From assembly GCA_022703505.1 (NCBI GenBank), contig JAKLDN010000002.1, positions 372,001-436,000 on the forward strand: 64,000 nucleotides of DNA, read 5' to 3'. This stretch comes from Spirochaetota bacterium. Lineage in GTDB: Bacteria > Spirochaetota > Spirochaetia > Treponematales > UBA12059. Position 1 is the stretch's first letter. Each line of letters starts with the position of its first letter. Both the position numbers and the translations under genes were made by a program. The notes beneath the pieces are model-generated. The model worked only from the letters and a program-made list of their open reading frames with translations. It had not been told where the DNA came from and searched no databases. This document shows, in pieces, positions 1 through 64,000 of the stretch.

Positions 1-341
1 CGGGGAAGGTCCCGCTCCGGCTTTTCTGCGCCCTGGACGCCGGCCCCGTGCTGGCCGCCCCGATCGGAGCCCCGGACCGCCCGGCCTACACGGCCGCCGG
101 GGAGGCGCCGCGGAGAGCCGCCGGCATGGGGCACCGGAACGGCCGCCTGGGAACGGACATCCTGGTCTCCGAGTACGCCGTGCGCCTCATGGGTGCGGCC
201 TTCCGGTTCCAGCCCGTGGACAGGCTGGAAGCCGGGGGGGAAGCCGGGACGGTGGGTATCTACGCCCTCCTGGGCCGTTCGGGGGACGCCTCGGGCCCCC
301 GGGATCTAGGGGACCTGAGGAGACGGCTCGGGACGGTCTAG
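1..341 (+). CDS. Class III nucleotide cyclase-like protein, C-terminal end (partial)
   Basis: The 5' part lies outside the window; the frame is open from base 3 to a TAG at 339-341. The visible 112 residues follow the last third of a class III adenylate/guanylate cyclase catalytic domain: an AGPV-AA-IGAPDR stretch, then YTAAGE, then GTDILVSE, and a closing FRFQPVDR...VGIYALLG. In active family members the YT-x-x-G-D/E segment continues with V-N-x-A-x-R, where Asn and Arg stabilise the transition state. Here that segment reads GEAPRRAAGM, so both residues appear to be replaced (Arg and Gly). This suggests a catalytically inactive, possibly regulatory cyclase domain. Family membership is inferred from motif order alone. 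The stop codon lies in a CTAG next to a hairpin repeat element. Confidence 0.6.
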   Translation, partial: GKVPLRLFCALDAGPVLAAPIGAPDRPAYTAAGEAPRRAAGMGHRNGRLGTDILVSEYAVRLMGAAFRFQPVDRLEAGGEAGTVGIYALLGRSGDASGPRDLGDLRRRLGTV

Positions 342-356
342 GAGAGCGTCGGCCTC

Positions 357-503
357 CTAGGAGTTTGTCGGGCTTGCCCACCTAAAAAGTAGAAAAATCG
401 CATTTGTGCGATTTTTCTACCTTGCAAACTCCAAAGGAGCCGCATAATCGGGATTTTTAGCGTCTATCGGCACTAAAAATCTACAAGTCCGACTGGCTCC
501 TAG
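357..503 (+). repeat. 147-bp CTAG-bounded hairpin element, family 1, copy 1
   Basis: The element begins CTAGGAG-TTT-GTCGG and ends CCGAC-TGG-CTCCTAG, imperfect terminal inverted repeats. Inside are two hairpins: a 14-bp perfect stem at 389-402/407-420 with an A-tract/T-tract arrangement, and a stem at 452-460/473-481. Three further copies lie at 12733, 43033 (inverted) and 50458. The right-hand CTAG supplies the TAG stop of the rubrerythrin-like gene (500-502). A partial end (CTAGGAG..GCGTCGG) at 338-350 overlaps the stop of the cyclase-like gene. The A/T-flanked stem could work as a bidirectional intrinsic terminator between these two convergent genes. Confidence 0.9.
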
Positions 504-994
504 AACGGCTCGAAACGCTGGGCGTCGAACCAGTAGCGCTCGGCCTCGTCCTGGATGGCCAGGAGGTCCTTGTAGTGCTGCTGTTCCCAGTCCGCCAGGG
601 TGTCGAAGAAGGTCCTCAGGGCGGGAACCACGGTTTCCTCCGCGGCCTTGCGGTAATGCCGGACCGCCTCCACCTCCAGAAGGACACCTGCCGCCACGGC
701 GGTCACCAGGTGCTGGCTCGAACCTACCCGCTTCAGGAACTCTTCCGTCACCAGGGGGCTGCGCCCCTCCATGCCGAAGACTTCGGCGGCCAGGTTCTCG
801 CTGGGCATCCTGCCCTGGGAAAGTTCCTTGTAATAGGAGAGGAGCCAGTTGTAGTGCCGCTGTTCCTCCTTCCCCCGCTCCCGGAAGAACTCGGCCACCG
901 GACCGTCGGATTTCTCCGCGGCCTCCATGTAGATGGTCACGCTGTCCAGTTCGCCCTTCAGGCCCTTTTTAACGGCCGCCAATAAGTGTTCCAT
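500..994 (-). CDS. Rubrerythrin-like ferritin-fold diiron protein
   Basis: 164 residues, the size of a stand-alone ferritin-like four-helix domain. Two half-site signatures are visible: Glu in GELDSVTIYMEAAE (15 and 24) with E-x-x-H at 44-47 (EEQRHY), and a second E..(E-x-x-H) pair in LEVEAVRHY and WEQQHY near the C-terminus. These match the carboxylate/His ligands of rubrerythrin-type diiron sites. No rubredoxin CxxC module is present, so it is not a classical rubrerythrin; a peroxide- or iron-handling role is inferred. The start is supported by a TTGAGA-17-TATATT promoter whose -10 ends 6 bases before the ATG, with no ribosome-binding site, so the mRNA is probably leaderless. The stop codon is part of the adjacent hairpin element. 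Confidence 0.8.
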   Translation of the reverse strand: MEHLLAAVKKGLKGELDSVTIYMEAAEKSDGPVAEFFRERGKEEQRHYNWLLSYYKELSQGRMPSENLAAEVFGMEGRSPLVTEEFLKRVGSSQHLVTAVAAGVLLEVEAVRHYRKAAEETVVPALRTFFDTLADWEQQHYKDLLAIQDEAERYWFDAQRFEPF

Positions 995-1000
995 CCCATC

Positions 1001-1029
1001 AATATACTTCCGCGGACCCGGGTTCTCAA
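1001..1029 (-). promoter_or_regulatory. Promoter of the rubrerythrin-like gene
   Basis: On the minus strand TTGAGA (1029-1024) is followed by exactly 17 bases and TATATT (1006-1001). Only six bases (GATGGG) separate the -10 from the ATG at 994, so the transcript should start at or next to the A of the start codon. Confidence 0.7.
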
Positions 1030-1039
1030 GGGCGCGGGC

Positions 1040-1068
1040 TTGCCATTGCCGCCCTTCGGTGGTAGCGT
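1040..1068 (+). promoter_or_regulatory. Promoter of the diacylglycerol-kinase-family gene
   Basis: TTGCCA (1040-1045), 17 bases, TAGCGT (1063-1068), then six bases to the ATG at 1075. The -10 is weak but keeps TA...T. There is no ribosome-binding site. It is divergent from the rubrerythrin promoter. Confidence 0.5.
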
Positions 1069-1074
1069 CGCCGC

Positions 1075-2145
1075 ATGAGCATCGAGCAGTTCGCCCAGGG
1101 GGTGGCCTTCCTGGCCTCCCGGTCCCCGGTTTTCGGCGAAAAGCCCCTTTCCGTGACCCTGATCGCGAATCCCCGGGCGGGGGGGTTCACCCGTCCCTTC
1201 GTATTCTCCCGCCACCTGGGGGAGCTCAAGCTCCTGGCCCGGCGGGCCGCCGACCTTCCCGTCCGCGGCGCCCCCACGACCTTCCGGCTGCACGCCACGG
1301 CGTATCCCCGGCACGCCGCCGAGGTGACCCGGGCACTGGCGGAGGAGGCCCGGGCGGCTCCGGAGACGGAGCGCCTCGTGGTCACCGCGGGAGGGGACGG
1401 CACGACCCTGGAGGCCCTCTCGACCCTCATGGACCTGAGCGAGGCGGAGCGGAGCCGCTTCGTGGTCCTGCGCCTGCCCATGGGCACCGGGAACGACGGG
1501 GCGGATTCCCGGGAACTGCTGAGCGCCCTGGAGCTCCTCCTGGGTCCCTCCCGGTTCGACCGCCAGAGCGCCCTCCGGGTCATCCCCGCCTCGGCCGGTA
1601 AGCCCGGCGGCAGGGGGCCCTGGTGGTCCTTCAATATCGCTTCCCTGGGGGCGGACGCCTTCGTCTCGGACATGACCAACCGCCTCAAGCTGACCTTCCC
1701 GGGAGACTCCTACAAGCTCTGGGTGGAGCTGGCCACGGTCTTCTACGACGCCCTCTGGCCCACCCGGGGCTTCGAGGTCCGGGCCTGGGACGCGAAGGGG
1801 CGGGAAGTCAAGAGCTTCCGGGGTGACCTGCTCCTTCTGGCCATGGGGGTGTCGGGCCGAAGGACCTACGGGTCCAACAAGCCCATCCTGCCGGACGACG
1901 ACGACGTCTGCCTGGTGCGGCAGATGCCCCTCCTGCGGAAGCTCGTCGTGAAGGGCCCCCTGACCTCGGGACGCCACCGGGGCTACCCGGAGGTGGACCT
2001 CTTTTCGGCCTCCAAGGTCCAGATCGGCTTCCGTCACCGCGCCCTGGTCCAGATGGACGGGGAGGCGGAGCGCCTTGAAGCGGAGGATTTTCCCGTGGTC
2101 TTCGAGCGCACCGAGCCCGCGATCCGGGTGCTCCGCAGGGCCTGA
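1075..2145 (+). CDS. Diacylglycerol kinase catalytic-domain family protein
   Basis: 356 residues of the DAGK/sphingosine kinase/NAD kinase-like fold. An N-terminal IANPRAGG nucleotide-contact motif (about residues 30-37), the family hallmark GGDGT (about 106-110) and a following MGTGND turn are all present and intact. Such proteins phosphorylate lipid or related hydroxyl substrates with ATP; the substrate here is unknown. The C-terminal half has the expected beta-rich lid pattern (SFNIASLGADAF, QMDGE). It is transcribed alone, divergent from the rubrerythrin-like gene, and its stop faces glsA. The start follows a -10-like TAGCGT by six bases. Confidence 0.75.
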   Translation: MSIEQFAQGVAFLASRSPVFGEKPLSVTLIANPRAGGFTRPFVFSRHLGELKLLARRAADLPVRGAPTTFRLHATAYPRHAAEVTRALAEEARAAPETERLVVTAGGDGTTLEALSTLMDLSEAERSRFVVLRLPMGTGNDGADSRELLSALELLLGPSRFDRQSALRVIPASAGKPGGRGPWWSFNIASLGADAFVSDMTNRLKLTFPGDSYKLWVELATVFYDALWPTRGFEVRAWDAKGREVKSFRGDLLLLAMGVSGRRTYGSNKPILPDDDDVCLVRQMPLLRKLVVKGPLTSGRHRGYPEVDLFSASKVQIGFRHRALVQMDGEAERLEAEDFPVVFERTEPAIRVLRRA

Positions 2146-2198
2146 GCGGTTCCGCCCCTCCCCCGGCAGGCCGATCCGGCCTCGGCCGCGGCGGGCTC

Positions 2199-3119
2199 CT
2201 AGAAGATCGACATCCCCGTCTTGGTGGTGAAGAGCTCCAGGGCTTGGGTGCCCGCCAGGGAATTTCCCCGCTCGTTCAGGCCCGGGGACCAGACGGCGGC
2301 GGCCAGGCGGCCCGGGAGGATCGCCGCGATCCCCCCGCCCACCCCGCTCTTGGCGGGCAGGCCCACCCTGTAGACGAAGTCCCCCACGGCGTCGTAGGTC
2401 CCGCAGGTGAGCATGAGGGCCGCGGCTCGCTTGGCCGGGCTGGGCTCCAGGACCCGCTCCCCGGATACGGGGCAGAGGCCGCGGTTCGCCAGGAAGAGGA
2501 AGCTCGCGGCCAGGTCCCGGCAGCTCATCCGGAGGGAGCACTGGAAGAAGTAGAAGTCCAGGACCTCCTCCACCCGGTTCCGCAGGTTCCCGAAGCTCTT
2601 GAGCAGGTGGGCCAGGGCGGCATTCCGGTGCCCCGTGGACCGCTCGGACTCGGCCACCTCGGGGTCCGCCCGTACGGCTCCGGACCCCGAACGGGCGCGC
2701 ACGAAGCGGAGCAGTTCCTCCCGGGGATCCTCGAGGGCCTCCAGAAGGATGTCCGCCACGACCAGGGCCCCGGCGTTGATGAAGGGGTTCCGGGGGATGC
2801 CCCGTTCCTGCTCCAGGAGGATCGGGGAATTGAAGGGGTCCCCCGAGGGCTCCCGTTGGATGCGGTCCCAGAGCCCGTCCCCGGCGGAGCGCAGGGCCAG
2901 GATGAAGGTGAAGACCTTGGATACGCTCTGGATCGAGAAGGGCTCGTCCGCGTCCCCGACCGCGTGGATCCGGCCCTCCAGTGTGCGCACGGCCATGCCG
3001 AAGCGGTCCCGGGGGACCCGGGCGAGGGCGGGGATGTAGTCCGCCGGCGCGCCGAGGGCCAGGAGGGGGCGGACCTCCTGCGCGATGTCTGCGAGGATCC
3101 GGTCGTAGTCGGGTTCCAT
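2199..3119 (-). CDS. glsA: Glutaminase (serine-dependent beta-lactamase-fold family)
   Basis: Hydrolyses L-glutamine to glutamate and ammonia. The 306 residues match the usual length of about 308. Visible family motifs are SIQSVSK (Ser-x-x-Lys nucleophile pair), NPFINAGA, a YFFQCS segment and SGVGGGI near the C-terminus. The ATG at 3119 is chosen over a GTG 39 bases upstream because it gives the standard N-terminus (MEPDYDRILADI) and lies six bases after a TACAAT -10 with TTGGCA at 17-base spacing. No ribosome-binding site precedes it. The gene is divergent from the racemase gene and its TAG stop lies in a CTAG. Confidence 0.88.
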   Translation of the reverse strand: MEPDYDRILADIAQEVRPLLALGAPADYIPALARVPRDRFGMAVRTLEGRIHAVGDADEPFSIQSVSKVFTFILALRSAGDGLWDRIQREPSGDPFNSPILLEQERGIPRNPFINAGALVVADILLEALEDPREELLRFVRARSGSGAVRADPEVAESERSTGHRNAALAHLLKSFGNLRNRVEEVLDFYFFQCSLRMSCRDLAASFLFLANRGLCPVSGERVLEPSPAKRAAALMLTCGTYDAVGDFVYRVGLPAKSGVGGGIAAILPGRLAAAVWSPGLNERGNSLAGTQALELFTTKTGMSIF

Positions 3120-3125
3120 CGGGAA

Positions 3126-3154
3126 ATTGTATCCGCCGCCGCGGGGGATGCCAA
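3126..3154 (-). promoter_or_regulatory. Promoter of glsA
   Basis: Minus strand: TTGGCA (3154-3149), 17 bases, TACAAT (3131-3126), then TTCCCG and the ATG at 3119. This near-consensus promoter fixes the start codon and predicts a leaderless message. Confidence 0.75.
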
Positions 3155-3186
3155 CCACGTCGTGGCCGTCGCCCCGCCCGCCGTGG

Positions 3187-3192
3187 TATCAT
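3187..3192 (+). promoter_or_regulatory. -10 element of the racemase gene
   Basis: TATCAT ends six bases before the ATG at 3199. A -35 is not clear because this stretch overlaps the divergent glsA promoter. Confidence 0.5.
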
Positions 3193-3198
3193 CTCCCC

Positions 3199-4323
3199 AT
3201 GATCCTTCCCGAAAATCCCTCCGCCGGCCCCTTCCCGGAGCTGGCGATCGACCTGGATGTCCTTTCCTCCAACGTCCGTTCCCTGGCCGGCCTTTGCAGC
3301 GCCCGGGGGGTCTCCCTGACCGGGGTCGTAAAGGGGGCGGACGGCCTGGCCCCCGTGGCCCGGGCGATGCTCACGGGGGGCTGCGAACACGTCGCTTCCT
3401 CCCGGATCGGCCAGCTCCGGGCCCTGAGGGAGGCCGGAATCGAGGCGCCCCTCCTCCTGGTCCGCGTCCCCGCCCCGGGGGAGCTGGCGGAGACGGCCCG
3501 CTGGGCGGACCGGAGCCTCCACTCGGATCTGTCCGTGCTCCGTGCCCTGGACCGGGAGGCGGACCGGGCCGGGCGCCCGCACGGGGTCGTCCTGATGCTG
3601 GATCTGGGGGACCTCCGGGAGGGCTGGTACGAGGAGGGGGACCTCGTCGAGGCGGCGGTCCGGACCGAGCGGGACCTTTCCGCCCTGGAGCTCCTGGGGA
3701 TCGGGACCAACCTGGGCTGCTACGGGTCGATCCTGCCGACCCCGGAGAACCTGGGCCGCCTGGCCCGGGCCGCTGGCCGGATCGAGGAACGGATCGGCCG
3801 GGCCCTCGAGGTCGTGTCCGGGGGGGCCACCTCCTCCATCCCCCTCCTGCTGTCCGGCGCCCTGCCCGCGGGGATCAACAACCTCCGGGTGGGGGAGGGG
3901 CTCCTGACGGCCCGGGACCTGCCGCACTTCTACAAGGTGGACGTGCCGGGGCTGAGCCCCGGAGTCGTCACCCTTCGGGCGGAGGTGATCGAGGTCCGGA
4001 CCAAGCCCTCCCACCCGGTGGGTGAGATCTTCATCGACGCATTCGGGGAGCGGCCGACCTACGTGGACCGGGGGCCCCGGCGCAGGGCCCTCCTGGCGGT
4101 CGGCAAGCAGGACTTCGGGAAGCACGAGTCCCTGGTGCCCCTGGAGCCCGGGGTCGAGGTGATCGGGAGCTCCAGTGACCACCTGATCTGCGACGTCGAG
4201 GACCTGGGCCGGCCCCTGGCCGCGGGGGATATCCTGGAGTTCGGCCTATTCTACCCGGCCCTGCTCTTCGCCTCCCAGAGCCGCTACGTCCGGAAGACCT
4301 TCCGGGGCGGCGGGCAGGACTAG
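3199..4323 (+). CDS. PLP-dependent alanine/ornithine racemase-family enzyme
   Basis: 374 residues with the fold-type III PLP barrel plan: an N-terminal ELAIDLDVLSSNVRSL strand and helix followed by the Schiff-base lysine context GVVKGADG (the Lys near residue 44), then VMLDLGDLREG and GIGTNLGCYGS. The latter segments resemble the ornithine racemase/YhfX branch more than Alr proper, so the substrate may be ornithine or another amino acid. The ATG at 3199 is preferred over upstream starts because it follows TATCAT by six bases and matches the family N-terminus. The last 78 bases overlap the convergent histidine kinase gene. Confidence 0.75.
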   Translation: MILPENPSAGPFPELAIDLDVLSSNVRSLAGLCSARGVSLTGVVKGADGLAPVARAMLTGGCEHVASSRIGQLRALREAGIEAPLLLVRVPAPGELAETARWADRSLHSDLSVLRALDREADRAGRPHGVVLMLDLGDLREGWYEEGDLVEAAVRTERDLSALELLGIGTNLGCYGSILPTPENLGRLARAAGRIEERIGRALEVVSGGATSSIPLLLSGALPAGINNLRVGEGLLTARDLPHFYKVDVPGLSPGVVTLRAEVIEVRTKPSHPVGEIFIDAFGERPTYVDRGPRRRALLAVGKQDFGKHESLVPLEPGVEVIGSSSDHLICDVEDLGRPLAAGDILEFGLFYPALLFASQSRYVRKTFRGGGQD

Positions 4324-5739
4324 CAGGAAGCGGCTGCCCCGGCCGGGCCCCGGGCTCTCCGCGTAGGCCTCCCCCCCGTGCGCCCGCGCGGCTGCCCGGA
4401 CGATGGCCAGCCCCAGGCCGAAGCCCCCGGTATCCCGGGACCGGGAGGGATCCGCCCGGAAGAACCGCTCGAAGACCCGGGGCAGGTCCTCCGGGGAGAT
4501 CCCGATGCCCTCGTCCTCCACCTCCACCACGGCCCAGGCCCGGGTTCCCGGCGCGGGGGCCGGCTCCGGAAGGTCCCCGTCGCCGCGCGCGAGGCGGACC
4601 CGGACCTCCACGGTCCCGCCGGGATCCGAGAACCGCAGGGCGTTGGACAGGAGGTTGCCCACGGCGCCCTCGAGGGCCGGGCGGTCCCCGGACACCGGGA
4701 CGGGCTCCGGGGCGTCCGTCCGGATGTCCAGGTTCCCGGCCCGGGCGGAATCCCGGTAGGCCGCGCAGACCGACCGGACCGCGGCGGCAAGGTCGAAGGT
4801 CTCCGGGGCCCCGGAGTACGCCGCGGCGTCGGCCCGGGCCAGGCCTTCCAGGCTTCCCACCAGGCTTCCCAGCCGGAGGGCGTCCCGGCGGCAGGCTTCC
4901 AGGGCCGCCTCGTCGGGAGTCCGGACCCCGTCCAGCAGGGCTTCCAGGCGGGCCCGGAGGGAGGCCAGGGGGGTGCGGAGCTCGTGGGACGCGTCGGCCA
5001 CCAGCCGCTTGCGGAGCTCCTCCTGCTCCCCCAGGGCTCCGGAGAGGCGGGAGAGGGCGCCGGACAGCTCGTCGAGCTCCCGGATCCCGGAGGGCGGAAG
5101 CCGGATGTCGAAGTCGCCCCTGCCTATCGACCGGGCCGCGCGGGCGGCCGAGCGGAGGGGAGCGGAAAGCCGCCGGGCGCTCCAGGCCCCCGCAAGGACG
5201 GCCAGGGCTGCCAGGCCCAGGCCGACCGCGGCCAGGACCCGGTCCAGGGAGCGGAGGAAGGCCAGCTCGGCGTCCCGGTAGTAGACGGGGCCGTAGTATC
5301 CCGCCACCAGGGCGGGGGGGGCCGCGTCTCCGGGCAGGGAGGGGAGGGCGACGGACCGTTCCCGGTAGCCTCCACCGCGGTCGGCTCCGGCCATGCGGAC
5401 CGCCATGGACTCGATCATCTGGCTGCAGAGCCCGGCGTTGTGTTCCCGGGCGTCCCAGAGGACCGACCCGGTTCCGTCCAGGAGGCGCAGGATGAAGCCG
5501 TCCTCCAGGGCGCCCACCCCCAGGGATTCCATGCGGCCGTGGTCCCACCCGCCCCCGGGATCCCGGGCGGCCGAGACGGAGGCCGCGAGGGCGTGCACGC
5601 GGGACTCGATACCGGCGGCTATGTAGGCGTCGAAGCGTTCCCGGGCCACGAGCCGGGCCGCCCCGCCCGCGGCCAGGACGGCCGCCGCGGCCAGGAGGGC
5701 GTGGGAGAGGGTGAGGCGACCCCTCAGGGTGGTGTTCAA
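4246..5739 (-). CDS. Sensor histidine kinase
   Basis: 497 residues. Order: N-terminal membrane helix (about 12-32), a periplasmic sensor of roughly 130 residues with one Cys, a second membrane helix (about 168-190), HAMP, a HisKA dimerisation helix with SHELRTPLASL, and an ATPase domain with N box NLLSNALRFS, DEGIGI, the F box FERFFRAD and GFGLGLAIV. All catalytic boxes are intact. The TTG start overlaps the TGA of the response regulator gene (TTGA), so the pair is translationally coupled. The tail overlaps the racemase gene by 78 bases on the opposite strand. Its position downstream of csoR suggests a metal- or envelope-stress signal, an inference only. Confidence 0.88.
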   Translation of the reverse strand: MNTTLRGRLTLSHALLAAAAVLAAGGAARLVARERFDAYIAAGIESRVHALAASVSAARDPGGGWDHGRMESLGVGALEDGFILRLLDGTGSVLWDAREHNAGLCSQMIESMAVRMAGADRGGGYRERSVALPSLPGDAAPPALVAGYYGPVYYRDAELAFLRSLDRVLAAVGLGLAALAVLAGAWSARRLSAPLRSAARAARSIGRGDFDIRLPPSGIRELDELSGALSRLSGALGEQEELRKRLVADASHELRTPLASLRARLEALLDGVRTPDEAALEACRRDALRLGSLVGSLEGLARADAAAYSGAPETFDLAAAVRSVCAAYRDSARAGNLDIRTDAPEPVPVSGDRPALEGAVGNLLSNALRFSDPGGTVEVRVRLARGDGDLPEPAPAPGTRAWAVVEVEDEGIGISPEDLPRVFERFFRADPSRSRDTGGFGLGLAIVRAAARAHGGEAYAESPGPGRGSRFLLVLPAAPEGLPDVAALGGEEQGRVE

Positions 5740-6410
5740 GGTTCCCTCCGGAAGCGGTATCCCATGCCCCGCACCGTCTCGATCCAGCGGGGGTTCTCGG
5801 AATCCTCATCGAGCTTGCGACGGAGGTTCTTGACGTGGGCGTCGATGGTCCGCTCGTATCCGTCCCAAAGCTCCCCCAGGGCCCGGGCGGCGATCTCCTC
5901 CCGGGAGAAGACCCGGCCCGGCCGCAGGGCCAGGGCCTCCAGGATCCTCCACTCCGAAGCGGTCAGTTCGACGCAGGCTCCGTCCCGGCAGGCGGTCCTA
6001 CCTTCCCGGTCCAGGGAGAGCCCCGGGAACTCCAGCCGCGACCCCGGCGGCCGGGCCCTCCGGAGCACCGCCCGGACCCGGGCCGCGAGCTCCCGGGGGC
6101 TGAAGGGCTTCTCCATGTAGTCGTCCGCCCCCAGGTCGAGCCCCTCGGCCGCGGCCTCCGGGCCGGACCGGGCGGTGAGCATCAGCACGGGCACGGCGGA
6201 TTCCGCCCGGAGGCGGCGGCAGACCTCCCGGCCGGACAGGCCCGGCAGCATCAGGTCCAGGACGACCAGGGCGTACTCCCCCGTCTCCGCCCGGGCCAGG
6301 GCCGTCGGCCCGTCCGCGGCCTCGTCCACCGCGAAGCCGTCCCGTTCCAGGTAGGCCCGGACAGTCTCCCGGATGCCGGGCTCGTCGTCCACGACCAGGA
6401 CGCGGTCCAC
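5736..6410 (-). CDS. OmpR/PhoB-type response regulator
   Basis: 224 residues. Receiver domain with VVDDEP acidic pair, phospho-acceptor Asp in VVLDLMLPG, the TARSG switch and the KPFSPREL lysine. A winged-helix effector domain follows (LTASEWRILEALALRPG ... HVKNLRRKL ... GMGYRF). All phosphorylation residues are present. The start is GTG. It lies five bases after the lipoprotein gene and overlaps the kinase gene by four bases, so lipoprotein, regulator and kinase form one transcription unit, possibly continuing from copA-csoR. Confidence 0.92.
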   Translation of the reverse strand: MDRVLVVDDEPGIRETVRAYLERDGFAVDEAADGPTALARAETGEYALVVLDLMLPGLSGREVCRRLRAESAVPVLMLTARSGPEAAAEGLDLGADDYMEKPFSPRELAARVRAVLRRARPPGSRLEFPGLSLDREGRTACRDGACVELTASEWRILEALALRPGRVFSREEIAARALGELWDGYERTIDAHVKNLRRKLDEDSENPRWIETVRGMGYRFRREP

Positions 6411-6415
6411 GGCGC

Positions 6416-7120
6416 CTACCTCAGGTCATAGGGAAGAAGAAGCTTCTCGACCTCGACCATCTTGCCGTCCGGCCCGTCCACGGGGACCTTGGCGAGGGTC
6501 CAACCCCGGACCCGGGAAGGGTCCGCGCCGGCGGCGGCCAGGAAGGCGGGATCCAGGATCAGGACCCAGTCTTTGTCGTTCTTGGCGGGCTCCGCGGCCC
6601 ACTCGACCAGGTTCCCCCCCCCCAGGGACAGCCCGTAGTGGCCCAGCTGGGCGTGGTAGCCGATCCGGTCCCGGGCCGAGGCGGCCAGGGCGGCCATGTG
6701 GTCCGCCGGAGAGCCGCCCGGTTTGCCGCCCAGAGGGGAGGCTCCCAGGTTGAAGCGGCCGGTCAGCCGGCCGCCCTCCACGGTCCAGGACAGGTCCGGG
6801 CCGGAGGGAAGCCGCGCCCCGTCCAGCCCGGCCTCCAGGAAGGGCACCGCGTCCAGGGATAGGACCGCCCGCGGCGGGGATCCGGGGTCCGCGGACAGGC
6901 GCAGCTCCTCCCCGCCCGGGGAGGCGAGGACGCGGTACTCGCCCGGGGACGGGGAGCCGAGGGCGCCGGCCGCGGTCCCGAAGGACCGGGCGGCGTACTT
7001 GGCCACGACGTCCGTGGATCCGCAGGAAACGGCCAGGAAGGCGGCCGCCAGGACGGCCAGGATGAGCGAGGGGAAGGAAGGGGCGCCGAGGTGCCCGGGA
7101 TGCCGGGAAACGGGATTCAT
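6416..7120 (-). CDS. Lipoprotein of unknown function
   Basis: 234 residues. A basic N-terminus and hydrophobic segment end in AFLAVSC, a plausible spirochaetal lipobox with the modified Cys at about residue 33. The mature part shows no motif I recognise; there is an SADPGSPPRAVLSLD strand-rich region and a C-terminal PVDGPDGKMVEVEKLLLPYDLR. It has a good ribosome site (GGAGGAATCCC). It is the first gene before the response regulator/kinase pair, so a periplasmic accessory role for that two-component system is plausible but unproven. Confidence 0.65.
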   Translation of the reverse strand: MNPVSRHPGHLGAPSFPSLILAVLAAAFLAVSCGSTDVVAKYAARSFGTAAGALGSPSPGEYRVLASPGGEELRLSADPGSPPRAVLSLDAVPFLEAGLDGARLPSGPDLSWTVEGGRLTGRFNLGASPLGGKPGGSPADHMAALAASARDRIGYHAQLGHYGLSLGGGNLVEWAAEPAKNDKDWVLILDPAFLAAAGADPSRVRGWTLAKVPVDGPDGKMVEVEKLLLPYDLR

Positions 7121-7133
7121 GGGATTCCTCCGC

Positions 7134-7153
7134 GGGCGGCTCTCTCGCCGCCC
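7134..7153 (-). terminator. Hairpin between csoR and the lipoprotein gene
   Basis: GGGCGGC-TCTCTC-GCCGCCC, a perfect 7-bp GC stem with a six-base loop in the 61-base gap. No T-run follows in either direction, so it may attenuate or stabilise rather than fully terminate. Confidence 0.4.
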
Positions 7154-7181
7154 GGATTCGGGTTCGTTTCTGTTCGAACCG

Positions 7182-7547
7182 CTACAGGAGTTTGGACAGG
7201 GACTCCACCAGTTCGTCCACGATCTCGTCCTGACCGGCCCGTACCCGGTCGATCAGGCAGTGCTTCATGTGGTGCTCCAGGACCGCCAGGGCCGTGCGCT
7301 CCAGGGCGCTCCGGGCCGCGGAGACCTGGGCCAGTACGTCGTCGCAGTAGGCGTCCTCGGCGATCATGCGCCGGATCCCCCGGACCTGGCCCTCGATGCG
7401 GGCCAGCCGGGCGTCCAGGGCCCGTTTGAGGTCCTCGGGCCGGACGGTCCGGCGGCATTCGGGCAGGGCGGGGTCTCCGGAGCACCCGCAGCCCGGGATC
7501 TCGGCCGCCACGCCGGGCGTGGGATCCGTACAGGGCTTTCCTTCCAT
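7182..7547 (-). CDS. csoR: CsoR-type copper-sensing repressor
   Basis: 121 residues, all-helical DUF156 family. The Cu(I) ligand set of CsoR is present with exact spacing: Cys68 (in AYCDD), His93 and Cys97 (HHMKHC), that is C-x24-H-x3-C, and a Tyr immediately before the first Cys. This favours copper over the nickel, formaldehyde or persulfide branches. The N-terminus carries a Cys-containing extension (Cys6, 20, 22, 31) longer than typical. The ribosome site GGGGAGGTAG incorporates the copA stop codon, so csoR is coupled to copA four bases upstream. A CsoR-style operator lies in the promoter of this operon, consistent with autoregulation. Confidence 0.92.
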   Translation of the reverse strand: MEGKPCTDPTPGVAAEIPGCGCSGDPALPECRRTVRPEDLKRALDARLARIEGQVRGIRRMIAEDAYCDDVLAQVSAARSALERTALAVLEHHMKHCLIDRVRAGQDEIVDELVESLSKLL

Positions 7548-7551
7548 AGGT

Positions 7552-10044
7552 CTACCTCCCCGCCCGCGCCGTGGGAGCGCGGAAGCGGCGCAGTCGCAGG
7601 GCGTTGGACACCACCGAGACCGAGGACAGGGACATGGCCGCGGCGGCGAAGATCGGATTCAAGAGGGGACCTCCGAAGACGTGGAGGAGTCCCGCCGCCA
7701 CCGGGATGCCCAGGACGTTGTAGGCGAAGGCCCAGAAGAGGTTCTGCTTGATGTTCCGGATCGTCGCCCGGGACAGGGCCAGGGCCGACACCGCGTCCAT
7801 GAGGTCGCTCCGGGCCAGGATGATGTCCGCGGACTCCGCGGCCACGTCCGTGCCGGAGCCGATGGCGATCCCCACGTCCGCCCGGGCCAGGGCCGGGGCG
7901 TCGTTGATCCCGTCCCCGACCATGGCGGTTATGTAGCCCTCCGCCTGGAGCTTGGCGACCTCCGAGGCCTTGTCCTCCGGGAGGACCTCCGCCAGCACCC
8001 GGTCCACCCCGACCTCCCGGGCGACCGCCTCGGCCACGGCCCGGGAGTCTCCGGTGATCATGGCGGTGGCGATGCCCAGGCTCCGGAAGGCCGCGACGGC
8101 CTCCTTGCTCCCTGCCTTGACCGTATCCGCCACCGCCAGGATGCCTTCTAGCCTGCCGTCCGCGGCCACGAAGAGGGCCGTCTTGCCTTCCCGGGAGAAG
8201 CTCTCCAGGATTCCGGCGGCGGGGGCCGTGTCGACTCCCCGCTCCCCCATCATCCGGGCGTTGCCCACCAGGATCCGGCGGCCCCCCGCCTCGGCCTCGA
8301 TCCCCCGTCCCGGGACGGCCTGCAGGGAGGTCGGGGGAACCACCATCAGTCCCCGCTCTTCGGCGGCCCGGATCACCGCGGAGGCCAGGGGATGCTCGGA
8401 ACCGCGCTCGGCCCCGGCCGCCAGGGCCAGGAGGCGGTCCCGGGCATCCCCGGCGCCGGATCCGCCCTCGGGACCCAGGACCTCGACGTCCGTGACCGAG
8501 GGCTTGCCGACGGTGATGGTGCCGGTCTTGTCCAGGACAACGGCCCGGACCTTGTGCGCCGTCTCCAGGGCCGTCCCGCTCTTGATCAGGACCCCCAGCT
8601 CCGCCCCCTTGCCCGTGCCGACCATGATGGCCGTCGGGGTGGCCAGGCCCAGGGCGCAGGGGCAGGCGATGGTGAGGACGGCGATGAAGACCCGTAGGGA
8701 GAAAACGACACCCTCGCCCGCCAGGAGCCAGGCCAGGGCCGCGGCCAGGGCGATGCCCACGACCACGGGCACGAAGACCCCGGAGACCTTGTCCGCCAGG
8801 GCCGCGATGGGGGCCTTGGAGCCCTGGGCCTCCTCGACCAGGCGCACGATTCGGGCCAGGGCCGTGTCCTTGCCCACCCGGGTCGCCCGGAAGACGAAGG
8901 ACCCCGTGCCGTTGACCGTGGCCCCCGCCACGGTGTCTCCGGCCTTCTTCTCGACCGGCAGGCTCTCCCCGGTCAGCATGGACTCGTCCACGGAGGTCCA
9001 GCCCTCGACCACCACCCCGTCCACGGGGACGCGCTCCCCGGGACGGACCCGGACCAGGTCGCCGACCTCCACCTCGTCCACGGGGATCTCGATCTCCTCC
9101 GTCCCGTGCACGACCCGGGCGGTGGTGGGGGCCAGGCCCATGAGCTTCTTGATGGCCTCGGAAGCCCGGCCCTTGGACTTGGCCTCCAGTCCCTTGCCCA
9201 GCAGGATCAGGGCGATGATGACCGCGGCGGTCTCGAAGTAGAGGTGGGAGGCTCCCGAGAAATCGCCCCGGGCGATCTCGAAGGTGGAGTAGGTGCTGTA
9301 GGCGATCGCGGCGGAGGTTCCGATGGCGATCAGGCTGTCCATGTTCGGGGAACCCTTGAGCAGGGTCCGGAAGCCCACGGAGTAGAAGCGCCGTCCCGCC
9401 CAGATCGCGGGCAGGGTCAGGACGAACTGGACCAGGGCGAAGTTGAGAGGATAGTGCATGGGGTGAAGGATCTTCGGCAGGGGAAGGCCGACCATGTGTC
9501 CCATGGCGATGTACAGGAGGGGCAGGGCGACGGCGGCGGCGACGTAGAAATTAATCCGCAGCCTCCGGTAGTCCCGTTCCTTGGCCGCCGCGTGCTCGTC
9601 CGTCCCGGTCTCGGCCTCCACGGCTCGGGGTTCGTACCCGGCGTCCCGGACGGCCTTCTTGACCTCCGAAAGCCGGGTCTTCTCCGGGTCGTAGTTGACC
9701 GTGAGTTTTTCGGACACCAGGTTTACGTCCGCGGAGGCCACGCCGGGCAGGGCCCGGACGGACCGCTCCACCGCTGCGGCGCAGGCCGCGCAGGTCATGC
9801 CCCCGACGGGCACGACGGCGGTCTTGGACTCCGGCGGCAGGACCGCCTCGTAGCCCGCGTCCGCCACCGCGGCCGCGATGGCCGCCCGGCCCACGGAGGA
9901 TTCGTCGTAGTCGACCTTCAGGGTCTCCGTCGCGAAGTTCACCTCCGCCTTGGCCACCCCCGGGAGGCCTCCCACGGCCCGCTCGTTGGCCCGGGCGCAG
10001 GCGGCGCAGGTCATGCCCCGTATCGGAATCAGTTCGGACTTCAT
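7552..10044 (-). CDS. copA: P1B-type copper-exporting ATPase
   Basis: 830 residues. Two N-terminal heavy-metal-associated domains each carry GMTCAACA (Cys13/16 and Cys85/88). The P-type core has TGES, the transmembrane metal site CPCALG, the phosphorylation motif DKTGT, SEHPLA and [10 protein letters not shown], in that order. CPC plus two MTCxxC domains define a Cu(I) exporter of the inner membrane. A ribosome site (GAGGAGA) precedes the ATG. The promoter lies about 235 bases upstream with a CsoR operator over the -10; the leader in between contains two large hairpins. Confidence 0.95.
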
Positions 10045-10193
10045 GCTGGTGGTTCTCCTCGGGGCGGCTCGACGGCCCGCCCGGGTCTCCTATATCCCCG
10101 ACGGATTCGGTCTTGGAATGGATGCTCAGCCGGAAGAGAAGGGTCTCAAGCCTTCCATAGTCCATTCCACGGGAATAACTCATCCTAGGCAGC

Positions 10194-10264
10194 CGGTTTG
10201 GAAATCCCGACGAGGGATTTCCAAACCGATTCGTCGCGAATCGGACATGGTCCGATTCGCGACG
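10194..10264 (-). repeat. Two long hairpins in the copA leader
   Basis: The first stem pairs CGGTTTGGAAATCCC with its complement around the loop GACGA (10194-10228). The second is a 16-bp perfect stem (TCGTCGCGAATCGGAC and complement) around ATG, ending at about 10264 against the operator. Both would be in the 5' untranslated part of the copA mRNA. A CTAG lies just beyond at 10185-10188, which hints at an inserted hairpin element like those elsewhere in the window. Confidence 0.7.
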
Positions 10265-10281
10265 ATACCCCCTGGGGGTAT
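10265..10281. promoter_or_regulatory. CsoR-type copper operator
   Basis: Perfect 17-base palindrome ATACCCCC-T-GGGGGTAT. GC-rich palindromes with TACCCC...GGGGTA are the established CsoR operator type. It overlaps the last bases of the copA -10 and the transcription start, the classic repressing position, and the cognate repressor gene is in the same operon. Confidence 0.85.
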
Positions 10282-10309
10282 ATTACCGCTGCCGGGGACC
10301 GGGGGTCAA
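10280..10309 (-). promoter_or_regulatory. Promoter of the copA-csoR operon
   Basis: Minus strand TTGACC (10309-10304), 18 bases, TAATAT (10285-10280). The -35 overlaps the TGA stop of the upstream HMA/SafE gene. The CsoR palindrome covers the downstream half of the -10. Confidence 0.8.
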
Positions 10310-11871
10310 GGACGATTTCCGCAGGTGGGACAGTCCCCGTCCCGGGCGGAGAGGTCCGGGGGGGTCCAGTCCGCGGGGATGGCCGCGGCCGGGCCGCCCG
10401 CCTCCCCGGGGCCGTAGGCGGCCAGGTCCGAGACCACGGTGAACCGCGACCGGATCATCCCCATCCAGCAGGAGTAGGGCACCGTGCCGGGCGCGCCGGG
10501 GGTGAACTCGATTACGTTCTCCCCGACGACCAGGGCCTTCTGGATGCCCAGGGAGGGCACCACCAGGGGGCTGTTGCAGCCGTTGACCGTGCCCGGGGCG
10601 GCCCGGATCACCCAGCGGACCGGAATCCCGGACTGCACCACGAACTCAGCGTACCTCCGGGGAGAGAGGTCGAACTCAACGACCTGGACGCCCCCGACCC
10701 TGCGGGCGACGATCGGGGCGGGAGCGGCGGCCTCCTGGGAGGGGATTGAGGGGGCTGCCGACGGGGCCGTCGGAGCGACGGGGCCGAAGGAGGCCCGGAC
10801 GCCGGGAAGCGAGGCCGATCCGGCGCGCAGGAGCGCGAGGGGGGAATCCAGGCCCGAAAGGGCCCAGGCCCGTCCCAGGGAGGCGACGCCCAGGAAGGCC
10901 ACCAGGACCGCGCCCGCCCGGACCGCCCCCGTCCGGAGCCGGGCCGGCAGGAAGGCTCCCCCGGCCCCGAAGGCCAGCAGCACGGGCACAGTGCCCAGGG
11001 AGAAGAGGAACATCGCAAGGGCGCCCGCCGCGGCGCTTCCGGAGCCCAGGGCGAAGAGCTGGATGGCTTGCAGGGGGCCGCAGGGCATGAGGCCGTTGGC
11101 CAGGCCCACCGCGAAGGAACCGGCCCGGGAGGCCCAGGCGCCGGTTCGCTCCCGGAGCCGGTCCCAGAGGGGTATCCGGAGGCGTGACGGCGGCAGGATG
11201 CCGCCCAGGCGCAGGGCCATGAGGATCATGAAGAGCCCCGCGGCGGCCATGACGATCGAGCGCCCGCCGGTTCCCAGGTCCAGGACGCCCCCCAGGGCCC
11301 CCGCCGCCGCGCCCACGACGGTGTAGGAGACCACCCGCCCGGCGTTGTAGGCCAGGGAGGGGGCCAGGGCCCCGGCCCGTCCCCCGTCGCCCGCGGGGCC
11401 GGAGATCCCCTTCATCCCCTGGGACAGGGCGATCCCGCCGCACATGGAGACGCAGTGCAGGCCCGTGAGCAGGCCGACCACGAGGAGCATCCCCGGCGCG
11501 GAACCGCCGTCCGGGACGGGGACGAAGGAGAAGAGTCCGGCGGACTCGGCCAGGGCGAAGAGCCCCGCGAGGCCCGTGCCGACCGCGGCCGCGATGAGCC
11601 CGTCCCGACGGCCCGCGCCCCCGGGAACCGCCTCGTAGCCCGCCGCCGCGACCGCGGAGGCCAGGGAGGCCCGGATGCCGGGTCCGTCCTCGGTCCCGGC
11701 CCGGAGCCAGGCCTCGGCCCGGCCCCCTCGGGCGTCCGCCCGGGCCCGGTCCACGTACGGGATCGCCTCCAGGGCCCCGGCGACCTTGCGCTCGCAGTGC
11801 CCGCAGGTCATCCCCGTCACGAAAAGCACGATCCGTGCGCCGTCGGTCCCGTCCGATCTCGCTCGCTTCAT
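10306..11871 (-). CDS. Fused HMA / SafE-type membrane / cupredoxin copper protein
   Basis: 521 residues. An N-terminal heavy-metal-associated domain (TGMTCGHC, about residues 18-25) is followed by about six to seven membrane helices of the TauE/SafE/DsbD-like group (GLHCVSMCGGIALS near 133-146; LANGLMPCGPLQAI) and a C-terminal cupredoxin-like domain with the ligand pattern NGCN...PYSCWMGMIRS. A final CPTCG adds a possible metal site. This architecture is known from bacteria as a probable copper-handling membrane protein. The start is set by GGAGGAGAC before the ATG at 11871. A dyad between a -35 and -10 upstream suggests control by a MerR-type activator. Confidence 0.8.
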   Translation of the reverse strand: MKRARSDGTDGARIVLFVTGMTCGHCERKVAGALEAIPYVDRARADARGGRAEAWLRAGTEDGPGIRASLASAVAAAGYEAVPGGAGRRDGLIAAAVGTGLAGLFALAESAGLFSFVPVPDGGSAPGMLLVVGLLTGLHCVSMCGGIALSQGMKGISGPAGDGGRAGALAPSLAYNAGRVVSYTVVGAAAGALGGVLDLGTGGRSIVMAAAGLFMILMALRLGGILPPSRLRIPLWDRLRERTGAWASRAGSFAVGLANGLMPCGPLQAIQLFALGSGSAAAGALAMFLFSLGTVPVLLAFGAGGAFLPARLRTGAVRAGAVLVAFLGVASLGRAWALSGLDSPLALLRAGSASLPGVRASFGPVAPTAPSAAPSIPSQEAAAPAPIVARRVGGVQVVEFDLSPRRYAEFVVQSGIPVRWVIRAAPGTVNGCNSPLVVPSLGIQKALVVGENVIEFTPGAPGTVPYSCWMGMIRSRFTVVSDLAAYGPGEAGGPAAAIPADWTPPDLSARDGDCPTCGNRP

Positions 11872-11887
11872 GTCTCCTCCCCGATCA

Positions 11888-11918
11888 AGCATACCGGAGT
11901 CTAGGCCGGTATTGTGAA
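11888..11918 (-). promoter_or_regulatory. Promoter with MerR-type dyad for the HMA/SafE gene
   Basis: Minus strand TTCACA (11918-11913), a 19-base spacer, TATGCT (11893-11888). The spacer plus the first -10 bases form a dyad ATACCGG-N8-CCGGTAT (11891-11912). An over-long 19-base spacer carrying a dyad is the established layout of promoters activated by MerR-family regulators such as CueR. No merR-like gene is in the window. Confidence 0.45.
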
Positions 11919-11983
11919 GTTCCCGTGAAGGAGCGGGATCTCGTCCACCATTCACCGGTCCGTCCGAGGATTGCGGGGGCGGG

Positions 11984-12013
11984 CTGGACGCGGGTGCGGC
12001 CGGCCGGTAGGAT
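11984..12013 (+). promoter_or_regulatory. Putative promoter of the TtcA-like gene
   Basis: CTGGAC (11984-11989), 18 bases, TAGGAT (12008-12013), then six bases to the GTG at 12020. The -35 is weak. Confidence 0.4.
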
Positions 12014-12019
12014 GCGTCC

Positions 12020-12736
12020 GTGAAGAACGCGGAAACCACGGTGGCCAAGCTCTCCGAGGTGGCCCTCCGGCGCTGGTCCATGATCGCCCCGGGGGACCGG
12101 ATCCTCATCGGGGCCTCGGGGGGCAAGGACTCCACGACCCTGGCCTACGACCTGGCGGTCAAGCGCCGCTGGTGGCCGGACCGCTTCGAGTTCCTGGCCC
12201 TCCACGTGGAGACCGACGTCGGGGAACCCCAGGACCGGGCCCCCCTGGAAGCCCTGTTCCGGGACTGGGGGGTGCCCTTCGCGTCCATCCGGGTCCCGGT
12301 GATCGGCCGGCTGAAACCCGGGGAGCGGATGAACTGCTACTGGTGCTCCACCCAGCGCCGCACGGAGCTCATCCGCTACGCCCTGGGCAAGGGCTTCAAC
12401 AAGATCGCCCTGGGCCACCACCTGGACGACATCGTGGAGACCCTCCTCATGAACATGCTCCACAAGGGCGAGATCTCCACCATGCCGCCCGTGGTCCGGT
12501 ACTCCAAGTACCCCCTGTCGGTGATCCGTCCCCTGGCCCTTTGCGAGGAGAGGCAGATCGAGGCCTTCGCCCGGGAGAAGGGCTTCGCGAGCGTGACCTG
12601 CACCTGCGGGTTCGACGGGGCCTCCCGTCGCAAGGAGGTGCGGGCCAAGATCGAGGCCCTCACCGGGGGCTCCTCGGAGCTGAAGAGGAACCTCTTCCGG
12701 TCGATGTCCAACGTGAACGCCGAGTACCTGGCCTAG
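12020..12736 (+). CDS. TtcA/TilS-family PP-loop protein
   Basis: 238 residues. The PP-loop SGGKDS (33-38) binds ATP and activates the substrate. A CYWC pair (Cys106/Cys109) and further Cys in TCTCG (194, 196) match the cluster-binding cysteines of the TtcA group, which thiolates cytidine-32 of tRNA using a 4Fe-4S cluster. ALGHHLDDIVETLLMN is the typical helix after the loop. Length is somewhat shorter than E. coli TtcA. The start is GTG, six bases after a TAGGAT box, with no ribosome site. The TAG stop belongs to the CTAG edge of a hairpin element. The exact modification made is not provable here. Confidence 0.8.
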   Translation: MKNAETTVAKLSEVALRRWSMIAPGDRILIGASGGKDSTTLAYDLAVKRRWWPDRFEFLALHVETDVGEPQDRAPLEALFRDWGVPFASIRVPVIGRLKPGERMNCYWCSTQRRTELIRYALGKGFNKIALGHHLDDIVETLLMNMLHKGEISTMPPVVRYSKYPLSVIRPLALCEERQIEAFAREKGFASVTCTCGFDGASRRKEVRAKIEALTGGSSELKRNLFRSMSNVNAEYLA

Positions 12737-12878
12737 GAGTTTGTCGGGCTTGCCCATATAAATAATAGAAAAATCGCATCTGTGCGATTTTTCTACCTTG
12801 CAAACTCCAAAGGAGCCGGATAATCGGGATTTTAGCGCTTATCGGCGCTAATAATCCACAAGTCCGCCAGGCTCCTAG
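12733..12878 (+). repeat. 146-bp CTAG-bounded hairpin element, family 1, copy 2
   Basis: Same orientation as the copy at 357. The left CTAG (12733-12736) contains the stop codon of the TtcA-like gene; the right edge reads CAGGCTCCTAG. The inner stem around CATCTGTG is kept although the surrounding bases differ from copy 1, and the second hairpin carries matched changes. It lies between two genes read in the same direction. Confidence 0.9.
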
Positions 12879-12949
12879 CCCGGCCCGGCCGGCGCGAAGT
12901 ACGTGAAGGTTTTTCCGCCGGGGACTGTATCGGCCCGGGCGGCCCGGGA

Positions 12950-12955
12950 TAGTAT
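12950..12955 (+). promoter_or_regulatory. -10 element of the PrsW-family gene
   Basis: TAGTAT followed by six bases (CCCTCC) and the ATG at 12962. No convincing -35 at 17-18 bases. Confidence 0.45.
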
Positions 12956-12961
12956 CCCTCC

Positions 12962-13681
12962 ATGCTCGACCTAGCCTTCAGCGTCCTGCTGGCCGCCCTG
13001 CCCGCCGCGATCCTCCTGGCCTGGTTCCGCCGCCAGGACCGGGCCCGCCCCGAGCCCGTGGGCCTCCTGGGCCGCAGCGTCCTCTACGGCTTCCTGGCCA
13101 CCGTGCCGGCCGCCGCCCTGGAGCTCCTCCTCCTGCGCTTCGGCCCTTCCGGGCCCCGGCTCCTGGCCGCGGCCTTCGACGCCTTCGTGGTGGCCGGCCT
13201 GGTGGAGGAGGGGGTCAAGTACTTTTTCGTGCGGCGCTACCTCCTCGGGCGCCCCGAGTTCGACGAGCGGATGGACGGGATCCTCTACGCGGCCTGCGTG
13301 TCCCTGGGCTTCGCCTTCGCGGAAAACATCCTGTACGGCTACGCGGACCGGACGGTCCTGTTCTTCCGGTCCTTCACCGCCGTGCCCATGCACGCCGCCG
13401 TCTCCGGGATCCTGGGCTATTGGATCGGCCGGGCCAAGATCGAGGGAGGCCGCGCGGCGGCGGAGAGCGCCTCGTCCGACCGTGCCCCCCGGGCCCTCCG
13501 GGGGCTATGGGAGGCGGCCTTCCTGCACGGGGCCTACGACTTTTTCCTGTTCACCCGATCGGCCTGGGCCCTGATGGCGGTTCCCGTCCTGCTGGCGGCG
13601 ATCCTCCGCCTGCTCTTCCTGGTCGCGGACGCGAAGCGACGGGATCGGAAGGGGCTTGAAGAGGAGCCAAAGTTATATTAA
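12962..13681 (+). CDS. PrsW-family membrane protein, probable intramembrane protease
   Basis: 239 residues with about seven to eight hydrophobic segments. Conserved PrsW-type motifs are visible: GLVEEGVKYFFVRRYL (EExxK), FDERMDGILYAACVSLGFAFAEN, MHAAVSGILGYW and FLHGAYDFFLF, carrying the Glu and His residues proposed to bind the catalytic metal. PrsW in Bacillus cleaves an anti-sigma factor; the substrate here is unknown. The C-terminus is basic and cytoplasmic. The gene stands alone with a leaderless-type start and a TAA stop followed by an unusually AT-rich stretch. Confidence 0.8.
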   Translation: MLDLAFSVLLAALPAAILLAWFRRQDRARPEPVGLLGRSVLYGFLATVPAAALELLLLRFGPSGPRLLAAAFDAFVVAGLVEEGVKYFFVRRYLLGRPEFDERMDGILYAACVSLGFAFAENILYGYADRTVLFFRSFTAVPMHAAVSGILGYWIGRAKIEGGRAAAESASSDRAPRALRGLWEAAFLHGAYDFFLFTRSAWALMAVPVLLAAILRLLFLVADAKRRDRKGLEEEPKLY

Positions 13682-13742
13682 ACTAACATTATAGAATCGA
13701 ACCGGTTATTCCCGGGAGGGAAGCCGGAAAGGATACATCATC

Positions 13743-14549
13743 ATGGAAGGAAATATTGGATTCGCCCTGGGCCTGACGGTGTTCGCGGGGCTTTCGACCG
13801 GAGTGGGAAGCCTGATCGGCTTCGTTTCCAAGGAGCTGAAGCCGCGGTTCCTGTCCGCGGCCCTGGGCTTTTCCGCGGGGGTGATGATCTATGTCTCCCT
13901 GGTGGAGATCTTCGTGAAGGCCCGGGATTCCCTGGCCATCGGGATGGGAGCCCGGCTGGGATACTTCGTCACCGTCGCGTCGTTCTTCGCGGGAATGCTC
14001 CTGATCGCCGTCATCGACAAGCTCCTGCCGTCCTACGAAAACCCCCACGAGATGAACACCGCGGCCAAGCTGGAAGGGAAGAGCGAGCGGGAGAAGGCCA
14101 AGCTGATGCGGATGGGGGTCTTTTCCGCCCTGGCCATCGCCATCCACAACTTCCCCGAGGGGCTGGCCACCTTCATGGGGGCCCTCGCGAACCCCACCCT
14201 GGGGGTGAGCATCGCGGTGGCCATCGCCATCCACAACATCCCGGAAGGACTGGCCGTGTCGGCACCGATCTACTTCGCGACGAAAAGCAAGCGCAAAGCC
14301 TTCCTCCTGTCCTTCCTGTCCGGCTTCGCGGAGCCGATCGGGGCCCTCCTGGGGTACTTCGTTCTCCGGGCGGTCTTCAACGAATCCATGTTCGGGATGG
14401 TGTTCGGGGCGGTGGCGGGGATCATGGTCTACATCTCCCTGGACGAACTCCTGCCCACGGCGGAGGAGTACGGGGAGCACCACGTGGCGATCACGGGGGT
14501 GATCCTGGGGATGGTCGTGATGGCCGGGAGCCTCCTACTGTTCAGCTGA
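13743..14549 (+). CDS. zupT: ZIP-family zinc/metal transporter
   Basis: 268 residues, the normal size for ZupT. Two HNxPEG motifs lie in adjacent helices (AIAIHNFPEGLATFMG and AIAIHNIPEGLAV) and form the metal pathway. A loop with Lys/Glu residues separates helices 3 and 4. It imports Zn(II) and possibly Fe or Mn. A ribosome site (GGAAAGGAT) precedes the ATG, and the 60-base upstream gap is AT-rich for this genome, probably holding the promoter and a longer leader. The last 15 bases overlap the convergent ABC-F gene. Confidence 0.88.
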   Translation: MEGNIGFALGLTVFAGLSTGVGSLIGFVSKELKPRFLSAALGFSAGVMIYVSLVEIFVKARDSLAIGMGARLGYFVTVASFFAGMLLIAVIDKLLPSYENPHEMNTAAKLEGKSEREKAKLMRMGVFSALAIAIHNFPEGLATFMGALANPTLGVSIAVAIAIHNIPEGLAVSAPIYFATKSKRKAFLLSFLSGFAEPIGALLGYFVLRAVFNESMFGMVFGAVAGIMVYISLDELLPTAEEYGEHHVAITGVILGMVVMAGSLLLFS

Positions 14550-16538
14550 GAGGCGCAGGGCCACGTCCTCCCATTCCAGGTTTAACCGTTCCGCCTCGGC
14601 GTCCAGGGCCGCGGCGGCTTCCTGGAGGCGCTTCATCCGGGCCCCGTCGGAGTAGTTTTCCGGCTTGCCCATCTCCGCCTCCGCGGCCGCCTTCTGGGCC
14701 CCCAGGGTCGCGAGCCGGGCCAGGATCTCCTCCTCCCGCTTCTGGAGCCTGCGGAGGGCGGCCTTGCGGGCCTTCTCCTCCTCCCAGGACTGGGCGGTCC
14801 CGGAGGGTCGCGGGGAGCCCGTCCCGGCGGGCTGTCCGGCCCCCGGGGCGGCCTTCCCGGGGGAGACGGCCGGGCCGGACCGTACCGGGGCCGCCTTGCC
14901 GGCACCGGCCGCGGCTTCCGCGTCCAGGGCGGCGCGCTTTTCCCGGTAGTAGTCGTATCCCCCGGGGTAGAACCGGGGCACGGATCCGCACTCCAGCTCC
15001 AGGACCCGGTCGGCCAGCTCCTCCAGGAAGAAGCGGTCGTGGGACACGAAGAGGACCGTGCCCTCGAAGGCCTTCAGGGCCGACAAGAGGACGTCCTTGG
15101 AGTCCAGGTCCAGATGGTTCGTGGGCTCGTCCATGACCAGGAGGTTGGCGGGGTGGAGGAGCATCTTGAGCAAGGCCAGACGGGAGCGCTCGCCCCCGGA
15201 CAGGACACGGACGCTCTTGTAGATGTCGTCCCCCCGGAAGAGGAAGGCCCCCAGGAGGCCCCGGATCGAGGGGATCAGGTCCGTGGGGCAGACCGAGAGA
15301 GCCTCCTCCTCCACCGTCCGGGTGCCGTCCAGGGATTCCGCCACGTCCTGGGCGAAGTAGGCCGTGGTCACTCCGCTTCCCAGCCGCAGGGTCCCCCGGA
15401 AGTCACGATCGACCCCGGCGACGAGGCGCATCAGGGTGGACTTGCCCGCCCCGTTGCGGCCCACGAAGGCCACCTTCCACCCGGAATCCAGGGTCAGGGA
15501 GAGGTCCCGGACCACGGACTTGTCCCCGTAGGCCTTGGACAGGCCCTCGACGGTCAGGGCGATGCGCCCGCACTTGGGCGCCGGCGGGAACCGGAAATGG
15601 ATGCGCTTCATGCCCTCGGGGATCTCGATAGGCACGATCCGCTCCAGCTGCTTGACCCGGCTCTGCACCAGGGTCGCCTTGGAGGCCTGGTAGCGGAAGC
15701 GCCGGATGAAATCCTCCAGTTTGGCGATCTCCTCCTGCTGCTTCTCCCAGTCCTTGAGCAGGGTCTCGAGCTCCTGGGCCCGGGTCCGTTCGTAGGCGGA
15801 GTAGGTCCCCTCGTAGCGGGTCAGGCGGCCGTTCCAGAGCTCGTAGACCTGGGTGACCGCGGAGTCCAAGAAGGAGCGGTCGTGGGACACCACCACGAAG
15901 CCCCCGGGAAAGCCGCGCAGGAAATCCTCCAGCCAGTCCCGGGCCTCCAGGTCCAGGTAGTTCGTGGGCTCGTCCAGGAGCAGGATATCGGGATTCTCCA
16001 GGAGCACCTTGGCCAGGGCCACGCGCATCTGCCAGCCCCCGGAGAACTCCTCCACGGGGCGGTCCGGATCGCCGGCCTTGAAGCCCAGGCCCTGGAGCAC
16101 CTCCCGGATCCGGTCCTTCCGCCGCCAGTAGCCCGAGCCTTCGACCGCCTCGTGGAGGCGGTGGTGCTCCTCCACCAGGGCCAGGGTCCGCGGGTCGTCG
16201 GCCACGGACCCTTCCAGGCGGCGGCCGATCTCCTCCTGCTCCCGGACCAGGGCCTCCACGGACTGGTAGGCCCGCTCGGCCTCCTCGTAGACCGTGCAGC
16301 CCCGGTAGACCACCCCGGTCTGGGGCAGGTAGGAGATCCGGGCCCCCTTCTGGATGGCCCGGTCCCCGCCGTCGGGGGCGATGAGCCCCGCGGCGATCTT
16401 GAGCAGGGTGGTCTTTCCGGCTCCGTTCGGCCCCGCCAGGGCGGCCTTGGTTCCCGGCGCCAGGAAGAGGCTCGCGTTCTTCAGGATGTCCCGGTGCCCG
16501 AAGGCCAGGGAGACGTCGGTGAACTGTACGAACGCCAT
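14535..16538 (-). CDS. ABC-F family ATPase (ribosome-associated type)
   Basis: 667 residues with two ABC domains and no membrane segment. First domain: GPNGAGKTT, the signature FSGGWQMR and LLLDEPTNYLD. Second domain: GRNGAGKST, LSGGERSR and LVMDEPTNHLD. A helical linker of about 80 residues lies between (LEDFIRRFRYQASKATLVQSR), as in Uup/EttA-like translation factors. The C-terminal extension is Ala/Pro/Gly-rich and then coiled coil (EEEKARKAALRRLQKREEEI), like the DNA- or RNA-binding tail of Uup. The ATG at 16538 comes two bases after the lipoprotein stop with no ribosome site, so translation is probably coupled. Confidence 0.9.
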   Translation of the reverse strand: MAFVQFTDVSLAFGHRDILKNASLFLAPGTKAALAGPNGAGKTTLLKIAAGLIAPDGGDRAIQKGARISYLPQTGVVYRGCTVYEEAERAYQSVEALVREQEEIGRRLEGSVADDPRTLALVEEHHRLHEAVEGSGYWRRKDRIREVLQGLGFKAGDPDRPVEEFSGGWQMRVALAKVLLENPDILLLDEPTNYLDLEARDWLEDFLRGFPGGFVVVSHDRSFLDSAVTQVYELWNGRLTRYEGTYSAYERTRAQELETLLKDWEKQQEEIAKLEDFIRRFRYQASKATLVQSRVKQLERIVPIEIPEGMKRIHFRFPPAPKCGRIALTVEGLSKAYGDKSVVRDLSLTLDSGWKVAFVGRNGAGKSTLMRLVAGVDRDFRGTLRLGSGVTTAYFAQDVAESLDGTRTVEEEALSVCPTDLIPSIRGLLGAFLFRGDDIYKSVRVLSGGERSRLALLKMLLHPANLLVMDEPTNHLDLDSKDVLLSALKAFEGTVLFVSHDRFFLEELADRVLELECGSVPRFYPGGYDYYREKRAALDAEAAAGAGKAAPVRSGPAVSPGKAAPGAGQPAGTGSPRPSGTAQSWEEEKARKAALRRLQKREEEILARLATLGAQKAAAEAEMGKPENYSDGARMKRLQEAAAALDAEAERLNLEWEDVALRLSAEQ

Positions 16539-16540
16539 GT

Positions 16541-17935
16541 CTAGTTGGCGGACCTCCGGAACCGGATGCTCAGGGGGGGCTCGGACAGGGTGTTCACCAC
16601 GGACCACTCCTTGTCGATGGGACGCACGAGCTGGAGGTCCAGCCCGCCGGGGGTGGCTCGGTACACGAAATCCGCCCGGGGCCTCGCGCCACCGTCGAAG
16701 AAAAGGGACAGGCCTCCGTCCCATTCCCCCGCCAGGAGGGGGCCCGGGAAGAGCCCCAGGACGACCGCGCCGGCCTCGCCGGAATATTCCGGTATGCCCT
16801 CGGGGATCAGCTTGTCGTAGGCCGCCCAGGTGAAACGGCCGGATCGGGAGATCGTCAGGGCGCCCCACTCGTCGGAGACGAAGCGCTCCCCCTCGGCGAT
16901 CATGCGGGCCAGGGCGTTGGCCCTTCGGAGCTCCTCCCGGCGCACGATCTCCCGGATGTCCTGGTCGAAGACCGCGAAGGGGTGGGTTCCCGCCCCGTAG
17001 TCGGTCTCGATCGTCACCTCCAGGGATTCCGGGTCCGGGAAGCGGAGGGTCAGGGGGAGTCCCTCGAACCGGAAGGACCCGTCCGCCTGGGGAAGGATGT
17101 TCGTGTAGTTGAAGAACCGGGACGCCCCGGGGTACTCGATCCGGATCTGCCGCCGCACAGCGTCCGTGAAGATCCCGAACTGCGGGCCGAGGCGCTCCAG
17201 GTCCACCCGGCCCTGTTCGATCATGGTCTTGAAATACGCGGGGCGCCAGGTCCGGGAGAAGAGGAGGTCCAGGTCCGCGGCCGGATCCGGCCCGGATACC
17301 GCCGCGCCCGCGGCGGGACCCTCGGATTCGTCGTAGATCCTGAGCTGGTTCGAGAAGACGTAGCCCCGGGTCCCGTCCTCCCCCATGGCCAGGTACCAGT
17401 CCCCGGGCAGGGGTTTTCCGCCCGTGGTGACCTCCTCGCCCTCGGTCTTGGCCAGGAGTTTGATGGACTGGTCCCGGCGCATCCGGTACACCTGGTTGGC
17501 CAGGTTTCTGGGCTCGTCCCGGAGTACGAGGCCGTCCCGGAGGGCCACGGCGTAGAGGCGGGCGCTGGGTTCGAATTCCCGGGCCCGGGCCTCGGCTTCC
17601 CGTTTCCGCCGGAAGAGTTCGATCTTCCAGACGGGCACCTCGGCCTTCTTCCGGGTGGCGGGGTTTTCCACGACGTAGGTATGGTTGATGTTCGACTTGA
17701 TGAAGACCGGCACCACCGTGCCTGCGGGTACCCGTTCGGGGGAGGGGGCCTCGAGCCCCGTTCCGGTGTCCTGCCCGTCGGGGGTCGCTTCCTCCTCGGG
17801 TACGGGCGCCGCCTCCGTCCCCTCGAAGTACCAGAGCACGACCCCCCAGCCCAGCCTGCGGGAACACCCCGTCAGGGAGAGGGCCAGGAGCAAGGCTCCG
17901 GCGAGGAGGACTAAGCTGCGGCGGGCGGGACTCAT
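16541..17935 (-). CDS. Lipoprotein with SH3-like region
   Basis: 464 residues. Signal sequence with lipobox LSLTGC (Cys at about residue 24). After a Pro/Glu-rich linker, residues around 115-215 resemble a bacterial SH3-like segment (LYAVALRDGLVLRDEP ... IKLLAKTEGEEV ... GDWYLAMGEDGTRGYVFSNQL). The remainder is a beta-rich domain I cannot assign. Probably anchored on the periplasmic side and binding peptidoglycan or a surface ligand, by inference. A TTGATG-18-TAGACT promoter ends seven bases before the ATG. It leads a two-gene unit with the ABC-F gene. Confidence 0.7.
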   Translation of the reverse strand: MSPARRSLVLLAGALLLALSLTGCSRRLGWGVVLWYFEGTEAAPVPEEEATPDGQDTGTGLEAPSPERVPAGTVVPVFIKSNINHTYVVENPATRKKAEVPVWKIELFRRKREAEARAREFEPSARLYAVALRDGLVLRDEPRNLANQVYRMRRDQSIKLLAKTEGEEVTTGGKPLPGDWYLAMGEDGTRGYVFSNQLRIYDESEGPAAGAAVSGPDPAADLDLLFSRTWRPAYFKTMIEQGRVDLERLGPQFGIFTDAVRRQIRIEYPGASRFFNYTNILPQADGSFRFEGLPLTLRFPDPESLEVTIETDYGAGTHPFAVFDQDIREIVRREELRRANALARMIAEGERFVSDEWGALTISRSGRFTWAAYDKLIPEGIPEYSGEAGAVVLGLFPGPLLAGEWDGGLSLFFDGGARPRADFVYRATPGGLDLQLVRPIDKEWSVVNTLSEPPLSIRFRRSAN

Positions 17936-17942
17936 GGGGGCC

Positions 17943-17972
17943 AGTCTACAACGCGTCCGGGGAATTCATCAA
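17943..17972 (-). promoter_or_regulatory. Promoter of the SH3-like lipoprotein gene
   Basis: Minus strand TTGATG (17972-17967), 18 bases, TAGACT (17948-17943), then seven bases to the ATG at 17935. Confidence 0.6.
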
Positions 17973-17988
17973 TACGAACCGCGAAGGC

Positions 17989-18018
17989 TTGCGCGGACCT
18001 CTCCGGGGCGGACATACT
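17989..18018 (+). promoter_or_regulatory. Promoter of the ROK-ppx-ppk-feo operon
   Basis: TTGCGC (17989-17994), 18 bases, CATACT (18013-18018), then seven bases to the ATG at 18026. It is divergent from the lipoprotein promoter. Confidence 0.5.
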
Positions 18019-18025
18019 TCAAGGC

Positions 18026-19084
18026 ATGGAGGACGCCATGGCAGCCGAAACCGGTTTCGTCGCGGGCATCGACCTGGGGGCCACCAAGATCCTGGCGGCG
18101 GTCTTCGACCGGGGGATGAAGGTCCGGGCCCAGGCCAAGGTCAAGACGCCCGGGAGCGGCTCGGCGGACCAGGTCCTGGCGGCAATCCTGTCCGCCCTGG
18201 ACATCGCCCTGGCCGAGCTCGACCTGAAACGGAGCGACCTGGAGGGCCTGGGGGTGGCGGTCCCCTCCCCGGTGAACCGCAGGAAGGGCATCGTCCTTTC
18301 CACCCCGAACATGGGGATGAAGGACTTTCCCCTCCGGGACCGCCTGGCCGGGCTCTCGGGTCTGCCGGTGGCCCTGGAGAACGACGTCCAGGCCGGGACC
18401 CTGGGGGAGCTCCGGGGGGGAGCCCTCCGGGGGAAGAAGTACGCGGCCGCCTTCTTCGTGGGCACCGGGATCGGGGGCGGCCTCGTCCTGGACGGCAGGC
18501 TGTACCGGGGCTCCACGGGCTCCGCGGGGGAGCTGGGGCACATGATCCTCCAGGACGGCGGGGCCCTGTGCGGCTGCGGCCGCCGGGGCTGCCTTGAGGC
18601 CCTGGCCTCCCGGACGGCCATGGCCCGGGACGCCGTGGCAGCAGCGGCCTCCGGCAAGGCCCCGATCCTGCTGGACCACGCGGGCACGGACTTCCGCAAG
18701 TACCGGAGCTCCGCCTTCGCCCGGAGCGTGGAGTCCGGGGAGAAGGCGATCGAGCGAATCGTGGAGAGGTCCGCGTACTGGCTGGGGGTCGGGGCGGCCA
18801 ACGTCACCGCGGTGCTCAACCCCGAGGCGGTGCTCCTGGGGGGCGGGATGGTGGCCCGCTTCCCGGATCTGTACAAGGATATAGCATTCAGGTCCCTGAA
18901 GGACCACCTGATGCCGGCCCTGGGGGGCACGGTGGAGCTCTTGATCACCAAGCTGGGGGACCTCGCGGTGCCTCTGGGCGCGGCCTGGGCCAGCCGCGAT
19001 CTCGCGGCCGGCCGCGAATCCGCGGCCGCCCGGGAGGTCACGGGCGCCCGGGAGGACATGGACGGACAGGAGGCGGCGGAATGA
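18026..19084 (+). CDS. ROK-family sugar kinase (glucokinase-like)
   Basis: 352 residues. ATP-binding GIDLGATKI at the N-terminus, VPSPVN, the catalytic ENDVQAGTLGE region, FVGTGIGGG, and the ROK zinc site GHM...CGCGRRGCLE. All signature residues are present, so an active hexose kinase is likely; glucose is the default substrate but others are possible. The protein has an extended charged C-terminus of about 30 residues. It is the first gene of a five-gene operon and overlaps ppx by ATGA. Confidence 0.85.
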   Translation: MEDAMAAETGFVAGIDLGATKILAAVFDRGMKVRAQAKVKTPGSGSADQVLAAILSALDIALAELDLKRSDLEGLGVAVPSPVNRRKGIVLSTPNMGMKDFPLRDRLAGLSGLPVALENDVQAGTLGELRGGALRGKKYAAAFFVGTGIGGGLVLDGRLYRGSTGSAGELGHMILQDGGALCGCGRRGCLEALASRTAMARDAVAAAASGKAPILLDHAGTDFRKYRSSAFARSVESGEKAIERIVERSAYWLGVGAANVTAVLNPEAVLLGGGMVARFPDLYKDIAFRSLKDHLMPALGGTVELLITKLGDLAVPLGAAWASRDLAAGRESAAAREVTGAREDMDGQEAAE

Positions 19085-20619
19085 GCGGGCAGAAGGCCCT
19101 GGCGGTGGTGGAGGTGGGGTCCACGGGGATACGGCTGATCGTGGCCGCCGTGGAAGCCTCCGGGGAATACCGGGTCCTGGACCACGCGGGCAAGCCGGTC
19201 CAGCTGGGCCGGGACGTATTCGTCTCGGGCTCCGTCAGCCGGGCTTCCATGCTGGAGGTCATCGCCGTGCTCCGGGGCTTCCGGGAGCTCCTGCGGACCT
19301 ACGGGATCGAGCCCAAGGACGCCCGGGTGATCGCCACCAGCGCCCTGCGGGAGGCGGACAACCGGGACACCTTCACGGACCGGATAGCCCTGCAGACGGG
19401 GTTCTCGGTGGACATCGTGGAGGACATCGAGGAGAACCACCTGATGTACCTGGCGGTCCAGAAGGCCCTGGGGGAGGAGTTCCGCTCCCTGGCCCGGGGG
19501 AACGCCCTGATCATCGAGGTGGGGGGCGGGTCCACGGAGCTCATGCTCCTGCGCCGGGGGCGAATGACGGCCGCCCACTCCCTGCGGATCGGCACCATCC
19601 GGGTGGACGAGCAGGTCCGGGCCGCCATGGGGTCTCCGGCCTACCTGGAGCGCTACCTCACGGACAACGTCCGCACCACCTGCGACAACCTCGACTCGGA
19701 GATGCCCCTGGCCACGGTCCGGAATTTCGTGGTTATCGGCAGCGACGCCCGCTTCGCGGCCCGGGCCGCGGGTACCCGGTCCGAAAGCGGGGACTACTAC
19801 GTCGTGCCCCGGGAATCCTTCGACCGCTTCGTCGGGGAGATCCAGGAGCTCCGGGTCGAGGAGATCGCGGCCAAGTACCGGGTGGCGCACGGCGAGGCGG
19901 AGGGCTATTCCGTGGGTCTCCTGATCACCAAGCTCTTCCTGGAGCGGACGGCCGCGGAGGAGCTGATCGTCCCCTTCGTGTCCATCCGGGACGGATACCT
20001 GATGCGGATCACCCAGGGCCCCTCGGCCTCCCTGGAGAACGAGCTGCACCGGCAGGTGGTGGCCTCCACCCTGGCCCTGGGCCGCCGCTACCACTTCGAC
20101 GAGGAGCACGCCCAGCACGTCTCGGAGCTGGCCCTGGAGCTCTTCGACCGCCTGGCGGACGAGCACGGCCTGGGGAAGCGGGAGCGCCTGCTCCTGGAGA
20201 TCGCGGGCCTCCTGCACGACGTCGGCACCTTCATCCGCACCAGCGGCCACCACAAGCACTCGGAGTACATCATCGCCAACAGCGAGATCTTCGGGCTCCA
20301 GCGGGACGACCTGACCATCATCGCCAACTGCGCCCGGTACCACCGGAAGGCCAGCCCCTCCTCGGCCCACCCCAGCTTCATGAGCCTGTCCCGGGAGGAC
20401 CGGATCCTGGTCCTCAAGCTCTCCGCCCTCCTGCGGGTGGCGGACGCCCTGGACCGGGGACATACCCAGCGGGTCCGGATCGCGGACACGGAGCGCAAGG
20501 AGGACCACCTGGTCATCCGGGTCGAGGACGGGGGGGAGCTCACCCTGGAGCGGTTGTCCCTGGAGGAAAAAGGGGATATGTTCGAGGACGTGTTCGGCAT
20601 CAAGGCGGTTCTGGCATGA
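19081..20619 (+). CDS. ppx: Exopolyphosphatase / pppGpp phosphatase family protein with HD domain
   Basis: 512 residues. An ASKHA-fold N-terminal part with VVEVGSTGIRLIV and IIEVGGGSTEL phosphate-binding loops (the Glu in EVGGGS is catalytic) is followed by an HD-type helical domain (HAQHVSELALELFD, LLHDVGTFI, HHKHSEYII). The layout is the long Ppx/GppA form. It releases phosphate from polyphosphate chains or from pppGpp. Overlap by ATGA with both the upstream kinase and the downstream ppk, its biosynthetic counterpart, makes a polyphosphate role the better guess. Confidence 0.88.
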   Translation: MSGQKALAVVEVGSTGIRLIVAAVEASGEYRVLDHAGKPVQLGRDVFVSGSVSRASMLEVIAVLRGFRELLRTYGIEPKDARVIATSALREADNRDTFTDRIALQTGFSVDIVEDIEENHLMYLAVQKALGEEFRSLARGNALIIEVGGGSTELMLLRRGRMTAAHSLRIGTIRVDEQVRAAMGSPAYLERYLTDNVRTTCDNLDSEMPLATVRNFVVIGSDARFAARAAGTRSESGDYYVVPRESFDRFVGEIQELRVEEIAAKYRVAHGEAEGYSVGLLITKLFLERTAAEELIVPFVSIRDGYLMRITQGPSASLENELHRQVVASTLALGRRYHFDEEHAQHVSELALELFDRLADEHGLGKRERLLLEIAGLLHDVGTFIRTSGHHKHSEYIIANSEIFGLQRDDLTIIANCARYHRKASPSSAHPSFMSLSREDRILVLKLSALLRVADALDRGHTQRVRIADTERKEDHLVIRVEDGGELTLERLSLEEKGDMFEDVFGIKAVLA

Positions 20620-22802
20620 TTCGTGACCGGTTCTTCAATCGCGAGCTTTCCTGGCTGGAGTTCAACGACCGGGTCCTGGAGGAGGGGCTGGATCCCTCCA
20701 ATCCCCCCCTGGAGCGGCTCAAGTTCCTTTCCATCGTGTCCTCCAACATGGACGAGTTCTTCATGGTCCGCGTGGCGGGCATCAAGGCCCAGATCCGGGA
20801 CCGGGACGAGACCCGGGACGCGGCGGGCCTCTCGCCGGAGGAACAGCTGGCTGCGATATCCGCCCGGGTCCGGGAGATCCAGACCCGGCAGTACCGCTGC
20901 CTGACCGAGGATATCTTCCCCGCCCTGGCGGCCGAGGGGTTGTGCGTCGTGCGCCCCTCGGACTGGACGGGCTCGGAGCTCCGGTGGCTGGAGGCCTGGT
21001 TCGCCCGCAACATCCTGCCGGTCCTGACTCCCCTGCGCATGGACGACGGGGAGGGCGTGCCCTCCACGGGCAACCTCCGCATGCACGCGGCCTTCCTGCT
21101 GGAACCCCCGGAGGTTCCCGACGGGGCGGATCCGGCCGGAGGGGCTCCGGAGGGGGCCGGCGGACCGGGCGGTGTCTCCGGCCTCATGGGGGAGGCCCCC
21201 GACGGGAGGCCCCGGCTGGTCATGGTCACGGTGCCGCCCAACCTGGACCGTTTCGTCCGCATCCCCTCGGAGTCCGGGCGCACCCACCTTGCCCTCCTGG
21301 ACGAGGTGATCCTGACCCTGGGGCACGCCCTGTTCCCGGGCTACCGGGTCCTGGAGCGGAACCTCTTCAAGGTGGCCCGGGACGCGGCCATCGGCGTGGA
21401 CGAGGGCCGGGATGACGACTTCGTGGCGGCCATGGAGGAGGTCCTGGCCAACCGCCAGAATTCCTGGCCCGTGCGGATGACCCTGGGGCTGGAGAGCCCG
21501 GCCCTCCGGGAACGGCTCCGGGAGGTCCTCGGGCTCTCGGAAGAGGACGTGTACGAACTGGCCGGACCGATCGACCTCCGGTCCTTCATGGAGCTGGCCA
21601 CCATGAAGGGCTTCGACCGCCTGCGCTACCCGGCCCGCAAACCCGTGGAGGGCTACGAGTTCTCCGAGGACAACTCCATCTTCGACCAGATCCGCAAGGG
21701 GGATCTCCTTCTGCATGTGCCCTACGAGTCCTTCGCCCCGGTGGAGGAGTTCGTGCGCGCCGCCGCGGACGACCCCAACGTCCTGGCGGTCAAGATGACC
21801 CTGTACCGGACTTCCGGGGATTCCCCCCTGGTCCGGTCCCTGACCCGGGCCGCCGGCAAGGGGAAGCAGGTCACGGTGATGGTGGAACTCAAGGCGCGCT
21901 TCGACGAGGCCAAGAATATCGAGTGGGCCTCCAGCCTGGAGCAGGCCGGGGCGGTGGTGGTCTACGGAGTGGCCCGCCTCAAGGTCCACGCCAAGGCCTG
22001 CCTGGTGGTCCGCCGGGAGGAGGACGGCTCCATCCTCCGGTACGTCCACCTGTCCACGGGCAACTACAACGACAAGACCGCCCGGCTCTACTCGGACCTC
22101 TCCTTCTTTACCATCAACGAGACCCTCTGCCGGGAGGCGGGGATCTTCTTCAACATGCTCACCGGGCTGTCCGCGGTGGAGGAGCTCCGGACCCTGGCCA
22201 TGGCCCCCTTCAGCCTCAAGCGGCGGATCATCGCCATGATCGACCGGGAGGCGGACTGGAGTTCCCCGGAGACCCCGGGCCTGATCATGGCCAAGATGAA
22301 CTCCCTCTGCGATCCCGACGTGGTCGCCGCCCTCTACCGGGCCTCCCGCAAGGGGGTTCGGATCCTGCTCAACGTCCGGGGGATCTGCATCCTGGTCCCC
22401 GGGGTCGAGGGGCTCTCGGAGACCGTCACGGTGGTATCCGTGGTGGGCCGGTTCCTGGAGCACTCCCGGATCTTCTACTTCCGGAACGGGGGGGCCGAGG
22501 AGCTCTACCTGGCCTCCGCGGACTGGATGCCCCGCAACCTGGAACGCCGGGTGGAGCTCATGTTCCCGGTGCCCGATCCCGCTGCCCGGGACCGGGTGCT
22601 TTCCATCCTCCAGGCCTATTTCCGGGATACCGTGAAGGCCCGGATCCTCCTTCCCTCCGGGGCGTGGGAGCGCAGGCTCCCCGAGCCCGGCCGGGAGCCC
22701 TTCTCCGCCCAGGACTGGTTCTGGGAGTCCGAGCGGAACCGGTTCCGGGAGGAGTCCGAGGCCGAGGAGAGGGTCTTGACCGTGCGCAGGCGAGCCCCGT
22801 GA
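20616..22802 (+). CDS. ppk1: Polyphosphate kinase
   Basis: 728 residues, full length for PPK1. N-terminal FFNRELSWLEFNDRVLEE and the NMDEFFMVRV signature, then the two phospholipase-D-like catalytic halves with the autophosphorylated His in LKVHAKACLV and a second His in FLEHSRIFYF; GNYNDKTARLYSD is also present. It reversibly polymerises the gamma phosphate of ATP. A Gly/Pro-rich insertion (about residues 168-195) is not typical of the family. It is sandwiched between ppx and feoB with four-base overlaps at both ends. Confidence 0.95.
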   Translation: MIRDRFFNRELSWLEFNDRVLEEGLDPSNPPLERLKFLSIVSSNMDEFFMVRVAGIKAQIRDRDETRDAAGLSPEEQLAAISARVREIQTRQYRCLTEDIFPALAAEGLCVVRPSDWTGSELRWLEAWFARNILPVLTPLRMDDGEGVPSTGNLRMHAAFLLEPPEVPDGADPAGGAPEGAGGPGGVSGLMGEAPDGRPRLVMVTVPPNLDRFVRIPSESGRTHLALLDEVILTLGHALFPGYRVLERNLFKVARDAAIGVDEGRDDDFVAAMEEVLANRQNSWPVRMTLGLESPALRERLREVLGLSEEDVYELAGPIDLRSFMELATMKGFDRLRYPARKPVEGYEFSEDNSIFDQIRKGDLLLHVPYESFAPVEEFVRAAADDPNVLAVKMTLYRTSGDSPLVRSLTRAAGKGKQVTVMVELKARFDEAKNIEWASSLEQAGAVVVYGVARLKVHAKACLVVRREEDGSILRYVHLSTGNYNDKTARLYSDLSFFTINETLCREAGIFFNMLTGLSAVEELRTLAMAPFSLKRRIIAMIDREADWSSPETPGLIMAKMNSLCDPDVVAALYRASRKGVRILLNVRGICILVPGVEGLSETVTVVSVVGRFLEHSRIFYFRNGGAEELYLASADWMPRNLERRVELMFPVPDPAARDRVLSILQAYFRDTVKARILLPSGAWERRLPEPGREPFSAQDWFWESERNRFREESEAEERVLTVRRRAP

Positions 22803-24823
22803 ACGATCCCGGCCGGCCCGCCCGCGGCCCGGGCCGGGGACCGCGGGGAGGATTTCGGAATCGAGGGGCCCGGGACGCGGCGGTGGTCCGTATCGTGGGC
22901 TTGCCGAACGCGGGAAAGAGCGCCCTGTACAACGCCCTGACCGGTGCCTACAGCGTCGTGGCCAATTACCCGAACACCACCGTGGATCCCGAGCGGACGA
23001 TCCGGAGGGAGGGGGGCGTTCCGGTCCGCTACGTGGACGAGCCGGGGGTGGACGGGTTGGCCCCGGAGTCGGAGGACGCGCGCCTGCTCCTGGACCGGCT
23101 GCTGTCGGAGAGGACGGACCTCCTGCTCTTCGCGGCCGACGCCCGGCGCCTGGAATCCGGCCTGGCCCTGCTCTGGGAGTTCCTGTTCCTGGGGATCCCG
23201 ACGGTCCTGGTCCTCACCGGTATCGACGAGGCCCCCGTCTACGGCGTGGAGGTGGAGTATGCGGCCCTCTCCCGCCTGCTGGGCGTCCCGGTCGCGGCGG
23301 TCAGCTCGGAGGAGGGCCGCGGGATCCCCGAACTCAGGTCCCGGGTGCGCACGCTCCTCTCCCCGGCCGGCGCGGCGGGAACGCCCCGGACCGGCGGGGA
23401 AGCGGCGTCCGTCGCACCCTCCCCGCCTCCCGAGCCCCCCCTGCCTCCGGGGATCCGGGACGCCCGGGAGACGGTGCGTGCGGCCCTGGCTCCCGGGGTC
23501 CGGAGCCCCGGCGCCGCGGCCCTCTTCCTTCTCCGGGCAGACCCGGACCTGGCCCGGGCCTACCCCGGGGCCGGCCGGACCGCGGCTGTCCGGACCGCCC
23601 TCCTGGGCCTGCCCCTGGAGCGCCTCCTGTCCCGGGGCCGGACGGACTGGGCCCGCCGGATCGTGAGGTCCTGCGCGAGGATCCGGGGGCGCCGGCCCGG
23701 GAGCGCCGCGGACCGGCTGGCCGCCCTGGCGCGGCATCCCCTCTGGGGCTTGCCCGTGCTGGGCGCCCTCCTGCTGTCGGCCTATTTCCTGGTGATGTAC
23801 GCCTCCGTGGACCTGGCCGGGTGGATGGACTCGACCCTGGCCGTCCCGGCCGCGGCCTGGGTGGCGGATCGGATAGCCTCCCCCGGGATCCGGGACTTCC
23901 TGGTCGGGGACTTCGGGCTTCTGACCCTGGGGGTGTTCAACGCCCTGTGCACGGTCCTGCCCATCCTGGCGGTGTTCTACCTCTTCTTCGGAATCATCGA
24001 GGACTCCGGGTACCTGCCCAACTTGATCGTCCTGTCCCGGACCGCCCTGGGCCGGATCGGCCTTTCCGGACGCTCCGTCCTGCCGGTGATCCTGGGCTTC
24101 GGGTGCAAGACCATGGCCACCCTCTCGGCCCGCTCCATCCCGGACCGGAAGGAACGGACCATCGCGGTCTTCCTCATCGCCTTCGGCATCCCCTGCTCCG
24201 CCCAGCTGGGCCTGAACATGGCAATCCTGGCCCGGGCGGGGACGGGAGCCTTCCTGATCGCCCTGGGCTTCCTGAGCGCCGCGGAGCTGGGGGCGGGGGC
24301 GGTCCTGAACCGCCTGCTTCCCGGCGAGTCCCGGGGGGGCTTCGTCCTGGAACTTCCCCCCTTCCGGGTTCCGGATCCCGGCGCCCTGCTTCGCAAGACC
24401 GGGTGGCGGTTGGCCCGCTTCGTCCGGGAGGCCCTTCCCGTGTTCGCCGCCGCCGCCGTCGCCCTGTACCTGGCGGACGGATCGGGGATCCTCGGGGCCT
24501 TCCGGGACTTCCTGGCGCCCCTGGTCTCCGGCTGGCTCGGCCTACCGCCTTCCATGGCGGACGCCCTGATCCTGTCCATGGCCCGCCACGAGGCGGCGGC
24601 GGGGCTGATCCTGGGCATGGCGGAGCGGGGCCTCCTGGACCGGACGGCCATGGTCGTTTCCGTGACGGTCACGACCCTGTTCGTTCCCTGCGCGGCCAAC
24701 ATCGTGGCCATCGTGAAGGAACTGGGGAAGCGCCGGGGCGCGGCGGTAGTCCTGGCGGCCAACGCCCTGGCCATCACCCTGGGGGGTGCCTTGAACGGCG
24801 TCCTTCGCTTTCTGGGCTTCTGA
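22799..24823 (+). CDS. feoB: Ferrous iron transporter FeoB
   Basis: 674 residues from a GTG that overlaps the ppk stop (GTGA). The N-terminal G domain has G1 GLPNAGKS (34-41), the switch region NYPNTTVDPE and G3 DEPG. The G4 position, normally N-x-x-D, reads TGID, and G5 reads SSEEG. The membrane part carries both Gate motifs (GFGCKTMATLSARSI and IPCSAQLGLNMAI) and VTTLFVPCAANIVAI. It drives Fe(II) uptake across the inner membrane. The loss of the G4 Asn may change nucleotide preference. A Gly/Arg-rich N-terminal extension of about 25 residues is unusual. Confidence 0.92.
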   Translation: MNDPGRPARGPGRGPRGGFRNRGARDAAVVRIVGLPNAGKSALYNALTGAYSVVANYPNTTVDPERTIRREGGVPVRYVDEPGVDGLAPESEDARLLLDRLLSERTDLLLFAADARRLESGLALLWEFLFLGIPTVLVLTGIDEAPVYGVEVEYAALSRLLGVPVAAVSSEEGRGIPELRSRVRTLLSPAGAAGTPRTGGEAASVAPSPPPEPPLPPGIRDARETVRAALAPGVRSPGAAALFLLRADPDLARAYPGAGRTAAVRTALLGLPLERLLSRGRTDWARRIVRSCARIRGRRPGSAADRLAALARHPLWGLPVLGALLLSAYFLVMYASVDLAGWMDSTLAVPAAAWVADRIASPGIRDFLVGDFGLLTLGVFNALCTVLPILAVFYLFFGIIEDSGYLPNLIVLSRTALGRIGLSGRSVLPVILGFGCKTMATLSARSIPDRKERTIAVFLIAFGIPCSAQLGLNMAILARAGTGAFLIALGFLSAAELGAGAVLNRLLPGESRGGFVLELPPFRVPDPGALLRKTGWRLARFVREALPVFAAAAVALYLADGSGILGAFRDFLAPLVSGWLGLPPSMADALILSMARHEAAAGLILGMAERGLLDRTAMVVSVTVTTLFVPCAANIVAIVKELGKRRGAAVVLAANALAITLGGALNGVLRFLGF

Positions 24824-24835
24824 GCCGGAGGGATC

Positions 24836-25483
24836 ATGACGGACACGAGGAACGAGGACGAGCACCTGGAGCGGATCTGGCGCATGGAGGAGGAGGGAGG
24901 CGGGAGCCTGACCCTGCTCCGGACCCACATGGGGAAGGACTACGATCCCCTCGATATCGAGTCCCTTTCGCGGCAGGGCTGCCTGGAGGTGCGGGGGGAC
25001 GAGGTCGCCTTCACGGACCCGGGCCGGGAGCGGGCCCGCCGCCTGATCCGGGCCCACCGCCTGGCGGAGCTCCTGGTGCGGGACATCCTGGGGGTCCCGG
25101 ATTTCGAGGCCGGGGCCTGTGAGCTGGAGCACCTGGCGGACACCAAGGTGGTGGACGGGATCTGCACCCTCCTGGGCCACCCGGCCTGCTGTCCCCACGG
25201 CCTGCCCATCCCCCGGGGCGACTGTTGCCGCGCCGGGGCCCGGGAGGTGACCTCGGTGGTGGTGCCCCTGACGGAGCTGGAGCCGGGCAAGGTCGGGCGG
25301 GTGGTCTTCCTGGAAGCCTCGGACGAACGGGAGATCCGCCTCCTGGGTACCTCCCAGATCCGGCCGGGGACGGAGCTACGGGTGCGCCAGCGCAGGCCCT
25401 GCTACGTGGTGGACACGGGCACCGCCGCGGTGGCCCTGGACGAAGCGGTGGCCGCCACCGTGAAGGTCCTCCCCCTGGGCTGA
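24836..25483 (+). CDS. DtxR/MntR-like regulator fused to a FeoA domain
   Basis: 215 residues. Residues 1-135 follow the DtxR family: a shortened winged-helix part (LTLLRTHMGKDYDPLDIESLSRQGCLEV), then a metal-binding dimerisation region ERARRLIRAHRLAELLVRD with CELEHLAD and a Cys/His-rich GHPACCPHGLPIPRGDCC. Residues about 140-215 are an SH3-like FeoA domain (ELEPGKVGRVVFLEAS ... LRVRQRRPCYVV). Directly after feoB, it probably senses Fe(II) or Mn(II) and controls this operon, while the FeoA part may also contact FeoB. The start is ATG; the upstream gap is 12 bases. Confidence 0.8.
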   Translation: MTDTRNEDEHLERIWRMEEEGGGSLTLLRTHMGKDYDPLDIESLSRQGCLEVRGDEVAFTDPGRERARRLIRAHRLAELLVRDILGVPDFEAGACELEHLADTKVVDGICTLLGHPACCPHGLPIPRGDCCRAGAREVTSVVVPLTELEPGKVGRVVFLEASDEREIRLLGTSQIRPGTELRVRQRRPCYVVDTGTAAVALDEAVAATVKVLPLG

Positions 25484-25491
25484 TTCCCGAG

Positions 25492-25525
25492 CCCGGGAGA
25501 CCCGGGTCCGGAGCGCCGGCGGCGC
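25492..25525 (+). terminator. Hairpins after the feo operon
   Basis: CCCGGG-AGA-CCCGGG (25492-25506) and GCGCC-GGC-GGCGC (25513-25525), the latter followed by CTCTTCCCC. These are GC-rich stems with a weak pyrimidine tail, a possible terminator. Confidence 0.4.
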
Positions 25526-25652
25526 CTCTTCCCCATCCGGGATTCGTCCGATACTATACGTAACGCGGCGGCCGTGCGCCTTCGCCGGTCCGGACCCGGG
25601 CTCGCCCGCCGCGCCGGATCTCAACCTCAATTCCATCGGGAGCACCTACCGC

Positions 25653-27833
25653 ATGCGCCTGTCCGCCCCCCGTCCCGCCCTCGTCCTCGCCCTCTCCCTC
25701 CTCCTTGCCGCTGTCCTGCCCGCCCAGACCCTGGCGGGCTTCGACACGGGGCTCTATCGGATCGAGCGGGACGGGTCCTCCCGACCCCTCTGGCTGGGCG
25801 GGGAGGTCAAGAAGATCCTGGCCACCGAGGCCGGCTGGTATTTCCTGAGCTCCCGGGGGGTGGTCCACAGCCGCGACCTTTCGGCCTTCGAGGAGCGGAA
25901 CAAGGGCCTGCCGGTCAAGACGATCAAGCGCTACGACCAGGGGGTCAAGAGCTTCCAGTACGAGATCCAGGATTTGAAGGACCTGGAGGCCGACCCCTAC
26001 GACCCCCGGACCCTGGTGACCTGCACCAAGGACGCCGTGTTCCTGACCCGGGACGGGGGTCTTACATGGACCGCCCTGCCCGCGGCTCCCTCGTGGTCCA
26101 CGGGCCTCAAGGCCGCGGCGGTCGTTTCCGGGACGGAGAACCTGATTTTCGCCTCCCACCCCATCCGGGGCGTCTTCGTCCGTCCCCTGGGAAATCCCGG
26201 GGCGGCCTGGACGGAGGCGGGGGGCCTGGACAGGGCCGCCGGCTCCACCAGCCCGGACGAGGTTTCCGACATCGTCGCGGCCAAGGGGCCCGAGGGGGCC
26301 CGGATCTGGGCGGCCAACTCCTTCCTTCCCCGCCTGTACCGCTGGGATTCCGCGCGGCGCTCCTTCGCGGTGGTCCACGCGGACGACCGGGACTTCGCCG
26401 CCTTCGAGAGCCTCCAGGTCCGGGAGGACGGGGTCCTCTACGTGACGGACGGGGAGATCTACCGCTACGATCCCCGCTCGGGCCGGCACGAGGCCGAGCC
26501 CGGAGCCCTCCGCGCGGTCCTGGCGGCCTCCCGGGCCCAGCCGGGCCAGCTGGAATCCTTCCACGGCGTCGACTCCACGGGCAAGCCCCTCCAGCTTTCC
26601 GAGCTCTGGCTGGCCGCCTTCAAGGACCGCAAGCCCCACCGGCCGGCCGCGGAGGGCCGCCACGGCCTGTACCTCCAGACGGGATTCATGGTGAACCCGG
26701 AAACCCGGGCCAAGTACCTCGGGGTCCTGGGCCGGCACAACCTGGACTCCGTGGTCGTGGACCTCAAGGACGACCTGGGCCGCCTGCGCTTCGAGCCCCG
26801 CACCGAACTGGTCCGGCGCCTGGGACGCTCCGTGAACCCCCTGGACGTGGAGGCCTTCACGGCGGAGATGAAGGCCCGGGGGGTGTACCTGATCGCCCGG
26901 ATCGTGGTCTTCAAGGACAACCACATGTACAAGGCCGCGGGGGGAAAGTACGCGGTCTGGGACTCCGCGGAGAAGGCCCCTTGGCGCGGCTACTTCACGG
27001 AAAAGGTCGAGGCTCCCGCACCCGCCGCTCCGGTACCCTCAACGCCCCCGGCCCTCCTGGCCCCTTCCCGGCCCGCGCCGGGGGCCTCCGTCGCGCCCGC
27101 CGCCCCCCCGGCTCCCGCTCCGACCTACCAGCGGAAGTACATGGAAGAGTATTGGGTGGACCCCTATAGCGAGGAGATCTGGGAGTACAACGTGGCCATC
27201 GCCCGGGAGATCATCGCCCGGGGCTTCGACGAGGTGCAGTTCGACTACATCCGCTTCCCCACGGACGGGGAGAACCTCGGGAACGCCTCGTACCGCTGGA
27301 GGGACCCCGGCATGGACATGGAGAGCGCCCTGATGTCCTTCCTGGGCTACGCCCGGCGGAACATCGAGGCGCCCATCAGCATCGACATCTACGGGGCCAA
27401 CGGCTGGTTCCGGTCCGGGGTGCGGACCGGCCAGGACGTGGAGCTCCTGGCCCGGTACGTGGACGTGATCTGCCCCATGTTCTATCCCTCCCATTTCGAG
27501 CAGGACTTCCTGGCCCAGCCCCCGGAGGAGCTCCGTCCCTACCGGATCTACTACCTGGGGACCCTCCGCAACACCTTCATCGCCCGAAAGCGGGTGGTCG
27601 TGCGCCCCTACGTCCAGGCCTTCTTCCTGAACGTCCGCTATGACCGGAAGTGGTACAACCCCGACTACGTCCGCCGGCAGGTGGAGGGGGTGCGGGACTC
27701 GGCGAACCTGGGGCTCACCTTCTGGAACAATATCGGCCGCTACGACGACATCCCCGTCCTGGATGTCCGGGGGAACCGGAGGCTGGCGGCGGGACCGGAG
27801 GCCCTCCGGCCCAAGGGCGTCCAGCTGGACTAG
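25653..27833 (+). CDS. Secreted DUF4015 (putative glycoside hydrolase) protein
   Basis: 726 residues. A clear signal peptide (about 1-28) precedes a beta-propeller-like region with a BNR/Asp-box type repeat (TRDGGLTWTAL near 127-137). Residues about 345-720 form the DUF4015 barrel: VVVDLKDDLGRL, LIARIVVFKD, DEVQFDYIRFPTDG, ISIDIYGANGWF and ICPMFYPSHF, with Asp/Glu in the positions expected for a glycosidase. A Pro/Ala-rich insertion (about 455-492) splits the barrel. Substrate unknown; surface or periplasmic polysaccharide is plausible. A TACTAT -10-like box lies near 25552, giving a leader of roughly 90 bases. Confidence 0.75.
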   Translation: MRLSAPRPALVLALSLLLAAVLPAQTLAGFDTGLYRIERDGSSRPLWLGGEVKKILATEAGWYFLSSRGVVHSRDLSAFEERNKGLPVKTIKRYDQGVKSFQYEIQDLKDLEADPYDPRTLVTCTKDAVFLTRDGGLTWTALPAAPSWSTGLKAAAVVSGTENLIFASHPIRGVFVRPLGNPGAAWTEAGGLDRAAGSTSPDEVSDIVAAKGPEGARIWAANSFLPRLYRWDSARRSFAVVHADDRDFAAFESLQVREDGVLYVTDGEIYRYDPRSGRHEAEPGALRAVLAASRAQPGQLESFHGVDSTGKPLQLSELWLAAFKDRKPHRPAAEGRHGLYLQTGFMVNPETRAKYLGVLGRHNLDSVVVDLKDDLGRLRFEPRTELVRRLGRSVNPLDVEAFTAEMKARGVYLIARIVVFKDNHMYKAAGGKYAVWDSAEKAPWRGYFTEKVEAPAPAAPVPSTPPALLAPSRPAPGASVAPAAPPAPAPTYQRKYMEEYWVDPYSEEIWEYNVAIAREIIARGFDEVQFDYIRFPTDGENLGNASYRWRDPGMDMESALMSFLGYARRNIEAPISIDIYGANGWFRSGVRTGQDVELLARYVDVICPMFYPSHFEQDFLAQPPEELRPYRIYYLGTLRNTFIARKRVVVRPYVQAFFLNVRYDRKWYNPDYVRRQVEGVRDSANLGLTFWNNIGRYDDIPVLDVRGNRRLAAGPEALRPKGVQLD

Positions 27834-27873
27834 TGGGGAGGGGGCGGCCTGCCGCATGCGTCGGCCGTCGAGC

Positions 27874-27902
27874 TTGACGGGCGCGGCGGCTGGAAGTAGC
27901 TT
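27874..27902 (+). promoter_or_regulatory. Promoter of the metallophosphoesterase unit
   Basis: TTGACG (27874-27879), 17 bases, TAGCTT (27897-27902), nine bases before the GTG at 27912. The leader would be only about three bases. Confidence 0.6.
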
Positions 27903-27911
27903 GTAGGTACC

Positions 27912-29126
27912 GTGAAACCCTCCCAGCCCTTCCGAGTCCGATTCCTGGCCTTCGCGGCCGCGGCCCTCGCCGCCTTGCTCCTCTTCCGCCTGATGCACGC
28001 CCCGGGGACCCTGGGGCTCCTGGTCTGGAATCCGAGCTACCGCTCCTTCGCCTACGGGATCCTGGCCCTGGGGGCGGTGCCCTTCCTCCTGGCGATCGTG
28101 TACGAGGTCCTCCGGGGGATCCCCTCCTTCCGCCGGCGCCGGGCCGCGGGCCTGGTCTCCATGGGGGTTTCCGCGGTCTCCGGGGCGGCCGCCCTGGCGG
28201 CGATCCTGTTTCTCGCGATCGCCCCGAACCGGGTCCCGGATCCCCTCCCGACGCCGAGGATCCTGGATCCCTCCCGGGGCATCGTCGTCCGGCCCTCCGG
28301 GGACGGGGGGCCCTACCTCCGCCTGGCCTTCTCCTCGGATCCCCACTGGGGCCGGGAACAGAGCGACGAGGCCGCCCGAACGCGGATCCTGACAAGCGTG
28401 GACGCCGGGGACTACGACGCCTTCTTCCTCCTCGGGGACATCTCCGAGCAGGGCTTTCCGGAGTCGGGCTTCCGGGAGGCGGCCCTGGACCTGGAAACGT
28501 ACCTGACCCGGGTCCCGGTCCGTCCGATGATGGGCAACCACGACGCCCTGGTCAACGCCGCGGGCCGGTGGGCCCGGTATTTCTTCCCCTCGGGCCATTC
28601 CTCGGATTCGGGTTCCCCCCTTTACTACCGGATCGACGCGGGCCGGGCCCATATCCTGGTCCTCAACCTCCTCTGGGGGGAGGAGGACTTCGACCACGCC
28701 CAGCGTGCCTGGCTGACGGAACAGCTGGAGTCCATCCCCCGGCAGGACGCGGTGGTCGTCCTGTCCCACTGCTATTTCTACGCCTCCGGGTACGACGACC
28801 CCGAGTCCGGAAGCCCCTGGTACGACCATCCCGGGACCATCCGGGAGGTCGTACCCCTGCTGGAGACGTACGGGGTGGACCTGGCGGTCTCCGGGCACAA
28901 CCATTACCAGGAGCTCCTGGAGCACAACGGCGTTACCTACGCCGTGATCGGGGCCATGGGCGGGGTGCCGGATCCGGCCCCGACCTACCGGTCCCCCGCC
29001 TCGAGATGGATCCGGGTCTCCACCTTCGGATTCCTGGAGGCCCGGTTCTATCCGGACCGCATCGAGCTGGCCTTCCGGGACGCGGCCGGGGGCGAGCTGC
29101 ACCGCGCGGTGGTTTCCGCGGAGTAG
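27912..29126 (+). CDS. Membrane-anchored metallophosphoesterase
   Basis: 404 residues, GTG start. Three hydrophobic N-terminal helices (about 10-28, 43-66, 78-98) anchor a calcineurin-like domain. The dimetal ligands appear in order: FSSDPHWG (D-x-H), LGDIS, GNHD, LSHCYF and SGHNH. Everything needed for phosphoesterase activity is present. The domain faces the periplasm if the three-helix count is right. Substrate unknown. The HD protein and DUF2007 genes follow at 10- and 8-base gaps, so they are cotranscribed. Confidence 0.82.
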   Translation: MKPSQPFRVRFLAFAAAALAALLLFRLMHAPGTLGLLVWNPSYRSFAYGILALGAVPFLLAIVYEVLRGIPSFRRRRAAGLVSMGVSAVSGAAALAAILFLAIAPNRVPDPLPTPRILDPSRGIVVRPSGDGGPYLRLAFSSDPHWGREQSDEAARTRILTSVDAGDYDAFFLLGDISEQGFPESGFREAALDLETYLTRVPVRPMMGNHDALVNAAGRWARYFFPSGHSSDSGSPLYYRIDAGRAHILVLNLLWGEEDFDHAQRAWLTEQLESIPRQDAVVVLSHCYFYASGYDDPESGSPWYDHPGTIREVVPLLETYGVDLAVSGHNHYQELLEHNGVTYAVIGAMGGVPDPAPTYRSPASRWIRVSTFGFLEARFYPDRIELAFRDAAGGELHRAVVSAE

Positions 29127-29136
29127 GGGCGATGGG

Positions 29137-30288
29137 ATGGAAAGCGTCGCGGACCCGGCCGGCTCCGGCAGCGCCCGGTTCCAGGAAGCCTCCTTCACGG
29201 CCCTGGACCGCTACCGGGGCAACCCGGCCGCCCCCCTGCGGTTCCTCCTCTTCCGGGGGGGACTTCCGGACCTGGCCCGCCGCGGCCAGGAGCTGGCCTT
29301 TCCCGGGCTTCCCTACGCGGACGCGGTCTCCGCGAACGCGGTCTCCGGGATACCGCGGCCCGGGGAATCCGGTCCCGTTGACGGCGCCTTGCCGGATCCC
29401 GTCTCCGTGCCCTGCCGCTACGTCTGCGCGGAGGCGGACGAGGACCCCGAGCCCCACGCCTACGGCCTTTTGGACCTGAGCTACGACCCGGAGACCCGGC
29501 GGTACCGGCATCCGCGACAGCGTTTCCCGGACCCCCGGGAGCCCGTGATCTACCCCTGCGACGCCCCCGACGACCTCACCCTCTTCGAGACTGCCGTCCT
29601 CCTGGCCCGGTATCCCTACCGCCTGCCGGAGGGGGGCTTTGTCGTGGATGTCCCGAGGAACCTCTCCCCGATGTTCCAGCGGGACCTCCTGACCCTGATC
29701 CTCACCGGCCGGGATCCCGGGTCCGCCCTGGAATGGCTGGGCCGGACCGGGTTCCTGGATGCCTACTGGCCCGAGCTTGCGGCCCTGCGGGGGGTGAGCC
29801 ATTCCAAGGAGTACCATCCCGAAGGGGACGTCTGGGCCCACACCCTGGAGACCTTCCGGTATCGCAAGCTCTCGGAGTTCCGGCTTTCCCTGGGCCTGCT
29901 CCTGCACGACACGGGCAAGCCCGAATCCCGGTCCGCGGAGGGCCGCCGCTTCGACCAGCACAGCGAGATCGGGGCCCGCCTGGCCCGCCGCTTCCTGGAG
30001 CGCCTGGGATTCGCCCGGGACCTCTCGGAGGATGTGGAGTTCCTGGTCCGCAGGCACATGATGCCCGCGGCCCTCCCGCGCCTGCCCCTGAACCGGGTGC
30101 AGGAAGACCTGGAGCACCCCCTCTTCCCCATCCTCCTGGAGCTGTACCGCTGCGACGAGCTGTCCACCTTCCGGGGACCCGACGGGTACTACCAGGCCTG
30201 CGCGGCCTATCGCCAATACCTGCGGAACGTGCGCAACCCGTACCGGAACCCGGACGGCCGGAAGGTCCAGAGGATGTTCCTTGAATAG
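29137..30288 (+). CDS. HD-domain protein related to CCA-enzyme C-termini
   Basis: 383 residues. The C-terminal two thirds resemble the RNA-binding and HD half of tRNA nucleotidyltransferase/poly(A) polymerase-like proteins: VDVPRNLSPMFQRDLLTLILTG, then KEYHPEGDVWAHTLETF, GLLLHDTGKPESR and HSEIGARLARRFLERL, giving an intact H...HD...D metal set. The N-terminal nucleotidyltransferase motifs (G-S and D-x-D) are not visible, so it is probably a phosphohydrolase rather than a CCA-adding enzyme. Middle member of a three-gene unit. Confidence 0.65.
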   Translation: MESVADPAGSGSARFQEASFTALDRYRGNPAAPLRFLLFRGGLPDLARRGQELAFPGLPYADAVSANAVSGIPRPGESGPVDGALPDPVSVPCRYVCAEADEDPEPHAYGLLDLSYDPETRRYRHPRQRFPDPREPVIYPCDAPDDLTLFETAVLLARYPYRLPEGGFVVDVPRNLSPMFQRDLLTLILTGRDPGSALEWLGRTGFLDAYWPELAALRGVSHSKEYHPEGDVWAHTLETFRYRKLSEFRLSLGLLLHDTGKPESRSAEGRRFDQHSEIGARLARRFLERLGFARDLSEDVEFLVRRHMMPAALPRLPLNRVQEDLEHPLFPILLELYRCDELSTFRGPDGYYQACAAYRQYLRNVRNPYRNPDGRKVQRMFLE

Positions 30289-30296
30289 GAGGTCCC

Positions 30297-30518
30297 GTGA
30301 AGGAAGCCTATCGCTGCGTGTACATGGAGGACGCCCTGGTCGTGAAGAGCCTCCTGGACTCCGCGGGCATCCCCTCTCGCATCCTGAGCGGGGACATGCT
30401 GGACGTGAATCCCTTCTTTTCCGCCACCGTCCAGGGTGTCCGGATCCTGGTCTCCGACGAGGACTGGGAGGACGCCCGGGCGGTGGCCGCGGACTTCAAG
30501 TCCCGTCGGGAGGACTGA
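30297..30518 (+). CDS. DUF2007-type small protein
   Basis: 73 residues, GTG start eight bases after the HD gene, with GGAGG as ribosome site. The pattern VYMEDALVVKSLLDSAGIPSR ... VRILVSDEDWEDARAV matches the small beta-alpha-beta DUF2007 domain, thought to be a signalling or regulatory module of unknown ligand. No catalytic residues are evident. Confidence 0.7.
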   Translation: MKEAYRCVYMEDALVVKSLLDSAGIPSRILSGDMLDVNPFFSATVQGVRILVSDEDWEDARAVAADFKSRRED

Positions 30519-30527
30519 GCTTGTCCG

Positions 30528-30556
30528 GACTCACCGCGGAGTTCACGGAGGGAAGA
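30528..30556 (+). repeat. Partial CACGGAG-type repeat
   Basis: TCACCGCGGAG-TT-CACGGAGGG resembles one arm of the inverted repeat between rpoB and rpoC. Only one arm is present here, next to a family 2 hairpin element, so it looks like a remnant. Confidence 0.5.
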
Positions 30557-30584
30557 ATCGAACCGGAGCGCCAGATATCCTTTT

Positions 30585-30726
30585 CTAGAAATTGAGCCGA
30601 TTTCAAAAGTCGGTCACTTTTGAAATCGGCTTTGCGATTGCTCGCGGTTGCGTTGCAACCGCTGCGCAAATCGCGATTTTCAAGGTAGCTTTTTCAAAAC
30701 TCTCTGAGTTTTGAAAAAGCCTCTAG
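30585..30726. repeat. 142-bp three-hairpin element, family 2, copy 1
   Basis: Three stems in a row: AGCCGATTTCAAAAGT with its complement, a GC-rich central stem starting GCGATTGCTCG and ending CTGCGCAAATCGCGAT, and a right stem GCTTTTTCAAAACTC with its complement. Both ends carry CTAGAAATTGA as an 11-base direct repeat (30585-30595 and 30723-30733). The right CTAG gives the TAG stop of the UDG-like gene. The right stem is flanked by A and T tracts, so it can terminate transcription from both convergent sides. Confidence 0.85.
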
Positions 30727-31463
30727 AAATTGAATATAGCCCGACGATTCTCCGCGCCGATCCTTCGTAGTTCCTCCATCAAGGGCCTTCCGGGATCCCT
30801 CTTCCGGGACAGCTCTAGGGAGAACTGGTTCATGGAAAAGTGACTGAACACCAGGACCTCCTCCCGGACGGCCGCCGGGGCTTCCCGGTAGAGTCGGGAG
30901 TACTCCCGGAACCAGGACCCGAAGATCCCCTTGGGCTTGAGCTCGGAACGGCCGGAGATCCAGACCGGGACGCCCAGGGCCTCGTGAAGGGCCCGGGCGA
31001 AGAGGGCCATCCACGCCTGGCTCTCCGCCAGCAGGGCCTCCACGGCCCCGCTTGCGTCCAGATTCCTGAGAAGGGCCAGCTCCGCGGTCTTGGGGGTGTG
31101 GACGGGGGTCTTGTTGACGATGAGGACATCCCGCCGGAAATCCGTATCCAGCTCCCTGCGGAAGAAGCCCTCCGCCAGCTTTCCGGACTGGCCTACCAGG
31201 TATCGGAGATTCGCGGATTTTTGCTCCTGCTTGCCCGGGTTGTCCGCGATCAGGATCCACCGGGGACGGGACTCCGGGCCGATGTCGTCGAGGGCCCGGT
31301 TGTACACGACGGGGGTTTCCACGACGTAGTCGTCGTAGCCCCGGGCGATGCGGAGCCTCTCCTGGATATCCCGGAGCTCCGGCACGGCGGCGGTCCACAG
31401 CCGGACCTTTTCCCGGAAGGCGTCCCTCAGGGCTGTGAATTTCTCGTACCGGCGTCGATCCAT
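30723..31463 (-). CDS. Divergent uracil-DNA-glycosylase-superfamily-like protein
   Basis: 246 residues. The order WILIADNPGKQEQ, then GQSGKLAEGFF, then DVLIVNKTPVHTP, and a late VLVFSHFS follows that of family 4/5 uracil-DNA glycosylases (G-E-x-P-G-x-x-E, G-x-x-G-x-L, N-x-x-K, H-P-S), but residues are divergent and no 4Fe-4S cysteines are seen. Activity and substrate are uncertain. The ATG at 31463 is chosen because CACAAT lies seven bases upstream with TTGCGG at 17-base spacing; another ATG at 31472 is in frame. It is divergent from the beta-barrel gene. Confidence 0.45.
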   Translation of the reverse strand: MDRRRYEKFTALRDAFREKVRLWTAAVPELRDIQERLRIARGYDDYVVETPVVYNRALDDIGPESRPRWILIADNPGKQEQKSANLRYLVGQSGKLAEGFFRRELDTDFRRDVLIVNKTPVHTPKTAELALLRNLDASGAVEALLAESQAWMALFARALHEALGVPVWISGRSELKPKGIFGSWFREYSRLYREAPAAVREEVLVFSHFSMNQFSLELSRKRDPGRPLMEELRRIGAENRRAIFNF

Positions 31464-31470
31464 GCCGGGC

Positions 31471-31499
31471 ATTGTGACGGACCCGGCCCGAAGCCGCAA
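31471..31499 (-). promoter_or_regulatory. Promoter of the UDG-like gene
   Basis: Minus strand TTGCGG (31499-31494), 17 bases, CACAAT (31476-31471), seven bases before the ATG at 31463. Confidence 0.6.
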
Positions 31500-31547
31500 G
31501 GGCGGCCGGCAATCCGAGCTCATGTGGATATTGCGGCCCGCCGAGCA

Positions 31548-31553
31548 TATACT
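31548..31553 (+). promoter_or_regulatory. -10 element of the exopolysaccharide-type operon
   Basis: TATACT followed by six bases (GAAGCC) and the ATG at 31560. A weak TGGATA sits 17 bases upstream as possible -35. Confidence 0.5.
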
Positions 31554-31559
31554 GAAGCC

Positions 31560-32339
31560 ATGAAATCCACACGCCGCCTTATGATCGCCCTGGTCCTGCT
31601 CCTGGGCGCGCACGCCGCCTTCGGGCAGGGACGGTTCCGCAACATCCTCTCGCTCAAATTCGAGTACTTCACCGACCAGCGCTTCGGATTGGAGTGGGAG
31701 GAAGTCTTCCTGGCCCCCCTGCCCAAGGGGTTCTACCTGGTGTCCGCGGTCTCCGGCACGAACACGAGCTTTTCCGACCTCACCGGGGGACGCCTGGGGC
31801 TGGCCTTCGATCTGCCCGGTTCCTTCTACGGAGAGTTCTCCTACGAGTTCGAATACGACTGGCGGGTGGCCCAGCCGAAACACACCCCCCTGGTCTCCTG
31901 CACCTACGAGTCGGGACCCGCGATGGCGAGCCTTTCGTTGTCCGGTGAGTTCACCCCGGACAGCGCAGGCGGGGTCCTCTCGCCCTCCCTGAAGTATACC
32001 CTGAATCCCCGGTTTTTCCTGTCCTCCTCCCTGTTCCTCGCCTTCCATCACTACTCCACCTCGGAAAGCTTCTTCAACTTCGCGGCCCTGGCCACGGGGG
32101 AGTACGGGCTGGGACCGGAGATATTCCTGTCCCTCGGCGGTACCTTCGGTACGGTGTACGAGCCCGACGCGCGCTACGAGAAATGGTCCGTCCTCGGGGG
32201 AGTCAAGGTCGTGCCCTCGAATTCGGTCGCGGTGAAGTGTCTCGTCGAGTTCGAGAACGCCGACGCCGCGCCGGTGAACCCCCACAACATCATCTCCGCC
32301 CAGATCGTGGTGGACGTCAAGTTCCGCGCAAAAGAGTGA
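31560..32339 (+). CDS. Outer-membrane beta-barrel protein
   Basis: 259 residues. Signal peptide of about 22 residues ending AAFG/Q. The mature part is a run of amphipathic strands alternating aromatic and small residues (LKFEYFTDQRFGLEW, SFYGEFSYEFEYDW, FFLSSSLFLAFHHYS) typical of a small 8-12-strand barrel, and it ends IVVDVKF-RAKE without a terminal Phe. No Cys. First in a rightward series with the STAS, phosphatase and glycosyltransferase genes, so an export or surface role in polysaccharide production is plausible. It is not a recognised named family. Confidence 0.6.
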   Translation: MKSTRRLMIALVLLLGAHAAFGQGRFRNILSLKFEYFTDQRFGLEWEEVFLAPLPKGFYLVSAVSGTNTSFSDLTGGRLGLAFDLPGSFYGEFSYEFEYDWRVAQPKHTPLVSCTYESGPAMASLSLSGEFTPDSAGGVLSPSLKYTLNPRFFLSSSLFLAFHHYSTSESFFNFAALATGEYGLGPEIFLSLGGTFGTVYEPDARYEKWSVLGGVKVVPSNSVAVKCLVEFENADAAPVNPHNIISAQIVVDVKFRAKE

Positions 32340-32400
32340 GGAAGGCCCGCCCGGGCCGGAGATGTCCGCGAAGCCCCGGGGGATTCGTTCGGGAGGCAGC

Positions 32401-32733
32401 ATGGGGATCGAGACGATCGGCGCGGCGCTCGTATTGACGCCCGAGATCAAGCACCTGGATATCCTGAGCTCCAAGGAGTTCGCGGAACGCTTCGCTCCGG
32501 CGGCGAAGGACGCGCGGACGGTCATCCTGGACCTGTCGCAGGTCGAGTTCGTGGACAGTTCGGGGCTCGGCGCCCTGCTCAACCTCGTCCGGGACACCCT
32601 CGGAAGGGGCGGACGGATCTCGATCTGCCGTCCCCAGCCTTCCGTCAAGGTCCTGTTCCGCATGGTCCAGTTATCGAAGCTCGTCTCCATCTTCGACGGG
32701 AAGGACGCGGCCCTCGCCTGGGCGGAGACATGA
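32401..32733 (+). CDS. STAS-domain anti-sigma-factor antagonist-like protein
   Basis: 110 residues starting at the ATG behind GGGAGGCAGC. The single STAS domain has LDLSQVEFVDSSGLGALL, where the second Ser of DSSG is the usual phosphorylation site, kept here. Proteins of this type switch partners when phosphorylated by an RsbW-like kinase and are reset by a PP2C phosphatase. The next gene, overlapping by ATGA, encodes a PP2C phosphatase with an RsbW-like domain, so the two form a self-contained partner-switch pair. Confidence 0.88.
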   Translation: MGIETIGAALVLTPEIKHLDILSSKEFAERFAPAAKDARTVILDLSQVEFVDSSGLGALLNLVRDTLGRGGRISICRPQPSVKVLFRMVQLSKLVSIFDGKDAALAWAET

Positions 32734-34415
32734 GCGGAGTCCCTCCCGACCTGATACCCTGGGTTCCGGCCGCCGCGGTATCCGTGTCGCTCTGCGCACT
32801 TGCCGCGGCCGCGGTACTTGCGGCCCGGCGAGGTCCCCTCCTGCCCCTCGATCGGCCGGAGTACCGCGAGTTCGCCGCCTCCCTGGACGGAGCCGTCGCC
32901 CTGATCTCCGGGGACCTGGAGAAGGTCCTGTACGCGAGCCCCGGTTTCGAGCCCCTCTTCGGGTCGACTCCGGATCGCGTCTCCTTCCGGCGGCTGGAGG
33001 GCGTCGTGCACGCCGAGGATCTGGAGGCCCTGGAGTCGGCCCTCTCCGCAGGCCGCATGCGGCCCTTCGAGGTGGAATTCCGGATCCGGTCGGAGGGAGA
33101 GCCGCGCTGGCTGCGGATGCGGGGCTTCCCGGTGGCGGGAACGGGGAGGAAGGCCGCCCGCAGGATCGCCGTGTGGGTGGAGGACCGGTCCCTGCGCAAG
33201 ACCGACGAGCTCAGGCTGGTGGAGGCCCTCGACTACGAGGTGGCCGTGGGGGCCCGCATCCAGCAGGCCCTGCTCCTGGGGAGTCCGGAGCGGGCGTACC
33301 CGGGCTTCGATCTGGCCTCCATGACCCTGCCTTCCCAGAAGATCGACGGGGATTTCATGGATTTCTTCGACGGCGGACCCGAGGTGCTGGATCTCATGCT
33401 CGGGGACGTGATGGGAAAGGGCGTCCCCGCGGCCCTGACGGGCGCCGCGGCTTGCAACGCCTTCTTCCGTGCCCGGCTTTCCCTGGCGGAACAGGCGGGG
33501 GAATCCCTTCCCCCCGTGAAGGACATCGTCCGCGGCGCGGAGGAACGTATCGCCGGGAAGCTCATGGACCTGCGCACCTTCTTCACCCTGGTGTACGGCC
33601 GCCTGGACGGGAAGCGGGGACTGTACCGCTACGTGGACTGCGGGCATACGAGCGTCCTCCATTTCGAGCGGAAGACCGGGCGCTGCTGGAGGCTCAAAGG
33701 CGCGAACGCCCCGGTGGGGTTCCTGCCCGAGCAGGACTACGTCGAGTACGCGGTGCCGCTCTCTCCCGGGGACCTTCTGTTCCTGTACTCCGACGGGATC
33801 ACGGAAGCCGAGAATTCCGAAGGGGAGCGGTTCGGGGAGGAGCGCCTCATGAAGCTCGTGGGATCCCACTCCGCTCTGGACGCCGCGGCGCTCCTGGACA
33901 AGGTCAAGCACATCGCCTTCGCCTACGCCGGGGGGGATTTCAAGGACGACGTCACGGCCCTGGCGGTGCGCGTCGCCTCCGGCCCCTCCGTCCGGACCGC
34001 GCGCCGCTCATTCCCCCAGTCGATGGACTCCCTGCGGGCGGTACGGGAGTTCTACCGCGCCTGCGCGGACCGTGCCCTGTCGGCCTCCCTTCCCTCCGAG
34101 GACCTGGACGCCCTGCTCATCGCGACCGGCGAGGCCGCCGCGAACATCTTCCGGCACAGCGTACCGGACCGGCCGGCCGACTGCACGGCGGCCTTCCGGG
34201 TGTCCGATTCCTGGGCCGCCTTCTATCTCTACTATCGGGGGGCGGATTACGAATGGCAGGAGCCGACCGCCCCGCCCATCGAGAGCTACCCCGCGGGGGG
34301 CTACGGCCTGTACCTCATCAACGAGGCCATGGATTCCGTGACCGTCTCGCCGGGGGAGGACGGGGAGGTTCGTCTCTGCATGCTGGTCGACCTGGCGTCG
34401 AGGGCGCGCCCTTGA
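32730..34415 (+). CDS. PP2C (SpoIIE/RsbU-type) phosphatase with PAS and RsbW-like ATPase domain
   Basis: 561 residues. One N-terminal membrane helix (about 10-33), a PAS-like domain (46-155), a PP2C domain (170-415) with the metal Asp residues in KIDGDFMDFF, LGDVMGKGVPAAL, LYSDGITEAEN and DDVTALAV, and a C-terminal RsbW/SpoIIAB-like ATPase domain (430-560) with N box ATGEAAANIFRHS and GGYGLYLINEAMD. The G1-box Asp of the ATPase appears replaced (YYRGADYEW), so kinase activity is doubtful while the phosphatase looks intact. SypE of Vibrio fischeri combines the same two activities in biofilm control. Overlaps STAS by ATGA and the next gene by TTGA. Confidence 0.85.
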   Translation: MSGVPPDLIPWVPAAAVSVSLCALAAAAVLAARRGPLLPLDRPEYREFAASLDGAVALISGDLEKVLYASPGFEPLFGSTPDRVSFRRLEGVVHAEDLEALESALSAGRMRPFEVEFRIRSEGEPRWLRMRGFPVAGTGRKAARRIAVWVEDRSLRKTDELRLVEALDYEVAVGARIQQALLLGSPERAYPGFDLASMTLPSQKIDGDFMDFFDGGPEVLDLMLGDVMGKGVPAALTGAAACNAFFRARLSLAEQAGESLPPVKDIVRGAEERIAGKLMDLRTFFTLVYGRLDGKRGLYRYVDCGHTSVLHFERKTGRCWRLKGANAPVGFLPEQDYVEYAVPLSPGDLLFLYSDGITEAENSEGERFGEERLMKLVGSHSALDAAALLDKVKHIAFAYAGGDFKDDVTALAVRVASGPSVRTARRSFPQSMDSLRAVREFYRACADRALSASLPSEDLDALLIATGEAAANIFRHSVPDRPADCTAAFRVSDSWAAFYLYYRGADYEWQEPTAPPIESYPAGGYGLYLINEAMDSVTVSPGEDGEVRLCMLVDLASRARP

Positions 34416-36412
34416 GGGGCATCCGGGAGTTCGGGGACGGGATCTACCGCATAGCCGCGGCGGGGGAGCCGAGGTTGTTCCCCGGGTACTCGTACCTGGT
34501 CACGGACGCGGGCAGGGGCGTCCTTTTGGACCCCGGCCCCGCGTCGGACTTCGCCGCGACCCTGGCCCTCTGCCGGTCGGTGATCTCCCCGGAACGCATT
34601 TCCTTCCTGATCCTGACCTCCGAGACCCCGGACGCCGCCTCCAGCCTTCCCCTGTGGCCCGCTTCCGGCTTCTCGGGTAGGGTCCTGGCCCACTGGAAGG
34701 CGGGACTCCAGGCCCGATGCTATGGGGGTCCGGAAATCCGGGACCTGGGGAACCATGAGGAACGGATCTCCTTCGGCGGCGGCAGGACCTTCCGCTTCGT
34801 CAACGTGCCCGGCCTGCCGTCCGCGGGCTCGATCTTCTGCCTGGACGAGGCCTCCGGGAGCCTGTTCACCGGCATGGCCCTGGGCTCGGTGGGAGGGGGC
34901 GAGACGGAGGGGGACGAGGAGTCTCCCGGAAGGATTGAGTCCTTCCACGACCTCGTGTTCCCCGCCCTGGGCGCCCGGCCGGACGTCCTCGCGGCCCTGG
35001 CTTCCCTGTCCCCCCGCAGGATCCTTCCCCGGAACGGCCCCCCCGTCGAGCGGCATCTGTCCGTCGCCTCCGTCCTGTTCGGGTGCGGGGACGGGGCGGC
35101 CTGCGGACCCGGGGACCTCCCGGAAGCCTGCGCCCGCCTGATCGGGGAGGTGAACCAGCGCCTTGCCGACGTGTTCTCCCCTGCGGAGCTCCGGGACGTC
35201 CTGGCCGAGACCGGGCTGGGCTTCGGCGCGGACGGCCGCCCGGAGCCCGCGGACCTCGCGCCCTCGGACCTGCTGGAGCGGTACTTCGACACCCTGGCCC
35301 GGGTGAAGGGTCCGGTGTGGATCTCCCTCGTGCGGGCCCACGTCGCCCGGGGGACGGAGGCCCTGGGGATCCCCCTGCCCGCCGCCTTCGATCGGTTCGG
35401 CCGGGAGATCGACCGGGGCATCGGCGGCCTGATCCGGGACATCGAGAGGATCCGGACGGAGAACATCGAGCTCCAGAAATCCATCATCCAGGCCAGCGAC
35501 GACCACCTCAAGGATCCCGTCACGGGGTACTACAACGAGATCTTCTTCAAGGAATACCTGGACGACCTTCTCCTGGCGGAAGCCGGCGCCGGGACACCGC
35601 CGGGATCGGTGGCCTTCATCCGTCTGGACGGTATCCGGAAGCTCAACGAGCGGTTCGGGACGGAGGCGGGCGACACCGCCTTGAAGGCCCTGGGCCTGCA
35701 CCTGCTCGACACCAAGAGGCCGAACTCGATCTTCTTCCGGATGAACGGCCCGCTGTTCGCCTGCTATCTCCAGGGGGACGGAAAGACGCAGGCCGTGGAC
35801 TACGTGCGGGAGCTGCAGGCGGAGGTGGAGGGCTCGGGACGCTTCGTGGAGAAGGTGACCGTGTCGGCGGCGATCGTGGAGCTTTCCGAGATCTCCACCG
35901 TGGCCGCGGAGACGGGAAAGCCCTACGCATGCCTGATGAAGGTCTGCAAGGAGCGCATCCACCTTCTGGACAAGCTCGGCCCGGCCTCCATCTGCCACGA
36001 GTCCTCGGTGACCCTCCGGAGGAACCGGGGGAACGTCCTGGTGATCGAAGCCAGCCCCTTCGAGGCCGACCTCCTGCGGAAGGTCCTGGAACGGGAAGGG
36101 TTCGAGGTGCACTCGGTGACGAGGGGGGGCGAGGCCCTGGCCCACGCGGACCTCTACAGGCCCGACGTGATCGTTTCGGAGATCTTCGTCTCCCAGATGG
36201 ACGGCTTCCAGATACGCCAACGCCTGCTCGCGTCTCCGGACCTGAAGAACATCCCCTTCATCCTGGTCTCCTGGGACAAGGGGGCCTCCGCCCTGCGCCA
36301 GGCCTTCGACCTGGGCATCCTCCATTTCTACAAGAAACCCGTCCAGCCGGAGGAGCTCATCGGGATCATCAAGCTGCTCGCCGGGGAGGCGTCCGAGGAG
36401 CGCCGGCCTTGA
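34412..36412 (+). CDS. Degenerate diiron-MBL / GGDEF / receiver signalling protein
   Basis: 666 residues from a TTG overlapping the previous stop. Residues 1-210 follow the metallo-beta-lactamase-fold diiron domain of flavodiiron/ODP proteins (GIYRIAAAGEP, YLVTDAGRGVLLDPGP), but the ligand segment reads TSETPDAASSLP instead of H-x-E-x-D-H, and later His and Asp ligands are Pro and Met. A helical coiled-coil region leads to a GGDEF domain (about 370-525) with NGPLF in place of GGDEF. The C-terminal receiver (540-660) has EA for the acidic pair and Glu for the phospho-acceptor (VIVSEIF), with the switch Lys kept (YKKPV). Probably a non-catalytic sensor or scaffold for the glycosyltransferase encoded next. 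Confidence 0.75.
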   Translation: MRGIREFGDGIYRIAAAGEPRLFPGYSYLVTDAGRGVLLDPGPASDFAATLALCRSVISPERISFLILTSETPDAASSLPLWPASGFSGRVLAHWKAGLQARCYGGPEIRDLGNHEERISFGGGRTFRFVNVPGLPSAGSIFCLDEASGSLFTGMALGSVGGGETEGDEESPGRIESFHDLVFPALGARPDVLAALASLSPRRILPRNGPPVERHLSVASVLFGCGDGAACGPGDLPEACARLIGEVNQRLADVFSPAELRDVLAETGLGFGADGRPEPADLAPSDLLERYFDTLARVKGPVWISLVRAHVARGTEALGIPLPAAFDRFGREIDRGIGGLIRDIERIRTENIELQKSIIQASDDHLKDPVTGYYNEIFFKEYLDDLLLAEAGAGTPPGSVAFIRLDGIRKLNERFGTEAGDTALKALGLHLLDTKRPNSIFFRMNGPLFACYLQGDGKTQAVDYVRELQAEVEGSGRFVEKVTVSAAIVELSEISTVAAETGKPYACLMKVCKERIHLLDKLGPASICHESSVTLRRNRGNVLVIEASPFEADLLRKVLEREGFEVHSVTRGGEALAHADLYRPDVIVSEIFVSQMDGFQIRQRLLASPDLKNIPFILVSWDKGASALRQAFDLGILHFYKKPVQPEELIGIIKLLAGEASEERRP

Positions 36413-39252
36413 TTCTTCCGATATCCCTCCTGCTATTTTTCCTGGCGGCGAACGGCGTCACGGTCCTGGCGCTTCTGGTCGTCAAGCGGCGAGGGCGCGT
36501 GATCTACCGCCGGGCCCAGACCGTGCGGGGCGCGCTCATCTCGGCGGTGATCGACCGGGACCGGTCCGGGCTCGGGAAGCTGGCACGGAGGAATTCCGGC
36601 CTTTCGATCCGGCTCTGGGCCGACCTGAGGGCGACCTTCTACTTCACGGACCGGGAGGCGGAGCCCGTGCTGGAGGTGTTCCGATCGTCCGGGATCGAGG
36701 CGCGGCTCCTGCGGCGGCTCCGCTCCCGCGAGCCCCTGGAACGCTTCCGCGCCTCCCGCATGCTCCTGCCCCTGGTGTCTCCGGGGATCGTGCCCGCTCT
36801 CGTCCGGGCCCTCCACCGGGAGACCCGGGATTTCGTCCGGATCGCCCTGGTCAAGGATCTGCTGTCCTCGGACCTGAGCCCGGCCTACGACGCGATAGCC
36901 GAGAGCCTGCGGGACTGCGGGATGGGGTATTTCCGTTCCGTCCGCGCGATGCTGGCGGCGGTCGGGAACGGCTTCGTCGACTGGGCACGGGATCGCCTCG
37001 TGCCCTCGGACCCGGGATTCGCCGTCGCGGTGCTGGCGGGGGCCCGGACCCACCCCGCCCCGTGGCTCCGGGATTTCGTCCTCATCTGCCTGGACCATGA
37101 CGATCCCCGGATCCGGAGCTCCGCCATCGAGGCCGCGGAATCCCTCTACCCCGAGATGCTGGCCGGCCGCGCGGAGGACAGGGGCGCGGACATCGTGACC
37201 CGCCGGGCCTCCCTTCGCGCCCAGGCGGAGGTATCTTATCCCCTGGACCTGGAAGCCTTCGCCGAATACCTGACGGACCCGACCCTCCGGGACGTGGCGG
37301 CCTCCTGCCTGTCCGAATACCTCGGGCGCTACCCGGAGGAGGCGGGCCGGATCCTGGAACTCCTGTCCCGTCTGCCGGATTCCGAGGCCGCCCGCGCCCT
37401 GGCAGGGGTCCTGGGCGTCCGGCTGCCCTTCCTGTTCGTCTCGGGAGAGGATCCCGGGCGCTGTCGGCGCGTCGTGGAAGGCCTGGCCGCCTCGGGCCGC
37501 AGTTCGGAGATCATCGCCCTGCTCAACTCCAACCGGGACTCCGAGCTGGAGGGGCTCCTGCTGGAGTGGATACGGCCGTATCTCGGGACGGTTCCGGAGT
37601 TCCGCAGGGACTGCGCGGGATACCTGGAGCCCCGCCTGCGGGAGGCCCTGGGCATCGCCCCCGAGGAGGTCCCGAAGAGCTCCCGGAAGATTCCCCTGAC
37701 CCGCCGGGACCGGCTTAGGCTGGTGGTCGTGCTGGCGGCCGTGGTCGCCGTGCCTTCGGCGGCCATCGCCTACGGCCTTTCCGGGGCCACCATCGGCAGG
37801 ACCTGGATCCTGGCCCGGGAGATCTTCCGCCTGTTCACCTGGGGCTTCGCCTTCTACGCGGTCTTCCTGAACCTGGTGTACATCGTCCTCCTGCTGCTGG
37901 CCGCGCGGAACCTGGGCATCCAGGCGAAGTACTGGGCCGTCCTGGACAAGGACTTCCTGTTCACCCCGGGAATCATGCCCTCCATCTCGATCCTGGCGCC
38001 GGCGTACAACGAGGAGAAGACCGTGCTGGAGAGCGTGCACTCCCTGCTGTCCCTCCAGCATCCCGACTACCAGGTCATCGTCATCAACGATGGGTCCTCG
38101 GACGACACGATGGGCGTCCTTGCGAGGGCCTTCGACCTGGAGCGGATGGATCCGAGCAGGACCGGATCCCTGCCGACGGCCCCCGTGCGGGGGGTGTACC
38201 GGTCGCCGGGCAACCCGAAGCTCCTGGTCGTGGACAAGGAGAACGGGGGCAAGGCGGACGCCCTGAACGCGGGCATCAACCTGGCCCGCTGCGAGTACAT
38301 CTGCAGTATCGATTCCGACTCCCTCCTCGAGCCCGACGCCCTGCTCCGGATGACCGCGGAGGTGCTCACCTCGGACGTCGAGACCGTGGCCGTGGGCGGC
38401 AACATACTTCCCGTGAACGGATGCACCGTGGAACGGGGCATGCTGCAGAAGATAGGCCTGCCATCGAATCGGATCGCCCGGTTCCAGACCATCGAATACC
38501 TCCGGTCCTTCATAGCCGGCCGCCTGGGCTGGGCCCAGATCAACGCCCTCCTGATAATCTCCGGGGCCTTCGGACTCTTCCGGCGGGACCGGGTGCTGGA
38601 GATCGGGGGCTACCTCACGGGGCGGGGGGAGTTCAAGCGGGACACGGTGGGGGAGGACATGGAGCTGGTCGTCCGCCTGGTCCGGAGGATGCGGGAGTCC
38701 CGGCGGAAGTACCGGATACGGTACGCCGCCACGGCGAACTGCTGGACCGAGGTCCCCGAAAGCCTGGGGGGGCTGTACAAGCAGAGGGACCGCTGGCATC
38801 GGGGCCTGGTGGAGATCATGACCTGGCACCGGAAGATGTTGTTCAATCCGAAGTACGGATCGGCGGGGCTGCTGGCCTTTCCCTATTTCCTCGCGTTCGA
38901 GGTGATCGGCCCCTTCTACGAGTTCGCCGGGTATCCCCTCATGATCCTCGGCTTCGCGGTCGGGGCCCTGAGCCTTCCCGTCTTCCTGGTCATGTTCAGC
39001 GCGGTCCTCCTGTTCGGACTGCTCATCTCCCTGGTCTCCCTGGCCCTGTCCGAACGGGATATCGTGTACTTCCGACCCGTGGAGCTGGCCCGGCTCCTGG
39101 GGTACTCCATCCTGGAGAACTTCGGGTTCCGCCAGCTCATGGGCTGGGTCCGGGTGTTTTCCGTCCTCCAGCTCCTGACCCGGAACAAGGGTTGGCAGAA
39201 GCTGGAGCGGAAGGGATTCCTGCCGTCTAGGGTTCCAGGACCAGCTCCGTAG
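36409..39252 (+). CDS. HEAT-like repeat / processive family 2 glycosyltransferase fusion
   Basis: 947 residues from a TTG overlapping the previous stop (TTGA). Membrane helix 1-22, then about 400 residues of alpha-helical HEAT-like repeats (RFRASRMLLPLVSPGIVPALVRAL, DDPRIRSSAIEAAESL), two helices (435-457, 475-503), and a GT2 domain from about 523: ILAPAYNEEKTV, VINDGSSDD, SIDSDS, GEDMELV and the processivity motif Q-x-x-R-W (QRDRW, residue 792). Several C-terminal helices (820-890) complete a PgaC/BcsA-like synthase. Likely makes an extracellular beta-glycan; the sugar is not predictable. The 3' end overlaps the facing deacetylase gene by 26 bases. Confidence 0.85.
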   Translation: MILPISLLLFFLAANGVTVLALLVVKRRGRVIYRRAQTVRGALISAVIDRDRSGLGKLARRNSGLSIRLWADLRATFYFTDREAEPVLEVFRSSGIEARLLRRLRSREPLERFRASRMLLPLVSPGIVPALVRALHRETRDFVRIALVKDLLSSDLSPAYDAIAESLRDCGMGYFRSVRAMLAAVGNGFVDWARDRLVPSDPGFAVAVLAGARTHPAPWLRDFVLICLDHDDPRIRSSAIEAAESLYPEMLAGRAEDRGADIVTRRASLRAQAEVSYPLDLEAFAEYLTDPTLRDVAASCLSEYLGRYPEEAGRILELLSRLPDSEAARALAGVLGVRLPFLFVSGEDPGRCRRVVEGLAASGRSSEIIALLNSNRDSELEGLLLEWIRPYLGTVPEFRRDCAGYLEPRLREALGIAPEEVPKSSRKIPLTRRDRLRLVVVLAAVVAVPSAAIAYGLSGATIGRTWILAREIFRLFTWGFAFYAVFLNLVYIVLLLLAARNLGIQAKYWAVLDKDFLFTPGIMPSISILAPAYNEEKTVLESVHSLLSLQHPDYQVIVINDGSSDDTMGVLARAFDLERMDPSRTGSLPTAPVRGVYRSPGNPKLLVVDKENGGKADALNAGINLARCEYICSIDSDSLLEPDALLRMTAEVLTSDVETVAVGGNILPVNGCTVERGMLQKIGLPSNRIARFQTIEYLRSFIAGRLGWAQINALLIISGAFGLFRRDRVLEIGGYLTGRGEFKRDTVGEDMELVVRLVRRMRESRRKYRIRYAATANCWTEVPESLGGLYKQRDRWHRGLVEIMTWHRKMLFNPKYGSAGLLAFPYFLAFEVIGPFYEFAGYPLMILGFAVGALSLPVFLVMFSAVLLFGLLISLVSLALSERDIVYFRPVELARLLGYSILENFGFRQLMGWVRVFSVLQLLTRNKGWQKLERKGFLPSRVPGPAP

Positions 39253-41158
39253 TCCCCGCGGGCAGGTCGAGTACGAAGGTGCCGTTCGCCCCGCGGGGCG
39301 CGGCGATGCGGAAACCTTCGGGAAGCCGTATGCCGAGTCCCCGGACGGGAAGGGGCGAGGAGAGCCGGAGTACCCGGCGGTCTCCGGAAGGGACCACGTC
39401 GGACTCGACCCCGTCCCGGGCCGTCCACCAGTCCCCGAACTCGCGCAGGGTTCCCCACCAGGCCTTTTCGCGCATCCTCTCCGAGAAGGCCCGGAGGAAC
39501 CGGAGCTTCTCCGCGGTTACGTTGGGGTGGATGAGGATGACGAAGAGCCCCCCGTAGCGGGAGATCTTTCCCGCCAGCTCCACCGCGTCCTCGACCCGGC
39601 CGTCCATGGGCGGATCCTTCTCGTCCTCCACGGTGATGGGAAACTCGTAGACCGCGGTCTCCGACCGGTACAGGCGGTCGTGGTTCAGGCGGAAGGGCAG
39701 GTGGGTCATCACGTCGTTGGCCGCCACCGCGGAGGAATACCGGTACCCCGCGGATTCCAGGGACTGGGGCAGGGAAAAGGGGTTGGCCAGGAACCCGGGC
39801 CGGAACGAATCGACCCGGGACCGGGACAGGCGCTCGATCAGGAATTTGCTGACCCGCAGCTCCCCCATGATCGTCGCGTTCCTCGTGTAGTAGAACTCGA
39901 TGATCCGGGGCTGGTAGTCGGGGTAGGACTCCCGGAAGGTTCCCTGCGGCACCCGGGCGAACATGTCCGAATGGCAGACCGAGTGGCTGGCCAGCTCCAT
40001 CCCCAGCTCCTCCAGCCGTGCCAGGAGCTCCGGGGTCCGCTCGTCGAAGAAGACCTCGTCGAAGAAATCCCGGAAGTACTTGGTCTGCAGAAAATAGGTC
40101 GCGCCGTATCCCATGCTCCGCTCGTACTCCGCGTACTCCACGCTGTTGGCCAGGGACCCCGCGTAGTCCACGTCGTGGGAGACGACGACCGAGAGGGGCA
40201 TGCCGTCCGGGGCGGGGTGGAGGAAGACCGCGTCCGGCTCCCGGGCGCGGTACACCTCCCCGAGAAACCGGAGCAGGGAGTCCACGGAGGGCTCGAAGGA
40301 GTTCACGTAGGTGCGGTTGGCCTCGTCGTCCCGGTTCCCCTGGGCGCCCTGGATGTACCGGCCGAGGTCGAAGCCGAAGGCCATCGCGGTCCCGGCTCCG
40401 TCACGGCGCCGGATGACCGCCGCCCCCCCGTCCTCGTACCGGGCGAGCACTTCCTCCGGGTCCGAGAAGGCCGCCGTACGGAGCCTGTACCGGGCGCGGT
40501 CGGGATTGCCAAGACGCGTGGTCCGCTCCTCGGGATACTCGAGGCCGGCGGCGAAGGGGCTGTCCTCGTAGCGGAGTTCGGACCTCCGCCGGTTCCGGAC
40601 GGCTCCCCGGAACCCGAAGAGGGCCTCGACCCGGGGCTCCGGCCGGCCGGTCTGGACCGCCAGGAGGGTCCCGCCCCCGCGCACGAAATCCTCCAGCCGC
40701 CGCGCCTCCGTGTCGTCCAGGCTCCCCCGCTTGAAACCCGGGTAGGCCAGGACCACGTCGTGCTCCAGGGCGGAGTCCAGGGAATCCGTGACGCGGAAGG
40801 GTATGCCCAGGGACTTGAAGCCGTGGACCAGGCCCAGCCAGGAGGACCGGGGATCCGTCAGGAGGACGGCCAGTCGGGAGGGAGAGCCCTCCCCGTAGGT
40901 CCGCCAGTCCGCCGGGACTTCCCCGGGCTTCGGAGAGGCGGCCTCCGGCCCCCGTACGCCCGGAAGGTCCACATATTCCTCCCGGGCTTGCCGGACCAAC
41001 CGGGATTCCGGGCCGACGCCCTCGAGCCCGGGCACGGTGTAACGCCCCGAACCTCCGGACCCGCAGGACGCCGCGAGAGCCAGGGCGGAGGCGGCAAGGG
41101 CGAGGCGGAGGGCGGCGGAAAGGACGCGGCGCGGGGCAGGGCGGAACGAGGACGGCAT
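39227..41158 (-). CDS. Lipoprotein polysaccharide deacetylase-like protein
   Basis: 643 residues. Signal sequence with lipobox LALAASC (Cys near residue 32). Residues about 80-290 form a glutamine-amidotransferase-like or Rossmann-type region (LAVLLTDPRSSWLG, VLAYPGFKRG, FVRGGGTLLAV). The C-terminal half is a NodB-type deacetylase: VVSHDVDYAG (catalytic Asp and metal Asp), ELASHSVCHSDMF (H-S-x-x-H), SFRPGF and FVILIHPN. Metal ligands are intact. Facing a PgaC-like synthase, it may N-deacetylate the polymer as PgaB or IcaB do for PNAG. The start follows TATACT by seven bases; no ribosome site. Confidence 0.75.
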   Translation of the reverse strand: MPSSFRPAPRRVLSAALRLALAASALALAASCGSGGSGRYTVPGLEGVGPESRLVRQAREEYVDLPGVRGPEAASPKPGEVPADWRTYGEGSPSRLAVLLTDPRSSWLGLVHGFKSLGIPFRVTDSLDSALEHDVVLAYPGFKRGSLDDTEARRLEDFVRGGGTLLAVQTGRPEPRVEALFGFRGAVRNRRRSELRYEDSPFAAGLEYPEERTTRLGNPDRARYRLRTAAFSDPEEVLARYEDGGAAVIRRRDGAGTAMAFGFDLGRYIQGAQGNRDDEANRTYVNSFEPSVDSLLRFLGEVYRAREPDAVFLHPAPDGMPLSVVVSHDVDYAGSLANSVEYAEYERSMGYGATYFLQTKYFRDFFDEVFFDERTPELLARLEELGMELASHSVCHSDMFARVPQGTFRESYPDYQPRIIEFYYTRNATIMGELRVSKFLIERLSRSRVDSFRPGFLANPFSLPQSLESAGYRYSSAVAANDVMTHLPFRLNHDRLYRSETAVYEFPITVEDEKDPPMDGRVEDAVELAGKISRYGGLFVILIHPNVTAEKLRFLRAFSERMREKAWWGTLREFGDWWTARDGVESDVVPSGDRRVLRLSSPLPVRGLGIRLPEGFRIAAPRGANGTFVLDLPAGTTELVLEP

Positions 41159-41165
41159 GTCAAGG

Positions 41166-41194
41166 AGTATACCCGCACGAGGCGGATCGGTCAC
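41166..41194 (-). promoter_or_regulatory. Promoter of the deacetylase gene
   Basis: Minus strand GTGACC (41194-41189), 17 bases, TATACT (41171-41166), seven bases before the ATG at 41158. Confidence 0.5.
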
Positions 41195-41208
41195 GTCCCG
41201 CGCCCCGG

Positions 41209-41238
41209 TTGCCTCCGCGATCCGGTTCGCCGTATCCT
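41209..41238 (+). promoter_or_regulatory. Promoter of the VanY-type peptidase gene
   Basis: TTGCCT (41209-41214), 18 bases, TATCCT (41233-41238), seven bases before the ATG at 41246. Confidence 0.55.
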
Positions 41239-41245
41239 CAGAGCC

Positions 41246-42007
41246 ATGCGATACGCCCTGCTGACCACGGCCTGCATCCTGCTCGCGGCCTGCATGCCGC
41301 CGGCCCCCAAATCCCCGCCCTCGGACCCCCTGGCACCCTACCGGGCCGCCCTGGCGGGCCTCCCCCCGGAGATCATGGCCCGGGCCGAAGCCGCTCCGGT
41401 ACGGTTTGCCGGGCTTCTCCGCCGGATCTGGGCCGTGGAGGACCCCCTGTACCTTGCTCGGGTGGACAAGGAGAAGCCCCTCCCCGCCGACTACGAGCCC
41501 GGGGACCTGGTTTCCCTTGCGGAATACCCTTTCGCCCTGGCCCGCCGGGACCTCCGCCTTCGGAAGCCCGCCGCGGAGGCCGCCCGGGAGCTGGACGCCG
41601 CGGCCAAGGCTGCGGGGGTGACCCTGGTCTTCTCCTCCGCATATCGATCCTACGCGTACCAGTCCGAGGTCTACGAACGGCACGTCCGGGAGCTGGGCGA
41701 GGCAGCCGCGGACCGTATTTCCGCCCGGCCCGGCCGGTCCCAGCATCAGCTAGGAACCGTGGTGGATTTCGGATCCATCGACAATACCTTCGCGGAATCC
41801 AAGGCGGGGCTCTGGATGGCCGCCAACGCGGGCCGCTTCGGTTTTTCCCTGTCGTACCCCCGGGGGGCCGAGGGCCTGACCGGGTACGACTGGGAAAGCT
41901 GGCACTACCGGTACGTCGGAAAGGAGGCCGCGGCCCTGGAGGCGGAGTTCTTCGGCCTCCAGCACTGGATGCTGGTCTTCCTGGAAAGGCTATTCTCGGG
42001 ATTTTGA
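41246..42007 (+). CDS. VanY-type D-alanyl-D-alanine carboxypeptidase lipoprotein
   Basis: 253 residues. Lipobox ILLAAC (Cys at about 16). The peptidase_M15 zinc site is visible: FSSAYRSYAYQ, SQHQLGTVVDFG (His and Asp ligands) and the ESWHYRYVG motif with catalytic Glu and the third ligand His. It trims the terminal D-Ala of peptidoglycan stem peptides in the periplasm. No van resistance genes are nearby, so a housekeeping wall role is likely. The 3' end overlaps the convergent transporter gene by 18 bases. Confidence 0.82.
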   Translation: MRYALLTTACILLAACMPPAPKSPPSDPLAPYRAALAGLPPEIMARAEAAPVRFAGLLRRIWAVEDPLYLARVDKEKPLPADYEPGDLVSLAEYPFALARRDLRLRKPAAEAARELDAAAKAAGVTLVFSSAYRSYAYQSEVYERHVRELGEAAADRISARPGRSQHQLGTVVDFGSIDNTFAESKAGLWMAANAGRFGFSLSYPRGAEGLTGYDWESWHYRYVGKEAAALEAEFFGLQHWMLVFLERLFSGF

Positions 42008-43006
42008 GGGTTTGCCCAGCAGGATCCGCCCGAAGACAGCGGCCAGGGTCTGTTGGAAGAACATCCCCAGTACGGCGGGCAGGGCCGCTGCCTCGGGGAA
42101 GAAGGTGATGGCGATGGTGGCCACGGCGCTGATGTTCCGCAGACCCACGGAGAACACGAGGCCCCTCCTTCGGGCGGGGCCGATCCCGGGCACGAGTCCC
42201 AGGGTCTTTCCCAGGAAAAAGGCGGCGGTGGTCAGCCCGATACCGGCCGCCCCGACAGCCCAGACCCGGGCCTCGGAGAAGTCCACGGAGGGCGCGACGG
42301 CCGCGGAGTTGGCCGCGATGACCAGGGCCAGCAGGATCTTGGAAAGCGGCGTCAGGTAGGGGCGGACGGCCCGGGGGATCCGGCCCCGGCTGGCTTCGTT
42401 GAGGGCCACCCCCAGGACCGTGGGAAGGACCACCATGAGGGCCAGGGAGGCCGCCATGGCAGTCCCGTCCAGTCGGATCCCGGTGCCCAGGAGGGCGGAG
42501 ACGGTGAAGGGCATGACGATGGGCGCGCCCAGGGTGTCCAGGAGTATCAAGGCCAGGGCCAGGGCCTCGTCCCCTCGGTAGATGGATACCCAGATGAACC
42601 CCGCGACGGCGGTGGGGGCGGAAAAGAGCAGGACGAAGCCCGCGGCGGCCTCCGTGTCCCCCGGCAGGACCAGCCGGGACACCGCCCAGGCGAGCACCGG
42701 CATGAGGACGTGGGCGGCCGCGAAGAAGTCCAGGACGGGGATCGGGCTGGCCGCGGCCGCGCCCAGGTCCCGGGCCCGGAGCTTCAGGGCCCCGGCCAGG
42801 GTGATGCACGCGAAGAGCCAGGGGATGTAGGGCCGCAGGCGGACGAAGAAATCCGGGAAGAGGAACCCGAGAACTACCCCCGTGGGGGTGATGACCGGCA
42901 TGGCGGCTTCCAGCAGGGCGTTCAGCCGGAAGGCCGCCTCGGCAAGGCCGCCGGAGCGGGCGTCGCCGTCGGACCCGGGGCCCGCGGGATCGGGGGGGGT
43001 GTTCAC
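41990..43006 (-). CDS. Bile acid:sodium symporter (BASS) family transporter
   Basis: 338 residues with nine to ten hydrophobic helices. Typical family stretches are FSAPTAVAGFIWV, LLDTLGAPIVMPFTVSALLGTG, and GLVFSVGLRNISAVATIAITFFPEA. Substrates of bacterial members include organic anions and pantoate-like acids; none can be assigned here. GTG start behind GGAGGAATTCCC. The upstream region contains a hairpin element (43033-43179), which separates it from the HDOD gene. Confidence 0.78.
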   Translation of the reverse strand: MNTPPDPAGPGSDGDARSGGLAEAAFRLNALLEAAMPVITPTGVVLGFLFPDFFVRLRPYIPWLFACITLAGALKLRARDLGAAAASPIPVLDFFAAAHVLMPVLAWAVSRLVLPGDTEAAAGFVLLFSAPTAVAGFIWVSIYRGDEALALALILLDTLGAPIVMPFTVSALLGTGIRLDGTAMAASLALMVVLPTVLGVALNEASRGRIPRAVRPYLTPLSKILLALVIAANSAAVAPSVDFSEARVWAVGAAGIGLTTAAFFLGKTLGLVPGIGPARRRGLVFSVGLRNISAVATIAITFFPEAAALPAVLGMFFQQTLAAVFGRILLGKPSKSRE

Positions 43007-43032
43007 GGGAATTCCTCCGAAGACGTCCGCGG

Positions 43033-43179
43033 CTAGGAGCCTGTCGGACTTGTGGATTTTTAGCGCCGATAGGTGCTAAAAATCCCGATTATACGGCTCC
43101 TTTGGAGTTTGCAAGGTAGAAAAATCGCACAAATGCGATTTTTCTACTATCTAGGTGGGCGAGCCCGACAAACTCCTAG
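43033..43179 (-). repeat. 147-bp CTAG-bounded hairpin element, family 1, copy 3 (inverted)
   Basis: Reverse orientation relative to the other three copies: CTAGGAGCC-TGTCGG on the left, CCGACAAACTCCTAG on the right. The right CTAG (43176-43179) contains the TAG stop of the HATPase-HDOD gene. It lies between two leftward genes. The 14-bp A/T-flanked stem is perfectly kept. Confidence 0.9.
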
Positions 43180-44699
43180 GCCTTCTTGCCGGCCTCCCCG
43201 GCCAGCCTGCGGGTCTCCTTGTTGAATCCCTCGCTGAACTGTTCCACGATCTTGCGGAACTGGGCCTCCCCCTGGAACCCGTAGTCCTGGATGACCAGGG
43301 GTTCCAGCTGGTCCCAGGTCATGCCCCCGTTCTCGATCTCGCAGAAGGCGTTGGCCAGGTACACGGCGAACACGACGTCCTTGTAGTCCATGGTCATCAA
43401 TCCCGGCTCGTGGTGGAAGCGGATGGAGGCCACCAGGGATTCGGGGAAGTTCCACTTTTCCGCGATCCGCGCCCCGATCTCCGCGTGGTTCATGCCCCCC
43501 GCGATGTCCTCGAAGGTCTGGACCGGGATGTCCTTTTCCCCGCAGAAGGCGCGGATGCGGTCCAGGAGGTCCGGGTGGACCGTGGAGAAGACGATCTTGC
43601 CCATGTCGTGGAGCATCCCGCCCACGTAGGCGTCGTCCAGGATGTGCCGCTTGGCGGGCTTGAAGTTCTTGACCAGGTTGTAGGCGTAATAGGCGGTGCG
43701 GTAGGAGTGGTCCCAGAGCTTCTTCTTGGTGTCCGTGTCGTCCCCTAAAAGCTTTTGGGCCCCGTAGGAGTACAGCTGGTTACGGATGCCCTTGAGTCCC
43801 ACGAGTTTCACGGCGTCCACGATGTTGTCCACCCGCTTGGGCAGCATGAACTGGGCGGAGTTGACCAGTTTGAGGAGGTCCGCGGTCATGGCGGGATCCG
43901 TGGAGATGTGACGGGCGATGTCCACCATCTCGCTCTTGGGATCCGCCAGGAGCTTCTGGACCGCCACGATGTTGTCCGGGAAGTGGGGCAGGGAGGTGAT
44001 CTGCCGTACGATCTCGTCCGTGAGTTTGGAGAGGGACTCGATCCGGGTGGCCTCCACGGGCACGGTGATCCGCGCCAGGGTCTCCCCGCTCTCCGCCCGG
44101 ATGTCGAAGCACTCCTCGTCCAGGCCGATCTTCTTGAGCATGAGCACGAGGATCACGAGCCCCAGGCCCGCGCCTTCCGAGGGGTCCAGAACCTGCTGGA
44201 GGGCTTCCTCCAGGCTGGTGTACTTTCGGGACCGGGCCAGCTTGTCGTGGATGCGGACGTACTCGGTGCGGTTGATCTCGACGTTGTTCCGGACCTCCAG
44301 GACCACGGTGGATCCCTTGGCCTGGAGTACGATCTTGATGTAGTACCCTTTCTCCTTCTGCTTGGCCAGGTACCAGGCGATGTTCTCCAGGGTGTCCGCC
44401 TTGAAACTCTTCATTCCCTCCTCGTAGTCCGAGGGGTCGTTGATGGAAAGGCCCCGGGAATCGAAGTAGACCCGCTTGGTGTTGGCCTTCTTGGCGTTGA
44501 CCGCCAGCTCCCGGAGGCAGTAGACCAGGTAGTCCTTGAGCTTTTTCTGCCCCAGTTCGCCCAGGAACACGTCCAGGACCTCCTCCAGGTAGATCTCGAT
44601 CTCGTGGGGGAGGGTGTAGGTCGTGATCGTGAGGGGGATGGCGCTGTGGACCGCCTTCTTGATCTTGGAGACGTCGACTACGAGTTCATTTGCGGCCAT
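43176..44699 (-). CDS. HATPase-HDOD signalling protein
   Basis: 507 residues. The N-terminal 225 residues resemble a GHKL/HATPase domain (ELAVNAKKAN as N box, GAGLGLVILVLMLKKIG as G2) without an obvious dimerisation His. The C-terminal half is an HDOD domain: SLPHFPDNIVAVQKLL, HISTDPAMTADLLKLVNSA, GLKGIRNQLYSYG, GGMLHDMGKIVFS and HAEIGARIAEKWNFP. This combination is one I associate with treponemes. Role unknown, presumably intracellular signalling. It has a conventional leader: TTGAAA-17-TATCCT about 42 bases upstream, and AAAGG as ribosome site. Confidence 0.78.
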   Translation of the reverse strand: MAANELVVDVSKIKKAVHSAIPLTITTYTLPHEIEIYLEEVLDVFLGELGQKKLKDYLVYCLRELAVNAKKANTKRVYFDSRGLSINDPSDYEEGMKSFKADTLENIAWYLAKQKEKGYYIKIVLQAKGSTVVLEVRNNVEINRTEYVRIHDKLARSRKYTSLEEALQQVLDPSEGAGLGLVILVLMLKKIGLDEECFDIRAESGETLARITVPVEATRIESLSKLTDEIVRQITSLPHFPDNIVAVQKLLADPKSEMVDIARHISTDPAMTADLLKLVNSAQFMLPKRVDNIVDAVKLVGLKGIRNQLYSYGAQKLLGDDTDTKKKLWDHSYRTAYYAYNLVKNFKPAKRHILDDAYVGGMLHDMGKIVFSTVHPDLLDRIRAFCGEKDIPVQTFEDIAGGMNHAEIGARIAEKWNFPESLVASIRFHHEPGLMTMDYKDVVFAVYLANAFCEIENGGMTWDQLEPLVIQDYGFQGEAQFRKIVEQFSEGFNKETRRLAGEAGKKA

Positions 44700-44740
44700 G
44701 GTCCAGACCTTTCACACTTGTTGGGATGGTATCGTTTCCT

Positions 44741-44769
44741 AGGATAACGGAACGAATCTGAATTTTCAA
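44741..44769 (-). promoter_or_regulatory. Promoter of the HATPase-HDOD gene
   Basis: Minus strand TTGAAA (44769-44764), 17 bases, TATCCT (44746-44741). Start codon is 41 bases downstream, so unlike most lead genes here this one has a real 5' leader. Confidence 0.7.
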
Positions 44770-44785
44770 ATAATAAACCATGCTT

Positions 44786-47194
44786 CTACCCCAGATAGGA
44801 CTTGATGGTCCGGGCCATGCGCTGGAGTTCCTTCCGGACCCGGGCGTTGAAGGTGTCGGGGGGGAACTCTCCCTTCTCGTTCGGGCTGCCCGCGCTCATC
44901 CCCGTAAGGACCGCGACGCCCTCGTCGATGGTGGAGACCGCCCAGATGTGGAAGCGGCCCTCCCGCAGGGCCTCCTGGACCGGGCGGGACAGGGTCAGGT
45001 TCACGGCGTTCTGCCGGGGGATCAGCACCCCCTGGGTACCCGTGAACCCCGCCCTCCGGCAGACCTGGTAGAACCCCTCGATCTTCTCGGTGATCCCCCC
45101 CACGGGCTGGATCTGGCCCATCTGGTTGACCGAGCCGGTGACGGCTATGTCCTGACGGAGGGGAACCCCGGCTATGGCGGACAGGAGGGCGTAGACCGCG
45201 GTGGAGGACGCGGAATCCCCCTCGATGGCGGTGTAGGACTGCTCGAAGCAGATGCTGGCGGTGACCATGAGGGGGAAGCCCCGGGCGTAGCGGCTCCGGA
45301 GGAAGCCCTCGACGATCAGGACGGCCTTGTCGTAGATCTCCCCGGAAAGTCCGGATTCTCCCTCGATGTTGATGACCCCGCTCTCCCCCGGGGAGACCTG
45401 GGCGGAGATCACCGCGGGCAGGCCGAAGGCGTAGTAGCCCCGGTCGTGGACCGCGAGTCCGTTCACCCGGCCGACGGCCGACCCGGACACCTGGAGGATG
45501 ATCTGCCCCGAGGCGATCATCTCCTCCACCTTCTCCTCCGGCAGGTTGGCCAGGTAGGCCCGGGCGCTGATCGCGGTGGTCACGCTCCCGGCGTCCATGG
45601 CGGTCCGCCCGGCGCGCCCGGCGTGCCAGGAAGCTTCCCGGAGGAGGTCCGCGATCAGGCTGAACCGGGTGGACAGGCGGTTCCGGAACTCCGAGAGCCT
45701 GACCCCGTACTCCACCACCGCGGCGATGGCGTCGGGATCCGCGGGCAATAGCCCCTCCTCCCGGACGATCTTCCGGATGAAGGCCACGTATTCCCGCATG
45801 GTCTCGTCGTTCCGGGGCATGGTGGAGTCGAACTCGGCGTAGACCTTGAAGAGTTTCTGGAAATCCGGGTCCGCGGCGTAGAGGGCGTCGTAGGTCATCT
45901 CCCCGCCCAGGAGGATGACCTTGACGTCCACCTCCGCGGCCTGGGGCTTGGTGGGGGCACCGGGGGATCCGAAGGGCCCCGCGGAGGGCTGGATCTCCAC
46001 CGCCCCGGTCTGCAGGACCCGCTTCATCCAGAGCCAGGCTTCCTCGTCCTGGACCAGGTCCTCGGCGCGGAGGATGAGGTAGCCCCCGTCCGCCCGGTGG
46101 AAGGCCCCGGGGCGTATCTTGAGGTACGCGGCCCGGGTGTCCCCTCGCTCGTCCGGCCGGGGCTCCACGAAGCCGAATAGGTTGACGCTGGAGGGGTGGT
46201 TTTCCAGGATTACCGGGGGCCGCTCGGCCTGCCCGTTGTCCACCAGGATGTTGAGCCCGTACCGGGCCAGGGGGGGCACGGGGCGTCGTGCGGGGAGAGG
46301 AGGCTCGGGCTCCGGGTCGGCCAGGAAGAGCCGGAGATGCTGGAGGAGGTCCCTCTCCAGGTCCGAGACCCAGGCGTGGATCCTCGGGTCCGGGTAGCGC
46401 TTCCGCAGGAGCTCCGTCTCCGCCAGTACGAAGGGCCGGAGGGCCTCGTGGCGCAGGTTCTCCAGGCGCCGCTCCAGCTCCACCCGCCCCCTGCGCAATT
46501 CGGCGAACAGGGACTTCAGGCGGTCCATGGACTCGTGGTAGAGCCCCCGGAGCCGGTTCCATTCCTCCTCCGCCAGGCCGCCCGAGGCCACTTCGGCCTG
46601 GAGGGCGTCGAAGCTCGAGGGCTCCCCGTTCCGCAGGGGGATGATGTCCGTGGTGGTGGAGCCTTCCTCGTCCTGGGCCTGGGCGATCCGGAACCCCTGG
46701 GCGGCCAGCTCGGCCTCGAACTCGGAAAGCCTGCGGGTTTCCTCGGTCTCCACCTCCCGGGTGGCGGCTTCCAGTCGGCCCTTGAAGTCCGCGCTCTCGG
46801 TCTGCAGGCGGACCAGCTTCTTCATGTTCTCCACCAGGGCGTGGAGGTCCTTTTTGAAGGCCCGGGCCTGGCCCCGGGGGAAGGAGAGGGCCCGGGGCTC
46901 CAGGGGGGAGCGGAAATTGTAGGCGTAGGCCCGGTCCCGGAGGGTGTCGGGATTCGCGGCGACCTCGGAGAGGACCTGCATGACCGCGGTGCGCCGGCCC
47001 GTACCGGGGGCGCCGGAGATGTAGATGTTGTAGCCCTTGGCCCGGATCCCCGTGCCCATCAGCAGGGCCTCCAGGGCCCGGGGCTGGCCGATGACGGCCT
47101 TGCCCCAGTCCCCTCCCTCCAGACGGAGGATGTCCTGCTCCGTCACGGAAAAGGCTATGTCCCCGGGGGACAGCCGGAGGCTCTCGGCGTTCAC
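44786..47194 (-). CDS. Lon-related ATP-dependent protease
   Basis: 802 residues from a GTG overlapping the upstream stop (GTGA). The N-terminal AAA-like part has ISGAPGTGRRTAV (the G-R-R form seen in the Lon-related AAA_32 group) with a long helical insertion (about 110-300), and ADGGYLILRAEDLV as the following strand. The C-terminal S16 protease domain carries the catalytic Ser in EGDSASSTA and the Lys in GGITEKIEGF, plus INIEGESGLSGEIYDKAVLI. Both active-site residues are present. It is the third gene of a GNAT, propeller protein, protease unit. Confidence 0.88.
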   Translation of the reverse strand: MNAESLRLSPGDIAFSVTEQDILRLEGGDWGKAVIGQPRALEALLMGTGIRAKGYNIYISGAPGTGRRTAVMQVLSEVAANPDTLRDRAYAYNFRSPLEPRALSFPRGQARAFKKDLHALVENMKKLVRLQTESADFKGRLEAATREVETEETRRLSEFEAELAAQGFRIAQAQDEEGSTTTDIIPLRNGEPSSFDALQAEVASGGLAEEEWNRLRGLYHESMDRLKSLFAELRRGRVELERRLENLRHEALRPFVLAETELLRKRYPDPRIHAWVSDLERDLLQHLRLFLADPEPEPPLPARRPVPPLARYGLNILVDNGQAERPPVILENHPSSVNLFGFVEPRPDERGDTRAAYLKIRPGAFHRADGGYLILRAEDLVQDEEAWLWMKRVLQTGAVEIQPSAGPFGSPGAPTKPQAAEVDVKVILLGGEMTYDALYAADPDFQKLFKVYAEFDSTMPRNDETMREYVAFIRKIVREEGLLPADPDAIAAVVEYGVRLSEFRNRLSTRFSLIADLLREASWHAGRAGRTAMDAGSVTTAISARAYLANLPEEKVEEMIASGQIILQVSGSAVGRVNGLAVHDRGYYAFGLPAVISAQVSPGESGVINIEGESGLSGEIYDKAVLIVEGFLRSRYARGFPLMVTASICFEQSYTAIEGDSASSTAVYALLSAIAGVPLRQDIAVTGSVNQMGQIQPVGGITEKIEGFYQVCRRAGFTGTQGVLIPRQNAVNLTLSRPVQEALREGRFHIWAVSTIDEGVAVLTGMSAGSPNEKGEFPPDTFNARVRKELQRMARTIKSYLG

Positions 47195-49491
47195 CGGGCG
47201 TGCTCGATCAGGGTGGATACGGGCACGATCTCGTACCCCTCGGCCAGAAGCCCGTTCACGAGCAGGGACAGCTCCCGGAAGAGGTAGTCCTGCCGCCCTC
47301 CCTCGGGCACCCCGACGCGGACGGGCACGATGGAACCCGGTTTGACCTTGGCCAGGACCCGCTCCACGATCCGGTGGGCGTCCAGGTAGAGCCCGGGCAC
47401 GGACTTCCCCTCCGTCTCGCTGACCCAGTCCAGGGGATCCACGTCGCGTCCCACGAAGGTGTAGTTCATCCGGGACGCGGCCTCCAGGATCTCCGTGCTG
47501 GTGGAGTAGTGGGGGGTGTGCCAGAGCAGGGAGAGGTCCCGCCCGGTGGCGGCGAAGTACTCGTCCTCCGTCCGGGCCAGCCCGCGCTTGACGAATTCCG
47601 CGTCCACCCGGAACCGGGCGTCCGTGGGGTCGTAGGTGGTGAAGAACATGTTCCCCGTCTCGTGTCCGCTCTCGGCTATCAGCCGGGCGGCCCCGGGATT
47701 GCGGCGTACGAACTCCCCGTTCACGAAGAAGGTGGCCCGGATCCTGTAGTCCGCCAGGGTGTTCAGGATACCCGTGAGGCCCTCCGAGGAGTCGTAGGCG
47801 TTGAAGACCAGGGCCACCTGACGGCGGCGGATCCGGGATCCGTGGTCGAAGATCCCCGGGGACCGGGGCTCGTCCCTTTCCGGGAAGGGGGCCCAGGGCC
47901 GGGGGGCGGGCAGGAGGAGGGGCTTGGTCCCGAAGCCCTGGATGGACCGGACCATGACGATGTTCCGGTAGGATCCCGAGTCCAGCTCGTCCAGGTAGAC
48001 CCGGTAGGCCGGGGAAGCCCCCGAGGCGGGGAGGGTCTTGAAGGCGGCCGCCCTCTTCCAGTCCTTGGAGCCGGGCTCCAGGGTCCAGGCGGAGTTGCCG
48101 GCCAGGGCCGCCACGGTGCCCGGGGTCTCGGGGGCCCAGCCGTAGCGGTCCGCCTGGGACAGGGCCAGAAGGACGCGCTCCGAGCCGTCCGCCGCGGCCA
48201 ACTCGATGGTCCGCGATCCCGCCAGCACGAGGCGTTCGTCCGAGGCCCAGAGGGCGTGGAGGGTGCCCGGGGCGTCCAGGGTGGTGACCGCGGACCAGTC
48301 CGCGTAGCGCCGGATCACGACCCCACGGTCGTTGGCCAGGGCCACCCGCTTGCGGTCCGGGGAAAGCTCCACGGAAACCGCGCCCGAGGCGTCCAGGGTC
48401 TTGAAGCTCTGGGTCAGGGAAAGATCCGCCGGGGAGTCCGGGGCCGCGATCCGGTAGGCCCCCGACACCCGCTCGCCGTCCCGGAGGGAGGAGGTCAGGA
48501 TGGTGAGCTCCGCGCTCTCCGGCCAGAGGACCTCGGTGACCGTGGTGTTGCCCTGGAGGAAGAGGTAGGGGAGGGCGGCCACCCGGTCGGCCTTGCCGAA
48601 GTCGTCCGGGTCCAGGTAATAGAGGAAGAGGTTCCTCCCGTCCTTGCACAGCAGGATCTTCCGGCCGTCCGGGGATACCCGGTAGGAGTCGAAGTTGGGA
48701 TCGAAGGGGAAGGGGACCTTCCCCACCATGGTCCCGATGGAGACCACCCCCGCGTAGAGGGCCTGGGCGAAGAACTCCGCGGGAAGGATGCGGTAGAGGC
48801 TCCGGTGGCGGAGGATGTACAGGCTGCCCTGCTCGTTCCACTGGGCGTTCTCGATCCGGCCCGGGCCGACTCGGCGGAAGGACTCGTCCAGGACCCGTTT
48901 GCCTTCGTGCTGGTCCAGGGAGTAGTAGTGGAGGTTGCCGCCCTTGGCGTAGACGAAGTGCCGGGAGTCCGGGGACCACAGGGCCGGGATCCGGTCCGCG
49001 TACTGGGCCACGTCCGCGGAGACCACGGTTTCCCCGCCGGTCGCCACGTCGAAGAGGATGAGCCGGCCGTAGGCCGGCGAGGCGGGATCCATGTACAGGA
49101 GGCGGGTGCCGTCCGGGGAGGCCTGGACCCCGGGAAGCTTGCCCTCCCGGGCGGGACTGCCCCGCGTGAAGGCCGGGAAGCCCGGGACAGGCTCCATGCC
49201 CCGGAAGTCGGCCCCCGTCCGGAAGACTCCGTACCGGTTCTGGACCTGGAGGCGGCGACCCCGGTCCACCAGGGTCACCCGCTCCGGGTAGAAGGTCAGC
49301 TGGCGCAGCTTCCCGGCGGCCACGTCCGCGGAGAACAGGGTCCGGAACGCGCCGCCCCCGGGCAGGGTCGCCTCGGCGGAGAAGAGGAGCTCGTCCTTCT
49401 GGGAAAGGTCCGGACCGGAGAACCGTATGTCCCCGAAGGCGGCCGCGGCCGCGGCCAGGGCCGACACTAGGGCTAGGGCGCTTCGTCTCAT
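47191..49491 (-). CDS. Exported beta-propeller protein with degenerate NodB domain
   Basis: 766 residues. Signal peptide about 1-20. Residues 20-540 contain repeated WD40/TolB-like propeller blades (VQASPDGTRLLYMD, ALWSPDSRHFVYAKGG, YRVSPDGRKILLCKDG, VELSPDRKRVALAND). Residues about 560-760 have the fold of a polysaccharide deacetylase (ALVFNAYDSS, IRATFFVNGEFV, ESGHETGNMFF), but the metal-binding H-S-x-x-H is missing (MFFTTYD) and the late LLHD-type motif reads VPVRVG. A binding rather than catalytic role is likely. ATGA overlap with the GNAT gene and GTGA overlap with the protease gene. Confidence 0.7.
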   Translation of the reverse strand: MRRSALALVSALAAAAAAFGDIRFSGPDLSQKDELLFSAEATLPGGGAFRTLFSADVAAGKLRQLTFYPERVTLVDRGRRLQVQNRYGVFRTGADFRGMEPVPGFPAFTRGSPAREGKLPGVQASPDGTRLLYMDPASPAYGRLILFDVATGGETVVSADVAQYADRIPALWSPDSRHFVYAKGGNLHYYSLDQHEGKRVLDESFRRVGPGRIENAQWNEQGSLYILRHRSLYRILPAEFFAQALYAGVVSIGTMVGKVPFPFDPNFDSYRVSPDGRKILLCKDGRNLFLYYLDPDDFGKADRVAALPYLFLQGNTTVTEVLWPESAELTILTSSLRDGERVSGAYRIAAPDSPADLSLTQSFKTLDASGAVSVELSPDRKRVALANDRGVVIRRYADWSAVTTLDAPGTLHALWASDERLVLAGSRTIELAAADGSERVLLALSQADRYGWAPETPGTVAALAGNSAWTLEPGSKDWKRAAAFKTLPASGASPAYRVYLDELDSGSYRNIVMVRSIQGFGTKPLLLPAPRPWAPFPERDEPRSPGIFDHGSRIRRRQVALVFNAYDSSEGLTGILNTLADYRIRATFFVNGEFVRRNPGAARLIAESGHETGNMFFTTYDPTDARFRVDAEFVKRGLARTEDEYFAATGRDLSLLWHTPHYSTSTEILEAASRMNYTFVGRDVDPLDWVSETEGKSVPGLYLDAHRIVERVLAKVKPGSIVPVRVGVPEGGRQDYLFRELSLLVNGLLAEGYEIVPVSTLIEHAR

Positions 49492-50078
49492 GGTAATTCC
49501 TTGTCTTTCATCATCGGCGCGGAGGGCGTGCCAGTTGAGTCCCGGACTCGGGGCCGCCGCAGGACCTCCCCGTCGGCGGAGGAACCGTCGGAGAAGCGGA
49601 AGAAGCCCGGGACGGTCAGGACCTGCCGGAATCCCTCGGCCTCGTAGATCCTCCGGGCCTCGGACCAGGTCCGGCTGACCAGGAGCAGGATCTCGTCGAA
49701 GGGGAAGTCCGCCGGGGCCCGCTCCAGGAAATCCCGGAACAGGGCACGGCCCAGGCCCCGGCCCCGGAAGGCCTTCCGGATCCCGTAGGAGGACACGTAC
49801 AGGGTGCGTCCCCGGGGGGAATGCCGGTCCCGGGCGGAATGGCCCAGGGCGAAGTCGGAGGGCGTCGGGGGGCCGGACAGGTCCCAGAGCTCGGAACACA
49901 GATAGCCCGCGCTTCCTTCCGGGGTTTCCAGGATCACGAAGCCCGCCGGAAAGACCTCCATCCGCTCCCGGAAGGTATCCGGGCTCTCGCGGATGGCGGG
50001 ATCGAAGGAATCGTCCTCGATGGAAAGGATGTCGCCCAGGTCGGCGGGAAGGGCGCGGCGGATCCTGCAGGGTTCCAT
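49488..50078 (-). CDS. GNAT-family N-acetyltransferase
   Basis: 196 residues. The acetyl-CoA loop RKAFRGRGLGRALFRDFL and the following ARRIYEAEGFRQV are typical GNAT motifs A and B; an N-terminal IRRALPADLGDILSIEDDSFD matches the first strand and helix. Some resemblance to RimI-like enzymes; the acceptor is unknown. It leads the operon with the propeller and Lon-like genes. The start follows TAGAAT by six bases with TTGGCC at 17-base spacing. Confidence 0.82.
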   Translation of the reverse strand: MEPCRIRRALPADLGDILSIEDDSFDPAIRESPDTFRERMEVFPAGFVILETPEGSAGYLCSELWDLSGPPTPSDFALGHSARDRHSPRGRTLYVSSYGIRKAFRGRGLGRALFRDFLERAPADFPFDEILLLVSRTWSEARRIYEAEGFRQVLTVPGFFRFSDGSSADGEVLRRPRVRDSTGTPSAPMMKDKELP

Positions 50079-50084
50079 GGTCCC

Positions 50085-50113
50085 ATTCTAGCCGTCCGGA
50101 ACGGGATGGCCAA
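50085..50113 (-). promoter_or_regulatory. Promoter of the GNAT-propeller-protease operon
   Basis: Minus strand TTGGCC (50113-50108), 17 bases, TAGAAT (50090-50085), six bases before the ATG at 50078. Confidence 0.65.
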
Positions 50114-50181
50114 GCCGGGATCAACCTCGGGCTCGAGCCCGGGGGGTGCCGGGCGCGACGACCCCGAGGACCGCGGGAGGT

Positions 50182-50370
50182 CTATTTCAGCTGGAAGAAC
50201 TGGTCGCAGAAGTGGCTGCCCTTGACCATCGTGCGGTGGACGAGGCACTTCCCTTCCCGCCCGACGTCCACCTTCACCATCTGGGTGCCGCGGTCGTAGC
50301 TGCGGACCCCTTCCCACTGGATGCAGGCATAGCAGCGTCTTGCCGCGATGGGCTTCAAGTCCTGGGACAT
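50182..50370 (-). CDS. Small Cys/His-containing protein of unknown function
   Basis: 62 residues. Cys13-x2-Cys16, Cys42-x2-His45 and His53-x-Cys55 could bind a zinc ion or cluster; the protein is otherwise polar and lacks a signal. A strong ribosome site (GGAGGAGACC) precedes the ATG, and the region upstream (50371-50430) is AT-rich with several TA-rich hexamers, so it is a genuine expressed gene with a short leader. I do not recognise a family. It stands alone downstream of the hairpin element at 50458. Confidence 0.65.
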   Translation of the reverse strand: MSQDLKPIAARRCYACIQWEGVRSYDRGTQMVKVDVGREGKCLVHRTMVKGSHFCDQFFQLK

Positions 50371-50457
50371 GGTCTCCTCCGGTTCGTCATTTTCTATACT
50401 TCCATAATATCGTAGTTTTGATCGGGAAACCTGAGGGCGCCCGGACCGCGCGGGGCC

Positions 50458-50604
50458 CTAGGAGTTTTTCGGGCTTGCCCAGCTAAATAGTAGAAAAATC
50501 GCATTTGTGCGATTTTTCTACCTTGCAAACTCCAAAGGAGCTGCATAATCGGGTTTTTTGGCGCCTGTCGGCGCTAAAAAACCACAAGTCTGACAGGTTC
50601 CTAG
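50458..50604 (+). repeat. 147-bp CTAG-bounded hairpin element, family 1, copy 4
   Basis: Starts CTAGGAGTTTTTCGG and ends CTGACAGGTTCCTAG. The right CTAG (50601-50604) provides the stop codon of the HAD gene. In its second hairpin the arm GGTTTTTTGGCGC pairs with GCGCTAAAAAACC, while copy 1 has GATTTTTAG with CTAAAAATC: the A/T pair has become G/C on both sides, a compensatory change that supports a selected structure. Confidence 0.9.
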
Positions 50605-51416
50605 GTTCCCAGGACGAATCTTTCCAGGATCTCGGCCACCGCGTCCTCCTCGTGGGACCGGGGAGAGACGTACCGGGCCGCCGCCTTGACCGCAGGGATG
50701 GCGTTCGAAGGGGCGCAGCCCCAGCCCGCCGTCCGCACCATCCCCAGGTCGTTCTGGGCGTCCCCCACGGCCAGGACGGACTCCAGGGGGATTCCCAGCC
50801 GATCCGCCAGGACTTCGAGGGCCGTGCCCTTGTCCGTGCCCGCGGACAGGACCTCCAGGAAGTAGGGCTTGGAGATCAGGACCTCCGCCCGCCCTTCCAG
50901 GAGGGCGGAGAGTTCCCCGCGCAGGACCTGGAGGGCCCCGGGTTCCCCGGCCACCACGAATTTCAGCTGCCCCCGGTCCAGGTAGGGGCCGGGATCCTCC
51001 ATGACCTCGATGGGCAGGCCCGTGAGCCGGGAATCCTCCTCGGTCCAGCGGTTGCGGACGGTGGTGACGATGCGGCCCTCGTCCATGTAGAACTGGTAGG
51101 GGAATCCCCGCTCCGAAAGGAGGGCTGCGGTGCGGCGGCAGGTCTCCGGCGGGATGCGGCGCTCGTAGAGGTGCTCGCCGGAGCCCAGGTCCAGGATCTT
51201 GGCCCCGTTGTAGGAGATCAGGTACTCCCCGGGGCCCTCGGCGCCCAGCATTCGGGCGTACTTCAGCATCGCCCGCTCGGTCCGGCCGGAGGCCAGGACT
51301 ACGCGGACGCCTTGTCCCATGGCCTTCCGGCAGGCCTCGGCGTTCGCCTCCGATATGCTCAGGTCCTGCCGCAGCAGGGAATCGTCCAGGTCCAGCGCGA
51401 CCAGCCGTATGTCCAT
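50601..51416 (-). CDS. Cof-type HAD-family phosphatase
   Basis: 271 residues, normal for Cof/YbiV-like members. Motif I ALDLDDSLL (nucleophile Asp and acid Asp), motif II VLASGRT, the C2-type cap, and motifs III/IV TDKGTALEVLAD and AVGDAQNDLGM. It dephosphorylates sugar phosphates or cofactors such as FMN or PLP; substrate unknown. The ATG at 51416 is preferred to a TTG two codons upstream because TATACC lies seven bases before it. Divergent from murJ. Confidence 0.85.
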   Translation of the reverse strand: MDIRLVALDLDDSLLRQDLSISEANAEACRKAMGQGVRVVLASGRTERAMLKYARMLGAEGPGEYLISYNGAKILDLGSGEHLYERRIPPETCRRTAALLSERGFPYQFYMDEGRIVTTVRNRWTEEDSRLTGLPIEVMEDPGPYLDRGQLKFVVAGEPGALQVLRGELSALLEGRAEVLISKPYFLEVLSAGTDKGTALEVLADRLGIPLESVLAVGDAQNDLGMVRTAGWGCAPSNAIPAVKAAARYVSPRSHEEDAVAEILERFVLGT

Positions 51417-51423
51417 GGGCAAG

Positions 51424-51453
51424 GGTATACCCGAAGCCGGCGGGACGGCTCAA
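51424..51453 (-). promoter_or_regulatory. Promoter of the HAD phosphatase gene
   Basis: Minus strand TTGAGC (51453-51448), 18 bases, TATACC (51429-51424), seven bases before the ATG at 51416. Confidence 0.55.
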
Positions 51454-51463
51454 GGCCCCGGGC

Positions 51464-51492
51464 TTGTCCCGGGACCCTCCTTCCGGTATCCT
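51464..51492 (+). promoter_or_regulatory. Promoter of murJ
   Basis: TTGTCC (51464-51469), 17 bases, TATCCT (51487-51492), seven bases before the ATG at 51500. Confidence 0.6.
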
Positions 51493-51499
51493 CGTGCCC

Positions 51500-53086
51500 A
51501 TGTCCGACGACGCCGCCCCGGATTCGGGGTCCTTCGTGCGGGAGAGCGGCCGGCTCTCCCTCCTGACCCTCGTCTCCCGGGTCCTGGGCCTGGTGCGGGA
51601 GATGACCCGGGCGGCCTTCATGGGCACGGGCGCCCTGGCGGACGCCTTCACCGTGTCCTTCCTGATCCCCAACTTCCTGCGGCGTCTCTTCGCGGAGGGG
51701 TCGATCGCCGTGGCCTTCATCCCCACCTTCAAGGGCTACCTCCTGGAGGGAAACCGGGAGGATAGCGAAGAATTCCTCTGTTCCATGCACACGGTGCTCA
51801 GCCTCCTGGTGGGCCTGACGGTCCTCCTGGGGATCGCCCTCACCCCCCTCATCGTCCTGCTGTTCCGGTCGGACCCCGCGGAAACGACCATCCTGACCCG
51901 GATGATGTTCCCCTACCTGGCCCTCGTTTCCTTCGCCGCCTTCCTGCAGGGCATCCTGAACTCGGTCCACGTCTTCGTGCCCGCGGGGGTCGCGCCCATC
52001 CTGTTCAACCTGGGCTTCATCGCCGTGCCCTACGCCTTGGCCCCCTTCCTTCCCAACCCCGCCCGGGCCCTGGCGGTCGGCGTCCTGGCCGGGGGCCTGG
52101 CCCAGGCCCTCTGTCAGCTCCCCGCGGTCCTGCGCCGGGGCTACCGCTTCCGGTTCATCCCCCCCGCCCGGGCCTTCCGCAACCCGGGGATGCGCAGGGT
52201 CCTGGCCCTGATCGCCCCGACGATCCTGGGCATGGCCGCCTACCAGGTGAACGAGCTGGTCTGCACCGCCGTGGCCTCCGGGGCCGGGGTCGGGGTGGCC
52301 ACCAGTCTGACCTTTTCCCTGCGACTGCAGGAGCTGGTCCTGGGGATCTTCGCGGTCTCCATCGGCACGGTCATGCTTCCGGACCTCTCGGAGCGGGCCA
52401 AGCTGGGGGAGTGGGAAGCCTTTTCGGACCGCCTGGAGGGGGCCCTGAAGGCCATCGTCCTGGTCACGATCCCCGTGGCCGTGTTCTCGATGATCGAGGG
52501 GCGGGACATCATCGTCCTTCTGTTCAAGGCCCGCGAGTTCGGGGAGGAGTCCGTCAACCTGACGGTCCGCGCCTTCTTCTTCCATATGACGGGCCTGGTC
52601 TTCATCGCCGCGAACCGGATCCTGGCCCCCGCCTTCTATGCCCAGGAGGACACGAAAAGCCCCGTCCGGGCGGGGCTGGCGTCCTTCGCCGTGAATATCG
52701 TCCTCGCGGTCGTCCTGGCCGGGCCGATGGGGGGAGGGGGGATCGCACTGGCCCTCTCCCTGGGCAGCGCCCTGAACACCGTGATCCTGGTCCGGCTGCT
52801 CATCCGCCGCCGGATCCCCGGGATGTCCCGGGCCGCCGCGTCCGTGGCCCGCTATGCCCTGCGCATCCTGGCCTTCTCCGCCCCCGCCGGGGCCGCGGCC
52901 TACCTGTGCCGCAGGGTCCTGGAGGGCCCCCTCGCGGACGCCCGGGGCCGTTTCCTGGCCGCGGGACTGCCCCTAGCGGTCTGCACCCTGGCCTTCGCGG
53001 CCGTCGGGGTGGGTCTTCTCGCGGCGACCCGGGACGAGGCCGCGGCGGGCTTGGTCCGGGCTCTCCGGCGCAGCCGCGGCCGTTAG
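51500..53086 (+). CDS. murJ: Lipid II flippase MurJ
   Basis: 528 residues with about fourteen membrane helices of the MOP/MviN family. Diagnostic stretches are LTLVSRVLGLVREMTRAAFMG, ADAFTVSFLIPNFLRRLFAEGSI, AAFLQGILNS and FSLRLQELVLGIFAVSIGTVMLP, including the Arg residues lining the lipid II cavity. It flips the peptidoglycan precursor to the periplasmic face. The ATG at 51500 follows TATCCT by seven bases without a ribosome site, which excludes the longer reading starting at 51464. Confidence 0.92.
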   Translation: MSDDAAPDSGSFVRESGRLSLLTLVSRVLGLVREMTRAAFMGTGALADAFTVSFLIPNFLRRLFAEGSIAVAFIPTFKGYLLEGNREDSEEFLCSMHTVLSLLVGLTVLLGIALTPLIVLLFRSDPAETTILTRMMFPYLALVSFAAFLQGILNSVHVFVPAGVAPILFNLGFIAVPYALAPFLPNPARALAVGVLAGGLAQALCQLPAVLRRGYRFRFIPPARAFRNPGMRRVLALIAPTILGMAAYQVNELVCTAVASGAGVGVATSLTFSLRLQELVLGIFAVSIGTVMLPDLSERAKLGEWEAFSDRLEGALKAIVLVTIPVAVFSMIEGRDIIVLLFKAREFGEESVNLTVRAFFFHMTGLVFIAANRILAPAFYAQEDTKSPVRAGLASFAVNIVLAVVLAGPMGGGGIALALSLGSALNTVILVRLLIRRRIPGMSRAAASVARYALRILAFSAPAGAAAYLCRRVLEGPLADARGRFLAAGLPLAVCTLAFAAVGVGLLAATRDEAAAGLVRALRRSRGR

Positions 53087-53124
53087 CAAGTTCCGTTCCA
53101 AGTGAAACTTCCCCCCGCCATGTA

Positions 53125-53153
53125 TTGACAAAGGGGTGGGCGGTCATTATCAT
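53125..53153 (+). promoter_or_regulatory. Strong promoter of tRNA-Thr
   Basis: Consensus TTGACA (53125-53130), 17 bases, TATCAT (53148-53153), about 15 bases before the tRNA. It may also drive rpmG and the following genes if transcription passes the hairpin repeats. Confidence 0.85.
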
Positions 53154-53168
53154 TCCGGCACTACCTAT

Positions 53169-53241
53169 GCCCTTGTAGCTCAGTCGGCAGAGCACATCCA
53201 TGGTAAGGATGAGGTCATCGGTTCGATTCCGATCGGGGGCT
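53169..53241 (+). tRNA. tRNA-Thr(GGT)
   Basis: 73 bases without CCA. Acceptor GCCCTTG/CGGGGGC (with two G-U pairs), D-arm GCTC..GAGC, anticodon stem CATCC/GGATG with loop ATGGTAA giving anticodon GGT, and T-arm ATCGG-TTCGATT-CCGAT. Reads ACC and ACT codons. Confidence 0.95.
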
Positions 53242-53374
53242 ATGCGTCTAGCGATGCTAGACCAAGGCTTCAAGTCGGTTCGCCCTTTGGGCGATCCGAT
53301 CGGGGGCTATGCGTTCAACCGCAGGTTGAACCAGCTTTCAAGTCGGGGCGCCCGCGGCGCACCGATCGGGGGCT
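53242..53374 (+). repeat. Two tandem partial copies of the tRNA-Thr 3' end with enlarged T-arm hairpins
   Basis: The tRNA T-arm plus acceptor 3' strand (TCGG-loop-CCGATCGGGGGCT) is repeated at 53275-53308 and 53343-53374. The seven-base T-loop is replaced by longer hairpins: TTCGCCCTTTGGGCGAT in the first copy, and a GCGCC-CGC-GGCGC stem in the second. Each copy is preceded by another short hairpin, GTCTAGC-GAT-GCTAGAC (53246-53262) and GTTCAACC-GCA-GGTTGAAC (53313-53331), and by a conserved ATGCG start and CAAG before the T-stem. D-arm and anticodon are absent, so these are not functional tRNAs. Confidence 0.85.
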
Positions 53375-53470
53375 GTATTCCGGCGCAGGCCGGTTCTGGA
53401 ACGCGTTTCGGGCCGTGCGATTTCCCTCGGGGCATCCACGGCGGAGAATCTTGGATAGAAGGATAGCGTC

Positions 53471-53644
53471 ATGGCCGCCAAGAAACAGACCGTGGAGATC
53501 ATCGCCCTTGCCTGCAGCGAGTGCAAGCGGAAGAATTACACCACGAAGAAGAACCGGAAGACCACCCAGGAAAAGCTCGAGCTCATGAAGTACTGCCGCT
53601 GGGACCGGAAGTACACCCTGCACAAGGAAACCAAGGTCAAATAA
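53471..53644 (+). CDS. rpmG: Ribosomal protein bL33
   Basis: 57 residues. CSEC near residue 15 and [14 protein letters not shown] at the C-terminus match the zinc-ribbon form of L33. A 50S subunit protein. The ribosome site is AAGGA before the ATG. The 96 bases upstream (53375-53470), between the tRNA-derived repeats and this gene, hold nothing else I recognise. It is the first protein gene of the spirochaete-type order leading to secE. Confidence 0.93.
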
Positions 53645-53724
53645 GCGTTCCGTGATTCCGGGCTCACCCGGAATCGCGTCGTCCGCGGACGGAATTCCCT
53701 TCCGGAGTTCCGCTCGCGGACGAA

Positions 53725-53796
53725 GGCCAGTAGCTCTAATGGTAGAGCGCCGGTCTCCAAAACCGGATGTTGTGGGTTCGAGTCCTACCTGGCCTG
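53725..53796 (+). tRNA. tRNA-Trp(CCA)
   Basis: 72 bases. Acceptor AGGCCAG/CTGGCCT with discriminator G, D-arm GCTC..GAGC, anticodon stem CCGGT/ACCGG with loop CTCCAAA (anticodon CCA) and T-arm GTGGG-TTCGAGT-CCTAC. Its position between rpmG and secE is common in bacteria. Confidence 0.96.
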
Positions 53797-53851
53797 TTTT
53801 TCCATTCCGTGCGGTTCCGTCCTCCGGGGCGTTTCCGCTCAAGGAGCCGGC

Positions 53852-54034
53852 ATGAGCAAGATCGTCCAGTTTTTCAAGGATAGCTACGCGGAGCTTCGGA
53901 AGGTCGTTTGGCCGACCCGGGAAGACGTCCTGGCCTCCACCAAGGTCGTGATCGTCTCCACGGTGATCGTCGCCTTCTGCCTGGGCCTCCTGGATTTCCT
54001 CCTGGTCCGGGGCATCGACTTCCTCTTTCGGTAA
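53852..54034 (+). CDS. secE: Preprotein translocase subunit SecE
   Basis: 60 residues, the short one-helix form. FFKDSYAELRKVVWPTREDV is the conserved amphipathic segment and the single membrane helix spans about 31-52. Part of the SecYEG channel. Ribosome site AAGGAG before the ATG; nusG follows 12 bases later. Confidence 0.95.
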   Translation: MSKIVQFFKDSYAELRKVVWPTREDVLASTKVVIVSTVIVAFCLGLLDFLLVRGIDFLFR

Positions 54035-54046
54035 GGCGCGGCGAGG

Positions 54047-54604
54047 ATGGCGAAGGCCTGGTACGTTCTCCACGTCTATTCGGGATACGAGAACAAGATC
54101 GAGAAGACCATACGCGTTCTCCTGGCCGGCGGCGAGCTGGATCCCGCGGTCGTGACGGACATCCGGGTCCCCAGCGAGGAGGTCGTGGACGTCAAGGACG
54201 GCAAGAAGCGCACCTCCTCCCGGAAGATCCTCCCGGGCTACATCCTGGTGGAGATGGACCTGCCCGACGCGGACTGGAAGGGGGCCTGCTCCACCATCCG
54301 CAAGATCACGGGCGTCACGGGCTTCGTGGGCGCCACCCAGCACCACAAGCCGGCTCCCATCTCCCAGGAGGAGGCCCGGCACATCCTCCAGCGTTCCGGG
54401 GAGATCAAGGGCGAACGGAGCGCCAAGACCAAGCAGTCCTTCCAGGCCGGGGAGCAGGTCAAGATCATCGAGGGGCCCTTCGAATCCTTCACGGGCACCA
54501 TCGAAGAGGTCAATTCGGAGAAGAACAAGCTCAAGGTCATGGTCGGCATCTTCGGGAGATCCACCCCCGTGGAAGTCGACATGTTGCAGGTGGAGAAGGT
54601 CTAG
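54047..54604 (+). CDS. nusG: Transcription antitermination/elongation factor NusG
   Basis: 185 residues. N-terminal NGN domain (WYVLHVYSGYENKIEKTI, LPGYILVEM) and C-terminal KOW motif (AGEQVKIIEGPFESFTGTI). It binds RNA polymerase and couples it to Rho or ribosomes. The TAG stop is part of the CTAG at the left edge of a family 2 hairpin element, which probably ends this transcript. Confidence 0.96.
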   Translation: MAKAWYVLHVYSGYENKIEKTIRVLLAGGELDPAVVTDIRVPSEEVVDVKDGKKRTSSRKILPGYILVEMDLPDADWKGACSTIRKITGVTGFVGATQHHKPAPISQEEARHILQRSGEIKGERSAKTKQSFQAGEQVKIIEGPFESFTGTIEEVNSEKNKLKVMVGIFGRSTPVEVDMLQVEKV

Positions 54605-54738
54605 CAGGTTGTTGAAATGCTTGAGGCATTTCAACAACCTGCTATGCAATTGCTCGAGAACCTCACGGTTCTCTGCGCAATTGCGATATTGAGGAAGTGT
54701 TGAAAAAGGCTCTATAGCCTTTTTCAACACCCTGTTAG
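54601..54738. repeat. 138-bp three-hairpin element, family 2, copy 2
   Basis: Stem 1 AGCAGGTTGTTGAAATGC with complement; central stem GCAATTGCTCGAGAACC..GGTTCTCTGCGCAATTGC; right stem GTGTTGAAAAAGGCT-CTA-TAGCCTTTTTCAACAC. The outer ends CTAGCAGGTTGTTGAAA and (complement of right end) CTAACAGGGTGTTGAAA are near-identical terminal inverted repeats. The central block shares GCRATTGCTCG and CTGCGCAA.TCGCGAT-like edges with the copy at 30585, while the outer arms differ but still pair. The left CTAG contains the nusG stop codon. Confidence 0.85.
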
Positions 54739-54942
54739 GCGATCGGCCCCGGAAGGTCATCCGGCCGCGGGGCTTAGGGTTCTTTGCAAGGCGGCGGCGG
54801 CGCGCTTCGGACTTTCCGGAACGCGGCGGCGCTTCTCATAGCGCGGGTTAATCTCCGACAGATGGGAGTCCGCAGCCCTCGGGCGACGGACGCTATCTCG
54901 GCCGGCTTGGACCGGTCGAGTACACCACGAAAGGAGCAGAAG
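54739..54942 (+). other. Upstream region of rplK
   Basis: 204 bases between the hairpin element and rplK, read rightward. A ribosome site (AAAGGAG) precedes the rplK ATG. I see no clear sigma70 promoter or a confident L1-binding mimic, though one is expected here from other bacteria. Confidence 0.4.
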
Positions 54943-55374
54943 ATGGCGAAAAAGAAGGTAACTGCGATCATCAAGTTGCAGTGCCCGGCCGGCAAGGCGA
55001 CGCCGGCTCCCCCCGTAGGACCTGCCCTCGGTCCCCACGGGGTCTCCGCTCCCCAGTTCTGTCAGCAGTTCAACGACAGGACCAAGGGGATGGAGGCCGG
55101 TCTCACGATTCCGGTCATCATCACGGTCTACGGCGACAAGACCTTCACCTTCATCACCAAGACGCCCCCGGCGTCGGTGCTGATCAAGAAGTCGATCGGC
55201 CTGGACAAGGGTTCTCCGGTCTCCCACAAGCAGAAGGTGGGAAAGATTTCCAAGGCCAAGATCGAGGAAATCGCCAAGATGAAGATGGCGGACCTGTCCG
55301 CCAACGACCTGGCGGCGGCATCCAAGATCATAGCCGGAACGGCCCGCAGCATGGGCGTGGAAGTGGAGTGGTAG
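54943..55374 (+). CDS. rplK: Ribosomal protein uL11
   Basis: 143 residues. N-terminal [17 protein letters not shown] is the conserved Pro-rich segment and the C-terminal ARSMGVEVE contacts 23S rRNA at the GTPase centre. The ATG at 54943 lies behind AAAGGAGCAGAAG. rplA starts four bases after the stop. Confidence 0.97.
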
Positions 55375-55378
55375 ACCG

Positions 55379-56062
55379 ATGAAGCGCGGAAAGAACTACG
55401 ACGCGGCGGTCAAGAAAGTGGACCGCTCCAAGGAATACCAGGCCTCCGAGGCCTGCGCCCTTGTCAAGGAAATGAAGTACGCCAAGTTCGACGAGACCGT
55501 GGAAGCCCACGTCCGGCTCAACCTCAAGAAGAGCCAGACGGTCCGGGACACGGTCCTCTTCCCCAACCAGTTCCGGGCGGAAAAGCGGATCGTGGTGTTC
55601 TGCAAGCCCGACAAGGCCAAGGAAGCCCTGGACGCCGGCGCCCTGGAGGCCGGGGACGACGCCCTCATCGAGAAGGTGAAGGGCGGCTGGCTCGACTTCG
55701 ACGTGGCCGTCGCCACGCCGGACATGATGAAGGACGTCGGCAAGCTGGGCATGGTCCTGGGCCGCCGGGGCCTCATGCCGAACCCCAAGACCGGCACGGT
55801 GACCCACGACGTGGCCGCGGCCATCGCCGAACTGCGCAAGGGCCGGACCGAGTTCCGTAGCGACAAGTCCAACATCGTCCACATCGCGGTGGGCAAGGTC
55901 TCCATGGAGCCCGCCAAGATCGGGGAGAACCTGGAGATCCTGCTGGCCGAGATCGCCCGTAAGCGGCCAAGCGACACCAAGGGCGACTTCATCCAGTCCG
56001 TATACGTCGCCTCCACCATGGGGCCCGGCGTGCGGGTCGCCGCCGGCAAGAGCGAGAGGTAA
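55379..56062 (+). CDS. rplA: Ribosomal protein uL1
   Basis: 227 residues, full length. LVKEMKYAKFDETVEAHVRL, GRRGLMPNPKTGTVT and GKVSM motifs are intact. L1 stalk protein and, in other bacteria, a translational repressor of rplK-rplA. Confidence 0.97.
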   Translation: MKRGKNYDAAVKKVDRSKEYQASEACALVKEMKYAKFDETVEAHVRLNLKKSQTVRDTVLFPNQFRAEKRIVVFCKPDKAKEALDAGALEAGDDALIEKVKGGWLDFDVAVATPDMMKDVGKLGMVLGRRGLMPNPKTGTVTHDVAAAIAELRKGRTEFRSDKSNIVHIAVGKVSMEPAKIGENLEILLAEIARKRPSDTKGDFIQSVYVASTMGPGVRVAAGKSER

Positions 56063-56065
56063 GCC

Positions 56066-56596
56066 ATGGCAATGCGAGCTACGAAACTGCAGCCTTCCAA
56101 GACGGAGGCCATCGGCGACCTCAGGAAGAAGATCGCCGAGAGCAAGGACTTCCTGTTCGCCGACTACCGCGGGCTCACGGTCGAGCAGATCACGGGCCTG
56201 CGGAAGCAGCTGCGGGCGAAGAATTCCTATTTCCACGTCGTGAAGAACAACTTCGCCCGGATCGCCTTCGAGGAGGGCGGATACCCGGACGTCAGCACCC
56301 TGCTCACGGGGCCGACGGCCGTCGCCTTCGCCAAGGCGGATTCCAACGAGATCGCGAAGATCCTGGTGGACTTCTCCAAGGAGGCGCCGGTCAAGCTCAA
56401 GGGCGGCCTCGTGGACAAGGCCTTCTACGACAAGACCATGATCGAGGCCTTCTCCCGTCTGCCGGGCAAGAGCCAGCTCATCTCCATGCTCATGTCCGCC
56501 ATGAACGGGCCCGTGCAGAACCTGGTCTACGTCCTCAACGCCGTGCCCAGCAAACTGGTTCGGACGCTGAAGGCCGTGGAGGAGTCCAAGCGCTGA
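56066..56596 (+). CDS. rplJ: Ribosomal protein uL10
   Basis: 176 residues. FADYRGLTVEQITGLRKQLR and FHVVKNNFARIAF match L10, the base of the L7/L12 stalk. Ribosome site GAGAGG. The stop codon lies inside a perfect 13-bp hairpin, and a terminator-like stem follows, which sets rplL apart. Confidence 0.96.
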   Translation: MAMRATKLQPSKTEAIGDLRKKIAESKDFLFADYRGLTVEQITGLRKQLRAKNSYFHVVKNNFARIAFEEGGYPDVSTLLTGPTAVAFAKADSNEIAKILVDFSKEAPVKLKGGLVDKAFYDKTMIEAFSRLPGKSQLISMLMSAMNGPVQNLVYVLNAVPSKLVRTLKAVEESKR

Positions 56597-56614
56597 CCTT
56601 GGGTCAGCGCTTGG
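56586..56614 (+). other. 13-bp hairpin over the rplJ stop codon
   Basis: CCAAGCGCTGACC-TTG-GGTCAGCGCTTGG, perfectly paired and containing the TGA of rplJ. It may stabilise the rplJ mRNA end or affect termination. Confidence 0.7.
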
Positions 56615-56616
56615 CG

Positions 56617-56642
56617 CGACGAACTGACGTTCGTCGATTTTT
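56617..56642 (+). terminator. Intrinsic terminator or attenuator between rplJ and rplL
   Basis: CGACGAAC-TGAC-GTTCGTCG followed by A and five T. It is a canonical stem with T-tract, the clearest in the window. A third GC-rich stem (GGCGCGG..CCGCGCC, about 56650-56672) follows. Confidence 0.75.
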
Positions 56643-56849
56643 AAAAAGGGCGCGGGCCGAAGGGGCCGCGCCGGCAATTGTTGGGACGTGAGGGTGGCGG
56701 TAGTACGGTGGCATTCGGTCCACCGTCCACCGTCCACCGTTCACCGATACGGCGTTCAGGCTTCGTCGCTGTCGTCCTGTCCGCCTGAGTTCCGGCCCCC
56801 GGCCGGCGTCCCCCGTGGGGGATGAAACCTGTCCGAAGGAGAAGTTAAT
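56643..56849 (+). other. rplJ-rplL intergenic region
   Basis: About 200 bases with a GC stem, a small hairpin ACGGTGG..CCACCGT near 56705 and a short direct repeat of TCCACCG. The ribosome site AAGGAG lies before rplL. A promoter for rplL would be expected here, but none stands out. Confidence 0.45.
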
Positions 56850-57239
56850 ATGGCAGCGCTCAGCAAGGATCAGATTCTCGACGCCATCGCGAACATGACC
56901 GTTCTCGAGGTTTCCGAGCTCGTCAAGGCCATGGAGGAGAAGTTCGGCGTGACCGCCGCCGCCCCCGTCGCCGTGGCCGCCGCCGGCGCCGCCGGCGCCG
57001 CCGCCGCTCCCGCGGAGGAGAAGACCGAGTTCACCGTCATCCTCAAGGGCGGCGTGCCCGCGGACAAGAAGATCGCGATCATCAAGGAAGTCCGCGCCAT
57101 CACCGGCCTGGGCCTCAAGGAGGCCAAGGACCTGGTGGAAGCCGGGGACAAGGCCCTCAAGGAGAACGTTTCCAAGGACGAGGCCGAGAAGGTCAAGAAG
57201 CAGATCACCGATGCCGGCGGCGCCGTCGAGGTGAAGTAA
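56850..57239 (+). CDS. rplL: Ribosomal protein bL12 (L7/L12)
   Basis: 129 residues. N-terminal dimerisation part, Ala/Pro-rich hinge ([20 protein letters not shown]) and the C-terminal domain with [20 protein letters not shown] that recruits translation factors. Complete. Confidence 0.97.
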
Positions 57240-57576
57240 GCTCTTGGCGGACGAGACGAGTCAGCCTCTGCCCCCGCGGCCGTCCCAGGCCACGGGGGAC
57301 GGGTTCCGGGCGTAGGCCGCCCGGAACCCTTTCGCGCTGGAAGGCGGATCGAGGATCGGCGGCGAGCCGCCGGTCCCGGTCTACCGGAAGGCGGCGGCTC
57401 CCTGGGGGCATCCGCCTCCAGGGCCGTGCAGGATGCCGGCAAGCCCGTACGAGGGTTTGCGGTCAGCCTGCAAGGTATCGGCCGGCCGGGGATTTGGGGG
57501 AAGCCCGCGGGGGTTTCCCGCCCCGGGAATGTAAGAATGGCGCGCTCTGGCAGCAGCTCTCACGAGGGGGGTACGG
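57240..57576 (+). other. rplL-rpoB intergenic region with hairpin
   Basis: 337 bases. A perfect 12-bp stem GGGTTCCGGGCG/CGCCCGGAACCC (57301-57329) followed by TTT could terminate or attenuate after rplL. Further GC-rich repeats of GGATCGGCGGCG type follow. A ribosome site (GAGGGGG) stands before rpoB. No certain promoter. Confidence 0.6.
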
Positions 57577-61071
<3,495 letters not shown>

Positions 61072-61086
61072 AGGACTTCGCAGGAA

Positions 61087-61228
61087 TTCACCACGGAGAT
61101 CACGGAGGGCACGGAGATAAGATGGAGTGGAAGAAAGTGAGGGAGATAGACCTCGGAGGCTTCAGCCCCGAGACCGCTACACCCCTTTCATTTCTCTTCT
61201 CCGTGTACTCCGTGTCCTCCGTGGTTGA
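61087..61228. repeat. CACGGAG-type inverted repeat between rpoB and rpoC
   Basis: Left arm 61087-61122 reads ACCACGGAG-AT-CACGGAG-GG-CACGGAG; the right arm (61193-61228) is its near-complement, ACCACGGAG-GA-CACGGAG-TA-CACGGAG on the opposite strand. About 70 unrelated bases separate them. CACGGAG triplet repeats of this kind are, as I recall, scattered in many environmental bacterial genomes; a one-armed remnant is at 30528. Confidence 0.8.
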
Positions 61229-61268
61229 TTCCGACAACAGCCCCATTTGTATGGCGGAGGGGATTTAG

Positions 61269-64000
61269 ATGCGGGATATCCAGGATTTTGATTCCATAAT
61301 GATCCAGTTGGCCTCGCCGGACATGATCCGGGCGTGGAGCTACGGCGAGGTCAAGAAGCCCGAGACCATCAACTACCGCACCCTGAGGCCCGAGAAGGAC
61401 GGCCTCTTCTGCGAGCGGATCTTCGGCACCACCAAGGAATGGGAGTGCTACTGCGGCAAGTTCAAGAGCATCCGCTACAAGGGCGTGATCTGCGACCGCT
61501 GCGGCGTCGAGGTGACCCACTTCAAGGTCCGCCGGGAGCGCATGGGCCACATCGAGCTGGCCTCCCCGGTGTCCCACATCTGGTTCTACCGCTCCGTGCC
61601 AAGCCGCATGGGGCTCCTCCTGGACATCCCCGTGGCGGCCCTCCGCTCGGTCCTCTACTACGAAAAGTTCATCGTCATCGATCCGGGCGACACGGACCTC
61701 AAGAAGATGCAGCTCCTCACGGAGGAGGAGTACTACGAGGCCCAGGACCGCTACGGCGGGGCCTTCTCCGCGGGCATGGGCGCCGAGGCCATCCGCTCCC
61801 TCCTGGAGCAGATCGACCTGGAGCAGATGGCCGCGGAGCTCCGGGCCAAGATGATCGAGAAGGGCGCCAAGAGCGACAAGCGCCTGCTGAAGCGCATCGA
61901 GATCGTCGAGTCCTTCCGGACCTCCCAGAACCGGCCGGAGTGGATGATCCTGGACGTGATCCCCGTGATCCCCCCGGAGATCCGCCCCATGGTCCAGCTG
62001 GACGGCGGACGCTTCGCCACCTCCGACCTGAACGACCTGTACCGCCGGGTGATCAACCGGAACAACCGCCTCAAGCGCCTCCAGTCCCTGAACGCCCCGG
62101 ACATCATCATCCGGAACGAGAAGCGGATGCTCCAGGAGGCGGTGGACGCCCTCTTCGACAACTCCAAGAAGAAGCGGGTGGTCAAGGGAGCCTCTAATCG
62201 CCCCCTGAAGTCCATCTCGGACATGCTCAAGGGCAAGCAGGGCCGGTTCCGCCAGAACCTCCTCGGAAAGCGCGTGGACTATTCCGGCCGCTCGGTGATC
62301 GTGGTCGGCCCGGAGCTCAAGATGCACCAGTGCGGCCTCCCGACCAAGATGGCCCTGGAGCTCTTCAAGCCCTTCATCATGAAGAAGCTGGTGGAGAAGG
62401 ACGTCGTCTACAACATCAAGAAGGCCAAGATGCTGGTGGAGCAGGAGACCCCCGAGGTCTTCGCGGTCCTGGACGAGGTCGTGCGGGAGCACCCGGTCCT
62501 GCTGAACCGCGCCCCGACCCTCCACCGCCTGGGCATCCAGGCCTTCGAGCCGGTCCTGGTCGAGGGCAAGGCCATCAAGCTCCACCCCCTGGTCTGCCAC
62601 GCCTACAACGCGGACTTCGACGGCGACCAGATGGCGGTCCACGTCCCCCTGACCCACGCGGCCCAGGCGGAGTGCTGGACCCTGATGCTCTCCAGCCGGA
62701 ACCTCCTCAACCCCGCCAACGGCAAGACCATCGTCTTCCCCTCCCAGGACATGGTCCTGGGCATCAACTTCCTGACCAAGGACAAGGCCAAGGGAAAGGG
62801 CGAGGGTCGGCGCTACTCCTCCTCGGAGGAGGCCGTCATGGCCTGCGAGGCCCGGGCCCTGGACTGGGAAGCCCTGATCAAGGTGCCCGTTGCCAAGACC
62901 CCGGTCTGGACCGCGGTGGGCAAGGAGGTGGAGGTCAAGGACGGGCTGCTCGTGACCACCGCGGGCCGGCTCCTCCTGAACGACGCCCTGCCCCCGGAGG
63001 TCCCGTTCATCAACTTCCAGATGGGCGACAAGGAGCTCCGTTCCCTGATCGAGAAGGTCTACAAGACCCGGGGTCCCTACGTCTGCGTGACCATGCTGGA
63101 CGCCATCAAGGACATGGGCTTCCGGTACGCCACCTTCTTCGGGGCCACCATCGGCATGGACGACATCGTCGTGCCCGCGGAAAAGCAGGGCATGATCGAG
63201 GACGCCAACAAGCAGGTGGACGCCATCCAGAAGCAGTACCTGGCCGGACACATCACCCAGGAGGAGCGGTACAACCGCGTGGTCGAGGTCTGGTCCAAGA
63301 CCAACGAGGACCTGACCGCGGTGATGATGAAGGTCCTGGAGAAGGACAAGGCCGGGTTCAACAACATCCACATGATGGCCCACTCCGGTGCGCGCGGAAG
63401 CCGCAACCAGATCCGCCAGCTGGCGGGCATGCGCGGCCTGATGGCCAAGCCCTCGGGGGACATCATCGAGCTGCCCATCCGCTCGAACTTCAAGGAAGGG
63501 CTGTCGGTCATCGAGTTCTTCATCTCCACGAACGGCGCCCGGAAGGGCCTGGCGGACACGGCCCTCAAGACCGCGGACGCCGGCTACCTGACCCGCCGCC
63601 TGGTGGACATCTCCCAGGACGTGGTCATCAACGAGGTGGACTGCGGGACCATCAACGGCATCGTCCAGCGGGCCATCAAGGACGGCGAGGAGGTCGTGAC
63701 CTCCCTTAAGGAGCGCATCGTCGGCCGCTTCACCCTGGAGCGGATCAAGCACCCGATCACCGGCGAGGTGATCGTGGACGTCAACGACGAGATCACCGAG
63801 GAGATCGCCCAGGCGATCGAGGACGCGGGGATCGAGCAGGTCACCATCCGCACGGTCCTGACCTGCGAAGCCCGCCACGGGGTCTGCCGCATGTGCTACG
63901 GCCGCAACCTGGCCACGGGCCGGGCGGTGGAGATCGGCGAGGCGGTGGGCATCATAGCCGCCCAGTCCATCGGCCAGCCGGGAACCCAGCTGACCATGCG
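61269..64000 (+). CDS. rpoC: RNA polymerase beta' subunit (3' end outside window)
   Basis: Open from the ATG at 61269 (behind GGAGGGG) to the end of the window, 910 codons. Zinc-binding N-terminus (CYCGKFKS...CDRCGVEV), the catalytic [12 protein letters not shown], the bridge-helix region [23 protein letters not shown], and the second zinc site [13 protein letters not shown] are all present. The start codon and N-terminus [12 protein letters not shown] agree with spirochaete RpoC. A CACGGAG repeat lies between it and rpoB. Confidence 0.97.

Follow-up and report, generated by a model that had tools for sequence, protein, structure and literature searches.

A spirochaete locus that joins a HEAT-fused GT2 synthase to a degenerate ODP-GGDEF-REC partner, with a STAS/PP2C module as its possible input

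The window analyzed here is a stretch of 64,000 nucleotides from the 3.66 Mb draft genome of a Spirochaetota bacterium; a plasmid-borne origin was rejected, as there was no near match in PLSDB. Six genes lie within positions 31560-41158, and their order, strands and coordinates were confirmed. Five of them form a rightward unit (31560-39252) encoding, in order, a β-barrel, a STAS protein, a PAS-PP2C-HATPase protein, an ODP-GGDEF-REC protein and a HEAT/GT2 protein, while the sixth, encoding a NodB-type lipoprotein, is convergent with them. The features are as follows.

31525..31553, plus strand: leaderless-type promoter-like site TGGATA-17-TATACT, ending 6 nt short of the barrel start codon; also upstream of the orthologues in L061-L063
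31560..32339, plus strand: outer-membrane β-barrel and candidate export pore, 259 aa with a signal peptide, from an AlphaFold2 model
32401..32733, plus strand: single-domain STAS protein of SpoIIAA/RsbV type (PF01740 at 1.7e-18; TIGR00377 over its cut-off)
32730..34415, plus strand: membrane-anchored PAS-PP2C(SpoIIE)-HATPase protein, from Pfam, a TM segment at 14-32 and alignments
34412..36412, plus strand: putative regulator or adaptor ODP-GGDEF-REC with all three domains degenerate, from Pfam, alignments and a ligand count
36409..39252, plus strand: HEAT-solenoid and processive GT2 polysaccharide synthase, as predicted from GT2 motifs, AlphaFold2 and structure alignment
39227..41158, minus strand: lipoprotein (lipobox AASC), DUF4350-like in its N-terminal part, that carries a NodB-type deacetylase domain (SHDVD, SHSxxH)
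41166..41194, minus strand: promoter-like site GTGACC-17-TATACT immediately preceding the deacetylase start codon and shared by L061 and L063

The starts of the PP2C, ODP-GGDEF-REC and GT2 genes (ATGA, TTGA and TTGA) each overlap the preceding stop codon by 4 nt, the ODP-GGDEF-REC gene beginning with TTG over the PP2C stop and the GT2 gene with TTG over the ODP-GGDEF-REC stop. Because 4-nt overlaps are the usual sign of coupling, these three genes are read as translationally coupled. The barrel gene ends at 32339 and the STAS gene starts at 32401, preceded by a plausible ribosome site; the NodB and GT2 genes, on opposite strands, overlap at their 3' ends. Across 31350-41900 only two sigma-70-like promoter sites were found, each ending 6-7 nt short of a start codon, one that of the barrel gene and the other that of the NodB gene. 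Gene order, strands and coordinates agree with the sequence-only reading made earlier of this DNA, which had proposed one rightward unit faced by a NodB lipoprotein. The arrangement TATACT-N5-8-ATG occurs at 82 sites in the genome, two of them in the window (31548-31562 and 41156-41171), compared to 17 for the reversed control. This promoter type being common in the genome, a special shared regulon of the barrel and deacetylase genes was rejected, and the two sites are probably ordinary transcription starts of leaderless messages. The roughly fivefold excess over the reversed control suggests in its own right that leaderless transcripts are widespread in this spirochaete.

The last gene of the unit encodes a protein with the layout TM (2-48), solenoid (55-414), TM (432-511), GT-A (526-800) and TM (814-924). 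Its AlphaFold2 model, built from a 45-sequence alignment (pLDDT 87, pTM 0.85), begins with a TM helix and an α-solenoid of ~360 residues, followed by a TM pair and then the GT-A domain, and ends in three long helices. HEAT_2 matches were obtained in 38 of the 45 synthase relatives and are sub-threshold in the window protein. The GT2 motifs DGS, NGGKAD, DxD, GED and QRxRW are intact, and most of them, including QxxRW, are invariant in the 45 sequences. In VIA-align, residues 471-942 matched hyaluronan synthase at Z 22-26 over about 390-400 residues and the cellulose synthase BcsA at Z 21-25, with hyaluronan and cellulose matches spanning about 360-400 residues. Motifs and model together provide the GT-A fold, the D/D/ED/QxxRW motifs and the TM channel helices of a processive synthase, and the earlier call of a polymer-type processive GT2 is borne out by them. 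The best reading of the HEAT-GT2 protein is thus a processive polymer synthase, as predicted from its motifs and modeled fold, and the locus probably yields a secreted polymer. The nearest NCBIfam model is PgaC_IcaA (1.1e-39), with 136.6 bits against an equivalog cut-off of 422.3; identity as a PNAG synthase, being far under that cut-off, was not established.

Relatives of the synthase were sought in 84,980 species genomes, which yielded at least 578, and the best 80 were retained. The region upstream was compared in loci with at least 1.5 kb upstream of the GT2 gene (n=73). In 68 of these 73 an ODP-GGDEF-REC gene lies immediately upstream of the HEAT-GT2 gene; of the five exceptions, three involve ORFs that are split or too long. 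The paired loci come from Spirochaetota, Bacillota, Mycoplasmatota, Fibrobacterota and Chloroflexota, and within Spirochaetota the synthase is patchy (16/296 sampled genomes). The gene order proved to be conserved in relatives, where the sequence-only reading had proposed to look for co-localization, and because of this conservation a chance assembly of the locus is excluded. STAS and PP2C genes, by contrast, adjoin the pair in one clade only. Judged from gene neighborhoods, the obligate partner of the synthase is therefore the ODP-GGDEF-REC protein and not the STAS/PP2C pair, and the STAS/PP2C pair as core of the polysaccharide system was ruled out by its restriction to that clade. A search of open-licence PMC papers on HEAT-GT2 proteins, ODP-GGDEF proteins and spirochaete synthase loci returned nothing on the HEAT-GT2/adaptor family; this is a dedicated synthase/regulator pair of which no description was found in the papers searched.

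Pfam assigned the three domains of this partner as ODP (7.9e-17), GGDEF (1.8e-10) and REC (3.4e-15), the first being the metallo-β-lactamase-type, oxygen-binding diiron family PF19583. It had been called a pseudo-enzyme scaffold: the description suits the window protein, which is degenerate, and is refined by the ODP assignment, but it missed that the ODP diiron site is apparently intact in most relatives. The GGDEF signature is degenerate in all 65 aligned adaptors (NGPLF in the window protein). At the phospho-acceptor position of REC, 61 of the 65 have Glu (Glu590 in the window protein), with the catalytic Lys (or Arg) and Ser retained. All six diiron ligands (HDDHDH) are present in 38 of 63 typed adaptors, whereas the window ODP has one of six left, reading STDPMN (S70, T72, D74, P136, M155 and N208). 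A phmmer search with the Acetobacterium-type adaptor L082 matched oxygen-binding diiron proteins of known structure (E 1e-29 and 8e-24), and its ligands HQDPD / H / D / H (HxDxD-H-D-H) align one-to-one with those of the solved ODPs 6qrq/6qnm. The ancestor of the adaptor was, from these alignments, probably an O2 or redox sensor, and since the intact site is widely spread, we infer that the diiron site was lost rather than gained. The site is also gone, with no STAS gene nearby, in three other lineages: independently in Rectinema-like (L075, L078, L097, L113, L116) and Mycoplasmatota (L115-L140) adaptors, and in Trichococcus. The Rectinema-like adaptors have a conserved substitute pattern, HQQEPSSSS, PYLYQPG and PSYGP, at the lost site.

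Control by a STAS/PP2C partner switch had been proposed for this locus, and its components are partly as expected. The STAS protein has the phospho-acceptor motif VDSSGLG, with the Ser and motif region conserved in eight aligned members. The next protein contains PAS, SpoIIE (2.5e-40) and HATPase_c_2 (1.2e-12) domains, and the metal-binding Asp residues of its PP2C part are present. What does not fit is the RsbW-like HATPase domain, which keeps the N box and G2 but has Tyr or Phe in place of the G1 (DxGxG) Asp of the ATP site in the aligned module members. These residues indicate that the PP2C phosphatase is probably live and the HATPase kinase probably not. Without the G1 Asp, classical reversible partner switching is doubtful, and a kinase in trans would be needed if the STAS protein is phosphorylated. 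Elsewhere in the genome, two stand-alone RsbW-like kinases encoded next to other STAS genes retain G1 as DEGEG, and with 10 STAS and nine SpoIIE proteins in this genome, cross-talk is possible. The G1 box is missing, too, from another RsbW-like domain (C7:301803-302123, L186) that is encoded next to STAS and SpoIIE genes, so that dead kinases in STAS/PP2C modules, as judged by this motif, may recur in this genome.

Both STAS and PP2C genes adjoin the synthase pair in a single clade of the GT2 tree (SH-aLRT 99; L061-L065, L068, L109) and also at L147 and L155, which are both absent from that tree. Wherever the two occur together, the order STAS-PP2C-adaptor-synthase is fixed. Among the typed members of this clade, all but one have lost the diiron site; the exception, L067, has five of the six ligands left and a STAS gene with no PP2C gene adjoining. 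On sequence, L067 looks like an intermediate. Gain of STAS/PP2C and loss of the ODP site make up one independent pair on the tree, and because this is a single evolutionary event, the link between them is suggestive only and has no statistical support.

The whole is best explained, with a probability of about 0.52, as a synthase-dependent exopolysaccharide system in which a phospho-switch feeds a dead-enzyme adaptor on the synthase. The HEAT-GT2 protein would polymerize a nucleotide-sugar on the cytoplasmic side of the inner membrane and pass the chain through its own TM channel, after which the 14-strand barrel would export it and the NodB lipoprotein would trim acetyl groups. The ODP-GGDEF-REC protein would be a non-catalytic, obligate adaptor that docks on the cytoplasmic HEAT solenoid and gates the synthase. 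Such gating through the solenoid, suggested by the near-invariant pairing and the translational coupling, is rather probable. In the majority of relatives, O2 (or NO/redox) would set the state of the adaptor by acting on its diiron ODP domain; in the window clade, where that site is gone, the STAS protein, dephosphorylated by the membrane-anchored PAS-PP2C protein, would give the input instead. Dephosphorylated STAS would then either bind or release the adaptor, so that polymer production is switched post-translationally. The chances that the STAS/PP2C pair is a direct post-translational input to the adaptor are about even, and the direct coupling of STAS to the synthase that the sequence-only reading had put forward stays an inference. 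We propose only tentatively the wider view of a widespread synthase class with an adaptor of retired signaling domains, responsive to O2 or NO at a diiron site in most members, in which the window clade has a dead sensor, the STAS/PP2C pair took over and the adaptor became the direct STAS target.

The main rival takes the STAS/PP2C pair for a conventional partner switch of transcription, in which the STAS protein would release a sigma factor bound by an anti-sigma kinase encoded elsewhere, and its place in the operon would serve only feedback. Canonical STAS proteins do act on anti-sigma kinases (PMC8256260), the genome has other STAS/SpoIIE/RsbW-like sets, two of them with an intact G1 box, and the local kinase is degenerate, so that a kinase in trans is needed anyway. 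However, no sigma factor or separate anti-sigma gene was seen in the locus, the STAS-PP2C genes stand always directly before the adaptor in fixed order, and the nearest functional analogues, SypA and HmpV, are likewise without a known sigma target (PMC8256260). We consider this explanation unlikely, and favor the adaptor as the STAS target.

A second alternative is that the adaptor is still run by a small ligand, be it a nucleotide (c-di-GMP or GTP) bound by GGDEF or a metal or redox ligand, with the STAS/PP2C pair acting in parallel. Degenerate GGDEF proteins gate GT2 synthases elsewhere, an example being PssE of Listeria (PMC4125290). Here, however, the RxxD I-site was found in none of the 65 aligned adaptors, which rules out c-di-GMP reception through that site; one of six diiron ligands remains in the window protein, and no EAL, PilZ or HD-GYP gene lies within the unit, all of which makes a ligand-run adaptor improbable. 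That the GT2 product is a lipid-linked sugar or glycolipid instead of a secreted polymer is the least probable of the alternatives: the top VIA-align row, the archaeal membrane GT2 PcManGT (Z 27.2), was set aside as evidence for it, with hyaluronan synthases within about 1-2 Z and, like cellulose synthases, matching nearly as well over longer stretches, and the invariant QxxRW motif of processive enzymes and the presence, here or in relatives, of the outer-membrane barrel, the deacetylase and GH72-like and GH16 neighbors argue against it.

The favored reading, with the adaptor as gate, can be set beside several known systems. In SypE of Vibrio fischeri a central REC domain lies between the kinase (RsbW) and phosphatase (PP2C) domains, the window protein being instead a PAS-SpoIIE-degenerate HATPase protein with no REC, and we know of no ODP-GGDEF-REC adaptor in syp. 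The SypA/SypE precedent offered by the sequence-only reading is thus an analogy and not a homology, as both the SypE architecture and the syp genes differ. The likeness is that a STAS protein and a PP2C/RsbW-like regulator lie inside a polysaccharide locus (PMC8256260), which for syp is an 18-gene locus (PMC4517449). Partner switches of polysaccharide are known from SypA/SypE and HmpUVW, with the targets of the STAS proteins SypA and HmpV unknown according to a 2021 review (PMC8256260), and the locus offers a concrete candidate for such a target in the dead ODP-GGDEF-REC adaptor, which is small enough for pull-down.

Binding of a STAS-type protein to a GGDEF protein has precedents in HsbA-HsbD (PMC5085249) and SiaC-SiaD (PMC8457831), and the HsbR-HsbA-HsbD and SiaABCD systems of P. 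aeruginosa resemble the locus in partnering a STAS or STAS-like protein with a biofilm GGDEF protein (PMC5085249, PMC8457831). HsbD and SiaD are active diguanylate cyclases, whereas the window protein has a degenerate GGDEF domain and belongs to a synthase operon. A degenerate GGDEF protein in a GT2 exopolysaccharide operon is also a feature of Listeria PssA-E and, functionally, of B. subtilis YdaK. Exopolysaccharide synthesis in Listeria requires PssE, which binds c-di-GMP via its I-site (PMC4125290); PssE keeps that site, whereas the window adaptor has none, has extra ODP and REC domains and accompanies a HEAT-fused synthase. ODPs are O2 sensors of chemotaxis in Treponema denticola (PMC7666581). 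The ODPs of Treponema denticola and Thermotoga resemble the first domain of the adaptor, most relatives sharing all six ligand positions, but the T. denticola protein is partnered with chemotaxis (PMC7666581) and the window adaptor with a synthase, its diiron site lost. The combination in one obligate synthase adaptor, together with a change of input, was not found in the papers searched. From the family one would expect many anaerobes, Acetobacterium and Sphaerochaeta among them, to gate polymer production by O2. The family is also a case of one regulator whose input appears changed in one lineage: with the diiron sensor lost in the clade carrying STAS/PP2C, polymer production would answer to a different signal.

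Next to the synthase unit stand the candidates for export and modification. The β-barrel expected from the sequence-only reading is seen in the AlphaFold2 model as 14 strands (pLDDT 87.6, pTM 0.78), encoded in the same unit as the synthase, and an orthologue occupies the same place in L061-L063 and L065. Foldseek matched it to OmpG (TM about 0.7), to the PgaA barrel 4y25 (E 2.9e-7) and to many other porins. Such porin-type matches leave the cargo unspecified, and from the model the barrel may serve as an export pore. The NodB deacetylase, also called earlier, has the SHDVD and SHSxxH motifs; its Polysacc_deac_1 match is weak (2.2e-4, under the Pfam cut-off), and an XrtA-type deacetylase model matched at 9.8e-5. 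Homologues of this lipoprotein were found in the window clade only, plus a fragment in L119. An outer-membrane barrel, a deacetylase lipoprotein and a GT2 nearest PgaC recall PgaABCD/IcaADBC, the PNAG systems; the differences are the PgaC score already given, no PgaD gene seen, a barrel without a TPR part and a deacetylase without a detected PgaB-like partner domain.

A deacetylase and an outer-membrane barrel recur in other spirochaete loci in a different form, a putative NodB-barrel fusion. In L067, L068, L101, L103, L105, L111, L112 and L117 a NodB domain is followed by a long C-terminal part that is barrel-like by sequence. The fusion is ~800 aa in L067/L068, adjoins GH16-like genes and the HEAT-GT2 locus, and is present in Sphaerochaeta too; a deacetylase and pore in one piece, if the barrel-like part is what it seems, would be unusual.

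A conserved, membrane-anchored protein of ~1000 aa (L073:12144-15341 and 38 other proteins) lies beside the synthase in 37 loci. It was GH72-like in two of the 14 scanned (best 4.6e-6), otherwise gave no Pfam or NCBIfam match, and had no PDB relatives in a profile search. With its invariant Glu residues it may represent a new family of glycoside hydrolases or transglycosylases. The usual substrates are β-glucans for GH72 and GH16 enzymes and amino-sugar polymers for deacetylases, so the GH72-like and GH16 neighbors in relatives are a hint at a β-glucan that fits poorly with a de-N-acetylase. GH16 and ~1000 aa GH72-like partners were not found in the window genome, in a search whose first round had no positive control. 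A few genes upstream of the unit and on the same strand, the window also encodes a DUF4015 putative glycosyl hydrolase (25653-27833, 7.3e-79).

Follow-up and report, generated by a model that had tools for sequence, protein, structure and literature searches.

Results

The window, by which we mean the whole 64,000-nucleotide stretch of Spirochaetota DNA that was analysed, contains an open frame of 666 amino acids with a TTG start (34412..36412; this and all features below lie on the forward strand unless stated). Its TTG at 34412 shares the letters TTGA with the TGA of the upstream SpoIIE gene (stop at 34413-34415). At the other end, its stop codon (TGA, 36410-36412) is overlapped by the TTG (36409) of the downstream glycosyltransferase gene; the frame check thus confirmed, on both sides, the TTGA overlaps with a PP2C switch gene and a polysaccharide synthase gene that a first-pass annotation had claimed. 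The SpoIIE gene (32730..34415) encodes PAS, SpoIIE/PP2C phosphatase and RsbW-like HATPase domains in one chain (Pfam PAS_3 7.3e-8, SpoIIE 2.5e-40, HATPase_c_2 1.2e-12), with the metal and ATP motifs kept in the alignment. It is preceded by a gene for a STAS protein (32362..32733; SpoIIAA/RsbV-like, Pfam STAS 2.1e-18) that keeps the phospho-acceptor motif VDSSGLGA. The downstream gene (36409..39252) encodes a HEAT-repeat protein with a PgaC/IcaA-like GT2 polysaccharide synthase, in which Pfam, NCBIfam and alignment find the catalytic D, DxD, ED and QxxRW intact; its PgaC-like match (1.1e-39) is strong yet below the equivalog cut-off. These residues are intact in all 39 aligned synthases, one partial row lacking two of the four motifs. 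A convergent gene on the reverse strand (39227..41158), for a predicted lipoprotein with DUF4350-like and polysaccharide-deacetylase-like parts, is a neighbour only in close relatives.

Pfam matches of the 666-amino-acid protein to ODP (7.9e-17), GGDEF (1.8e-10) and Response_reg (3.4e-15) all exceed the curated cut-offs, and alignment and an AlphaFold2 model (pLDDT 86; all our models are of single chains) place a helical domain and a stalk helix between the first two. The best Foldseek matches include the ODPs of Treponema denticola and T. maritima, SiaD, PleD and DgcB. The structure prediction proposed as a check in the first-pass annotation therefore returned the three expected folds, and since the alignments show the active-site residues to be gone, its description of conserved folds with lost catalysis stands. 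In NCBIfam only single domains found matches, all far below the equivalog cut-offs, and none names the protein as a whole.

The N-terminal domain (amino acids 1-225; 34412..35086) has the metallo-beta-lactamase fold of the ODP family (PF19583; Foldseek to 6r9n 7.2e-13). We read its ligand positions against T. denticola ODP and 42 relatives. Where the diiron set is H, D/E, D, H, D, H (H, D, D, H, D, H in ODP), the window protein has S, T, D, P, M, N; the domain had been described as being without its ligands, which is correct for five of the six, but one Asp remains. Among the 33 relatives that bear the domain the ligands are intact in 12, each matching T. denticola ODP at every position, and lost in 21; some family members lack the domain altogether. 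The intact or lost state switches at least five times on the family tree, and judged by sequence the loss of the metal site is a repeated event within the family. T. denticola ODP is an oxygen-binding diiron protein (6r9n, 6qnm) and the oxygen sensor for chemotaxis (PMC7666581), and the intact relatives suggest that oxygen or iron might be the family's input by descent, the window clade either retaining some metal or redox function or having replaced it with a new ligand. We consider this quite unlikely: five of six ligands are gone in the window protein and in its close relatives G001, G002 and G016, the state changes repeatedly on the tree, and some members do not have the domain. Unlike for T. 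denticola ODP, no chemotaxis partner was seen at the locus. The redox role that had been suggested is improbable for the window copy, because it has lost its diiron ligands; for the 12 intact relatives such a role is possible.

The middle domain (amino acids 229-339; 35096..35428) consists of five helices; G002 and G016 have lost it. Searching its sequence against Pfam and the PDB returned nothing, and modelled alone (pLDDT 87) it gave no Foldseek match better than E 1.3; the best VIA-align Z, 6.6, is below the meaningful level for a helical domain, so that assignment to a known fold was dropped, a relationship to one being possible. A long stalk helix (amino acids 324-366; 35381..35509), seen in the secondary structure of the model and in matches to 7e6g and 6ttr, runs into the GGDEF domain, an arrangement shared with SiaD and DgcB. 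The stalk also occurs in relatives that have no adjacent STAS genes, a point against the adaptor role discussed below.

The GGDEF-fold domain (amino acids 367-535; 35510..36016), assigned by Pfam, alignment and structure match, carries the signature RMNGPLF (35738-35758), confirming the NGPLF reported earlier, and it has also lost the Mg2+ Asp (PleD D327), which is Arg. Neither the window protein nor any of the 42 relatives has what a diguanylate cyclase needs (GG[DE]EF plus the Mg2+ Asp); the acidic signature residues are lost in all 42 members. The guanine-contacting N335 and D344 (PleD numbering) are, however, kept in the window protein and about half of the family, as they might be if the domain bound GTP or another nucleotide without turnover, as an allosteric sensor. 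Such a sensor appears very unlikely to us, given that the residues of the Mg2+ site and the signature loop have been lost (R for D327, NGPLF), that the guanine positions are mostly E/E in the f4 clade, and that N335 and D344 may be kept for folding.

The RxxD I-site is likewise absent, reading RPNS in the window and missing from all 42 aligned members. PelD, PssE and BcsE, degenerate GGDEF regulators encoded beside synthases, are interpreted as c-di-GMP receptors that use this site (PMC8461298, PMC4125290, PMC7439463), and the setting here is alike. Since 17 of the 20 other GGDEF domains read in the same genome, which has 25 GGDEF matches, are canonical, c-di-GMP is likely made in the host. 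Pseudo-receivers, too, can bind c-di-GMP (ShkA; PMC7010744, PMC12632262), and PgaC/PgaD itself answers to it (PMC8461298). A receptor that binds c-di-GMP through the degenerate GGDEF domain or the pseudo-receiver and activates the synthase is nevertheless unlikely. The di-GMP receptor proposed in the first pass is weakened because the whole family lacks the RxxD on which PelD, PssE and BcsE rely, and we rejected the I-site version of it, although other sites are possible. A further point against such a receptor is that no PilZ match was found at the locus.

The C-terminal receiver (amino acids 539-662; 36026..36397; Response_reg 3.4e-15, fold match Z ~21) has EA where DD is usual and a Glu at the phospho-Asp position, as had been noticed; the conserved Ser and Lys remain. 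Of the 42 members, 34 carry Glu at that position, Ser and Lys being mostly kept, and none of the 42 has a complete phosphorylation site: an acidic residue 13 and Asp57 never co-occur. Glu for the phospho-Asp is a known state of pseudo-receivers, and the commonest replacement among them (PMC4395418, PMC12632262, PMC1974792). The suggested phospho-mimic receiver is therefore plausible.

Damage to all three canonical sites, together with loss of the middle domain in close relatives, could mean that the protein is a decaying relic kept only through its operon position. This is highly improbable. Simple decay is ruled out by a dN/dS of 0.18 against the 90%-identical orthologue of a congener (GGDEF domain 0.14; receiver 0.08, the lowest), which indicates purifying selection. 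Losses of a similar kind occur in three further orthologue loci, four related genomes keep the losses, and GGDEF loss extends family-wide across the phylum. That 17 of the 20 other GGDEF domains read in the genome are canonical also speaks for more than chance. Canonical residues in orthologues, which would point to decay of this copy, exist for the ODP domain (intact ligands in 12 relatives) but in no relative for the GGDEF domain or the receiver; conversely, the canonical residues are missing throughout for the GGDEF domain (lost in 42 of 42) and the receiver (incomplete in 42 of 42), but for the ODP domain in only 21 of 33. Because degeneracy of the former two is universal in the family and the ODP state is mixed, the sequences indicate that the pseudo-GGDEF and pseudo-receiver pair is a family trait, and metal loss a repeated one.

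The coupling to the synthase extends across Spirochaetota: of the 44 HEAT-GT2 loci for which upstream DNA is available, 41 have a family member directly upstream of the synthase gene. Of 59 relatives, 19 carry HEAT-GT; the family was detected in 16 of these and in none of the 40 others (Fisher p 9e-12, uncorrected for kinship). An inactive GGDEF domain is thus encoded with a polysaccharide synthase; among the loci read, no fusion joins the family to the synthase or to the STAS partner. Operon adjacency could also mean shared expression only, which would speak against a regulatory role. Eleven loci, all of one clade, have STAS and SpoIIE genes upstream with motifs largely kept (the STAS phospho-acceptor is Ala in L034 and L036, which speaks against the adaptor role), giving the PP2C, kinase and STAS-like genes of a partner switch beside a GGDEF gene, which is here degenerate and offers no active cyclase output. 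STAS/SpoIIE genes and ODP ligand loss go together in that clade alone, so that their association counts as a single event, which limits its weight for the adaptor role. The genome has ten STAS matches, and the window STAS protein may act elsewhere, again a point against the adaptor role.

Discussion

We know of no pseudo-GGDEF target in the SypE/SypA system of Vibrio fischeri. This system resembles the locus in pairing a kinase/phosphatase regulator with a STAS protein, SypA, which controls polysaccharide-dependent biofilm by a mode of action described as unknown; SypE, unlike the window system, has a central receiver (PMC10120452, PMC3610818). Closer in gene content are SiaABCD and HsbR-HsbA-HsbD of Pseudomonas aeruginosa, where PP2C, kinase and SpoIIAA-like or anti-anti-sigma genes accompany a GGDEF gene and phosphorylation of the SpoIIAA-like or anti-anti-sigma protein decides its binding to the GGDEF protein (PMC8457831, PMC5085249). 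In the Sia system it is the unphosphorylated form of SiaC that binds to the stalk of SiaD (PMC8457831), and HsbA binds the GGDEF domain of HsbD according to its own phosphorylation (PMC5085249). The stalk and GGDEF fold of the window protein resemble SiaD in the SiaC-SiaD complex (7e6g), and corresponding binding may occur here. The analogy stops at binding, because SiaD and HsbD are active cyclases; the window GGDEF domain is inactive, and what the system controls is probably the synthase encoded next to it.

On the output side, PelD and PssE are likewise inactive GGDEF proteins encoded with the synthase they serve, but keep RxxD (PMC8461298, PMC4125290). BcsE, of enterobacterial cellulose secretion, has a degenerate receiver-GGDEF tandem on one chain and acts on the synthase complex through partner binding; unlike the window protein, it has the receiver before the GGDEF domain, a c-di-GMP-binding RxxD I-site and a RecA-like N-terminal domain (PMC7439463), where the window protein has the reverse order, no I-site and an ODP fold. 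The claim that no protein with this combination has been described thus holds for the exact architecture in the literature that could be searched, but not for a degenerate tandem beside a synthase; a search combining spirochaete, exopolysaccharide, GGDEF and HEAT repeat found no paper. FrzS, ChxR and RitR share a receiver fold without the phospho-Asp (PMC4395418, PMC12632262, PMC1974792), but the window receiver is coupled to a degenerate GGDEF domain in a family with no complete phosphorylation site among sampled members.

We propose, at about an even chance, that the protein is a dedicated pseudo-enzyme adaptor, a relay of protein contacts that controls the adjacent HEAT-GT2 exopolysaccharide synthase, with a partner switch as input in the window clade. 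It would dimerise through the stalk, and the Glu-bearing receiver, the pseudo-GGDEF face or both, permanently set, would dock on the HEAT domain or the synthase. By analogy with the Pseudomonas systems, the input of the window protein is probably the neighbouring PP2C/kinase and STAS pair. In this clade only, the bifunctional PP2C/RsbW-like protein would set STAS phosphorylation, and STAS in one state would bind the stalk or pseudo-GGDEF part and shift the conformation of the adaptor; polysaccharide synthesis would thereby be switched on or off with no c-di-GMP being made. Where relatives have kept the ODP site intact, this output module may read oxygen or iron instead, and the input elsewhere in the family is perhaps oxygen.

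A broader version of the adaptor model, possible though with the balance somewhat against it, is that these phylum-wide obligate pseudo-enzymes are a built-in, c-di-GMP-independent regulator of the HEAT synthase with exchangeable input: the oxygen-binding diiron ODP domain in many members, the PP2C/STAS switch in the window clade, where the metal site was lost. If so, a large family without catalysis, I-site or phosphorylatable receiver would consist of pure protein switches, would be a candidate link from oxygen sensing (intact-ODP members) or Ser/Thr partner switching (window clade) to spirochaete exopolysaccharide synthesis, and would bear on how pseudo-receivers act. Three distant HEAT-GT loci speak against the adaptor model, since they have a receiver of canonical type, together with a TPR protein, in place of the family member.

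Degenerate active sites in a gene under purifying selection

The window (G000:C7:372001-436000, G000 being the source genome) lies within a spirochaete MAG of 3.66 Mb, and its gene 34412-36412 (plus strand, TTG start) encodes a 666-aa protein, here called the adaptor. TTGA overlaps join this gene to the SpoIIE gene upstream (32730-34415) and to the glycosyltransferase gene downstream (36409-39252). Pfam matches to ODP, GGDEF and Response_reg are each over cut-off. In the AF2 model (pLDDT 86, pTM 0.50) the domains are good and their placement relative to each other is uncertain; also modelled are a middle domain made of helices and, N-terminal to the GGDEF domain, a long stalk helix (aa 324-366). 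The middle domain, five helices between ODP and GGDEF (35096-35428, aa 229-339) with no relatives detected, is kept in distant family members and missing from the close relatives G002 and G016. Best Foldseek matches include ODP (6r9n), the SiaD-SiaC complex (7e6g), PleD and DgcB.

At the diiron ligand positions H, D, D, H, D and H, read against Treponema denticola ODP and the family alignment, the adaptor has S, T, D, P, M and N. Its GGDEF signature aligns as RMNGPLF, with Arg at the Mg2+ aspartate position (PleD D327) and RPNS at the I-site RxxD position, while guanine-contacting N335 and D344 are retained. In the receiver, DD is changed to EA and the phospho-Asp to Glu; Ser and Lys are retained. 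Positions in these two domains follow PleD and CheY numbering. The first-pass annotation, which described three degenerate sites, read these residues correctly, but the ODP domain keeps one of six metal ligands, an Asp.

Decay of the gene was ruled out by dN/dS (Nei-Gojobori, simple correction), which against G001 (90% identity) was 0.18 for the whole gene, 0.17 for ODP, 0.14 for GGDEF and 0.08 for the receiver, and for the adaptor was 0.29 and 0.33 against G002 and G016. Seventeen of the 20 other GGDEF domains read from G000 are canonical, indicating that the dead adaptor GGDEF is an exception in this genome.

The family accompanies a polysaccharide synthase

Using the neighbouring synthase (HEAT repeats plus a PgaC/IcaA-like GT2) as search anchor, we found it in 32 of 294 genomes from the order and in 27 of 393 from the phylum. 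Forty-four loci have sequence 5′ of the synthase gene, and in 41 of them a gene for a GGDEF-REC protein of the adaptor family immediately precedes it; L073 gives a weak match (E 3e-27). L032, on a broken contig, holds an additional member. The exceptions are three distant loci (L075-L077, in genomes G330, G296 and G338) that encode HEAT and GT2 separately. There the receiver gene comes first (its product is canonical in L075, the copy read), followed by those for a TPR protein, the HEAT protein and the GT2; this arrangement may be ancestral to the regulator-HEAT-GT operon. Among 59 relatives, the family was found in 16 of 19 synthase-bearing versus none of 40 synthase-free genomes; in the three misses, the contig ends at the synthase (two) or the member is divergent (one).

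Residue states were scored in 42 members, two of them truncated at the end of a contig. The catalytic acidic residues of GGDEF are absent from every member, as is the I-site RxxD. The phospho-Asp position is Glu in 34 and Asp in eight; since all eight Asp receivers miss the second acidic-pocket residue, in no member is the canonical phosphorylation site complete. Acidic residue 13 and Asp57 are mutually exclusive in the 42 receivers: those with an acid at 13 have Glu57, and those with Asp57 have no acid at 13. Of the 33 members bearing the ODP domain, 12 keep its ligands intact and 21 have lost them; several other members lack the domain itself. On a tree of GT plus GGDEF-REC (the long branches L048, L073, L072 and L060 being unsure in position), ODP intact/lost requires five changes, receiver Glu/Asp two and presence of upstream STAS and SpoIIE one. 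None of the 11 loci with STAS and SpoIIE has an intact ODP site; as these loci form one clade, the coincidence counts as one event and is no statistical association. G000 also encodes a separate stand-alone ODP whose ligand set is complete (HDDVHDH; L045:6597-7784; G000:C7 about 15.6-16.8 kb), with which the organism would probably retain a working ODP oxygen sensor.

Neighbours and possible mode of action

Synthase catalytic D, DxD, ED and QxxRW are kept in all 39 aligned sequences, with one partial row lacking two motifs; resemblance to PgaC falls below the equivalog cut-off. SpoIIE metal motifs and HATPase N and G boxes are retained across the 11 loci, and the phosphorylatable STAS residue in nine. 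The dead regulator thus lies between a switch and a synthase that both look live. The other two STAS genes (L034:2380-2811 and L036:12772-13116) read NSAGLG, with Ala as acceptor, and the adaptor receivers there have Asp, not Glu; the wiring of these switches may be different.

The adaptor combines kept folds, lost chemistry, purifying selection and adjacency to a synthase. We propose that the STAS protein would bind its stalk/GGDEF part, and that the adaptor, its receiver set by Glu, would act on the synthase. Among systems already described, SiaC, when unphosphorylated, binds SiaD, a GGDEF protein, at its stalk, and SiaB blocks this by phosphorylating SiaC (PMC8457831); HsbA binds HsbD when phosphorylated (PMC5085249); SypE/SypA govern polysaccharide-dependent biofilm via a STAS protein (PMC10120452, PMC3610818); and BcsE, a degenerate receiver-GGDEF tandem, acts by binding to partners in a cellulose secretion system (PMC7439463). 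If T. denticola ODP (PMC7666581) is a guide, oxygen may be the input in members with an intact ODP site.

Each ingredient is known: Glu-substituted receivers (Glu is the most frequent substitute in aspartate-less receivers, 26%; PMC4395418), degenerate GGDEF proteins serving synthases, and partner switches acting on GGDEF proteins. Our literature search found no match for their combination, no family without the I-site throughout, as in the sampled adaptor family, and no fusion to an ODP domain whose metal site is kept in certain members and lost in others.

Convergent to the synthase is a predicted lipoprotein gene (39227-41158, minus strand) with weak DUF4350-like and polysaccharide-deacetylase-like matches, its position kept in G001, G002 and G016; its product perhaps modifies the polymer. 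In several same-class loci the gene immediately 5′ of the adaptor encodes a membrane-anchored protein roughly 1075 aa long (L065:6365-9589, L066:6356-9595, L068:1366-4776); the one copy scanned (L065) had no Pfam match, and by eye the protein looks like a glycosidase.

Follow-up and report, generated by a model that had tools for sequence, protein, structure and literature searches.

Why should the 3' end of a tRNA-Thr gene be repeated twice directly behind that gene, in front of a gene for a ribosomal protein? The locus lies in the window, by which we mean the whole 64,000-nt stretch of DNA, from an uncultured member of the Spirochaetota, analysed here, and an earlier note on it had offered three readings of the repeated ends: att-site scars of repeated integrations, a processed tRNA-like decoy RNA, or terminators built from tRNA ends. 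The genome containing the window is called G000, and G001 and G002 are of the same genus; R1 is a model of the short Thr-type unit, and R2 a model of the interior of a longer unit described below. The locus, all of it on the + strand, is made up as follows.

53125..53153, + strand: promoter of sigma-70 type for the tRNA-Thr operon (TTGACA-17-TATCAT), some 15 nt ahead of the tRNA gene
53169..53241, + strand: tRNA-Thr(GGT), parent of the tail (RF00005, 64 bits; CCA not encoded)
53242..53308, + strand: repeat unit 1, 67 nt (R1 model, 80.2 bits; fold)
53246..53262, + strand: perfect 5' hairpin of unit 1, GTCTAGC-GAT-GCTAGAC; this helix 1 covaries at 7/7 pairs in relatives
53265..53308, + strand: acceptor/T-stem minihelix of unit 1, T-loop replaced by TCGCCC-TTT-GGGCGA
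53295..53308, + strand: direct tail copy of unit 1; identity extends to 53314, 20 nt in total
53309..53374, + strand: repeat unit 2, 66 nt (R1 model, 57.1 bits)
53313..53331, + strand: perfect 5' hairpin of unit 2, GTTCAACC-GCA-GGTTGAAC, which also heads the sole unit of G001
53332..53374, + strand: minihelix of unit 2, T-loop replaced by GCGCC-CGC-GGCGC; tail copy at 53362-53374
53471..53644, + strand: rpmG, ribosomal protein L33, 57 aa (PF00471, E 8e-22), the next gene and co-oriented
53724..53796, + strand: tRNA-Trp(CCA); no copy of its own tail was found downstream

The copies of the tRNA-Thr 3' end recur at spacings of 67 and 66 within units that together span 53242-53374, in agreement with the steps of about 67 bases first reported. 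The sequence TCCGATCGGGGGCTATGCGT stands at 53228 (tRNA) and at 53295 (unit 1) with 20/20 positions identical; the tail copy of unit 2, ACCGATCGGGGGCT at 53361, is identical in 13 of the last 14 nt. Each unit opens with a perfect 5' hairpin that differs from the other's, followed by an acceptor/T-stem minihelix closed by the tail copy, in which a longer hairpin takes the place of the T-loop (TCGGTTCGCCC/GGGCGATCCGA in unit 1, CGGGGCGCCCGCGGCGCACCG in unit 2); both traits had been noticed in the earlier note and were found in units 1 and 2. Its description of copied T-arm plus acceptor segments is right for the 3' strand of T-stem and acceptor, the only true direct copy (13-14 nt), but not for the 5' strand, AAGGCTTCAAGTCGG, which is an imperfect complement of the tail and not copied tRNA sequence. 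Computed as RNA, the fold of 53242-53400 reaches -83.1 kcal/mol vs -64.2 +/- 4.1 for shuffles (z -4.6).

Unit 1 starts at the first base past tRNA-Thr on the same strand, and the order of the locus is tRNA-Thr, unit 1, unit 2, rpmG, tRNA-Trp, secE and nusG, all co-directional; secE and nusG are named by position and translation, the closest relative of NusG being a 96% identical protein of an uncultured Spirochaetes MAG. The promoter at 53125..53153 matches the consensus at 11/12 positions, shuffled sequence giving 0.2 sites per region. No terminator-like site was found on the + strand between tRNA-Thr and rpmG, and a U-tract is absent behind the unit hairpins.

The query found a match in each of the 58 genomes searched, in many of them together with a tRNA-Thr–rpmG neighbourhood. 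In the loci retrieved around tRNA-Thr and nusG, to which the reading was confined, the number of complete units between tRNA-Thr and rpmG ranges from zero to two, with three in G050. Many genera in this order lack units at that position, so the Thr units are dispensable. The tail of every unit is that of the genome's own tRNA-Thr (e.g. GATCGAGGGCT, GTTCGAGGGCT, GCTCGAGGGCT and GATTGAGGGCT): GGGGGCT or GAGGGCT follows the tRNA-Thr of the genome concerned, and the T-stem pair (UA, AU or GC) changes likewise in step. When 392 Spirochaetota genomes were searched with R1, eight were detected at E 0.001: seven belong to the window's own family, the eighth to a different family within the order. The number of tandem short units per locus is two in the window and one to three in relatives, the three of G050 (family f5, locus L197) standing behind tRNA-Thr. 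In G009, another genus of the same family, two short units follow tRNA-Cys and carry the tRNA-Cys tail (L199), which indicates that the short unit is not tied to threonine and that its tail follows the host tRNA.

A hand-taken alignment of 21 units scores 0.400 vs 0.155 for covariation, with 14 of 24 pairs changed on both sides, and the signal is located in the 5' hairpin, the T-stem and the hairpin replacing the T-loop. For the 29 distinct units found by R1 the covariation score is 0.483, compared with 0.178 +/- 0.012 for shuffles and at most 0.110 when the partners are slid; 18 of 24 pairs vary on both sides and 93.6% of cells are paired, in an alignment that was fitted to R1 and is so biased towards the model, as the 21-unit alignment is not. 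Paired columns of the short units include 85 G-T against 5 A-C combinations, and therefore the folding strand is the tRNA-sense strand. CAAG before the T-stem and a G-U at the T-stem base are near-invariant, and the least conserved helix is that of the acceptor-like 5' strand (86.8% paired), where the G050 units hardly pair. According to the covariation, each Thr-type unit folds on the sense strand into a 5' hairpin followed by a tRNA-like minihelix, the 3' strand of which copies the 3' end of the parent tRNA.

The sole unit of G001 is headed by the hairpin of window unit 2, and that of G002 by the hairpin of window unit 1, with a mixed interior. We infer that these single units would represent an ancestral pair minus one, lost by recombination between repeats; recombination between identical tails is supported as the probable means by which unit number shifts. 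Unit DNA had no match in a phage collection. A scan with Rfam over the locus and the flanks downstream of other tRNAs returned nothing above cut-off except tRNA and SRP RNA.

The earlier note had suggested looking for similar tails behind other tRNA genes, and the outcome is positive in this genome and in relatives. For the tRNA genes found, the flank behind each gene was scanned for repeats of that tRNA's 3' end; such copies follow 16 of the 45 tRNAs in the window's genome and 16/43, 14/42 and 11/33 tRNAs in three relatives, the last from another family; serine tRNAs of one cluster share tails, so that one unit may be counted for two neighbours. The control with other tRNAs' tails (652 pairs) gave three direct copies, eight inverted copies and no case of both. 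Most own-tail copies belong to a larger unit than the Thr type, with the order tRNA, hairpin or terminator, inverted tail, an interior of about 100 nt and a direct tail typically of 18 nt that spans C56 of the T-loop to base 73. Long units are often repeated, each repeat with its own terminator. Since the inverted and direct tails pair, the long unit likewise closes with an acceptor/T-stem duplex, of which the Thr unit has an imperfect form. The Thr tail copies of 14 and 13 nt compare with mostly 16-20 nt, typically 18, in long units and with 18-19 nt in the TLRs of E. coli discussed below. The interior folds into a three-way junction, of whose hairpins one is interrupted by tandem G-A pairs and another has an ANGGAN-type loop; the junction is followed by a long hairpin that contains more G-A motifs and has a loop of the form AGGAN or ACGAN. 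Covariation in seventeen long units is 0.407 vs 0.142, and in 27 distinct model-found units of other genomes 0.658 vs 0.173, the latter in an alignment fitted to the model. G-T pairs are only slightly in excess of A-C (36 vs 26), so that the assignment of long units to RNA as opposed to single-stranded DNA rests on loops and conservation. Tail copies stand behind the same tRNAs in different genera.

R2 matches 75 of 392 Spirochaetota genomes (35 of 167 genera). Among the 30 best R2 loci a tRNA is present in the fetched flank of 28, nearly always directly upstream and on the same strand; the remaining two, without a visible tRNA, are short stretches reaching a contig end. Seventeen of 20 further loci follow tRNA genes, and the others a tmRNA, a tRNA-like 3' end and a displaced tRNA-Met 3' half, so that 48 of the 50 loci inspected follow a tRNA, tmRNA or tRNA-like 3' end. 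The tmRNA case (L344; G388, contig C1, 670500-671500) has two tandem long units carrying the tmRNA 3' end. The tRNA-like 3' end (L348) was not called by ARAGORN and is possibly selC. The tRNA-Met case (L340) belongs to the window's genome: the tRNA-Met 3' half in front of the unit has been separated from the start of its gene by an integrative element and now lies 28.6 kb away. This 28.6-kb element in tRNA-Met (contig C12 of G000, 40600-69500; L360 and L340) has a tyrosine integrase (PF00589, E 1e-18) directly behind the re-formed tRNA-Met, while the former tRNA 3' half, followed by its repeat unit, is found at the other end of the element.

A whole-genome search with long-unit DNA returned the tRNA-flanking copies and one cassette-array hairpin, the rest being short chance matches. 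On contig C12 of G000, at about 219000-227932 (L221-L226), short AT-rich genes alternate with nearly identical GC-rich intergenic repeats; the genes include one for an MntA-like nucleotidyltransferase and, by eye, a HicA/HicB-like pair, and the whole looks like an integron-type cassette array. The hairpin of this array and the long tRNA units have a 19-nt G-A/AGGA motif in common. The flank of tRNA-Pro GGG in G010 carries a third kind of tail unit, neither of the Thr nor of the long type; it has a short interior, measures about 135 nt and is present three times in tandem. Two approaches were abandoned: a motif search with the short GC-rich CCCCGGCCCGGA was too unspecific, with many matches in apparently coding DNA, and a reading of the inverted tail as a retrovirus-like primer-binding site did not hold, as the CCA complement is not consistently found in front of it.

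In 72 long units the motif CA(N)GGANG was counted 103 times in sense orientation and three times in antisense, compared with 9.2 in shuffled sequence, and 67 of the 72 units have at least one. The window's genome encodes CsrA. Because of their conserved CANGGANG hairpin loops the long units are candidate CsrA-binding RNAs. Such loops are found in 0 of 35 Thr units, for which reason the Thr pair is not filed with the CsrA-binding RNAs of the RrA/RrB/RrF type, to which the long units may belong.

These observations are best accommodated, and with reasonable likelihood, if the Thr units are compact tRNA-linked repeats (TLRs) that would be co-transcribed with their parent and excised as small RNAs through reuse of the tRNA 3' processing signal. 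From the promoter upstream of tRNA-Thr a single transcript would run through the tRNA and both units, and it probably continues into rpmG, tRNA-Trp, secE and nusG, because there is no terminator in between. A nuclease maturing tRNA 3' ends, of the RNase Z or RNase E type, would cut after the tRNA and after each unit, as the tail is the signal for tRNA 3' maturation; by analogy with RrB of E. coli, the tRNA would be released together with two RNAs of some 66 nt, leaving a trimmed message for rpmG. The promoter and the absence of a terminator at the Thr locus fit such transcription with the parent and processing to small RNA. At most other tRNAs the long units, placed after a terminator, would be made by read-through, and low expression of most of them is to be expected because terminators stand in front. 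We favour the view that the Thr version is an operon-internal derivative that kept the processing module; here the place of the terminator is held by a hairpin without a U-tract, as expected since transcription must reach rpmG. Of the three options first proposed, the processed tRNA-like RNA comes nearest to this reading, in its favour being the covarying sense-strand structures, the operon without a terminator before rpmG and the TLR architecture. More generally, the spirochaete tRNA-linked repeats probably make small RNAs. A bolder proposal, which we put forward only tentatively, is that spirochaetes have a genome-wide network of tRNA- and tmRNA-linked small RNAs with a single branched fold and CsrA-type loops in common, which would report the output of tRNA genes to CsrA, each excised by the tRNA 3' signal; the short Thr and Cys units would then be a second class with the same processing module and another partner.

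The 3' ends of tRNAs are classical integration sites, and attL and attR look like direct repeats of a tail, so that one readily thinks of att copies that remained after mobile elements had repeatedly integrated and excised. The presence of the Glu-TTC unit in G000 and its absence from G001, a gain of structure, tail and terminator together, could be read in the same way. The real integration at tRNA-Met differs, with its adjacent integrase and a displaced tRNA 3' half 28.6 kb on; no element lies between the Thr copies, and no match to the units was found in the phage collection. Scars would account neither for the inverted tail nor for the presence of units at the same tRNAs in different genera, and they would not keep covarying folds across families. 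The 29 distinct units keep their fold through compensatory changes and are therefore not scars; this origin is largely refuted and very improbable. A different kind of mobile DNA is conceivable, a cassette whose folded single strand mimics the duplex tRNA 3' end and is inserted behind tRNAs by a recombinase in the manner of integron attC hairpins. The tail helix of the unit does represent the tRNA 3' end as a duplex, tandem units each have their own leading hairpin or terminator, and units are gained and lost between genomes. However, ordinary unequal recombination explains the tandem copies of equal score and the hairpins common to G000, G001 and G002, no recombinase was found linked to the units, and tails matching the local tRNA would call for a tRNA-specific element for each gene. 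Loops of the CsrA type, together with the marked excess of G-T at Thr, speak for RNA, and we regard the cassette origin as improbable.

The minihelix with its authentic acceptor 3' strand, its near-invariant CAAG and G-U at the T-stem base, and its site between a tRNA and ribosomal and transcription genes would suit a tRNA mimic that titrates RNase Z, the CCA-adding enzyme, EF-Tu or ThrRS, or an element regulating rpmG-secE-nusG in cis. Such a role seems doubtful to us, since the acceptor-like 5' strand is the very helix that is least conserved, units also stand behind tRNA-Cys outside the operon and are missing from most genera, and there is no link to ThrRS. Terminators or attenuators built from tRNA ends are most improbable: the stable hairpins do lie directly behind the tRNA, in the position that real terminators hold at other tRNAs, but they lack a U-tract and any terminator-like site on the + strand, and the co-directional rpmG, tRNA-Trp, secE and nusG follow. 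The preferred reading, compact tRNA-linked repeats processed to small RNAs, brings us to the systems with which they can be compared.

TLRs of E. coli were described by Egan and Landy (1978) and Rudd (1999) (as described in PMC8144298). They are defined as standing directly behind a tRNA or rRNA gene in 1-5 copies per locus, with a 3' end that equals that of the upstream gene over 18-19 bp; they have no agreed function, an early claim for the tyrT repeat having been retracted, and for the repeated tail a role as nuclease signal was proposed by the authors of PMC8144298. The spirochaete units likewise stand directly behind the parent gene, in tandem, and end in the parent's 3' tail. They differ in that the class is found at about one third of a genome's tRNA genes, that a single conserved branched fold and an inverted tail are common to the long units, and that the Thr unit, of 66-67 nt with a 13-14 nt tail copy, has a minihelix with a hairpin-capped T-stem. 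Our searches, made in an open-access library, returned no earlier description of spirochaete TLRs.

RtT (RF00391) at tyrT-tyrV of E. coli consists of tandem 178-nt units behind tRNA-Tyr with direct and inverted tails as in the spirochaetes. In tyrV-rttR our tail scan placed the direct copies at +159, +337 and +515 and the inverted ones at +59, +237 and +415, the same arrangement as in the spirochaete long units, and the tandem G-A motif reported in RtT (PMC7657543) is also seen there. The rtT repeats differ in being without CANGGANG loops, and the interior of the spirochaete Thr unit is quite different. RF00391, which gives 133-138 bits in the E. coli control, does not reach its gathering score of 45 bits at the window region or the units of eight spirochaete genomes, weak matches lying elsewhere; the spirochaete model finds the rtT repeats (17.4, 16.3 and 11.3 bits) and rrB (14.8 bits) weakly, at the right place and on the right strand. 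The genes rrA, rrB and rrF lie behind 5S genes between two terminators, and their RNAs, made by read-through of T1 and processed, bind CsrA and Hfq (PMC8144298). The spirochaete long units likewise lie behind a first terminator and end in the parent's tail, and would be made by read-through, and the hairpin loop C-AGGAC-G of RrA, RrB and RrF is as in these units; the parent differs, being 5S rRNA, and the same tail scan of rrB gave a direct copy of 13 nt and found no inverted copy. TD-2 (RF03162), known from Treponema, matches a region behind tRNA-Pro of the window's genome on the opposite strand at 36.1, against a gathering score of 48.7; its first loop is also of the AUGGAU type, but it covers other hairpins and not the tail units. 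Beside this sub-threshold match (L156, 144-239) tRNA-Pro GGG has a 30-nt copy of its tail.

By their defining anatomy the spirochaete units are, as a class, TLRs, whatever the descent of their RNA folds in relation to those of E. coli; a tail copy of 18-19 bp is reached by the class but not strictly by the Thr pair. Since 1978 TLRs have been regarded as an oddity of enteric bacteria; their occurrence in about a fifth of the sampled Spirochaetota genomes, at many tRNAs and at tmRNA and with a strongly covarying fold and CsrA-type loops, provides comparative data that E. coli alone could not give. In the compact Thr and Cys units the tail minihelix is what is common to all, the interior being exchangeable, and with predicted cut sites and a predicted protein partner the purpose of the repeated tRNA tail becomes directly testable.
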